Source: a bacterium
Lineage (GTDB): Bacteria; Patescibacteriota; Minisyncoccia; Phycocordibacterales; Zambryskibacteraceae
Direction of reading: 5' to 3'
Length of the DNA stretch: 33,634 nt
Assembly (NCBI GenBank): GCA_023266935.1
Contig: JAHFOF010000004.1
Location: 1 to 33,634, forward strand
Part shown: piece by piece, positions 1-33,634 of the stretch
Position numbering within the stretch: the first letter of the stretch is position 1
Layout: each line of letters starts with the position of its first letter
Translations under genes and position numbers: made by a program
Notes under the pieces: model-generated
The model's input: the letters and a program-made list of their open reading frames with translations, nothing else
The model's database searches: none
What the model was told of the DNA's origin: nothing

Positions 1-258
1 AGGAACTTCGATCACCACATTTTTATTAAAATACGGTGGCACTAATTCATCAAAGAAATGACCGAGTTGAACTATCGTTAATTCTTCGTTGTGTCTTTCT
101 ATAAAAGACCCGATGTCTAAGTTGGTTATGTTCCCAAGGAAATCATTAATAAGCTCCTTTGAGAAGCCGAGGTTAGACATTGATTCATTCAAACTAGAAA
201 CAATAAACTCTTTACGCGTATCGTCTGAAAGAATATTTTGTAAATCTTGATATTCCAT
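1..258 (-). CDS. Hypothetical protein, N-terminal part (runs off left edge)
   Basis: An open frame of 86 codons without a stop runs from an ATG at 258 to the left edge of the window on the minus strand. The ORF track omits it because it is cut by the edge. The peptide begins MEYQDLQNILSDDTRKEF and is acidic and probably helical, with no membrane segment or recognisable motif in the visible part. It starts 3 nt after the stop of the upstream membrane protein gene, so the two are probably co-transcribed and translationally coupled. I do not recognise the family. Confidence 0.7.
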   Translation of the reverse strand, partial: MEYQDLQNILSDDTRKEFIVSSLNESMSNLGFSKELINDFLGNITNLDIGSFIERHNEELTIVQLGHFFDELVPPYFNKNVVIEVP

Positions 259-261
259 TAC

Positions 262-924
262 TTATTTAGAAGTTGACTTCGAGCGTTTTTTAATAGTTCT
301 CCAATTTTTCTTAAAATCCTCTAACTCAACAGATTCCATAAATTTGGTAAGTAATTCTTCATGAAATCTTTGCTCCAATGAAGTGTTATACATTGCCATA
401 GCGAACATATAAGACTGCTTATTTTGCTGAAGTGCCTGCTCTATTTGCTTATTAATTTGTTCAATACTCCACAGATCATTAAATATGCTTTTAAATGGTT
501 CTTCTGAGCCTAGAAGGATAAAGCTGTTATCTTGATTTAATCTCTTCCAGTATCTCAATTCCAAAGGAGGTGGTAACTGTTGATCAATTGCGTTTTGAAG
601 CTCTTTAGGTGCTTTGTGTTTATTAACTCTCATTTCACCTATAGATTCCATTGACCTATAAATATCTTCTGCATCATTTTTTAACAAAGCAAAGGCAACT
701 TTTCTTAAAGTATTCTTTTTTTGGAAATCATCCAAACTCCTTTTTGAAATGTCGGCAATAAATCCAAGTGCAACACCCAGCATCACACCAAGAGTTACAT
801 TTATAGTTTCTGGGTTTTGATAACCTGTAATCTTAAATGCTAGGAAAACAAAGAGGGCAAGCAATAAGATCGGAAACCACACAAAGCTAAAAAGGATAAC
901 CAACTGGTTCCAAATCTTTTTCAT
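262..924 (-). CDS. Hypothetical membrane protein with two N-terminal helices
   Basis: The 220-aa product has two hydrophobic segments near its N-terminus (about residues 8-30 and 41-58). They are followed by a long charged cytoplasmic-looking domain rich in Glu, Lys and Gln, predicted helical, ending in a basic tail (KKRSKSTSK). I see no catalytic motif and do not recognise the family. It is the first gene of a minus-strand pair with the partial gene at 1-258, only 3 nt apart. The start is supported by a TATAAT hexamer at 931-936 that ends 6 nt before the ATG. This suggests a leaderless mRNA, and no Shine-Dalgarno is present. Confidence 0.8.
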   Translation of the reverse strand: MKKIWNQLVILFSFVWFPILLLALFVFLAFKITGYQNPETINVTLGVMLGVALGFIADISKRSLDDFQKKNTLRKVAFALLKNDAEDIYRSMESIGEMRVNKHKAPKELQNAIDQQLPPPLELRYWKRLNQDNSFILLGSEEPFKSIFNDLWSIEQINKQIEQALQQNKQSYMFAMAMYNTSLEQRFHEELLTKFMESVELEDFKKNWRTIKKRSKSTSK

Positions 925-930
925 ATATTA

Positions 931-936
931 ATTATA
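931..936 (-). promoter_or_regulatory. -10 element, leaderless geometry
   Basis: A TATAAT on the minus strand lies 6 nt upstream of the ATG at 924, which puts the expected +1 at the start codon itself. There is no clear -35. Confidence 0.6.
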
Positions 937-1019
937 TCGCTGATTCAAAATTGTCGCTCTATGTAGACTATGTGATTCGTAGTATTGACGCATCTCGAGC
1001 GCGATCACCTATCACGAGT

Positions 1020-1093
1020 TGGCTGGGAGACTTGGAATCGGACCAAGATTAGAAGCTTCAAAGGCTCCTGTCCTACCATTAGACGATCTCCCA
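1020..1093 (-). tRNA. tRNA-Gln (anticodon TTG), CCA encoded
   Basis: The minus strand folds as a complete 74-nt cloverleaf. The acceptor stem is TGGGAGA/TCTCCCA, the D arm GTCTAATGGTAGGAC, the anticodon arm GGAGC-CTTTGAA-GCTTC (anticodon TTG) and the T arm CTTGG-TCCGATT-CCAAG. It ends with discriminator G and an encoded CCA. The U1-A72 pair and G73 match known glutamine tRNA identity features. The T loop has C at position 55 instead of the near-universal U. No terminator is obvious downstream. Confidence 0.93.
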
Positions 1094-1102
1094 ATAGACT
1101 CC

Positions 1103-1108
1103 AATTTA
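1103..1108 (-). promoter_or_regulatory. Extended -10 of tRNA-Gln promoter
   Basis: The minus strand reads TGC-TAAATT, ending 9 nt before the mature tRNA 5' end. This is the same distance as for the TATAAT of tRNA-Glu later in the window. There is no convincing -35. Confidence 0.4.
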
Positions 1109-1223
1109 GCAAAAAATATTAATTTTAGCCACGGCATGAGAAATAAAGAATCCATTAGGGTTGATGGAAATCTGGTTTATGTTAATCTGGCGAAGGACAA
1201 AACCTCTCACGGAGACAAGAATT

Positions 1224-1709
1224 ATGGACAGGAACGAGATTCTCGCTGGAGCAGAGGAGGCCTTCTTCAAGGCCCTTTTGGCTGGTTATGCAGGGGAAGG
1301 AGATGGAGAAGCCAGAAAAGAGAAATCGGCGACTGGGCAAATCACCATGACGTGCGAAATTGGTGACTTCAAGGTTGTCGATCGATATTACATTACTCCG
1401 AACACAAATCGTTCGGCAGGAACGACGACTATCAGCTTCAAGGGTCAAGTCATCTGGTACATGTCGTATCTGGGTTTCTACGATGAGCGAGCCATCGATC
1501 TTCTGAAGCAAACTCTTCGGATGGCTTACAGAGGGAAGTTGTTCAATGGTGGACGCGGGATGGAATGGCTCAAGAGTGACACGATGGCCTACACGAATCA
1601 AATTGAACGACGGAGTTTCTGTGACTTCAAGGGGCGTGAGGAGGTTAAAGACTCCCGAAGCGGAGAACTCCTCGGTTATCACGAATACGCAGGTCTGAGT
1701 CTTATCTGA
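1224..1709 (+). CDS. DUF5680-like domain protein
   Basis: The likely start is the ATG at 1224 (MDRNEILAGAEEAFF), not the track's 1161, because a GGAGA Shine-Dalgarno sits 8 nt upstream and the extra 21 residues are low quality. The 161-aa soluble protein carries the pattern I associate with DUF5680: DFKVVDRYYITPN, SAGTTTI, a Trp/Tyr-rich middle, FNGGRGMEW and a C-terminal GYHEYAGLSL. The biochemical role of the family is unknown to me. The gene is GC-richer than its flanks, stands alone, and ends at a strong hairpin terminator. The 179-aa minus-strand ORF over it is a shadow. Confidence 0.75.
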   Translation: MDRNEILAGAEEAFFKALLAGYAGEGDGEARKEKSATGQITMTCEIGDFKVVDRYYITPNTNRSAGTTTISFKGQVIWYMSYLGFYDERAIDLLKQTLRMAYRGKLFNGGRGMEWLKSDTMAYTNQIERRSFCDFKGREEVKDSRSGELLGYHEYAGLSLI

Positions 1710-1710
1710 C

Positions 1711-1738
1711 AGAACCAGCACAGCTGGTTCTTTTTATT
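1711..1738 (+). terminator. Rho-independent terminator after the DUF5680 gene
   Basis: A perfect 9-bp stem AGAACCAGC/GCTGGTTCT with a 3-nt loop is followed by TTTTATTT. It starts one or two bases after the stop codon. Confidence 0.9.
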
Positions 1739-1741
1739 TGA

Positions 1742-1747
1742 TATAAT
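1742..1747 (+). promoter_or_regulatory. -10 element upstream of small membrane protein
   Basis: A consensus TATAAT just after the terminator implies a leader of about 20 nt for the gene starting at 1776. There is no clear -35. Confidence 0.45.
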
Positions 1748-1775
1748 TGAAGTATTAAAAATTAACTATAAAACT

Positions 1776-2036
1776 ATGTACGCAAATCCAAAAAAAATCG
1801 GTCTTGTTTTCGGAGCGATGGTTGGTGGACTTCATGTTGTCTGGTCGATTCTAGTGTTCACTGGGTTGGCTCAAGCTCTTTATGACTTTATCCTCTGGGC
1901 TCACATGATTCACTTAAATGTAGTCATCGGTCCGTTTGATGCTACAGCCTTCATCACTCTCATTATTGTTACTTCAATCGTTGGCTATATTGTCGGATAT
2001 GTAGGAGCAATGGTTTGGAACAAGGTTCATAAATAA
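1776..2036 (+). CDS. Small conserved-looking two-helix membrane protein
   Basis: The 86-aa protein has two long hydrophobic stretches (about residues 8-31 and 57-79) joined by a segment with aromatic and His residues (LWAHMIHLNVVIGPF), and a basic C-terminus (WNKVHK). The general pattern resembles a small membrane protein family I associate with Parcubacteria genomes, of unknown function. It lies between a terminator and the promoter of the SPFH cassette, so it is probably a single-gene unit. No Shine-Dalgarno is visible. Confidence 0.75.
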   Translation: MYANPKKIGLVFGAMVGGLHVVWSILVFTGLAQALYDFILWAHMIHLNVVIGPFDATAFITLIIVTSIVGYIVGYVGAMVWNKVHK

Positions 2037-2061
2037 AAGGATTTTATTCTATATAACACGC

Positions 2062-2090
2062 TTGACATTTTAACAAGTATGTGCTAGCTT
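2062..2090 (+). promoter_or_regulatory. Strong extended -10 promoter of the SPFH cassette
   Basis: TTGACA (2062-2067) is followed by a 17-nt spacer and TAGCTT (2085-2090), preceded by TGC as in an extended -10. The architecture is nearly the same as the promoters at 13563-13591 (minus) and 21082-21111 (plus). Confidence 0.8.
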
Positions 2091-2105
2091 ACCGACCAGA
2101 AGTAT

Positions 2106-2155
2106 GGGGCAATTTGCCCCACCTTGTCTGATTTTTTAGACGAGTTGCCCTTTTT
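2106..2155 (+). promoter_or_regulatory. Structured 5' leader, possible transcription attenuator
   Basis: GGGGCA at 2106-2111 can pair with TGCCCC at 2115-2120. GGGCAA in the same arm can instead pair with TTGCCC at 2145-2150, which is followed directly by TTTTT, enclosing a 6-bp hairpin (2124-2143). The two structures exclude each other, as in a terminator/antiterminator pair. No ligand-binding domain is recognised, so the function is inference. Confidence 0.4.
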
Positions 2156-2173
2156 ATCATGGAGAGAAACATA

Positions 2174-2413
2174 ATGATCTGGCGTGTATTGCTGGAGCTT
2201 GGAGTCTTCTTCCTCGTTCCGCTCTTTGCGGTGACGCAGGTGCTGATTCCGGTGTGGCGTGGACGTCGGCTTTTTCCCTTGTTCAGGGCGAAGGCACCGA
2301 CTATCGTTAAGCTCGATGCCGCAAGGCGTGAGCTAAGCGAAGCCGAGCTCGATTTGATCGTGCACAAGACCCAGAAGGAAGCGGAAAAGGTTCGTAGCAA
2401 GCTTGAGAAGTAA
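2174..2413 (+). CDS. Small single-helix membrane protein, SPFH cassette gene 1
   Basis: I place the start at the ATG at 2174 (MIWRVLLELG), 7 nt after a GGAGAG Shine-Dalgarno, giving 79 aa instead of the track's 84. A hydrophobic segment spans about residues 3-23. It is followed by a basic stretch (WRGRRLFPLFRAK) and an amphipathic charged helix ending in KVRSKLEK. I do not recognise the family. It is 50 nt upstream of the SPFH protein gene and shares its promoter and terminator, so the two products may work together at the membrane. Base composition is clearly GC-richer than the surrounding core genes. Confidence 0.75.
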   Translation: MIWRVLLELGVFFLVPLFAVTQVLIPVWRGRRLFPLFRAKAPTIVKLDAARRELSEAELDLIVHKTQKEAEKVRSKLEK

Positions 2414-2463
2414 TTTCATCCACGCAATACCATCACGTAGTACAACCATAGGAAAAGAAATCG

Positions 2464-3711
2464 ATGCGAGACACAGATTTTGGTCGCGAGATGAGCTCCG
2501 AATGGGGCCTCCGCAAGATTCTCGTCACGGCTGCAACCGTATTTGGTGTCATCGTTTTTCTCGTCGCCGGATTCAAGGCGTTCGAGGATAACCCCGCGAA
2601 CGAGATCATGATCGTGCAGGCGCCGTTTTCCGGTAACTTCACCTACTTCACCACACCCGGCCTGAAGCCGCAGTGGGGGGGGACGGTGACGAGTTACCAG
2701 CAGCGTAGTGTTTACCAGATCGCATACCAAGTTCGGTTCAGCGACGGTGGACACGGCAAGATCTATGGATCGATTCAGTGGGAAATGCCGCTCGCTGATT
2801 CCTTACTGAAGGTTCTTCACACGAAGTTTCACTCGCACGAAGCGATCCAAACGAATCTCATCCAAACCGTCACGAACAAGGCAATGTACATGACGGGCCC
2901 GATGATGAGTTCTAAGGAGAGTTACGCCGAGCGTCGCAACGAGCTTATCCATCTTGTCGAGGATCAGGTCCAGGGCGGTATCTACCGCACAACGACGAAG
3001 GAGGAGAAGCAGAAGGACCCGATTACTGGCGCCGACAAGTCGGTGCGTGTCACCGAGATCTCCCGCGACGCGAAGGGAGTTCCTGAGCGTCAGGAGCAGG
3101 CAATTCTCGCGAGCTTCGGCTTGACCACCTTCAATTTCGCGATCGACAGTCTGATCTACGACAAGAGCGTCGAAGACCAGATCCAAGGTCAGCAGAAGCT
3201 TACCATGCAAGTGCAGACTGCAATTGCTCAAGCTCGGGAAGCTGAGCAGAAAGCAATTACGGTTGCGAAGCAGGGCGAGGCGGAAGCGGCGAAGGCGAAG
3301 TGGGACCAGGAAGTCATCAAGGCGAAGGAAGTTACGAGCGCTGAACAGCGTAAGGCGGTTGCCAAGCTCGATGCTGAAGCAGCCGAATTCCGCAAGCAGG
3401 CGAACATCCTCGACGGTGAGGGTGAGGCCCGTAAGCGTCAGCTCGTGATGAATGCAGACGGTGCCCTTGCGACCAAGCTCGATGCATGGCTCAAGGCCCA
3501 GACTGTTTGGGCCGATGCGGTCAAGGGTTACTCGGGCAACTGGGTTCCATCGGTCGTTATGGGCAACGCCGCGAACGGTACATCTGGGTCCGGCGCCACC
3601 AGCTTGATCGACATGCTGATGGCGAAGACCGCCAAGGATCTTGCTTTCGATTTCCGAGCTGGCCTCAACAGCGGCAACGGACCGACGAAGGACAAGGCCG
3701 GTCAGAAGTAA
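2464..3711 (+). CDS. SPFH/band-7 (prohibitin-like) membrane protein
   Basis: The 415-aa protein has one N-terminal transmembrane helix (about residues 18-40) and an SPFH-like domain (about 45-225, starting NEIMIVQAPFSG). An Ala/Glu/Lys/Gln-rich coiled coil (about 230-330, AQAREAEQKAITVAKQGEAE) follows, then a C-terminal region with a Gly/Ser/Asn-rich linker. Known SPFH proteins (flotillin, HflK/HflC, prohibitin) form large rings or scaffolds at membranes and often control proteases or other membrane proteins. Which client this one has is not visible. It follows the 79-aa membrane protein gene, and a weak AGGA lies about 10 nt before the ATG; an in-frame ATG at 2491 is an alternative. GC-rich codons set it apart from its neighbours, suggesting transfer or strong expression. 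Confidence 0.85.
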   Translation: MRDTDFGREMSSEWGLRKILVTAATVFGVIVFLVAGFKAFEDNPANEIMIVQAPFSGNFTYFTTPGLKPQWGGTVTSYQQRSVYQIAYQVRFSDGGHGKIYGSIQWEMPLADSLLKVLHTKFHSHEAIQTNLIQTVTNKAMYMTGPMMSSKESYAERRNELIHLVEDQVQGGIYRTTTKEEKQKDPITGADKSVRVTEISRDAKGVPERQEQAILASFGLTTFNFAIDSLIYDKSVEDQIQGQQKLTMQVQTAIAQAREAEQKAITVAKQGEAEAAKAKWDQEVIKAKEVTSAEQRKAVAKLDAEAAEFRKQANILDGEGEARKRQLVMNADGALATKLDAWLKAQTVWADAVKGYSGNWVPSVVMGNAANGTSGSGATSLIDMLMAKTAKDLAFDFRAGLNSGNGPTKDKAGQK

Positions 3712-3732
3712 TCTCCAAGATTAGAAACAAAG

Positions 3733-3770
3733 AGGGCGGTGACCGTTTCGGTCACCGCCCTTTCTCTTTT
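3733..3770 (+). terminator. Strong terminator of the SPFH cassette
   Basis: A perfect 13-bp stem AGGGCGGTGACCG/CGGTCACCGCCCT with a TTT loop is followed by a T-rich tract. Confidence 0.93.
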
Positions 3771-3777
3771 GTCTTTT

Positions 3778-4191
3778 TTATTTATTTTTTTCTGTGTTGT
3801 AAGTGTGGATTTCGTGTTCGATTTCTTTCATTTCGTTTTCAACTTTTTTCATTGAGTTTTGGATGCTTTGGATTTTCATTTCTTCGGTTTCAAACACTTC
3901 CTCGGTTTTTTCTGCGAGTTTTTTCTCTCCTTTTAATCCTGTGAGGATTAAACGATTACCCACAAAAGCTGAAACGAAGATACCGGTAATGAGGAGGATG
4001 ATAGTACCCACAGCAATAGAAACTGGACCATTTTGGATAAAAGGAATCATGTCTGCGGTGTGCCACACTCCACGCCAGAAGAGCACAATCCCTATACCTC
4101 CGATGAAAGCATAAATCATAGGAGAACGAGAAAGTCGTCCACGAACCCTATCTTCTAATTTATCAAAAAATTGCATTAGTTCCTTAATCAT
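3778..4191 (-). CDS. Small membrane protein with C-terminal coiled coil
   Basis: The 137-aa protein has a basic amphipathic N-terminus, two transmembrane helices (about residues 26-44 and 57-80) and a charged, heptad-like C-terminal helix (about 90-137, EVFETEEMKIQSIQ). I recognise no function; it looks like a family of small CPR membrane proteins. Two starts are possible. The ATG at 4191 lies 7 nt after a TATAAT and would be leaderless. The ATG at 4176 lies 4 nt after an AAGGA Shine-Dalgarno and would shorten the protein by 5 residues. The gene is convergent with the SPFH cassette and divergent from the gene at 4250. Confidence 0.75.
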   Translation of the reverse strand: MIKELMQFFDKLEDRVRGRLSRSPMIYAFIGGIGIVLFWRGVWHTADMIPFIQNGPVSIAVGTIILLITGIFVSAFVGNRLILTGLKGEKKLAEKTEEVFETEEMKIQSIQNSMKKVENEMKEIEHEIHTYNTEKNK

Positions 4192-4198
4192 TTGTTTT

Positions 4199-4204
4199 AT
4201 TATA
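4199..4204 (-). promoter_or_regulatory. -10 element, near-leaderless geometry
   Basis: A TATAAT on the minus strand ends 7 nt before the ATG at 4191. Confidence 0.55.
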
Positions 4205-4224
4205 CAAGAGACCCAAATAAAAGA

Positions 4225-4230
4225 TATAAT
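4225..4230 (+). promoter_or_regulatory. -10 element of nucleotidyltransferase-like gene
   Basis: A TATAAT lies in the divergent 58-bp region. The expected +1 is near 4237, giving a leader of only about a dozen nucleotides to the ATG at 4250. Confidence 0.5.
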
Positions 4231-4249
4231 TGGTTATCATTTGAAATCA

Positions 4250-4654
4250 ATGACTAATATCATAAGTACAGTAAAATCATTAAATTTTCCTCTTGGACAA
4301 TATGTGGTGGTAGCAAGCGGAATTATGGAAGCCCTTGGTATTAGAAATTCAAGCGATATAGACATAGCCGTGACTCTAGAATTGCACACTAGGTTATCAG
4401 AAACAAATGATTGGAAAAAAGAAATAAAATACAATAAAGTTTTTTTACAAAAAGATAAAATCGAAATCATCCCTAGTTTGGATTGGGACAAATTTCCAAT
4501 TAAAACCGAAGAAGCTATTGCCAAAGCAATGGTAATAGACGGTGTAGCTTTTATGAATTTAGAAATGCTCAAAAAATTTAAATTTGCTTTAGGAAGAGAA
4601 AAGGATTTTGCAGATATAAAATTGATTGATGATTATATAGCTGATCACAAATAA
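4250..4654 (+). CDS. Nucleotidyltransferase-fold protein (putative)
   Basis: The chosen start is the ATG at 4250 (134 aa); a TTG at 4241 in frame would add three residues. Residues near 20-40 read ASGIMEALGIRNSSDIDIAV. This matches the G-S/G...R-x-S-x-D-[IL]-D-[IL] signature of small nucleotidyltransferase-fold proteins (MNT/AbiEii-like), with the two acidic metal ligands as D-I-D. The rest is a small alpha/beta body with a conserved-looking LKKFKFALGREKDF. No toxin or HEPN partner gene is adjacent, so a role as antitoxin or AMPylating protein is only a possibility. Confidence 0.6.
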   Translation: MTNIISTVKSLNFPLGQYVVVASGIMEALGIRNSSDIDIAVTLELHTRLSETNDWKKEIKYNKVFLQKDKIEIIPSLDWDKFPIKTEEAIAKAMVIDGVAFMNLEMLKKFKFALGREKDFADIKLIDDYIADHK

Positions 4655-4658
4655 GAGA

Positions 4659-4664
4659 TATAAT
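4659..4664 (+). promoter_or_regulatory. -10 element, leaderless geometry
   Basis: A TATAAT ends 6 nt upstream of the exonuclease ATG at 4671. No good -35 and no Shine-Dalgarno. Confidence 0.6.
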
Positions 4665-4670
4665 AACTCC

Positions 4671-5381
4671 ATGCAACTCATATTTTTAGATACAGAAACC
4701 ACAGGTAATGATGTTCTGAAAGACCATTTGGTGCAGGTTTGCTATTTCACAGAAGGCGGAGGAACGAAGGTAGAATACTTTAAACCACCGTTGCCGATTA
4801 GTGTGAAGGCGATGAGCATTACTCACATCACAGAAAAAATGGTGGAGGATAAAGAACCATTTGAACATAGTCAGATGCGCAAGGATTTAGAATTTCTCCT
4901 TGCCGGAGGAGTGCTCGTAGCTCATAATGCGAAGTTTGATGTGGCTATGTTAGAAGCAGAAGGGGTCAAGGTACCAAAATTTATTTGTACTCTTCGCGTG
5001 GCTCGATTTTTGGATACAAAAAATTTAATACCTGAATATAATTTACAATTTCTTCGTTACTACATGGGTTTAGAAGTGGCCGGTAATCCGCATGATGCAG
5101 AAGGGGATGTCAATGTTCTCCGAGCCGTGTTCGATAGGTTATTTACTAAGATAAAAGAAATAGAGAAAACTGATGAAGCGACGATAAATAAGATGATAGA
5201 AATTTCTTCAAAACCTTCAATTTTTTCTATTTTTCCTTTCGGTAAATATAAAGACAAGAAGATCGAAGAGGTAGTCAAGACCGACCGTGGATACCTCGAG
5301 TGGCTTTTGAACCAAAAGAACATAGATGGTGCAACGGACGAGGATTGGATTTATACTTTAAAGCATTATTTAGGAAATTAA
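4671..5381 (+). CDS. DnaQ-family 3'-5' exonuclease with ExoX-type C-terminal domain
   Basis: The 236-aa protein opens with exonuclease motif I (FLDTETTG). Motif II follows as LVAHNAKFDVAML, and motif III carries the His-Asp pair in NPHDAEGDVNVL, so the DEDDh active site appears complete. The C-terminal part (about 190-236, FGKYKDKKIEEV then YLEWLLNQ) resembles the small DUF3820/ExoX-C domain found at the end of exodeoxyribonuclease X-like enzymes. It probably trims single-stranded DNA or RNA ends in repair or turnover. The motif so close to residue 1 fixes the start. The next gene begins 1 nt after the stop, suggesting co-transcription. Confidence 0.88.
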   Translation: MQLIFLDTETTGNDVLKDHLVQVCYFTEGGGTKVEYFKPPLPISVKAMSITHITEKMVEDKEPFEHSQMRKDLEFLLAGGVLVAHNAKFDVAMLEAEGVKVPKFICTLRVARFLDTKNLIPEYNLQFLRYYMGLEVAGNPHDAEGDVNVLRAVFDRLFTKIKEIEKTDEATINKMIEISSKPSIFSIFPFGKYKDKKIEEVVKTDRGYLEWLLNQKNIDGATDEDWIYTLKHYLGN

Positions 5382-5382
5382 T

Positions 5383-6477
5383 ATGCTCGGCTTTAGCACA
5401 ATCAGAGATTGGTATGGGAAGTTTGAAAGGCCGATTTCTTCATTATCACTCATCGGCGGATTCGTATTCGATGCGGTGTTTCTCAAACGAGCTGATTTGT
5501 TCTGGGAAAATTTTTGGATATTTATTCACCTTACAGTAGTAGCGCTCTGTATTATTTTAATTAATCGCCTAGCCTATACTCCGGCCGATGAATACAATCC
5601 ATCCAAACTTCATTTTTGGGTTTTGAATCTTATGCAGTTTATGTTCGGAGGATTGTTCTCTGTTTTTCTCGTGTTTTATTTTCGTAGCGCCACTCTTTCT
5701 ACCAGCTGGCCGTTTCTCCTCATTCTCGCCCTTGCGTTTATCGCGAACGAGCGTTTAAAGAGACACTACAGTCGTTTAAGTTTTCAGTTTGCACTTTTTT
5801 ATCTTTGTCTTTTTTCCTTCTCAATATTTTTTGTTCCCATAATCGTTCATAGTATTAGTGCATGGGTGTTTGTTTTAAGCGGAGCTCTAAGTTTAGTGGT
5901 GATTGTTTCTTTTTTGTATTTATTAGCCAAACTAACCAAGGAAAAATTCAATAAACAAACCAAAAGGAGACTCATTATTTCTATCGGGAGCATTTTTTTA
6001 ATAATGAATGCTTTATATTTTACCAATATTATTCCACCCCTCCCTCTTTCTCTAAAAGATTCTGGGATTTATCACTCTGTTAGTCATAATGCAGGTGGAG
6101 GATATTCTGTTGAGATAGAGTATCAAAGTTGGGCAAAGTATTTTCAACTTTATCCTGATTTTCATCTTGTTTCTGGCGATGTGGTGTATGCTTTCAGTGC
6201 AGTTTTTTCTCCAGAATCATTTAAGACTGGGGTGGTTCACCAGTGGCAGTATTACAATGAAGTGAATGATAATTGGATTACAGAAGGTGAGGTAGATTTG
6301 CTCGTGTCTGGTGGGCGTGATGGGGGATATAGAACTTACTCAACCAGGGTCGGTCTTGCCCCAGGACGTTGGAGAGTAAATGTCTTGACCTCGACCGGGC
6401 TTGTGCTTGGTCGACTGCGTTTCAATGTAGTATCAGAAAAAGTTGAACCCGTATTAAAAACCGAAATTTTGAATTAG
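5383..6477 (+). CDS. Polytopic membrane protein with DUF2914 domain
   Basis: The 364-aa protein has about seven hydrophobic helices in residues 20-225. A soluble C-terminal domain follows (about 255-352) with the DUF2914 pattern: VYAFSAVFSPESF, VVHQWQYYNEVNDNW, a Gly-rich turn, and GRWRVNVLTSTGLVLGRLRF. The DUF2914 fold is often exported or periplasmic in Gram-negatives; its role is unknown. The ATG is 1 nt after the exonuclease stop and no separate promoter is seen. Confidence 0.82.
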   Translation: MLGFSTIRDWYGKFERPISSLSLIGGFVFDAVFLKRADLFWENFWIFIHLTVVALCIILINRLAYTPADEYNPSKLHFWVLNLMQFMFGGLFSVFLVFYFRSATLSTSWPFLLILALAFIANERLKRHYSRLSFQFALFYLCLFSFSIFFVPIIVHSISAWVFVLSGALSLVVIVSFLYLLAKLTKEKFNKQTKRRLIISIGSIFLIMNALYFTNIIPPLPLSLKDSGIYHSVSHNAGGGYSVEIEYQSWAKYFQLYPDFHLVSGDVVYAFSAVFSPESFKTGVVHQWQYYNEVNDNWITEGEVDLLVSGGRDGGYRTYSTRVGLAPGRWRVNVLTSTGLVLGRLRFNVVSEKVEPVLKTEILN

Positions 6478-6497
6478 AGACAAAATAGATCTTGTTA

Positions 6498-6503
6498 TAT
6501 AAT
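6498..6503 (+). promoter_or_regulatory. -10 element upstream of SHOCT protein
   Basis: A TATAAT about 30 nt upstream of the start. No -35 at a normal distance. Confidence 0.45.
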
Positions 6504-6533
6504 GTTGGGTAATTATCCATTAGTTTTTATTTT

Positions 6534-6833
6534 ATGATGTATGCAAATTATGGGAACGGATTGAGTTATATGAGTGGGTCCGGGCTTTTTGCTGGTTTTC
6601 TGCATTTACTTTTCTGGATTCTAGTTATCATTATTGTGGTTAAGATTATTCGGAGAGTTTTTATGGGCAAGAGACACGGAGGATGGGTGAATTGTGCTGG
6701 GGGTATGTGCGGACACGGTATGCATCATGGGATGTGGGGAGATAGAGCTCTCTCGACTCTTCGAGAACGCTATGCGAAAGGAGAAATAGACAAGGAGGAA
6801 TTTGAGCAGAAAAAGAAAGATTTGGAACAATAA
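6534..6833 (+). CDS. SHOCT-domain small membrane protein with His/Cys-rich linker
   Basis: The 99-aa protein has one transmembrane helix (about residues 20-43). A Cys/His/Met-rich loop (CAGGMCGHGMHHGMWG) follows that could bind a metal such as copper or zinc. It ends in a classic SHOCT helix-turn motif (ALSTLRERYAKGEIDKEEFEQ). SHOCT domains are short C-terminal oligomerisation or targeting modules of uncertain role. The start is 6534 or the adjacent ATG at 6537. The DoxX gene begins 1 nt after its stop, so the two are probably one operon. Confidence 0.85.
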   Translation: MMYANYGNGLSYMSGSGLFAGFLHLLFWILVIIIVVKIIRRVFMGKRHGGWVNCAGGMCGHGMHHGMWGDRALSTLRERYAKGEIDKEEFEQKKKDLEQ

Positions 6834-6834
6834 A

Positions 6835-7356
6835 ATGGTCGAGCATTTTTCCGAATCAACATTATCTCAAAAGATTTTTTTGAGTAAAAAATCTGCTTGG
6901 TTTTGGTTAATCGTTCGAGTTTATGTTGGTTGGCAATGGCTTTCGGCTGGCTGGGAGAAACTAAATAATCCTGCTTGGATTGGACCAGATGCTGGGGGAG
7001 CTCTAACCGGATTTATAAAGGGATCTTTGGCCAAAACTCTCGGTGATCATCCAGATGTTCAGGCTTGGTACGCTTCGTTCCTTCAAAATGTCGTCCTTCC
7101 TCACATTCATGGATGGTCAACAGCGGTGTCTTGTGGAGAATTTCTCGTGGGTTTGGGATTGATTGTTGGTTTGTTTACTGGGCTCGCTGCATTTTTTGGT
7201 CTCTTTATGAATTTGAATTTCCTTATGGCTGGGACAGTCAGCATAAATCCAATCTTAGTTATTCTTTCTGTTTGGATTATTTTGGCTCGCAGAGTCGCAG
7301 GATATATTGGCCTAGATAGATTTGTTAAACCAACAGCTTGGTTCAGAAAAACCTAA
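6835..7356 (+). CDS. DoxX-family membrane protein (longer form)
   Basis: I choose the ATG at 6835 (MVEHFSEST), 1 nt after the SHOCT stop, rather than the track start at 6802 that overlaps the SHOCT gene. The 173-aa product has a four-helix DoxX pattern: RVYVGWQWLSAGWEKL near the first helix, then three further hydrophobic helices ending in VWIILARRVAGYIGLDRF. DoxX/DoxD proteins include subunits of thiosulfate:quinone oxidoreductase, but most bacterial members have unknown substrates. The stop overlaps by 4 bp the stop of the convergent Ca-binding-repeat gene. Confidence 0.85.
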   Translation: MVEHFSESTLSQKIFLSKKSAWFWLIVRVYVGWQWLSAGWEKLNNPAWIGPDAGGALTGFIKGSLAKTLGDHPDVQAWYASFLQNVVLPHIHGWSTAVSCGEFLVGLGLIVGLFTGLAAFFGLFMNLNFLMAGTVSINPILVILSVWIILARRVAGYIGLDRFVKPTAWFRKT

Positions 7357-8099
7357 GGTTTCTTTAGAAAAACTCTTACTCCGTCCCACCAGCCGTCTCC
7401 CAGCGAATCTTTTTTGTTTGGGTCAGTCTTTATACAATCTTTTGCATCTTTATACGAACAAGTTTCTACTTCATCCGGCATGCCATCTTGATCGGTGTCT
7501 GTCACTCTGAAAGCTAGACGAGCATCCATGGTTGATGTGGCTATGGGATTGTTTTTGTCCAAGAACATATAAGTAGATTCATCAGGTAGAGTGAAAGCTA
7601 GAACTTTTGGTGTGCCATTCTTGTCTCTGGTGAAATAAATCACTTCTCTTTGTAAGCTTCTAGAGACACTATCGGTTACTGTTTGAAAGTTTGAAGAAAG
7701 AATAATTTGTTTATTGTCAAACAGAACATGACTAAAATCTGTCTCAACAAAGGTCTTGGCGATGCTGTATGCACTGTCCATAAGTTTATTACAATCCGAA
7801 ACTTTCGTTGGGTCGTTACAAATATCTGAAGTTTGAAAAGCCACGCTCTTTAGCCCAACGATGTCGTGATTTTTGGTATATCCAATGTATTTTTGAAATA
7901 CTGCCCAAGCAGTATTTTTAACCACATCCACCGCCTTTGGCGGGGTCCCGCCTACGGCGGTGACTGTAGAGGTGGCGGTAGTTGAAGCCTTGTCTGAAAG
8001 TACAGGTGTTCTCACTAATTTATTTGAATTTCTGATTCCTAAAAAAGCTACACTTATAATGATTAAAATTCCTAGGGAGACTAAAATTTTGTTTTGCAT
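7353..8099 (-). CDS. Exported or anchored protein with a thrombospondin type-3-like Ca repeat
   Basis: The 248-aa protein has an N-terminal hydrophobic anchor (about residues 5-22), a Thr/Ser/Ala linker, and an alpha/beta middle domain with four Cys residues in the whole protein. The C-terminal repeat DTDQDGMPDEVETC has the Asp-rich spacing of TSP3/dockerin-type calcium loops, followed by TDPNKKDSLGDGWWDG. Such Asp-rich repeats are common in CPR surface proteins. The linker codons contain a double GC-rich palindrome (7931-7960) like the one upstream of mraZ. It is convergent with DoxX and divergent from the helicase. Confidence 0.75.
   Translation of the reverse strand: MQNKILVSLGILIIISVAFLGIRNSNKLVRTPVLSDKASTTATSTVTAVGGTPPKAVDVVKNTAWAVFQKYIGYTKNHDIVGLKSVAFQTSDICNDPTKVSDCNKLMDSAYSIAKTFVETDFSHVLFDNKQIILSSNFQTVTDSVSRSLQREVIYFTRDKNGTPKVLAFTLPDESTYMFLDKNNPIATSTMDARLAFRVTDTDQDGMPDEVETCSYKDAKDCIKTDPNKKDSLGDGWWDGVRVFLKKP
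7931..7960. repeat. Double GC-rich palindrome inside a coding linker
   Basis: Two hairpins of the form CCGCC-N3-GGCGG lie side by side (7931-7943 and 7948-7960) in the linker of the Ca-repeat protein. The core matches the intergenic palindrome at 21938-21955. Confidence 0.7.
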
Positions 8100-8127
8100 T
8101 TGTGAAGTATAACAAAAGTGCTATAGT
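8100..8127 (+). promoter_or_regulatory. Putative helicase promoter
   Basis: TTGTGA (8100-8105), a 16-nt spacer and TATAGT (8122-8127) lie 12 nt upstream of the helicase ATG. Confidence 0.45.
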
Positions 8128-8139
8128 GGGGTAAAGTTT

Positions 8140-9333
8140 ATGTACCAAAAAAGAAAGTTTTCGGGTGCGCGTCCGTCTTCTCACCGTTCATTCGGTTCTA
8201 ATCGAAGGAGTTCACGAGGCCGATCATTTACACAGCATTTAGATATCAATAGCTTTATAAACAAGGCTGTTATTGTCGAAGAGGTTGATCACTTTGTTCC
8301 TGAACACGAATTCAGTGATTTTTTGATTGAAGAAAAACTAAAGAAAAACATCACAAATAAGGGCTATACGGTGCCTACTCATATTCAGGACCGTACTATT
8401 CCCCATATTCTGAAAGGGCAAGATGTGGTTGGTATTGCTAATACAGGCACAGGCAAAACAGCGGCTTTTCTCATTCCTCTGGTCAATAAAATAATGAAAG
8501 ACCCGAAAGGTTCTGTTCTCATCGTTGTTCCAACTCGTGAGCTGGCCACTCAAATAAATGACGAACTAAAAGGATTCGCCCCAGGTACAGGGCTTTTTTC
8601 TGTAGTGTGTGTAGGGGGAACTCCGATGGGACCACAACTCCGAGAACTACGATACAAAAATCATTTTATTATCGGCACCCCAGGTCGCCTAAAGGATTTA
8701 ATCGAACGCAATGCCCTAGACCTCTCTCAAACTGAAACTGTTGTTCTCGACGAAGCAGATAGAATGCTCGATATGGGATTTTTACCTGATATGAAATTCA
8801 TCATGTCGAAAACTCCAAAGGATAGACATACTTTGTTTTTCTCTGCCACGATGTCTAAAGAAGTAGAAAAGTTAATTCATGAATTTCTTCGAGAGCCAGT
8901 TTCTATTTCAGTAAAAACTCAAGATACCTCAAAAAATGTTGATCAAGATATCGTGCGTATGAGAGCAGGGGAGGACAAGCTTCAAGCTTTGGAAAATTTA
9001 CTTCATAAAGAAGATTTTAATAAAGTTTTGATTTTTGGAAGAACTAAACATGGAGTAGAAAGGTTAGCTAAAACACTTTCTGTTCGAGGTTTCAAAGCAG
9101 ATTCGATTCATGGAGACAAGAGTCAAGGTCAGAGACAACGTGCTCTCGATAATTTTAAACAGGATAAAATTCAGATCCTTGTAGCCACAGATGTGGCTGC
9201 TCGGGGACTCGATATCCCGCTTGTTTCTCATGTGATTAACTTTGACCTCCCTGCAACCTACGAAGACTACGTTCACCGCATTGGTCGAACTGGTCGCGCT
9301 GGGGCTGTGGGGAAAGCTCTCACCTTCGTTTAG
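8140..9333 (+). CDS. DEAD-box ATP-dependent RNA helicase
   Basis: The 397-aa protein has a short basic Arg/Ser-rich N-terminal tail (residues 1-30), then the full helicase core. The Q motif is near 74-85 (KGYTVPTHIQ), the Walker A ANTGTGKT at 100-107, PTRELA at 131-136, and DEAD at 204-207. SAT is at 235-237, and motif VI HRIGRTGRAG is near the end. It unwinds RNA duplexes using ATP, probably in ribosome assembly or RNA decay. The protein stops about a dozen residues after motif VI, so it lacks the long C-terminal tails of CsdA or RhlE. No neighbour points to a specific pathway. Confidence 0.93.
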   Translation: MYQKRKFSGARPSSHRSFGSNRRSSRGRSFTQHLDINSFINKAVIVEEVDHFVPEHEFSDFLIEEKLKKNITNKGYTVPTHIQDRTIPHILKGQDVVGIANTGTGKTAAFLIPLVNKIMKDPKGSVLIVVPTRELATQINDELKGFAPGTGLFSVVCVGGTPMGPQLRELRYKNHFIIGTPGRLKDLIERNALDLSQTETVVLDEADRMLDMGFLPDMKFIMSKTPKDRHTLFFSATMSKEVEKLIHEFLREPVSISVKTQDTSKNVDQDIVRMRAGEDKLQALENLLHKEDFNKVLIFGRTKHGVERLAKTLSVRGFKADSIHGDKSQGQRQRALDNFKQDKIQILVATDVAARGLDIPLVSHVINFDLPATYEDYVHRIGRTGRAGAVGKALTFV

Positions 9334-9340
9334 TTTTTGT

Positions 9341-9346
9341 TATAAT
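9341..9346 (+). promoter_or_regulatory. -10 element upstream of short DoxX gene
   Basis: A TATAAT a few bases after the helicase stop would give a leader of about 25 nt. Confidence 0.45.
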
Positions 9347-9373
9347 AGACATCTATAAACTAATAATTCACCA

Positions 9374-9757
9374 ATGCCATTACTTTTTGTCATCGGGCGC
9401 ATATTACTTGGGGGGTATTTTCTCCAGGCAGGATATGGTCATTTTAAAAACCTCTCGCACATGGCTGGTTATGCTGGTTCGAAAAACGTTCCTGTACCAA
9501 AACTGGCTGTAGGATTCACCGGTTTACTTCTCCTCGTAGGTGGGGCCACCATACTCCTTGGTTCTTGGACTAACTTGGGTATTTATTCTCTTATTCTCTT
9601 CTTGATCCCAGTAACATTTCAAATGCATGCTTTTTGGAAAGATACAGACGAAAATCAAAAAATGAATAATCGAATTAATTTTTTGAAAAATCTAGCACTT
9701 CTAGGAGCGCTCTTTATGCTTTTGTCACTCTCGGTACCCTGGATGAATTCGTTTTAA
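9374..9757 (+). CDS. DoxX-family membrane protein (short form)
   Basis: The 127-aa protein has four hydrophobic helices and the DoxX N-terminal signature (GRILLGGYFLQAGYGHF). It is a second, clearly diverged member of the family in this window and closer to the YphA/DoxX subgroup than the gene at 6835. A Met/His/Trp stretch in the loop (FQMHAFWKDTDENQ) is typical of this subgroup. It sits alone between the helicase and the convergent LOG gene, whose stop is 1 nt away. Substrate unknown. Confidence 0.85.
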   Translation: MPLLFVIGRILLGGYFLQAGYGHFKNLSHMAGYAGSKNVPVPKLAVGFTGLLLLVGGATILLGSWTNLGIYSLILFLIPVTFQMHAFWKDTDENQKMNNRINFLKNLALLGALFMLLSLSVPWMNSF

Positions 9758-9758
9758 A

Positions 9759-10463
9759 TTATTTTGGGTTTTCTTGAAGATGAAATGTTTCCGCTATTCG
9801 AACGGGTGTTTTGTGTAGAATATCGAGAACTTCTCTATGGTCATCAGTGATGGTGTAGAGTTTTATGTCCTCGTCTTTGACTGCTCCTCGACTGAGCAGG
9901 GTGTTTCCGATGAAGGTTTGAAGAGAATTCCAATAATCAGTACCTACGCAAATTATAGGCACATCTTTAATTTTTTTTGTTTGAACAAGAGTAAGCACTT
10001 CGAAGAATTCGTCTAATGTTCCAAACCCACCAGGGAAGAAAATAAATGCCTCAGCAGAGAAAGTTAAACAAACTTTGCGCACGAAGAAATAATAAAAATT
10101 AATTTGAGTAGTGATGTATTTGTTCGTTATTTGTCCATCTGGAAGTTTGATGGTTAATCCCAGAGAAGAACCTCCGGCTTCAAAGGCACCACGGTTTGCA
10201 GCCTCCATTATTCCTGGTCCACCTCCTGAGATGATTGAATAACCAAATTCTTTGACTATTTCTCCGGCCAAGGTTCGAGCGCTTTGATAGTACGCGTTTT
10301 CTTCGGTAAAAGTGGTCGAACCAAAAAAGGTCACCGATTGGGGGTAATCTTCGAGAGCCTTAAATCCGTCTTTAAATTCTTTGGCTATTTCTGAAACTCG
10401 TTCTCTGGCTACTTCCTGCATCTCTAAGCGAGTGAGGGTAGGAATGTTCTTGTCTAAATCCAT
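9759..10463 (-). CDS. LOG-family (TIGR00730-like) Rossmann-fold protein
   Basis: The 234-aa protein carries the two LOG signatures, SGGGPGIMEAANRGAFEAGG and PGGFGTLDEFFEV, the second being the catalytic PGGxGTxxE loop. Characterised members remove ribose 5-phosphate from nucleotide monophosphates (cytokinin-activating LOG, PpnN-like nucleosidases). Older annotation as lysine decarboxylase is misleading. The exact nucleotide here cannot be told. The start at 10463 is supported by an extended -10 whose hexamer ends 6 nt before the ATG. It is transcribed divergently from the FKBP gene. Confidence 0.9.
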   Translation of the reverse strand: MDLDKNIPTLTRLEMQEVARERVSEIAKEFKDGFKALEDYPQSVTFFGSTTFTEENAYYQSARTLAGEIVKEFGYSIISGGGPGIMEAANRGAFEAGGSSLGLTIKLPDGQITNKYITTQINFYYFFVRKVCLTFSAEAFIFFPGGFGTLDEFFEVLTLVQTKKIKDVPIICVGTDYWNSLQTFIGNTLLSRGAVKDEDIKLYTITDDHREVLDILHKTPVRIAETFHLQENPK

Positions 10464-10469
10464 TTGTTT

Positions 10470-10475
10470 ATAATA
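10470..10475 (-). promoter_or_regulatory. -10 element, leaderless geometry
   Basis: The minus strand reads TGT-TATTAT, then 6 nt, then the ATG of the LOG gene. Confidence 0.5.
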
Positions 10476-10534
10476 ACATGGTATATTGTATACATAGTAA
10501 TTTTAAGTAGTTCAACAAGTTCACTATAAATAAT

Positions 10535-11011
10535 ATGAAAAAACTAACAAAAAATGAATCGATCGGAGTGTTTGTGGCCATAGTAGTGACAGGTTTTATC
10601 CTTTTTGGAGGACAATTTATAAATTTGTTTATGCAAGATAGCGCAAATCAAGCTAATACTGCCCAAGCTGTTCAGACTGGTGTTCGAGTAGAAAATATTG
10701 TAAACGGCGAAGGATTGCTCGCAGAAAAAGGGGATACTATCACTGTGAATTATGTGGGGATGCTCACAGATGGCAAGGTGTTCGATAGTTCGGTTGATAG
10801 AAAAACTCCATTCGTTTTTCAACTTGGAGTTGGGCAAGTAATTCGAGGTTGGGATGAAGGAGTAATGGGAATGAGAATCGGAGGCAAGAGACGATTAATC
10901 ATCGGACCTGATTATGGTTATGGTAGTCAGACAGTAGGTACTATCCCTCCAGACTCGACCTTGGTGTTTGATGTCGAACTTCTTGGTGTTCAAAAACCAA
11001 AGACCAAATAA
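10535..11011 (+). CDS. Membrane-anchored FKBP-type peptidyl-prolyl isomerase
   Basis: The 158-aa protein has a basic N-terminus, one transmembrane anchor (about residues 12-33) and a complete FKBP domain (about 48-153). Pocket residues are visible in VNYVGMLTDGKVFDSS, QVIRGWDEGVMGM and YGYGSQTVGTIPPDSTLVFDVELL. It should catalyse proline isomerisation in exported proteins outside the membrane. A TATAAA ends 4 nt before the ATG. The next gene (delta') starts 11 nt downstream, so they may be co-transcribed. Confidence 0.93.
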   Translation: MKKLTKNESIGVFVAIVVTGFILFGGQFINLFMQDSANQANTAQAVQTGVRVENIVNGEGLLAEKGDTITVNYVGMLTDGKVFDSSVDRKTPFVFQLGVGQVIRGWDEGVMGMRIGGKRRLIIGPDYGYGSQTVGTIPPDSTLVFDVELLGVQKPKTK

Positions 11012-11022
11012 TCTCTAAGGAG

Positions 11023-11640
11023 ATGGATACAAAAAATCTCCATCATGCGTATCTAATATTGGGTTCTAAAACAGAGAGCGAAGTTTATTTTGCTTCTGTT
11101 TTGTCTTCTCTTGGATTAAAAGAGGCAGGAAATCCAGATTTTCATGGATATAGAATGGATTCATTCGACATAGAATCGGCAAGGGAAGTAAGGGATAAAG
11201 CTCGAGAAAGACCGTTTGGTTTAAAGAAAATATTTCTTATTTCTGCCGAAAGGTTTACTCATCAAGCTCAAAATGCATTACTCAAAACATTTGAAGAACC
11301 GTCTAAGAATGTGCATTTCTTTATTCTCTTGAATGCTCCTGATTTATTGTTACCGACTTTGCTTTCTAGAATGCAAATTGTTAGGTCGGATCATAAAAAT
11401 GTTGTTGGGCCAGAAGAATTCCTTAGACTAAATTTGAAAGACAAATTAAAGTTTGCTCAGAAATTTGCTGATGATGAGAAATCTTTATCAGCTTTCCTCG
11501 ACTCTCTAATGTCTCTAATTCGAACAAATGGTTCTATGGATAAAAATCTCGAAAAAATCTTTATCGTTCGTCGATTTACTGATGACCCATCCAAAAACTC
11601 TCGCCTCATCCTTGAACATTTAGCTCTTGTGTTGAATTAG
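11023..11640 (+). CDS. holB: DNA polymerase III delta'-like clamp-loader subunit
   Basis: The 205-aa protein starts HHAYLILGSK, as in delta' and DnaX proteins, and has the characteristic AERFTHQAQNALLKTFEEPS and LLPTLLSRMQ segments. It would help open the sliding clamp in the clamp loader. It lacks a Walker A lysine (the loop is GSKTESE). That is acceptable for delta', which does not hydrolyse ATP in Escherichia coli. At 205 residues it is much shorter than the usual roughly 330, so most of the C-terminal collar domain is missing. AAGGAG abuts the ATG directly with no spacer, yet no better in-frame start exists. Confidence 0.8.
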   Translation: MDTKNLHHAYLILGSKTESEVYFASVLSSLGLKEAGNPDFHGYRMDSFDIESAREVRDKARERPFGLKKIFLISAERFTHQAQNALLKTFEEPSKNVHFFILLNAPDLLLPTLLSRMQIVRSDHKNVVGPEEFLRLNLKDKLKFAQKFADDEKSLSAFLDSLMSLIRTNGSMDKNLEKIFIVRRFTDDPSKNSRLILEHLALVLN

Positions 11641-11642
11641 TG

Positions 11643-11648
11643 TAAAAT
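11643..11648 (+). promoter_or_regulatory. -10 element of frr, leaderless geometry
   Basis: A TAAAAT just after the delta' stop ends 6 nt before the frr ATG. Confidence 0.5.
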
Positions 11649-11654
11649 AGGTGT

Positions 11655-12206
11655 ATGGCTTATAACTTTCAACCGTTTAAAACCACGAGCGAAGGTACTT
11701 TGACTTGGCTTCAGAAAGAATACGCATCTCTGCGTACAGGACGAGCAACTCCCACTGTGCTTGATGGAGTGTTGGTGGATGCATATGGTTCTAAGGTTTC
11801 TATTAATTCTGTAGCCAGTGTGCTCGGAGAAGGAGCCAGAAGTTTACGCATTACCCCGTGGGATAAAAATATGGCCAAGGCGATAGACACGGCTATTAGA
11901 GAATCAAATCTTGGTCTGTCTGTATCCATAGATGACCAAGGACTTCGAATTTCATTCCCAGAGTTAACTGCCGATAGCCGAGCTACCTTGATCAAAATTG
12001 CCAAACAAAAATTAGAAGAAGCCAGAATCAGAATCAGAACAGAACGAGAAAAAATTCACAAAGATTTTGAAAAACAGGAAAAGGAAGGCAAGTTTAGTGA
12101 AGATGATACAAAACGAGGCAAGGTTGAGCTTCAAAAATTAGTAGATGAAACGAACAAGAAGCTCGAAGAATTTTTGGGAAAAAAAGAAAAGGAAATTAAC
12201 GAATGA
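11655..12206 (+). CDS. frr: Ribosome recycling factor
   Basis: The 183-aa length and sequence are standard for the family: SLRTGRATPTVLDGVLVDAYG near the N-terminus, a central domain with LRITPWDKNMAKAIDTAIRES, and the long C-terminal helix pair (ARIRIRTEREKIHKDFEKQE). With EF-G it splits the post-termination ribosome. The family alignment fixes the start. No Shine-Dalgarno is present and the -10 is 6 nt away. Its stop overlaps the protease start as ATGA. Confidence 0.97.
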   Translation: MAYNFQPFKTTSEGTLTWLQKEYASLRTGRATPTVLDGVLVDAYGSKVSINSVASVLGEGARSLRITPWDKNMAKAIDTAIRESNLGLSVSIDDQGLRISFPELTADSRATLIKIAKQKLEEARIRIRTEREKIHKDFEKQEKEGKFSEDDTKRGKVELQKLVDETNKKLEEFLGKKEKEINE

Positions 12207-12994
12207 CAGTCATAATTTTTATTATTGTTTTGAGTGTACTTGTTTTAGTACACGAAGCTGGGCATATGTTCGTGGCCAAGTTTTTTGGTATTCGAGTAGA
12301 TGAATTCGGTCTGGGGATACCTCCAAAGCTTAAAAAATTGTTTCGTTGGAAAGGAACGGATTTTACTCTAAATTGGTTGCCGTTCGGAGGTTTTGTCAAA
12401 ATTTTTGGAGAAAATCCAACTTCTAAACATGAATCAATTAGTGCTGATAACTTTCAACACAAAAATCGTGGGGTTCAAGCTTCAGTGCTTGTTGCTGGGG
12501 TGATAGCAAATGCCGTCTTCGCTTGGGTCTTGCTCTCGATAGTTTTAATGCTCGGGATAACAGGAGAAACTGGGGCACTAGTAAAATATTCTTTCTTTAA
12601 AGCTATCTGGCATGGATTACTTTCTACAGGCAAGATTGGTTGGGCGATTATTCAATCTCTTGGCATATTTATATGGCAAGCTTTTCATGGTCAAGCTAAC
12701 CTTGCTGAAATAGTTGGGCCTATTGGTTTGGTCGGGTTTGTTGGGGTGGCATTAAAAGATGGAGTCAGTTTTCTTTTATATTTCGCTGCTCTCATTTCTA
12801 TAAATCTTTCTATTGTCAATCTCTTGCCGTTTCCAGCACTCGATGGAGGTCGATTGGTGTTTGTTATCGTTGAATCAATCAGAAGAAAACCAGTACCTCC
12901 AAAGATTTTTAATGCTGTTAATACTATTGGGTTCGCTTTACTTATCATTTTGATGCTTGTGGTTACTTTCAGAGATATTAGCCATTTGCTATAA
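12203..12994 (+). CDS. rseP: Site-2 intramembrane zinc metalloprotease (M50, RseP-like)
   Basis: The 263-aa membrane protein has the zinc motif HEAGH in the first helix (about residues 18-22). The third-ligand motif NLLPFPALDGG is near residue 210 and there are four hydrophobic helices. It should cleave transmembrane substrates such as anti-sigma factors or signal-peptide remnants. The segment between the catalytic motifs is short and I see no PDZ domain, unlike the roughly 450-aa Escherichia coli RseP. The gene overlaps frr by ATGA and is therefore translationally coupled to it. Confidence 0.92.
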   Translation: MTVIIFIIVLSVLVLVHEAGHMFVAKFFGIRVDEFGLGIPPKLKKLFRWKGTDFTLNWLPFGGFVKIFGENPTSKHESISADNFQHKNRGVQASVLVAGVIANAVFAWVLLSIVLMLGITGETGALVKYSFFKAIWHGLLSTGKIGWAIIQSLGIFIWQAFHGQANLAEIVGPIGLVGFVGVALKDGVSFLLYFAALISINLSIVNLLPFPALDGGRLVFVIVESIRRKPVPPKIFNAVNTIGFALLIILMLVVTFRDISHLL

Positions 12995-12995
12995 T
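12990..12995 (+). promoter_or_regulatory. -10 element of orphan gene
   Basis: A TATAAT overlaps the protease stop codon, about 32 nt upstream of the next ATG. Confidence 0.5.
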
Positions 12996-13027
12996 AGAGA
13001 TAATATAAAAACATAAAATAAAAATAT

Positions 13028-13375
13028 ATGGGAATGGAAAAAATTGGGGGAAAGATAGAGATGGGAAATGAAATTAGTGCTGAACGCATAGAAAAAACCA
13101 AGGATGAGATTCGAAGTGCTTTGGTCATGCTTTCGTGTACAGATATGGACGGGTTCGTGGCTTGTATGAGTCAATGGTTGGACAAAAATGAAGAAATGTT
13201 CGAAGCGGCGTTTGATAGATTGCTCGGAATCCGCCCAAAATTTATTGAAGAATGGGAATCAGCTGATCCAAAGAAGCGTGATGAAATTATGGATATCATT
13301 AATGACCCTATTGTTGGAAAGGATATACATATGAGTGTTGCAGGGTCAGAGGACGATTTAGACATAGCCGCATAA
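13028..13375 (+). CDS. Hypothetical small acidic protein
   Basis: The 115-aa soluble protein is acidic and mostly helical, with no membrane segment. The most distinctive parts are DMDGFVACMSQWLDKNEEMF and the acidic C-terminus EDDLDIAA. Met codons at residues 3 and 12 offer alternative starts. I do not recognise a family. It has its own -10 and is followed by the hairpin at 13388-13407, which may stop it weakly because there are few Ts on this strand. Confidence 0.65.
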   Translation: MGMEKIGGKIEMGNEISAERIEKTKDEIRSALVMLSCTDMDGFVACMSQWLDKNEEMFEAAFDRLLGIRPKFIEEWESADPKKRDEIMDIINDPIVGKDIHMSVAGSEDDLDIAA

Positions 13376-13377
13376 TT

Positions 13378-13407
13378 AAAAAAGAAACCCGCACCAGTTG
13401 GTGCGGG
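13378..13407 (-). terminator. Terminator of the 26-aa microgene (possibly bidirectional)
   Basis: An 8-bp stem CCCGCACC/GGTGCGGG with a 4-nt loop. On the minus strand it is followed by TTTCTTTTTT, a strong tract. On the plus strand the following bases are GGTTGCTTTG, so it is weaker there. Confidence 0.88.
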
Positions 13408-13435
13408 GGTTGCTTTGTGCGGTGATGCTGTCTGG

Positions 13436-13516
13436 CTACTTGCCCTGATGCAGAACCTCGATCGGCAGGGCGATGAGCCGAAGGGGAGCGAAGAGAAATG
13501 CGATGACGGTGATCAT
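13436..13516 (-). CDS. Putative 26-aa hydrophobic microprotein
   Basis: This is below the size limit of the ORF track. An ATG at 13516 follows a GAGG Shine-Dalgarno by 5 nt and opens 26 codons to a TAG. The peptide starts MITVIAFLFAPLRLIALP and ends polar (EVLHQGK), so it could form one short membrane helix. It lies in a transcription unit of its own, with a consensus promoter at 13563-13591 and a strong terminator at 13378-13407, in DNA clearly GC-richer than both neighbours. A small RNA without translation is the main alternative. It might also be a toxin or stress peptide, but nothing shows that directly. Confidence 0.5.
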   Translation of the reverse strand: MITVIAFLFAPLRLIALPIEVLHQGK

Positions 13517-13562
13517 GGTATCCTCAGCGCAAGGCGCGGGTGCGAGTGGTGTGTCTGCATGT

Positions 13563-13591
13563 ATACTAGCATATTATAAATTATTTGTCAA
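13563..13591 (-). promoter_or_regulatory. Strong extended -10 promoter of the microgene
   Basis: On the minus strand TTGACA (13586-13591), a 17-nt spacer and TAGTAT (13563-13568), the latter preceded by TGC. It shares TTGACAAATA and ATATGCTA with the promoter at 21082-21111. Confidence 0.82.
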
Positions 13592-13638
13592 GGATAAACT
13601 ACACTCTAATTATCTTTGTTTTTAAGCCTATTTTTAGT

Positions 13639-13644
13639 TAATAT
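13639..13644 (+). promoter_or_regulatory. -10 element of proS, leaderless geometry
   Basis: TAATAT ends 6 nt before the ATG and is 17 nt from a TTGTTT (13616-13621). An overlapping TATAAT at 13642-13647 would be only 3 nt from the ATG. Confidence 0.5.
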
Positions 13645-13650
13645 AATCAG

Positions 13651-14898
13651 ATGCGACAATCTCAACTTTTTACAAAAACACGCAAAGAAGCTCCAAAGGA
13701 TGAAGTTTCAAAAAATGCAGAGCTTCTGATACGAGGTGGTTTTGTTCATAAAGAAATGGCAGGGGTTTATTCTTATTTACCTTTGGGTTTAAGAGTAATC
13801 AAAAACATCGAACAAATTATTCGAGAAGAAATGAACGAGATTGGAGGAATAGAAATGAAAACTTCAATTCTCCAAAACAAAGAAATTTGGGAAAAGACGA
13901 ATCGTTGGGATGATGCTGTAGTCGATAATTGGTTTAAATCAAAACTAAAAAACGGAGGGGAAGTTGGATTATCCTTCACCAATGAAGAAGCTTACTCCAA
14001 TATTTTAAAACAATATGTCTCTTCGTATAAAGACTTGCCAGTTTATCCTTATGATTTTAAAGAAATCTTTAGAAATGAGGTTAGAACAAAATCTGGGATT
14101 ATGCGAGGTAGAGAATTTTATTGGAAAGCGCTTTATTCTTTCTCTAAAGATGAATCAGAACATAACGCTTTTTATGAGAAGGCCAAAGTGGCTTATCAGA
14201 ATATTTTTAAAAGAGTGGGAATTGGGCATCTTACTTATGAGACCTTTGCCTCTGGAGGAGTTTTTTCTAAATTTTCACACGAATTTCAAACTGTTACTCC
14301 AGTTGGAGAAGATACTATTTATCTAGATGAAAAGTCTGGTGTAGCTATAAACAAAGAAGTTTTAAATGATGAAGTTTTGAAATCTCTTGGGCTCGATCGA
14401 GAAAAATTAGTAGAACAAAAGGCCATTGAAGTAGGTAATATTTTTTCTCTGGGAACGAGGTTTGCTGAACCTTTTGATTTGAATTATAAAAACGAGAATG
14501 GAGAAGAACAATTAGTAATCATGGGAAGTTATGGTATCGGTCTAGGGCGTCTTATGGGGACAATAGTTGAGGTTTTATCCGATGAAAACGGCATCGTGTG
14601 GCCAAAATCGATTGCTCCATTCAGAGCCCATCTCGTTTTGCTTGGTTCAAACGATGAAGCCAAAGATCTCGCGGAAAAGACTTACAAAAAATTAATCCAA
14701 GAAGGAATCGAAGTTTTTTTTGATGATCGCGATGTTCGAGCGGGCGAAAAATTTGCTGACTCAGATTTAATAGGTATTCCTACTAGAATAATTGTGGGAG
14801 ATAAAACTGTTGAGAATAGTTCGTTTGAAATAAAGGATAGAGCGAGCGGAGAAGTGAGTCAAAAAACTTTAGAGGAGCTTATTTCGGAACTAAAATGA
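13651..14898 (+). CDS. proS: Proline-tRNA ligase without editing insertion
   Basis: The 415-aa class II synthetase begins MRQSQLFTKTRKEAP, with the family's GFVHKEMAGVYSYLPLGLRV. It has motif 2 (FRNEVRTKSGIMRGREF), motif 3 (GSYGIGLGRLM) and a C-terminal anticodon-binding domain. It charges tRNA-Pro. At 415 residues it lacks the roughly 180-aa INS editing domain that removes misacylated Ala in the 570-aa bacterial form, so it is the short form. The start is fixed by the family N-terminus; no Shine-Dalgarno is present. Confidence 0.95.
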   Translation: MRQSQLFTKTRKEAPKDEVSKNAELLIRGGFVHKEMAGVYSYLPLGLRVIKNIEQIIREEMNEIGGIEMKTSILQNKEIWEKTNRWDDAVVDNWFKSKLKNGGEVGLSFTNEEAYSNILKQYVSSYKDLPVYPYDFKEIFRNEVRTKSGIMRGREFYWKALYSFSKDESEHNAFYEKAKVAYQNIFKRVGIGHLTYETFASGGVFSKFSHEFQTVTPVGEDTIYLDEKSGVAINKEVLNDEVLKSLGLDREKLVEQKAIEVGNIFSLGTRFAEPFDLNYKNENGEEQLVIMGSYGIGLGRLMGTIVEVLSDENGIVWPKSIAPFRAHLVLLGSNDEAKDLAEKTYKKLIQEGIEVFFDDRDVRAGEKFADSDLIGIPTRIIVGDKTVENSSFEIKDRASGEVSQKTLEELISELK

Positions 14899-14900
14899 AT

Positions 14901-14962
14901 CCCGTTAGAAGTCTATAATAAATAATAACTATGTATATTTTAAAAACTAAACTTCTAATGGG
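14901..14962. repeat. 12-bp inverted repeat flanking the mreB promoter
   Basis: CCCGTTAGAAGT (14901-14912) and ACTTCTAATGGG (14951-14962) pair over 12 positions with one G-T. The right arm ends immediately before the mreB ATG. The -10 (TATAAT, 14914-14919) lies between the arms. Confidence 0.7.
14914..14919 (+). promoter_or_regulatory. -10 element of the mre operon
   Basis: A TATAAT would start transcription near 14926. The left arm of the flanking inverted repeat would then be left out of the mRNA. Confidence 0.5.
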
Positions 14963-16030
14963 ATGAAAAAGTTTTTTGGAATAGAAAAACTTCGCCGAAT
15001 GTTTAGCCACGACATCGGGATAGACTTAGGAACGGCGAATACCCTCGTTTATGTGCGTGGGCAAGGAATTATCATCAATGAACCTTCGGTTGTAGCTTTG
15101 AACCAAAAAACAGGGCAGATAGTGGCCGTAGGGGTAGAGGCGAAGAATATGCTTGGCCGAACGCCGACCCACATTACAGCCATTCGACCACTCATAGATG
15201 GAGTGATTTCAGATTTTGAAATTACCGAAGAGATGATTAGCTATCTTTTAAATAAAGCCACAGAAAATGGCAAAAAGATGCTTGGCCCTCGAGTGGTTGT
15301 TGGGGTGCCATCGAATATTACTTCTGTAGAAATTCGAGCAGTCAGAGATGCGACAAGAAACGCTGGGGCAGGAGAAGTGCACATAGTTGAAGAACCGATG
15401 GCTGCGGCCATAGGTATGCGAATGCCTATTCATGAGCCAGCGGGGAATATGGTTATAGATATAGGGGGAGGAACTTCGGATATCGCTGTCCTTTCTCTCG
15501 GAGGTGTAGTGCGTTCAAAAAATCTAAGGATTGCAGGAGATAAATTTAACAATGACATCATCGGTTATATTAGAAATCAATTTAAGATTTTAATAGGAGA
15601 AAAAACAGCCGAAGCGGTTAAGCATAGTATCGGTTCAGTTCTTCCTGGATCTGTTCCTCTAGAGGCGAGGGTAAAAGGTCGAGACCTTATAACTGGGTTA
15701 CCTCGAGAGGTGATAGTGACAGACACTGATATCAGAGAAGCTTTGTCACCAAGCATAGAAGCTTTGGTTGAGGCCACCAGAGAGGTTCTCGAGACCACCC
15801 CTCCAGAAATCCTTTCAGATATTATGCAACGCGGAATATACCTCGCTGGAGGAGGAGCACTCATCCAAGGCCTACCAGAACTTTTAGAAAACGAATTAAA
15901 CATTCCCATTCGGATTACTCCCGATCCTCTCACTGCTGTGGCACGAGGTACGGGTATTATCCTAGAAGATTTAGAGAGTTTTCGAGATATACTTATAGAA
16001 AATGAGGACGAACTTCCCATTAAAAAATAG
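14963..16030 (+). CDS. mreB: Rod-shape actin homologue MreB
   Basis: The 355-aa protein has the actin-fold signatures: phosphate-1 loop GIDLGTANTLVYV, phosphate-2 loop VIDIGGGTSDIAVLSLGG and adenosine-site GIYLAGGGALIQGLPELL. It polymerises under the membrane and guides lateral wall synthesis in rod-shaped cells. It is the first gene of the mreB-mreC-mreD-mrdA operon. mreC starts inside its last codons with a 29-nt overlap. Length is usual for the family. Confidence 0.98.
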   Translation: MKKFFGIEKLRRMFSHDIGIDLGTANTLVYVRGQGIIINEPSVVALNQKTGQIVAVGVEAKNMLGRTPTHITAIRPLIDGVISDFEITEEMISYLLNKATENGKKMLGPRVVVGVPSNITSVEIRAVRDATRNAGAGEVHIVEEPMAAAIGMRMPIHEPAGNMVIDIGGGTSDIAVLSLGGVVRSKNLRIAGDKFNNDIIGYIRNQFKILIGEKTAEAVKHSIGSVLPGSVPLEARVKGRDLITGLPREVIVTDTDIREALSPSIEALVEATREVLETTPPEILSDIMQRGIYLAGGGALIQGLPELLENELNIPIRITPDPLTAVARGTGIILEDLESFRDILIENEDELPIKK

Positions 16031-16805
16031 ATCGAATAAGACTCACAATAAATTAATATTAATAGTGGTGGTGATTTTTATTGGTGGAGCCATATTTTTT
16101 TCTCTAACCGGAGGAACCTTTATTCGAATCCTTGCACCAGTATGGAGTGGAGAGACGGCAGTTGGTCGGGGTTTAAATAATTTATATTTATTTTTACGCT
16201 CCAAAGATTCTCTGATAAAAGAAAATCAAATTTTAAAAACAAAGGTTAATGAAGATGCTGTTCTTCTTGTTTCTACTCAAGTTGTTGCCAATAATCAGAA
16301 CAACATATTGAAAGATTTGGGGCGAACGGGAACAAAAGGAGGCATAATCGCTGCAGTACTCGTTCATCCACCAGAAACTCCATATGACACACTGATTATT
16401 GATGTGGGTAAAAACGAAGGTATTTCTCTGGGGCAAGTTGTGGCCTTAACCACGGATTCTACAACCAGTATTCAAGGGCCCAAAATCGGGATAATTTCTG
16501 AAGTTTATGCTACAAACTCTAAAGTCAAACTCTATTCTGCAAGTGGAGATAAAACTAACGCTGTTCTAGAAAGGAATTCTGTGCCAGTAATTTTGTTGGG
16601 ACGAGGAGGAGGAAATTTTGAATTCACTTTGCCAAGAGAAGTTAACATCTCGATCGGGGATAAAATTCTTTCTTCAGATATTTCTCACAACCTTGTCGGG
16701 ATAGTGAGAGATATTGAAATGCAGGCCACGGATTCTTTTAAAAAAATATTAGTAGTTTCCGCTGCCAACGTTTACACCACTGGATATGTCACTGTTTTAA
16801 AATGA
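16002..16805 (+). CDS. mreC: Rod-shape protein MreC
   Basis: The 267-aa protein has a basic N-terminus, one transmembrane helix (about residues 17-38), a coiled coil (about 60-90, LRSKDSLIKENQIL) and a beta-rich extracytoplasmic domain with VGKNEGISLGQVV and GIISEVYATNSKVKLYS. It links MreB to PBP2. The ATG overlaps mreB by 29 nt; no later start preserves the helix. It ends in an ATGA overlap with mreD. Confidence 0.9.
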   Translation: MRTNFPLKNRSNKTHNKLILIVVVIFIGGAIFFSLTGGTFIRILAPVWSGETAVGRGLNNLYLFLRSKDSLIKENQILKTKVNEDAVLLVSTQVVANNQNNILKDLGRTGTKGGIIAAVLVHPPETPYDTLIIDVGKNEGISLGQVVALTTDSTTSIQGPKIGIISEVYATNSKVKLYSASGDKTNAVLERNSVPVILLGRGGGNFEFTLPREVNISIGDKILSSDISHNLVGIVRDIEMQATDSFKKILVVSAANVYTTGYVTVLK

Positions 16806-17065
16806 ATAAACGTCTTATTTCAACCATTGTAATATTTTTGGTTCTGATCTCTCTCCCTTATTGGGTTTATATTCCGGCACTTGTTTTAGCTATCATTTTC
16901 TTTCCTTTTTATTGGGAGGGAATCTTCCTCGCTTTTTTAATTGATATTTTATACGGTGATATTCCACATCCTACCATTTCATTGATCTTTCCTTTTGCTT
17001 TTTATATCTCGCTTTTTGTTTTACTTCTAATCCCTCTCAGAGAGCGAATAAGATTGAATGATTAA
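16802..17065 (+). CDS. mreD: MreD-like small membrane protein
   Basis: The 87-aa protein consists of two or three hydrophobic helices (about residues 5-45 and 58-78) separated by a loop DILYGDIPHPT. Similarity to MreD is weak and it is about half the usual length. The position between mreC and mrdA, with overlaps on both sides (ATGA and 8 nt), makes a MreD role the best reading. rodA is absent from this operon. Confidence 0.65.
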   Translation: MNKRLISTIVIFLVLISLPYWVYIPALVLAIIFFPFYWEGIFLAFLIDILYGDIPHPTISLIFPFAFYISLFVLLLIPLRERIRLND

Positions 17066-18755
17066 CAGTATATTTCGTAAATTCAGAAAAAGAAAAAAAT
17101 ATAAGGATATAAATCCAGAAGATATTTTTTTGGATTCTACAAACCTACCGGGCTTTGCAGAACATAGATTCGAAGGTCGAATAGAAAAGCCGATAGGGGG
17201 TTCAACCTTCTTTCTGTTGAAGGGGATCTTAATTTTGATGCTTGTTATTTTTGCTTACAAATTATGGTCTCTTCAAATTATGCATGGAGAGAATTATTCG
17301 CAAATATCTGAAAACAATAAACTTGAACAAACTCTTATCTTTGCTAATCGTGGCGTGATTTATGATAGAAACAAAATTGAACTTGCAACAAACAGCATCA
17401 AGAAGGATAACGCAGATTTCTCTGCTCGAATTTATGCATCTCTCGAAGGTCTTTCTCATGTGGTGGGTTATCTTAAATATCCAACTAAGGATTCTTCTGG
17501 ATATTATTTTGAAGAAAATTACCGTGGTCAAGCTGGGGTAGAGCGTACGTACAACGAGCTACTTTCTGGAACGAATGGTCTAAAGTTAAGAGAAACAGAT
17601 GCCTTGGGGCGTAGTATTTCTGAAAGCGTAGTACAGAAACCAACCGATGGCCAAGACCTCATTCTTTCTATAGATGCGAAATTAACAAATGAACTATATA
17701 AAGCAATGCAGTCCATTGCTCATGACAGAGGATTTACTGGAGGTGCGGGAGTCATTATGGATGTTAATACTGGGGAAATATTGGCCCTTTCAAGTTATCC
17801 AACTTACGATCAAAATGTTATTACTTCCTGGGCTGACAAAACCAAAATTAAAGAACTCTTTAATAGTTCGGCCAAACCATTTTTGGACAGAGCTGTTAGC
17901 GGACTCTACACCCCGGGTTCGATAGTAAAACCAATAGTCGCTCTTGGAGCTTTAAACGAAAACATAATTTCCCCAGATAAAAAAATTCTAAGCGCCGGTT
18001 CAATTTCTGTTCAAAATCCATATGACAAAACAAAATTTTCTGTATTTAAAGATTGGAAAGCGCTTGGTTGGGTAAATATGAGAGATGCTTTGGCTGTTTC
18101 TTCAGACGTTTATTTTTATGTTGTGGGTGGAGGTTATGAAGATCAAAGAGGATTGGGTATAGGAAACATCGATAAATATTTTAGTGTATTTGGTTTTACA
18201 GAAAAAACAGGAATTGATTTGCCGGGGGAAAACACAGGGGTCATCGCTTCTCCAGAATGGAAGAAAGAAAATTTTAAAGGAGATGATTGGCGTCTTGGTG
18301 ATACCTATATCACAGCTATTGGTCAATATGGAACACAGGTGACGGCTTTAGAAGCTGTTCGATGGATGGGGGCTGTGGCTAATAACGGTAAATTGCTTGT
18401 GCCTTCCGTAGTTTTTGGCGGAGCAGATAATCCAATATTTAGAACTGTAGATTTTAAACCAGAGGACTGGCAAACGGTTAGGGATGGGATGAGGCAAGGA
18501 GTCACCAAAGGTATTGTCTCGGCTCTTTATACGCCCGCCGTGGCTGTCGCTGCAAAGACTGGTACTGCAGAGCTTGGAGTGTCCAAAAAACTCGTGAACT
18601 CGTGGTCCACTGGATTCTGGCCATTCGACAAACCACATTATGCATTCGCTGTATTAATGGAACGAGGAGATAGAAATAACACCGTTGGCGCAACATACGT
18701 GATGCAACAAGTTATAAATTGGATGACTGTTAATACTCCAGAATATTTAAAGTAA
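17058..18755 (+). CDS. mrdA: Penicillin-binding protein 2 (elongation transpeptidase)
   Basis: The 565-aa protein has a cytoplasmic basic tail, one transmembrane helix (about residues 50-70), a dimerisation domain with NRGVIYDRNKIELATN, and a transpeptidase domain. The active-site SxxK is in TPGSIVKP, the second motif SSD in AVSSDVYFYVVGGGY, and KTGT in VAAKTGTAEL. It cross-links peptidoglycan in the elongation complex together with MreB/C/D. It begins 8 nt before the mreD stop and is the last gene of the operon. Confidence 0.95.
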   Translation: MINSIFRKFRKRKKYKDINPEDIFLDSTNLPGFAEHRFEGRIEKPIGGSTFFLLKGILILMLVIFAYKLWSLQIMHGENYSQISENNKLEQTLIFANRGVIYDRNKIELATNSIKKDNADFSARIYASLEGLSHVVGYLKYPTKDSSGYYFEENYRGQAGVERTYNELLSGTNGLKLRETDALGRSISESVVQKPTDGQDLILSIDAKLTNELYKAMQSIAHDRGFTGGAGVIMDVNTGEILALSSYPTYDQNVITSWADKTKIKELFNSSAKPFLDRAVSGLYTPGSIVKPIVALGALNENIISPDKKILSAGSISVQNPYDKTKFSVFKDWKALGWVNMRDALAVSSDVYFYVVGGGYEDQRGLGIGNIDKYFSVFGFTEKTGIDLPGENTGVIASPEWKKENFKGDDWRLGDTYITAIGQYGTQVTALEAVRWMGAVANNGKLLVPSVVFGGADNPIFRTVDFKPEDWQTVRDGMRQGVTKGIVSALYTPAVAVAAKTGTAELGVSKKLVNSWSTGFWPFDKPHYAFAVLMERGDRNNTVGATYVMQQVINWMTVNTPEYLK

Positions 18756-18779
18756 GCTGTTTTTTAATTCTATATATGT

Positions 18780-18785
18780 TATCTT
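18780..18785 (+). promoter_or_regulatory. Possible extended -10 of the small basic protein gene
   Basis: TGT-TATCTT resembles the TGC-TAGCTT of the SPFH cassette. The -35 candidate (CTGTTT at 18757-18762, 17-nt spacer) is weak. Confidence 0.35.
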
Positions 18786-18816
18786 GGCTAAAGATTCCTT
18801 AGAGGAGTGTGTATGA

Positions 18817-19083
18817 ATGTCCAAGAGTAAAAGACAAAGAGAGCATCGAAACAAATATGCTCATCTTGCCCCAAAGAGCAAAGTTTACGACAGAGAAAAT
18901 AAGACTCAGAGGAAACTACCTCTTTCGGGTATTAAAGGAAAAGCTTTCTTGCCAGGTTTGAAAATGCTTTACCACGGCAGACTCTACATCTTACAAGCAA
19001 GGGTTCTAATAGGAGATACAGGTATGGGGTGGGGAGATTTCGTTCTCCACAGGCATGTCCCAGACGGTGGCCCAACTAAATGA
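18817..19083 (+). CDS. Small basic protein of unknown function
   Basis: The 88-aa protein is strongly basic at its N-terminus (MSKSKRQREHRNKYAH). The second half looks beta-rich (MLYHGRLYILQARVLIG) with a Gly/Trp turn and a final HRHVPDGGPTK. It has no membrane helix and could bind nucleic acid, though I recognise no family. A GAGGAG Shine-Dalgarno lies upstream, but it is spaced better (5 nt) for an overlapping ATG at 18813 that encodes only five codons. The gene is closed by a terminator six bases after its stop and looks like a single-gene unit. Confidence 0.65.
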   Translation: MSKSKRQREHRNKYAHLAPKSKVYDRENKTQRKLPLSGIKGKAFLPGLKMLYHGRLYILQARVLIGDTGMGWGDFVLHRHVPDGGPTK

Positions 19084-19088
19084 TATTT

Positions 19089-19118
19089 ACCCCCTTCGAA
19101 ATTCGATGGGGTTTTTTA
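19089..19118 (+). terminator. Terminator after the small basic protein gene
   Basis: An ACCCC/GGGGT stem with an inner TCGA/TCGA pairing, followed by a run of T. Confidence 0.82.
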
Positions 19119-19119
19119 T

Positions 19120-19148
19120 TTGATTTAGACCCTCATTTAGGGTAGAAT
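19120..19148 (+). promoter_or_regulatory. greA promoter
   Basis: TTGATT (19120-19125), a 17-nt spacer and TAGAAT (19143-19148). Confidence 0.6.
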
Positions 19149-19189
19149 TCATCCTCATAAATTGAGTTGAAAAAAGGTTAAAAAATACA

Positions 19190-19654
19190 ATGCACACAGA
19201 ACACGAATATCTAACAAAAGAGAAATTTGAAGAGTTTAAGAAGGAGCTTAATACGCTTAAAACAACCAAACGCAAAGAAATTGCCGAAGCTCTTGAGTAT
19301 GCTAAATCACTCGGCGATCTTTCTGAAAACGCCGAATATCATGATGCTCGAGATATGCAGGCACGAGTGGAGGATAGGATTAATCATCTTGAAGCGCTTT
19401 TAAAATCTGCTCATATTGTTTCTCATCATGACACGGGCACAGTGACTGTCGGTTCTGTTATCGTTGTTTCTAAACCAGACAATTCAAAGGTTACTTATAC
19501 TATAGTGGGTTCTGAAGAAGCAGATGCTAGCTCGGGCAAAATTTCTGTACGTTCTCCGTTGGGACAAGCAGTTATGGGTAAATCGAAAGGGGAGTCGTTC
19601 TCATTCAAAACTCCAAGTGGTATAATGAGCTATAAAGTTATAGAGATAAAGTAA
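19190..19654 (+). CDS. greA: Transcription elongation factor GreA
   Basis: The 154-aa length is typical. The N-terminal coiled coil contains LTKEKFEEFKKELNTLK and GDLSENAEYHDARDMQ with the acidic tip residues. The C-terminal FKBP-like domain ends in SPLGQAVMGKSKGESFSFKTP. It rescues backtracked RNA polymerase by stimulating transcript cleavage. It has its own promoter and lies 18 nt upstream of lysS, with which it is probably co-transcribed. Confidence 0.96.
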   Translation: MHTEHEYLTKEKFEEFKKELNTLKTTKRKEIAEALEYAKSLGDLSENAEYHDARDMQARVEDRINHLEALLKSAHIVSHHDTGTVTVGSVIVVSKPDNSKVTYTIVGSEEADASSGKISVRSPLGQAVMGKSKGESFSFKTPSGIMSYKVIEIK

Positions 19655-19672
19655 ATCTCAGACTTTCTTTAA

Positions 19673-21037
19673 ATGGCTTCTTTAGAAGAAATCAGACTTG
19701 CGAGGTTGGATAAATTAAACCTTTTAATCAAAAAGGGTATTAATCCGTTCCCAACAAAAACTAACCAAGATTATACAAACATCGAAGCTGTAGAAAAGTT
19801 TGAAGAAATTTCCTCTTCGGGAAAATCTATTCATCTCGTTGGACGTATCCTTTCTCTTCGGGCGCAAGGCAAAATCGTTTTCTTTCATTTTGATGATGGA
19901 TCTGAGAAGTTTCAAGCTCTACTCAAATCTGGAGAAGCAATCAGTGATGAGAATTTTGAATTATTCGAACAGTGTTTTGATATAGGAGATTTCGTAGAAG
20001 TGAAAGGTATACTTTTCCTCACCAAGAAAGAAGAGAAGACGATACTCGCCGAAGAAGTGAGAATGCTTTCTAAATCTCTCCGACCTCTGCCAGAAAAGTG
20101 GCACGGATTGACCGATATAGAAGAAAGGTTTCGTCGAAGATATTTGGATTTAATTTCTACAGAAGGAGTAAAGGAAAGGTTTGTGGTTCGCTCAAAAATC
20201 ATTGCTCTGATTAGAGAGTTTTATGTGAATAAGGGTTTCGTCGAAGTAGATTTACCCAACCTTCAACCTCTTGCTGGAGGAGCGACCGCTGCACCCTTCA
20301 CCACGCACCACAATGCTCTAGGGATGGATTTCTTCCTCCCGATCGCCCAAGAGCTCTATCTCAAACAACTCCTCGCTGGTGGGATGAATAAAGTTTTCGA
20401 GATTGGCAAGAGATTTAGAAACGAAGGGATTGATACAACTCATAATCCAGAGTTCACTATGCTTGAATCCAACGAAGCGTATGTGGATGCAGAGGACCAA
20501 AGAAAATTTGTAGAGGAATTGTTCAGATATGTGGTGAAGGGGGTTTTTGGGAAACTTAAATTTGAATACGAAGGACAAACAATAGATTTCGAAACTAATT
20601 TTAAGGTAATGAAATATCCAGATATAACAGACGAAGAATATAAGAGAGATTTGCGTTCATCACTCATCCAGCCGACATTTCTGGTCGATTATCCTGTGAG
20701 CGCGAATCCATTTGCTAAGCGCAAAGATGATAATCCAGATTTGATTGATCGGTTTCAACTCATCATCGCGGGTACAGAATTGGTAAATGCATTTTCAGAA
20801 TTAAATAATCCAATAGATCAAAAAGAAAGATATTTGGAAGAAGACAAGAAGGGCAAGAAGGGTAATAAAGAAATTTCTCCATCGGATTTAGAATACCTCG
20901 AAGCCATGGAATACGGCATGCCTCCAAATGGTGGAATCGGGATAGGTATAGATAGATTGGTCATGCTCCTCACCAACACTCAAAACATAAAAGAGGTAAT
21001 TTTGTTCCCTACACTTAAACCAAGAGGGGAGAATTAA
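19673..21037 (+). CDS. lysS: Lysine-tRNA ligase, class II
   Basis: The 454-aa enzyme has an N-terminal OB-fold (about residues 50-140, [18 protein letters not shown]). The catalytic core follows, with RRRYLDLI, motif 2 [18 protein letters not shown], and motif 3 [30 protein letters not shown]. It charges tRNA-Lys. It is shorter than the roughly 505-aa Escherichia coli enzyme, mainly in the N-terminal extension and the insertion before motif 3. No Shine-Dalgarno precedes the ATG. Confidence 0.96.
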
Positions 21038-21081
21038 ATTAAGCCCATAAATAAGGCTGATTTCTAGCCCGCATTTTCTCC

Positions 21082-21111
21082 TTGACAAATAGGTATATAA
21101 TATGCTATAAT
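21082..21111 (+). promoter_or_regulatory. Strong consensus extended -10 promoter of the SWEET-like gene
   Basis: TTGACA (21082-21087), an 18-nt spacer and TATAAT (21106-21111) preceded by TGC. Confidence 0.85.
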
Positions 21112-21171
21112 AATAGTAGACTGGGCGAACACCCAAATCACGTTCTTCACAACAACTTCTTGGAGGTCCGC

Positions 21172-21765
21172 ATGGAAATTCAGAAATGGATTGGCATCAT
21201 TGCTGCGATTGTTTCTACAGCTGCGTACTTCCCGTACGCAAAAGCGATTCTCACGAGCAAGGGCCAGGTTCACCCGAACCAAGCGAGTTGGATTGTTTGG
21301 GCGGTTGTGGACTGGAGTGTATTCTTCAGTTCCATTGCAGCCGGGGTGTATCAGACCGCGTGGGTCTTCCTCGCGTTCGCTGTCGGTTCGACTTTCATCG
21401 CGATTCTGTCTTTGAGGTACGGGGATAGTTACTGGTCAAAGCTCGATGTCTTCTGCTTAATTACGAGTGCTGTTGCATTCGTGATGTGGAAGACCACGAA
21501 CACACCAGAGACAGCTATTTTTCTGAACATTTTCGTTGCCATCGTTGGCTCTATCCCAACCTTCACAAAGAGCTGGAGTGAGCCAGAAAGCGAGGACAAG
21601 CTAACGTGGGCCATCTTCCTCGTCGGTGGAGTCCTGAACGTTATGGCGATCAAAACGTTTGATTGGAAAGATGCAGCCCCGCCGATCGCGGTCGCGTTGG
21701 TCCAAATGGCAATCGTGGTTCTCGTTTCAGTTCGTCCTCGATGGAATCGAGCAGTCGGCTGGTAG
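21172..21765 (+). CDS. Seven-helix SWEET/PQ-loop-like membrane protein
   Basis: The start is the ATG at 21172, 5 nt after a GGAGG Shine-Dalgarno, which shortens the track ORF to 197 aa. Seven hydrophobic helices are visible. Residues near 10-60 (AAIVSTAAYFPYAKAIL, then PNQASWIVW) and near 118-160 (VAIVGSIPTFTKSW, then LTWAIFLVGGVLN) look like two related three-helix bundles separated by one helix. This is the 3-1-3 layout of SWEET and PQ-loop proteins, so a sugar or amino-acid transport role is possible, but the match is by eye. It is a single-gene unit with consensus promoter and terminator, GC-richer than the flanking lysS and mraZ. Confidence 0.65.
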   Translation: MEIQKWIGIIAAIVSTAAYFPYAKAILTSKGQVHPNQASWIVWAVVDWSVFFSSIAAGVYQTAWVFLAFAVGSTFIAILSLRYGDSYWSKLDVFCLITSAVAFVMWKTTNTPETAIFLNIFVAIVGSIPTFTKSWSEPESEDKLTWAIFLVGGVLNVMAIKTFDWKDAAPPIAVALVQMAIVVLVSVRPRWNRAVGW

Positions 21766-21784
21766 AAGTTGAAGTTGCATCACA

Positions 21785-21816
21785 AACGCCCCTTGCGCAA
21801 GCCTGGGGCGTTTTTT
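21785..21816 (+). terminator. Terminator after the SWEET-like gene
   Basis: An 8-bp stem AACGCCCC/GGGGCGTT encloses a loop with an inner TTGCGCAA palindrome and is followed by T6. Confidence 0.92.
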
Positions 21817-21856
21817 CATATTCGGAAACAAAACGGGGGAAATGTAAATAATAAAA

Positions 21857-21924
21857 GTGGATAACTTTGGTGGTCATGTGGAGGATGGTGGGATAGAATA
21901 GTATGCGAGTGGGAGAAAGTGGAG
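21857..21924 (+). promoter_or_regulatory. mraZ promoter with phased TGG boxes (MraZ operator)
   Basis: TGG boxes start at 21858, 21868, 21879 and 21889, then at 21910 and 21920 (TGGAT, TGGTG, TGGAG, TGGGA, TGGGA, TGGAG). They are spaced 10-11 bp with one gap of two turns where the -10 (TAGAAT, 21894-21899) lies. Known MraZ proteins bind repeated TGGGN or GTGG-type boxes at about 10-bp period ahead of their own gene. The candidate -35 TGGTCA (21871-21876) lies inside the array. This is strongly suggestive of autoregulation of the dcw cluster. Confidence 0.75.
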
Positions 21925-21937
21925 GACGAAGTCCGAA

Positions 21938-21955
21938 ATCCCGCCACGGCGGGAT
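21938..21955. repeat. GC-rich palindrome in the mraZ leader
   Basis: ATCCCGCC-AC-GGCGGGAT is a perfect 8-bp hairpin. Its core matches the double palindrome at 7931-7960, so it looks like a dispersed palindromic element. Confidence 0.7.
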
Positions 21956-21956
21956 G

Positions 21957-21996
21957 GGATAATTTTAAACTCAAACCCACTTATAAAAAATTATCC
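21957..21996 (+). promoter_or_regulatory. Leader hairpin just before the mraZ start
   Basis: GGATAATTTT (21957-21966) and AAAATTATCC (21987-21996) form a perfect 10-bp inverted repeat with a 20-nt loop, ending 2 nt before the mraZ ATG. It could limit access to the start codon. Confidence 0.55.
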
Positions 21997-21998
21997 TC

Positions 21999-22433
21999 AT
22001 GTTCATCGGTGAACACACACATACAGTCGATGAGAAAAAAAGAATCTCATTACCATCCAAATTCAAAAAAGAACTTGGGACTAAAGTCGTGGTCACCAGA
22101 GGATTAGATAATTGTCTTTTTCTTTTCCCCCACAAAACTTGGACAGAAATTTCCAAGGAAATGAGCAAGCTCGGCATGATGCAGTCGGATACCAGAGGAT
22201 TTTCTCGCTTTATGTTTTCTGGTGCGACTGAGATAGATGTGGATTCTATGGGTCGAATCCTCATTCCTGATTATCTCCGAGAGTTTGGAGGATTATCCAG
22301 CCCAGTAGTGTTCGCTGGAGTGCACGATCGAATTGAAATCTGGAATGAGAAGCGTTGGAAGACCTATACCAAACGCATTGAATCTCAGGCAGATATGATG
22401 GCTGAAAAATTGGGCAAAGTAGGGATGATCTAA
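21999..22433 (+). CDS. mraZ: Transcriptional regulator MraZ
   Basis: The 144-aa protein has the two AbrB-like swapped-hairpin repeats of MraZ. The first is GEHTHTVDEKKRISLPSKFKKEL; the second contains EIDVDSMGRILIPDYLREFGG. It binds the repeat operator upstream of itself and controls the division and wall cluster. No Shine-Dalgarno is visible (CCTC before ATG), and a hairpin ends 2 nt upstream. The stop overlaps the first ATG of rsmH (TAATG). Confidence 0.96.
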   Translation: MFIGEHTHTVDEKKRISLPSKFKKELGTKVVVTRGLDNCLFLFPHKTWTEISKEMSKLGMMQSDTRGFSRFMFSGATEIDVDSMGRILIPDYLREFGGLSSPVVFAGVHDRIEIWNEKRWKTYTKRIESQADMMAEKLGKVGMI

Positions 22434-23341
22434 TGGCCGAGGATATGATGGCCAAGCACATCCCAGTTCTTTTACACGAATCCATAGATTCCCTCAATCT
22501 TTCTCCGAATAAAGTATTCGTAGATGGAACCATTGGCTCTGCCGGCCACAGTTCTGAAGTCGCACGAATATTCGGAAAATCTGTTCGTATCATTGGTCTC
22601 GATAGAGACAGGAGAGCTGTTGAGAGGAGTCAAGAAAAGCTTTCAAAATTTTCTAATAATTTCTCTTTAGAAATTGAAAGCTTTAAAAATCTAGATAAAG
22701 TTCTAGAAAAAAATAAAGTTGAACATGTCGATGCTATCCTTCTTGATCTGGGGATTTCATCCAATCAACTTGAAGAGTCTGGTAGGGGATTCACTTTTCA
22801 AAAAGATGAACCACTGCTTATGACGATGTCTGAAAGTTCCAAAGAAGGTGAACTGACAGCAGGACTAATCTTGAATACTTGGGATGAAGATTCACTCGAA
22901 CTCATCTTGAGAGGTTTCGGAGAAGAAAAATTTTCTAAACGCATTGCGAAGAAAATAATTGAAAGGAGAGAAGAGAAACCGTTTGAGACCACGAACGATT
23001 TAGTCCAAGCAGTCACAAGTGCTGTGGGTAAAGGAAAGTTTGGCAAGATAAACCCAGCGACAAAAACTTTCCAAGCTCTCCGTATCGCGGTTAACGAAGA
23101 ACTCTCGGCTTTGGAAGAAGGATTAAAAAAGGGGTTTGAATCCTTAAATCCAAAAGGCCGACTCGCAGTTATCTCCTTTCATAGTCTTGAAGACAGAATT
23201 GTTAAGAACTATTTTAGAGAGCTTGGGGAGGCAAATTTGGCCCAAATATTGACTAAAAAACCGATTGTACCGAACGAACAGGAGAAACATGATAATCCTC
23301 GTTCGAGAAGTGCCAAGCTCAGAGTAATTCAAAAAATATGA
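22433..23341 (+). CDS. rsmH: 16S rRNA (cytosine-1402 N4)-methyltransferase RsmH
   Basis: The 302-aa SAM-dependent enzyme starts near KHIPVLLHESIDSL. It has the SAM loop VDGTIGSAGHSSEVAR, the motif AILLDLGISSNQLEESGRGFTF and a C-terminal RLAVISFHSLEDRIVKNYF. It methylates C1402 in the ribosomal P site. The ATG at 22433 overlaps the mraZ stop. The in-frame ATG at 22448, after a GAGG at 5 nt, is a likely alternative start giving MAKHIPVLL. The stop overlaps the start of ftsL. Confidence 0.97.
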   Translation: MAEDMMAKHIPVLLHESIDSLNLSPNKVFVDGTIGSAGHSSEVARIFGKSVRIIGLDRDRRAVERSQEKLSKFSNNFSLEIESFKNLDKVLEKNKVEHVDAILLDLGISSNQLEESGRGFTFQKDEPLLMTMSESSKEGELTAGLILNTWDEDSLELILRGFGEEKFSKRIAKKIIERREEKPFETTNDLVQAVTSAVGKGKFGKINPATKTFQALRIAVNEELSALEEGLKKGFESLNPKGRLAVISFHSLEDRIVKNYFRELGEANLAQILTKKPIVPNEQEKHDNPRSRSAKLRVIQKI

Positions 23342-23679
23342 CCTTTAAAACCAAAACCATTTCATACGACAATAGAGTTCATCTATTTTGGGTTCTCGCT
23401 TTTGTTTTCTGTGCCTGTTTGATAGTTTATGTTTGGGCTGTACGAGCCACTATTTCAAATACTATAGCCAGATCAAACCTTGAATCACAGACAGCGAATT
23501 TAGCCACTGCGGTTGGAGAAATGGAATACACCTATATAGGAATGGAAAATAATGTTTCTCTTCAATTGGCTTATGACAAGGGTTTTAAAAATGTTGTTCA
23601 ACCTCTTTATATTTCTCGTTCTGCTTCCAGGTCTCTTTCTATGAATGTATCAACAAACTCTGCTACACTTAATCGTTAA
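23338..23679 (+). CDS. ftsL: FtsL-like division protein
   Basis: The 113-aa bitopic protein has a short cytoplasmic tail, one transmembrane helix (about residues 15-36) and a helical extracytoplasmic region (about 40-75, ISNTIARSNLESQTANL) that could form the FtsL coiled coil. A segment near KGFKNVVQPLYISR follows. Primary sequence does not prove FtsL. The position between rsmH and ftsI, the size and the topology do fit. The start overlaps the rsmH stop (ATGA). Confidence 0.65.
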   Translation: MTFKTKTISYDNRVHLFWVLAFVFCACLIVYVWAVRATISNTIARSNLESQTANLATAVGEMEYTYIGMENNVSLQLAYDKGFKNVVQPLYISRSASRSLSMNVSTNSATLNR

Positions 23680-23684
23680 GAGAC

Positions 23685-25433
23685 ATGAGTGATGCACCGA
23701 ATAGGTTACGCCTCCTTTCCATAGCAATATTTCTGTTTGCTCTTTTTTTAATTGGTCGGCTTTATTATCTCCAAGTTGTAGATAGTGGAACTTATAAAAT
23801 AAAAGCCGAGCATCAATATGTCGCAGGAGCCAATTTTTTTAATCGAGGTTCAATATTTTTTTCAGCCAAAGATGGTTCAGAAGTGCCAGCCGCTTCTCTC
23901 AAAACAGGTTTTATTCTTTCTATTAATCCAGAAATCTTGACCAAAAGCGGAGCCAACCTCGAAGAAGTTTATTCAAAGATAAATAGTATTTATCCTTTAG
24001 AAAAAATTGATTTTCTTTTTAAAGCACAAAAAACAAAAGATCCTTATGAAGTCTTAGCAAATCATTTGGATGTAGGTATTGCAGATAAAATTCAAGCCTT
24101 AAAAATTTCTGGAGTTTCTGTGTTTGAGGAGAAGTGGAGAGTTTATCCTGGATTCTCTATGGCTTCTCATACTATCGGTTTTATGGGTTATAAGGGAGAC
24201 GATTTGGCTGGTCGCTATGGTTTAGAAAGATATTATGAACCAGTTTTGGTGCGCAGTGGAGACGGAGCTTATGTAAACTTTTTTGCTGAAATCTTTTCTG
24301 ATATTAAAAAGAGTGTGACATCTGGGCAAAGTTTAGAAGGAGACATTGTTACTACCATTGAACCATCAGTCGAATCTTTTTTGGAGCAGGATTTGGTCAA
24401 AATAAATACTCAATATCATTCGGAGTTTACTGGAGGGATAGTTATAGATCCAAAAACAGGAGAAATATATGCCATGGCTCTTGACCCGACCTTTGATTTA
24501 AACAACACCCAAAAAGAAAAAAACTCGGCTATTTTTAGGAACAAATTTGTCGAGGATAGGTATGAAATGGGCTCTATTGTTAAAGCTATCACTATGTCCA
24601 TCGGTCTCGATTCTGGGGCCGTTACCCCTCAGACTACTTACAATGACCCTGGTTGCTTAACAATGAATAAAAAAACTTTTTGTAACTATGACGGAAAGTC
24701 ACACGGTAATAACTTGAAAATGCAGGTTATTTTGGATAAATCTCTCAACACAGGAGCCACATTTGTTGAACAACAGGTTGGAAATAGAAAATTTGGAGAT
24801 TATATGTTGAGATTCGGTATGGGTAGTACAACGGGAATAGATTTACCTAACGAAGGAAACTCTCTTGTTTCTAATCTAAAAAAAGGCAACGATTTGGAAT
24901 ATGCTCAAGCATCATTTGGACAAGGTATCGCCCTTACTCCCATTGTTACTGTTCGAGCTCTTTCTGTTCTTGCGAACGGAGGCACTCTCATTACTCCGCA
25001 TTTAGTTAAAGAAATAAATTATAAAATTGGCACTTCCAAGAAAATTAGTTATCCATTGGGTGAACAAATCATTAGTCAGGCCAGCTCAGAACAAATTAGT
25101 AGGATGTTAACTGAGGTAGTTGATACAGCTTTAAAGAATGGTCAGGTACGATTACCGAACTACAGTGTGGCGGCGAAAACAGGGACAGCTCAACTGGCTG
25201 ATCCAAGTGGGGGGTATTATACAGACAGATATCTCCACTCATTTTTTGGTTATTTTCCATCATATGACCCACGTTTCTTAATTTTCCTTTATACTTATTA
25301 TCCAAAAAACGTTCAATATGCTTCAGAAACCCTTACCGATACCTTTATTGATATGACCAAATTTTTGATAAACTACTACAATATCCCCCCGGATAGAGAA
25401 GCCCCACCACCCCCAACAGTCCACGCTTTATGA
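23685..25433 (+). CDS. ftsI: Division transpeptidase FtsI (PBP3-like)
   Basis: The 582-aa class B penicillin-binding protein has one N-terminal transmembrane helix (about residues 9-30, ending GRLYYLQVVDSG) and a pedestal domain. The transpeptidase domain has SxxK in YEMGSIVKAI, SxN in DKSLNTGATF, and KTGT in VAAKTGTAQL. It cross-links septal peptidoglycan. The C-terminus is a Pro-rich tail (REAPPPPTVHAL). It begins 5 nt after the ftsL stop, and its own stop overlaps murF by ATGA. Confidence 0.95.
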   Translation: MSDAPNRLRLLSIAIFLFALFLIGRLYYLQVVDSGTYKIKAEHQYVAGANFFNRGSIFFSAKDGSEVPAASLKTGFILSINPEILTKSGANLEEVYSKINSIYPLEKIDFLFKAQKTKDPYEVLANHLDVGIADKIQALKISGVSVFEEKWRVYPGFSMASHTIGFMGYKGDDLAGRYGLERYYEPVLVRSGDGAYVNFFAEIFSDIKKSVTSGQSLEGDIVTTIEPSVESFLEQDLVKINTQYHSEFTGGIVIDPKTGEIYAMALDPTFDLNNTQKEKNSAIFRNKFVEDRYEMGSIVKAITMSIGLDSGAVTPQTTYNDPGCLTMNKKTFCNYDGKSHGNNLKMQVILDKSLNTGATFVEQQVGNRKFGDYMLRFGMGSTTGIDLPNEGNSLVSNLKKGNDLEYAQASFGQGIALTPIVTVRALSVLANGGTLITPHLVKEINYKIGTSKKISYPLGEQIISQASSEQISRMLTEVVDTALKNGQVRLPNYSVAAKTGTAQLADPSGGYYTDRYLHSFFGYFPSYDPRFLIFLYTYYPKNVQYASETLTDTFIDMTKFLINYYNIPPDREAPPPPTVHAL

Positions 25434-26728
25434 TTAAAGGTTTATTCAAAAAAGGCATTATTCTCGCCCTCGAAAGAGAAGCCCAATCTGTACTCAAGAA
25501 GTACAATCCAAAGATTGTGGCTATTACTGGCTCTGTGGGCAAAACTTCAACCAAAGATGCAATCAATACAGCCCTGTCCAAGTTTTACTCCACCAGAGCG
25601 AGTCTAAAGAGTTTTAATAGTGATATTGGTATCCCTTTAACAATACTAGACGTTCCTAACGCAGGAACGAGTCCTTTGGCTTGGACAAAAAATCTTATTG
25701 AGGGACTGAAACTTATTCTCTTGCCTAATCATTATCCAGAATGGTTAGTTATAGAAGTTGGGGCAGATCATCCGGGAGATATAAAAAAGATTGCCTCATG
25801 GCTTTCACCAAATATCGTAGTAGTGACAAGGCTTTCGGAAGTTCCTGTACACGTAGAATTTTTTGAATCTCCCCAACAACTTTTTGAAGAAAAAGGGGAG
25901 TTGGTAAAAGTTTTGAAAAATGGAGGAACGTTAGTTTTGAATGCTGATGATAATAATATTTTGAATTATAAAAATCTGACCAAAGAAAAAGTCATTTTAT
26001 ATGGAAATTCTGACGAGGCAGATTTGTCGGCTATGAATTATGAGATAGTTTATGATGAAAATGATTTTCCGAAAGGAATCACCTTTGTTGTTAAATCAGG
26101 AGAGGAAGAATTGCCTATTTTTATCGCCGGTACTGTCGGTTTGCACCACACACAACATATTTTGGCTGCTTTAGCTGTTTGTAAAACGCTCGGGGAACAT
26201 TTGTCTGTGGCAGCTAATAGTTTTAAAAATCATGAGCCCACACCCGGTAGGATGAGAATACTAAAGGGATTGAACAGAAGTATTATAATCGATGATACCT
26301 ATAATTCTTCACCAGTAGCAGTTATAGAAGCTCTGAATACTTTTGAAGATTTAAAGAAATCTAAAAGAAGTATTGCTGTTTTAGGAGACATGCTTGAGTT
26401 GGGCAAGTATTCAATTGATGAACACAAAAAGTGTGGAGTGAAAACAAAAGAGGTTGTTGATGTGTTAATCACGGTAGGGGTTAGAGCCAAATTTTTTATA
26501 GAAGGGGCCATGAGTGTAGGGATGAAAGAGAAACAAATCCATCAATTTGATACTTCGATTGAAGCAGGAAAATTTCTCCAAAGTTTTATAAAAGAAGGAG
26601 ATACTGTTTTAGTTAAAGGTTCTCAAGGAATGAGAATGGAGAGGGCAGTTGAACAAATTATGATGTGTCCAGAGGAAAAAGAAAGATTGCTGGTCAGGCA
26701 AGACAAGGAGTGGCAAGGCAGGGTATAA
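25430..26728 (+). CDS. murF: MurF-type UDP-MurNAc-pentapeptide ligase
   Basis: The 432-aa Mur ligase has the P-loop ITGSVGKTSTKD (about residues 33-44), the central-domain motif VIEVGADHPGDIKKIASWLSP, a His-rich HHTQHILAALAV and the C-terminal domain start TPGRMRILKGLNRSIIIDDTYNSSP. The DDTYNS(N/S)P form points to MurF, which adds D-Ala-D-Ala, rather than MurC/D/E. The N-terminal UDP-binding domain is shorter than in Escherichia coli MurF. The gene overlaps ftsI by ATGA. Its stop codon overlaps the -10 of tRNA-Glu. Confidence 0.9.
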   Translation: MIKGLFKKGIILALEREAQSVLKKYNPKIVAITGSVGKTSTKDAINTALSKFYSTRASLKSFNSDIGIPLTILDVPNAGTSPLAWTKNLIEGLKLILLPNHYPEWLVIEVGADHPGDIKKIASWLSPNIVVVTRLSEVPVHVEFFESPQQLFEEKGELVKVLKNGGTLVLNADDNNILNYKNLTKEKVILYGNSDEADLSAMNYEIVYDENDFPKGITFVVKSGEEELPIFIAGTVGLHHTQHILAALAVCKTLGEHLSVAANSFKNHEPTPGRMRILKGLNRSIIIDDTYNSSPVAVIEALNTFEDLKKSKRSIAVLGDMLELGKYSIDEHKKCGVKTKEVVDVLITVGVRAKFFIEGAMSVGMKEKQIHQFDTSIEAGKFLQSFIKEGDTVLVKGSQGMRMERAVEQIMMCPEEKERLLVRQDKEWQGRV

Positions 26729-26729
26729 T
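26724..26729 (+). promoter_or_regulatory. -10 element of tRNA-Glu
   Basis: A TATAAT overlapping the murF stop ends 9 nt before the mature tRNA. Confidence 0.6.
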
Positions 26730-26738
26730 TCCCAAATT

Positions 26739-26810
26739 GGCCCTATCGTCTATCGGTTAGGACACATCCTTCTCAAGGATGGAAGCAGAGTTCGACTCTC
26801 TGTAGGGTCA
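26739..26810 (+). tRNA. tRNA-Glu (anticodon CTC), CCA not encoded
   Basis: A 72-nt cloverleaf: acceptor GGCCCTA/TAGGGTC, D arm GTCTATCGGTTAGGAC, anticodon arm CATCC-TTCTCAA-GGATG (anticodon CTC), T arm CAGAG-TTCGACT-CTCTG and discriminator A. The next bases are CAA, so CCA must be added after transcription. A CTC tRNA reads only GAG, so a TTC tRNA-Glu is expected elsewhere. Confidence 0.95.
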
Positions 26811-26867
26811 CAAATTGGTCGGGAGTGAGCGAAAAATCCACGCAAATGATACAATTGCATCACAAAT

Positions 26868-28226
26868 ATGGAAAAAATTCCTGACAACTCAAATTTAGAA
26901 CGTAAGTTTTCAAAAGATCATGCACAAGAACTAAGAGATGAAACAGCTCAAGAGATCAAAAGAATAAGAAATCTTCCAATATCCTCCAAAGAAGCACCGG
27001 AAGAAATTACCAGTGCATATTATGTTCAAGAAACTCAACGAGAACTACAGGCGAATATGTTTTGGCGAATTTTTGAACGATCATATTACAAGGATCTGGA
27101 GCAAATTTTTCAAGATAAGGCCAAAATAAGAAAGATTGAATTGGTTGGACAAGTACAAGAAGATTTTAAACTAAAACTACAACAGATACTTGCTGAATGT
27201 CCCTTGTCTCCCGAGGAACAGGAAAAATACCTTTCTGAAGAAGCAATGTCTGAAATGGATTTAGATAATTATCTGGTTCTTCTTCAGCGATTATCTGGAA
27301 ATTATGTCGCTCATGTTACAAGACAAGGAGTAAGAGAAAAGAACTTCGGCATGACAAGTTATGCACATATTGGTGAGACAGAATTTCATAATAATTTTGT
27401 AGAAACACTTAGGGAAGGTCAACTACATTCATTTTTAACAAATATTCTATCCGATGATCCTAATTTGGGTGCTTTTCTAATGGCTGATGTCAAGGAAATA
27501 AAAGTAGAAAAACCAGATGCAGATGTTGATGAAATATTCAATATTCTATGGGCACGCCTAAATGCATCAGAAACGGCTGAACACGATAGATGGAGAGGTG
27601 CCCACGATCACTTTCCAGCTGAATTGTCTTCAGTACACTTTAGTGTAAATTCTGTTGAGTCTGAACTATACGGTTCAGAAAAAGGATATGACATATATTT
27701 CTACTATCCTGCTGAGTTTATAGCGCATAATTATTATCATCAGACTAAAGGAGTTTATACTCCTGCTGAGGAACTACAAACACGCCAGAAAGGTGTGGAA
27801 AGTGATGTATTTGTTTGGAATGAAGGAAAGGGAGTACCGGTGCAAGCTTCTCTCGTGTGTATACCAGAGAATGTCCAGGTGGATAGAAAAACGGGGTCAC
27901 AATATGCTTTAGATTCTGGGAGTAAACCAGTTTTTCAAGACGGGCAATTGGTTAAAGCTCAAGATACTATAAATAGTAAAAAATATTGGGAAACCTATTT
28001 CAGAGAACACCCAGAATTGCGTCCAAATAAGATTATTTATTATTACAGGCCTTTTGAAACTTTCATTCGCCCGATACAAAATACTAATCTAATAACAACT
28101 AAGGCTTTTAAAAGAACGGATCAATTACCAGAATACGAACAACACATAGCTATAATCCAAGAGAAACTTAAAGACAAATTGAGAGAAATATTCTTGAAAG
28201 ATGATGGAACTGAATCTGGAAAATAA
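26868..28226 (+). CDS. Large soluble protein of unknown function
   Basis: The 452-aa protein has no signal or transmembrane segment. The first ~150 residues are charged and helical (KFSKDHAQELRDETAQEIKR). The rest looks alpha/beta with aromatic-rich stretches (YDIYFYYPAEFIAHNYYHQ; NKIIYYYRPFETF), and the end is a charged helix. I recognise no catalytic motif or family. A weak TACAAT lies 12 nt before the ATG, and no Shine-Dalgarno is present. It follows tRNA-Glu and is convergent with the serine hydrolase gene, so context gives no clue to its job. Confidence 0.7.
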   Translation: MEKIPDNSNLERKFSKDHAQELRDETAQEIKRIRNLPISSKEAPEEITSAYYVQETQRELQANMFWRIFERSYYKDLEQIFQDKAKIRKIELVGQVQEDFKLKLQQILAECPLSPEEQEKYLSEEAMSEMDLDNYLVLLQRLSGNYVAHVTRQGVREKNFGMTSYAHIGETEFHNNFVETLREGQLHSFLTNILSDDPNLGAFLMADVKEIKVEKPDADVDEIFNILWARLNASETAEHDRWRGAHDHFPAELSSVHFSVNSVESELYGSEKGYDIYFYYPAEFIAHNYYHQTKGVYTPAEELQTRQKGVESDVFVWNEGKGVPVQASLVCIPENVQVDRKTGSQYALDSGSKPVFQDGQLVKAQDTINSKKYWETYFREHPELRPNKIIYYYRPFETFIRPIQNTNLITTKAFKRTDQLPEYEQHIAIIQEKLKDKLREIFLKDDGTESGK

Positions 28227-28287
28227 AATCAGAATGAAAAGTGATGGAAAGAGGAACGAAACAGCGAGTATATAGTTAGATCACAAA

Positions 28288-29322
28288 TTAATTCTTTGGC
28301 AGGCCGATCTCGTTTTTGTCTACCATTCTATAAACTGTTTTTGAGACGTCCTGGATCACAGATTCTAGTGTTTTAATGTCTATATTTGAGGTTCCGCGAG
28401 TCATTACACAAAGAAGATAAGGGTTTGTTGTTTTATAAATGATGCCACAATCATGAAGCTCTATGGATGAGTTTGGATTAGACAAATCTTGGAATTGGCC
28501 GAATTTATGGGCAACGTTTATAGAAATTGGTACTCCAGCTCTGAGCCCATTGTTAAAGTTTGTAGAACTTAGGAGTTCCAAGGCGCGTTCAGAAAGTTCA
28601 TGGTTAAGATAAGTCGAGTTATACAGAATACGAATAAATCTAGAATAAATACCTGCTGAGATATGTTTGCTCTTTCCATTAGTGTCTCCCCAAGTTTGAA
28701 TACCTAGATCACTAAACACAGAATTTATGAGGTTTGGTTCGAGGTTTGCAAGCAAAACATCCTTTGCATCATTGTCGGATCTAGAAATCATCGATTGAAT
28801 AAGATAATCTACAGTGTACCAATTTCCAGCGACTAGGTTTGAAAATTCTTTACCCCCGCTGTTTGAAAGTGATCCAGTAAATAAAAGTTTTTGGGAGAGA
28901 ACAGACATATCGTTTTGAGCTTTTTTAAACCAAGCAATCATGATGGGTACCTTTAGAAGGCTCCCAGGATCATATTCGGTGTTTTCTCCAACGCCTGCCC
29001 AAATACCGCTCTTTAAATCTCTATAGTAAATAGAGATAGTTTGCATTTCAGGGATGTTCAAGAGGTCAAAAGTTTCGAGTTTTAAAGCATTTTCTGTGTT
29101 CTTATTTCCCATTATTCCAGAATCAGCGATGAGTAGAGGAGAAATAAGCTTATTGTTTGGATCAACTAGACGGATACTATATTTAGACGTTGTTAATGGG
29201 GATGAAGTGGGGGAGTTGTTTATCAAAATACCTCCTACAAATCCAAGTACAAAAATAAAGACAAAAGAAAAAATTGGTTTCCATTTGGGTTCGTCAAGAT
29301 AGTTTTTGAAGTATTCAACCAT
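28288..29322 (-). CDS. Class A beta-lactamase-fold serine hydrolase, membrane anchored
   Basis: I choose the ATG at 29322 (MVEYFKNYLDEPKWK; 344 aa). The track's longer version adds 38 residues that read through the promoter. The protein has one transmembrane anchor (about residues 16-36) and a serine-enzyme domain with SxxK in YDPGSLLKVPIM, SDN in MISRSDNDAKD and HKFG in the KTG position. Related proteins are either true beta-lactamases or D,D-peptidases acting on peptidoglycan. The Glu166-type residue is not evident, so the activity is open. Its promoter is the best leaderless case in the window (TTGAAT-17-TATAAT). Confidence 0.85.
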   Translation of the reverse strand: MVEYFKNYLDEPKWKPIFSFVFIFVLGFVGGILINNSPTSSPLTTSKYSIRLVDPNNKLISPLLIADSGIMGNKNTENALKLETFDLLNIPEMQTISIYYRDLKSGIWAGVGENTEYDPGSLLKVPIMIAWFKKAQNDMSVLSQKLLFTGSLSNSGGKEFSNLVAGNWYTVDYLIQSMISRSDNDAKDVLLANLEPNLINSVFSDLGIQTWGDTNGKSKHISAGIYSRFIRILYNSTYLNHELSERALELLSSTNFNNGLRAGVPISINVAHKFGQFQDLSNPNSSIELHDCGIIYKTTNPYLLCVMTRGTSNIDIKTLESVIQDVSKTVYRMVDKNEIGLPKN

Positions 29323-29328
29323 GAGCTT

Positions 29329-29357
29329 ATTATAAAGCGAGACAGGATAAAATTCAA
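29329..29357 (-). promoter_or_regulatory. Serine hydrolase promoter, leaderless
   Basis: On the minus strand TTGAAT (29352-29357), a 17-nt spacer and TATAAT (29329-29334), then exactly 6 nt to the ATG at 29322. Confidence 0.8.
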
Positions 29358-29626
29358 AAGGACATATGTTTTGTCTAATATAGAATATGTCTTTAATATA
29401 AAATAGTATAGACAAATTTGAATTTATAAAGGACAAACTATCATAAAACCTTTATTTAAGGGGATATTCTAAGTGCACTTAATGATTGGGTTATAAAAAT
29501 TTAATTATTATTATTCTATTTTTTAAAATGAACTTTCTTATAATTTTCTTTTATATTTAGAAAACTTAAATTACCAAAAAACCTTTATAAAATAAGGAGT
29601 TTTCCACAGGTTGTTTGTAAAATATC

Positions 29627-29635
29627 TGTTATACT
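29627..29635 (+). promoter_or_regulatory. Extended -10 of the surface protein gene
   Basis: TGT-TATACT with a weak -35 (CAGGTT, 17-nt spacer) would give a leader of about 50 nt. Confidence 0.45.
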
Positions 29636-29692
29636 TTGAGAGTGTAATTGCAGTGAATATTTAGCACATTCTGTACATTCTGAATTAAATTT

Positions 29693-32600
29693 GTGGGCCC
29701 TTTAAAAAAGTTTAAGCGAATAGGTTTTGCATTTGACCTTCTTCTAATAATAGGTTTTGTTTTTTCGTCCACTTTCTTTTTAAATATTTCCAAGGTTTTA
29801 TCTGCAGGAGTTCCATCAATTTTAAGTTATCAAGGACGCCTTACTGATTCATCTGGAAATCTTCTCGGTGGTTCGGGTACTTCATACACGTTTAAATTTG
29901 CTTTATATAATGCTGCAACCAGTGGTACCAAACTTTGGCCCACCGGCTCTCCATCAGCATATTCAACAACTGTCAAACAGGGAGTATTTAATGTAAACAT
30001 CGGAGACATTGCCGGTGGATATCCAGATGTACTTGATTATGCTTTTACTGATACGAATGTTTTTTTGGAAGTACAGGTCTACAACACAAATACTAGTTTG
30101 TATGAAACACTTACACCCAGACAACAGATTTCATCATCAGCGTTTTCTCTTATTTCAGGCGCAGTAAATGGTACTGGTCAATCTACTATTGGTACTACCA
30201 CACCGAACGGCTCTGCAGTCTTAACTGTTGAGGCTACTTCTTCAACAGCTACAGCGCTATCAATCAGAGGGGTGGCAAATCAAACAGCAAAACTTTTTGA
30301 AATTAAAAATGTGCTTGCTTCACCATTGTTTTATGTGAACAACAATGGTGGGGTGTTCGCTTCTTCTACACTTCAAGCGACTGGAGACACAACTTTGTAT
30401 GGAAATTTATCTGTTTTAAGCTCAACCACTCTCCAATCATTTACATTTACAACGGCGACTGGGACATCGGCCACAACTACAAATTTTGCAACAACGAACT
30501 TATCAGGAACAAACATAAACGGGTTCGGACTTTCGTCATGTAATGGGGCATTCAATGCTCTTGTTTGGAATGCCGGACGATTTGGTTGTAACTCTATAAC
30601 TGGAGGTGGATCAGGAAGTTCGGGGACTTGGTCCACGACTACTTCTTTGGTTTTGGGTCAGCTTATAAATTTTTCCAATACCAATACTGATATTGTCGCC
30701 ATAGGAGCCAGTGGTGGTTCTAACTCAACCACATCAGCCAAATTTTATTTTGATCCAAATTTGTTATTTGCAAAGATAGGAGGAGATTTACTTGTAACTG
30801 GTTCAACGACTTTGCAGAATTTCACTTTTGTAAATGGTACAGGAACCAACGCAACTACAACAAATCTTTTTTCTGAAAATATATTCGGAACTAATCTAAA
30901 TATTTTTACTTCTACTTCAACCAATTTATTTTCTACAAATGGTCGCATAGGACTATTGACTGCTAGCGGAATTATTTCTGGGCCAATCAATTCTGGAGAT
31001 ATCACTTCCGGATTAATTAATGGACAAACCATTTCTAATTCAGCGAACTTTACGGGCACACTGGCAGTGACTGGAGGATTAACTTCACTTTCCGATCTTT
31101 TAATCAGTGGTTCTTCAACTCTTCAAAATTTTACTGCGCAACAATCCACTTCAACCAACGCCACGACCACATCTTTGGCCATTTTATCTATCACTTCTCA
31201 TATTCTTAGTGTTGATGCGAACGGTTCGGTGTTTGGAGCAAAGGTAAGCGATTTCCCAACACTTAATCAAAATACTTCAGGTTCAGCGGGCACTCTTTCT
31301 CCAGGCAGAAATATAAATGGAATATTATTTGACGGTTCAGGAGATATTTTAATCAACGCCGCGTCTTCTACATTGTTTTCAGATGTTAACTACTTCACCG
31401 GACAAAATACCTTTACGAACTTGATTTTCGGTTCGGCTACAGGCACACAAGCCACCACTTCGAATTTCTTTTCTCAGAATTTATTCTCTAATGTTTCTAA
31501 CCTCGGCAATGCTACCACCACCTCACTCGCTATCACCAAACTTACCGGAGCCATCGTCGCTTCTGGTGTAGATGGATCTCTACACAATGCGGCTATAAGT
31601 GAGTTCCCAACACTTAACCAGAACACTACTGGGTCAGCAGGCACTCTGTCTCCGGGGAGAAATATTAACGGAGTTCTATTTGATGGTTCATCAAACATTG
31701 TTGTGGCTTCTACCACTCTCCTCGGAGATGTGAATTATTTCTCAAGTCAAAATACATTTACGAACTTGATTTTCGGTTCGGCTACAGGCACACAAGCCAC
31801 CACTTCTAACTTCTACACTCAAAACTTATTCTCCACCAACTCAAACCTTGGTACCACCAACTTCACTAACGGTACCTCCACTTCTCTCTACGGAGTTAAT
31901 GTTTTCGGAGCTAATGGCAACTTCGGTACTTTGATATACAGCAACGGGACTAGTACTAATGCTACTTCAACCAACTCCTTCTACACCCAAAACCTCTTTG
32001 CTAATGTTTCTAACCTCGGCAATGCTACTACCACCTCACTCGCTATCACCAAACTTACCGGAGCTATCGTCGCCAGTGGTGCTAACGGTTCACTTCATAA
32101 TGCCGTAGCTAGTGAATTCCCAACTCTTAATCAAAATACTTCAGGTTCAGCAGCTACTCTTTCTCCAGGCAGAACTATCAATGGTATAGCTTTCGATGGT
32201 TCCACAAACATAGTGGTGGCTTCTACCACTCTTCTCGGAGATGTGAATTATTTCTCAAATCAAAATACATTTACGAACTTGATTTTCGGTTCGGCTACTG
32301 GCACCAACGCTACCACTACGGCACTTTTCAGCTCTATTCTCTGGTCCAACACTTCTAACCTCGGCAATGCTACTACTTCTTCACTCTTTAGCCCCAACGC
32401 TCAATTCACCAGAATTTGTTTAACCGGAGATATCTGCCGAACCACATGGCCAACTGGTGGAACGGGTGGGGGATCGGGCACATGGGCTACCACCACTTCA
32501 CAAACTTCTGCTTATTTAAATTATCCAACCACTAGCTCTGATGTGGTGATCATCGGTTCAATCAATGCTACCTCTTCAGCCAAATTCTATTTTGATCCAA

Positions 32601-33634
32601 ATATTTCATACGCAAGTATAGGAGGGGATTTGTTTGTCTCTGGTTCTACCACTCTCCAGAACTTTACTTTTGTGAATGCCACCGGCACTTCGGCCACCAC
32701 CACAGCACTTTTCTCCACTAATCTTTTCTCTAATAATTCAAACCTCGGTACAGTTCAATTTACCAACGGTACCACCACTTCGATTTACGGAGTTAATGTT
32801 TTCGGTGCTAATGGAAACTTCGGTCCATTAATATCTACAAATTCAACTTCAACTAACGCCACTTCAACTAACTCCTTCTACACCCAAAATCTCTTTGCCA
32901 ATGTTTCTAACCTCGGCAATGCTACCACCACCTCTATCTACGGAGTGAACGTCTTCGGAGCTAATGGCAACTTCGGTCCACTAATCTACACCAACGGCAC
33001 CTCTACCAATGCCACTTCAACTAATAGTTTGTTTGCCACCAATCTCTTCGGTACTTTAGCCAACTTCTCTCAAGCCACCACTACCGACTTCTACGCTTCA
33101 CACAACGCTTCCACCACTAACTTGTTTGCTAACACCGAAGTCATAGGTAGTTCTACCATTGGTTCTCTCTTTGCTCTCTACGCCACCACCACCAACGCTA
33201 CTTCATCAGTGAGCTTCTTCACCACTAAGATCTTCTCTAACGTCTCAAGCCTAGGAGCAGCTACTACCACCTCACTTTATATTTCAGGCAATGCTTCTAC
33301 CACTCAATTCTTTGCTAACTCCGAATTTGTTGGCAGCTCTACCATCACAAACTTAATTAGCATGTTCTCAACTAGTACCAATGCCACATCTACTAGTCTC
33401 TATGTCTCAGGCAACGCTTCTACCACACAATTCTTCGCTAACACTGAAATCATCGGCAGTTCTACCATCGGAAAACTATTTACCAACTTCTCTACCTCCA
33501 CCAACGGAACCTCAACCAACTTCTTCTCCACCAACCTCTTCTCTAATAACTCCAACCTCGGCACAACCATTCTCACTAACGGTACCTCAACCAGTATTTA
33601 TGGTGTGAATGTCTTCGGAGCTAATGGAAACTTT
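29693..33634 (+). CDS. Giant Thr/Ser/Asn-rich repeat surface protein (3' end beyond window)
   Basis: From a GTG at 29693 the frame stays open for 1314 codons to the window edge. The track misses it because no stop is reached. The N-terminus is basic and then hydrophobic (residues 15-35, a signal peptide or anchor). Next comes a conserved domain opening SILSYQGRLTDSSGNLLGG with a beta-rich pattern (FNVNIGD; FLEVQVYNTNTSLYETLTPRQ). The remainder is made of short beta-strand repeats such as TNLFSNNSNLG, YGVNVFGANGNFG (four copies) and FANTEVIGSSTI (three copies). Such proteins resemble the beta-strand-repeat or tail-fibre-like surface proteins of Parcubacteria. Attachment to host cells is a plausible but unproven role. 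Codon use shifts to C-ending codons in the second half. Confidence 0.9.
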   Translation, partial: MGPLKKFKRIGFAFDLLLIIGFVFSSTFFLNISKVLSAGVPSILSYQGRLTDSSGNLLGGSGTSYTFKFALYNAATSGTKLWPTGSPSAYSTTVKQGVFNVNIGDIAGGYPDVLDYAFTDTNVFLEVQVYNTNTSLYETLTPRQQISSSAFSLISGAVNGTGQSTIGTTTPNGSAVLTVEATSSTATALSIRGVANQTAKLFEIKNVLASPLFYVNNNGGVFASSTLQATGDTTLYGNLSVLSSTTLQSFTFTTATGTSATTTNFATTNLSGTNINGFGLSSCNGAFNALVWNAGRFGCNSITGGGSGSSGTWSTTTSLVLGQLINFSNTNTDIVAIGASGGSNSTTSAKFYFDPNLLFAKIGGDLLVTGSTTLQNFTFVNGTGTNATTTNLFSENIFGTNLNIFTSTSTNLFSTNGRIGLLTASGIISGPINSGDITSGLINGQTISNSANFTGTLAVTGGLTSLSDLLISGSSTLQNFTAQQSTSTNATTTSLAILSITSHILSVDANGSVFGAKVSDFPTLNQNTSGSAGTLSPGRNINGILFDGSGDILINAASSTLFSDVNYFTGQNTFTNLIFGSATGTQATTSNFFSQNLFSNVSNLGNATTTSLAITKLTGAIVASGVDGSLHNAAISEFPTLNQNTTGSAGTLSPGRNINGVLFDGSSNIVVASTTLLGDVNYFSSQNTFTNLIFGSATGTQATTSNFYTQNLFSTNSNLGTTNFTNGTSTSLYGVNVFGANGNFGTLIYSNGTSTNATSTNSFYTQNLFANVSNLGNATTTSLAITKLTGAIVASGANGSLHNAVASEFPTLNQNTSGSAATLSPGRTINGIAFDGSTNIVVASTTLLGDVNYFSNQNTFTNLIFGSATGTNATTTALFSSILWSNTSNLGNATTSSLFSPNAQFTRICLTGDICRTTWPTGGTGGGSGTWATTTSQTSAYLNYPTTSSDVVIIGSINATSSAKFYFDPNISYASIGGDLFVSGSTTLQNFTFVNATGTSATTTALFSTNLFSNNSNLGTVQFTNGTTTSIYGVNVFGANGNFGPLISTNSTSTNATSTNSFYTQNLFANVSNLGNATTTSIYGVNVFGANGNFGPLIYTNGTSTNATSTNSLFATNLFGTLANFSQATTTDFYASHNASTTNLFANTEVIGSSTIGSLFALYATTTNATSSVSFFTTKIFSNVSSLGAATTTSLYISGNASTTQFFANSEFVGSSTITNLISMFSTSTNATSTSLYVSGNASTTQFFANTEIIGSSTIGKLFTNFSTSTNGTSTNFFSTNLFSNNSNLGTTILTNGTSTSIYGVNVFGANGNF
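31412..31461 (+). repeat. 50-bp exact direct repeat, copy 1
   Basis: Identical to 31757-31806, encoding FTNLIFGSATGTQATTS. A partial third copy lies at 32270-32298. Confidence 0.88.
31491..31560 (+). repeat. 70-bp near-identical direct repeat, copy 1
   Basis: Matches 32004-32073 with two differences, encoding NVSNLGNATTTSLAITKL. A shorter third copy begins near 32900. Confidence 0.85.
31757..31806 (+). repeat. 50-bp exact direct repeat, copy 2
   Basis: Same sequence as 31412-31461. Confidence 0.88.
32004..32073 (+). repeat. 70-bp near-identical direct repeat, copy 2
   Basis: Matches 31491-31560 with two substitutions. Confidence 0.85.

Follow-up and report, generated by a model that had tools for sequence, protein, structure and literature searches.

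Why do three unrelated transcription units, dispersed among the core genes of a small bacterial genome, share one and the same type of promoter, and where did they come from? The stretch of DNA analysed here, hereafter the window, comprises bases 1-33634 (33,634 nucleotides) of contig C12 of the Patescibacteria genome G000 (543,574 bp in 12 contigs, GC 0.40). A preliminary description had attributed to each of the three, namely an SPFH gene pair, a 26-aa microgene and a gene for a SWEET-like protein, a TTGACA promoter with an extended -10 element, a Shine-Dalgarno (SD) motif, a hairpin terminator and a higher GC content than the neighbours, and had proposed that they are inserted cassettes, either transferred from other bacteria or forming a distinct, strongly expressed class.

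The three promoters were found as described, and the SD motifs and terminators could be read directly in the sequence (Table 1). GC3 in the SPFH pair and in the SWEET-like gene stands above the 0.24-0.44 of the neighbouring genes. The triplet TGC lies immediately 5' of the -10 hexamer in all three promoters, and the full pattern including this triplet, present three times in the window, occurred 0.0 times in 200 first-order shuffles. If TGC is not required, the looser pattern TTGACW...TAnnnT does not reach significance within the window by itself (4 occurrences versus 2.85).

Table 1. Features of the cassette-like units in the window.
Feature	Position	Strand	Basis and remarks
DUF5680-like gene, partial member	1224..1709	+	GC3 0.55, SD GGAGA, terminator ~1711-1735
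Promoter of SPFH cassette	2062..2090	+	TTGACA-17-TAGCTT, TGTGC extended -10; fits the genome-wide cassette promoter class
Leader, ~77 nt	2091..2173	+	Sequence; GGGGCAA/TTGCCCC hairpin, SD GGAGAG
Small membrane-anchored partner gene of the SPFH protein	2174..2413	+	GC3 0.67
SPFH/Band-7 protein, 415 aa	2464..3711	+	GC3 0.71; Pfam Band_7 above cut-off
GC-rich hairpin terminator GGGCGGTGACCG...CGGTCACCGCCC and T-run	3731..3770	+	Sequence
Hairpin terminator of microgene unit	13380..13412	-	Sequence and terminator scan
26-aa ORF MITVIAFLFAPLRLIALPIEVLHQGK, coding status unproven	13436..13516	-	Sequence; GAGG 5' of ATG
Promoter of microgene unit	13563..13591	-	TTGACA-17-TAGTAT, TATGC extended -10
Small basic protein gene, accessory, partial member, in the pbp-greA gap	18817..19083	+	SD GAGGAG, terminator, GC3 0.40, no TTGACA
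Promoter of SWEET-like cassette	21082..21111	+	TTGACA-18-TATAAT, TATGC extended -10
SWEET/PQ-loop-fold membrane protein (predicted), 197 aa, in the lysS-mraZ slot	21172..21765	+	SD GGAGG; GC3 ~0.6 (0.59)
Hairpin terminator of SWEET-like cassette	21786..21817	+	Sequence

Two further genes had been said to share part of this pattern. For the DUF5680-like gene this held for GC3, SD and terminator; the consensus promoter is absent, the best guess being TTGATG-16-TAATCT. Its Pfam match lies below the curated cut-off, and a reciprocal match is missing from G002, the main comparison genome (same genus, 3 contigs). The small basic protein gene agrees in its SD, terminator and accessory position and departs from the pattern in GC3 and in having no TTGACA box. 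The pbp and greA genes adjoin directly in G002, G005 and G007, and their gap holds other genes in G004 and G006. As for the 26-aa ORF, no counterpart was found in the proS gap of the relatives, and the idea of a conserved microgene before proS was dropped. Directly upstream of proS, G015 and G016 (loci L094 and L098) carry GC-rich units of ~200 bp with no clear ORF, one of them bearing the cassette promoter; they are possibly small RNAs and occupy the same gap as the microgene of the window. An Rfam scan of the window placed tRNAs alone above threshold.

The pattern recurs throughout the genome. ORFs of G000 and G002, both drafts, were called with a simple length-and-codon picker and have approximate starts. 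Genes with GC3 of at least 0.55 (genome median 0.35) were taken as the GC-rich class; this cut-off is arbitrary, and the contrasts that it yields are large and recur in the second genome and inside one protein family. The class comprises ~40-45 of the 614 genes of the 544-kb G000 (~7%), whose GC3 distribution has a long upper tail above the median; in G002, a second mode appears at 0.70-0.80. A strict promoter, defined as TTGAC[AT]-16/18-TAnnnT and scored on genes leading transcription units, precedes 23 of 38 GC-rich genes in G000 (60%) versus 11 of 205 native ones (5%, p=2e-14), and 28/52 (54%) versus 12/224 (5%, p=4e-15) in G002, the reverse-strand control giving 2-9%; it is missing from 40% of the GC-rich genes that lead a unit. 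An extended pattern was present in all 61 relatives searched (61/61), with 12-22 copies per genome within the genus versus 0-1 for the reversed pattern. The effect was weaker in an order-wide sample of loci, where promoter-bearing genes exceeded their neighbours in GC3 in 15 of 19 cases (mean +0.08, p=0.006).

An SD of any kind was found before 73% of the class versus 13% of native genes and a strong one before 43% versus 3%, the enrichment of the class being limited to positions -18..-3; a strict scan detected terminators for 43% of the class versus 6-9% of native genes. The -10 element of the cassettes lies at about -55 to -75 of the ATG, with leaders of 50-75 nt, and the units, mostly single-gene, have a median length of 672 bp. 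High transcription from promoters so close to consensus is plausible. GC climbs from 0.26 in the promoter to ~0.5 within the untranslated leader; since the rise begins there, the GC-richness of the class is not a matter of codon choice alone. Codon usage itself departs strongly from the genome mean: the classes of the two genomes lie 0.71 apart, versus 1.84 and 1.97 from the cores of their hosts, and the ATA codon stands at 0.05 in the class versus 0.27 in the core.

Some other features of G000 were noted on the way. A GC-rich gene for a sigma factor with sigma-70 regions 2, 3 and 4 (C2:116792-117547) belongs to the class, and two cassettes lie directly 3' of the 5S and 16S rRNA genes (C2:138524-139753 and C8:74741-75352). 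A diversity-generating retroelement (DGR; C2:28095-30391 and C2:108334-108927) comprises a reverse transcriptase and a template repeat (C2:29476-29588) with two target genes, one adjacent and the other at a distance of 79 kb. In its variable regions, mismatches fall on template adenines in 21 of 21 (first) and 23 of 26 (second) cases. Both targets are GC-rich cassettes and the reverse transcriptase has native composition. A second reverse transcriptase lies beside two GC-rich genes resembling those of variable proteins (C11:13284-15729). At 29693-33634 of the window lies a very long ORF (1348 aa as called) that overruns the window end; it is made up of degenerate repeats rich in Thr, Ser and Asn and probably encodes a surface protein.

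The anatomy of these units recalls phage morons, which, in lambdoid and other phages, are inserted between genes that adjoin in relatives. Morons are recognised as single genes with their own sigma-70 promoter, an intrinsic terminator and a deviating GC content (PMC5567305). The cassettes share with them the sigma-70 promoter, the factor-independent terminator, the deviating composition and the placement between genes that are neighbours in relatives. They differ in being chromosomal and flanked by core genes (for example lysS/mraZ, pbp/greA and rseP/proS) rather than part of a phage or prophage genome, in numbering dozens per genome and in a common style of promoter and SD that is alien to the recipient's own grammar.

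The likeness suggests that the units might be cargo brought in by phages, as true morons or decayed prophages, and not by general uptake of DNA, and the matches of the SPFH cassette speak for it. Its SPFH protein, for which a membrane-scaffold function is predicted from membership of the Band-7 family alone, matches its counterpart in G002 at 56%, that in G274 at 46%, that of LR756500.1 (a 462-kb uncultured huge phage) at 45% and proteins of two IMG/VR contigs at 44-45%; the SPFH gene is preceded by a small TM gene in the huge phage, in G274 and in one of these two contigs. Against this, the matching phage copies are AT-rich or moderate in GC (0.27-0.44), like the contigs that carry them, and do not have the GC-rich form, the other families tested gave no phage or viral match, and the units stand singly among core genes. 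We consider delivery as phage cargo rather unlikely.

In G274, which belongs to another class and has an intact anti-SD, the SPFH module (GC 0.53) sits in an AT-rich flank (0.35), with AGGAGG before both genes and a TTGACA-17-TACAAT promoter. In a phylum-wide sample of 380 genomes, SPFH turned up in only 3; the wide genome scan for donors was applied to this family, and its sole match among GTDB contigs was in Parcubacteria bacterium C7867-005, the same SPFH gene as that of G002. A common location in G000 and G002 was considered and rejected, the immediate neighbours being different. The leader of the window copy contains GGGGCAATTTGCCCC and a second TTGCCCTTTTT at 2104-2157, which could pair alternatively, as in an attenuator or leader terminator. 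For other families, limited collections yielded no donor: none outside Patescibacteria for the SWEET-like protein in phages or IMG/VR, the exported family described below in plasmids or IMG/VR, or the DGR targets in phages, none for the C4:82107 protein in plasmids and none for the C9:10105 protein in phages. Alignment of the exported family against 287 genomes of the phylum returned G002 as sole match.

Comparison of gene order bore out the reading of the units as insertions. Reciprocal-best hits in G002 were obtained for 5 of 38 GC-rich genes versus 338 of 470 native ones (~72%). Between the 285 pairs of native genes conserved as neighbours in G000 and G002, a cassette intervenes in 28 cases in the former and 24 in the latter. 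Several of the empty sites are clean: matching intervals in G000 and G002 measure 708/31, 566/17, 389/48, 860/40 and 1209/25 bp, so that sites of 17-48 bp correspond to units of 0.4-1.6 kb; the reverse case is holB-rrf, with 15 bp in G000 versus 308 bp in G002. The -35 box often lies between -16 and +17 nt from the upstream stop codon. At C4:88824, for instance, the upstream protein has the same C-terminus as in G002, and TTGACA begins 7 nt past its stop codon. Thus, the genes are missing from otherwise conserved orders, which together with their codon usage supports the transfer proposed in the preliminary description.

Some slots are used repeatedly. Before mraZ, most of 18 relatives carry GC-rich cassettes that differ from one another, in many cases with a promoter of the same type: G000, G007, G008 and probably G004 have a SWEET-like gene there, G002, G012 and G016 a member of a family of exported proteins, and others different genes; the slot is empty in G009. 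Pairs holding a cassette in both G000 and G002 number 11 versus 2.4 expected. Such an excess, and the recurrence of SWEET-like genes before mraZ, would be accounted for if the units were old genes passed on by vertical descent, fixed in their slots, evolving very rapidly and kept GC-rich by some local process; shared slots with very divergent genes of one family also fit an old insertion followed by fast evolution. Vertical descent sits poorly with the unrelated exported proteins at the mraZ slot, with the many empty sites, with the sister cassettes of G008 and G021, which occupy different loci in different genera, and with the scarcity of SPFH across the phylum, and we regard it as improbable.

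No element that moves the units came to light. They lack the terminal inverted repeats and target-site duplications of transposons and insertion sequences: repeats at the unit flanks, shared terminal repeats included, equal chance. Of the 30 GC-rich genes beyond the window that were compared with Pfam, one encodes a transposase; it is of the IS110 family and lies at C4:52163-53257 (GC3 0.67), where the corresponding gap in G002 is 46 bp. Integron gene cassettes generally lack a promoter and have attC at their 3' end; the present units are likewise single genes exchanged at preferred positions but carry promoters and share no terminal repeats. Genes for ComEC, ComF, DprA and the type IV pilus have been reported to be core in Parcubacteria (PMC4508563), which would make DNA uptake the likeliest route of entry. 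In groundwater Patescibacteria, nucleotide similarity inside one study's own genome set revealed transfers of single genes, mostly from one Patescibacterium to another, amounting to ~1 gene per genome (Gios et al. 2025, PMC12455944). The present case is similar in kind, being single-gene transfer into Patescibacteria, but involves ~40-45 genes per genome, recognised through promoter, SD, terminator and composition.

The SWEET-like family allowed cassette and native forms to be compared. An AlphaFold2 model of the window protein (pLDDT 92) gave SWEET13, cystinosin and the KDEL receptor as best Foldseek matches (probability 1.0, TM (query) 0.6-0.7, E only 0.02). As modelled, the protein has the SWEET/PQ-loop fold; a Pfam match is absent and the likeness to SWEET is one of fold only. 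Genes of this family were present in 84 of 380 genomes across the phylum. Of 30 copies in relatives, 11 have the cassette promoter, and GC3 is at least 0.5 in 10 of these, whatever the flank, versus 3 of the 19 others (p=9e-5). In a set of 57 copies, an SD was found in 11 of 13 of cassette type and a leaderless -10 in none of the 13, as against 7 and 15, respectively, of 44 of native type. The tree requires at least 3 changes between the two types, and a single mobile clade of SWEET-like cassettes is therefore unsupported.

The two types also differ in the way in which their expression is signalled. The 16S rRNA of G000 (C8:75626 region; L034:15626-16319, minus strand) aligns to the end of the Rfam model and reads GAGUAAUUCAAUU where the consensus is GAUCACCUCCUUU; the anti-SD CCUCC is absent. 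The 16S tail of G002 is identical. CCTCC was found in this tail in none of 30 genomes of the order (0/30); other members of the class vary in this respect, and in other classes most of the genomes sampled have retained it. Native genes have an SD at -18..-3 in 8% of cases versus a background of 6-11%. A TATAAT-like hexamer starts exactly at -12 of the ATG in native genes of G000 and G002 (56 and 63 genes, versus ~4 per background position); examples in the window are at 262, 3778, 4671, 7353, 9759 and 11655, and operon-internal genes have it too. A -10 hexamer spanning -12 to -7 would place the start of transcription at the A of the AUG, the signature of a leaderless message, and judged by this signal the native genes look leaderless.

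In Deinococcus and Actinobacteria, there are leaderless genes whose -10 element lies immediately before the start codon. The native genes resemble these in the TATAAT-like hexamer at a fixed distance from the ATG and in the absence of an SD; the situation differs in that here the anti-SD itself is lost order-wide and SD-bearing foreign cassettes are found in the same genome. We found no statement on anti-SD loss or leaderless native genes in this group in the literature consulted, mostly non-subscription, and claim no priority. In a host whose 16S rRNA lacks the anti-SD and whose own genes appear leaderless, leadered, SD-bearing cassettes follow a foreign expression grammar. Genes directly downstream of cassettes have a leaderless promoter in 23 of 54 cases versus 177 of 730 (p=0.005); having their own promoter would make insertion of a cassette tolerable.

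The other possibility raised in the preliminary description, that of a native, strongly expressed class in which selection for expression produced GC-rich codons and consensus promoters, agrees with the near-consensus promoters and with the presence of highly expressed genes, for example those for ribosomal protein and DnaK, among the few native units that have promoters of this kind, but is very improbable: the ribosomal-protein genes use native codons (distance 0.29 to the core, 1.79 to the class), which rules out host-optimised codon usage as the source of GC-richness, the class is missing from relatives at conserved positions, GC is already raised in the untranslated leader, and an SD is pointless with a 16S tail without CCUCC.

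We therefore think it likely that the units are horizontally acquired, self-contained and mostly single-gene expression cassettes, which follow the grammar of SD users in a recipient order without an anti-SD. Each would begin with a near-consensus sigma-70 -35 box and an extended -10, continue through an SD-containing leader of 50-75 nt into a GC-rich gene, close with an intrinsic terminator, and settle in a gap between native genes, where its own terminator and the leaderless promoters of the downstream native genes would keep the harm small. We infer that different classes of Patescibacteria draw on one pool of cassettes, in which, as far as the SPFH module is concerned, huge phages also take part, and that entry occurs through natural transformation; recombination in the flanking core genes may later have exchanged cassettes at the same positions, as the shared slots suggest. 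In the host, the SDs of the cassettes are probably not used through anti-SD pairing, translation proceeding by way of the open leader or being weak. In a broader scheme, for and against which we see about equal grounds, the order has lost its anti-SD and has leaderless native genes, and a mobile, moron-like pool of SD-bearing, GC-rich genes keeps entering preferred slots; the pool seems to circulate via lineages that keep the anti-SD, and the grammar marks the genes as foreign and may restrict their translation until they convert to the leaderless form.

The finding would mean that a small genome can hold two gene-expression "languages" side by side. The contrast between leader plus SD and leaderless start offers a simple test for foreign genes in Patescibacteria that is independent of composition, and suggests that import of single genes into streamlined genomes is far commoner than similarity-based counts indicate. 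How a ribosome with no anti-SD handles SD-bearing mRNAs is now testable, and so is the question of whether an imported gene has to be converted to the native grammar before it becomes active, since the SWEET-fold family has both forms.
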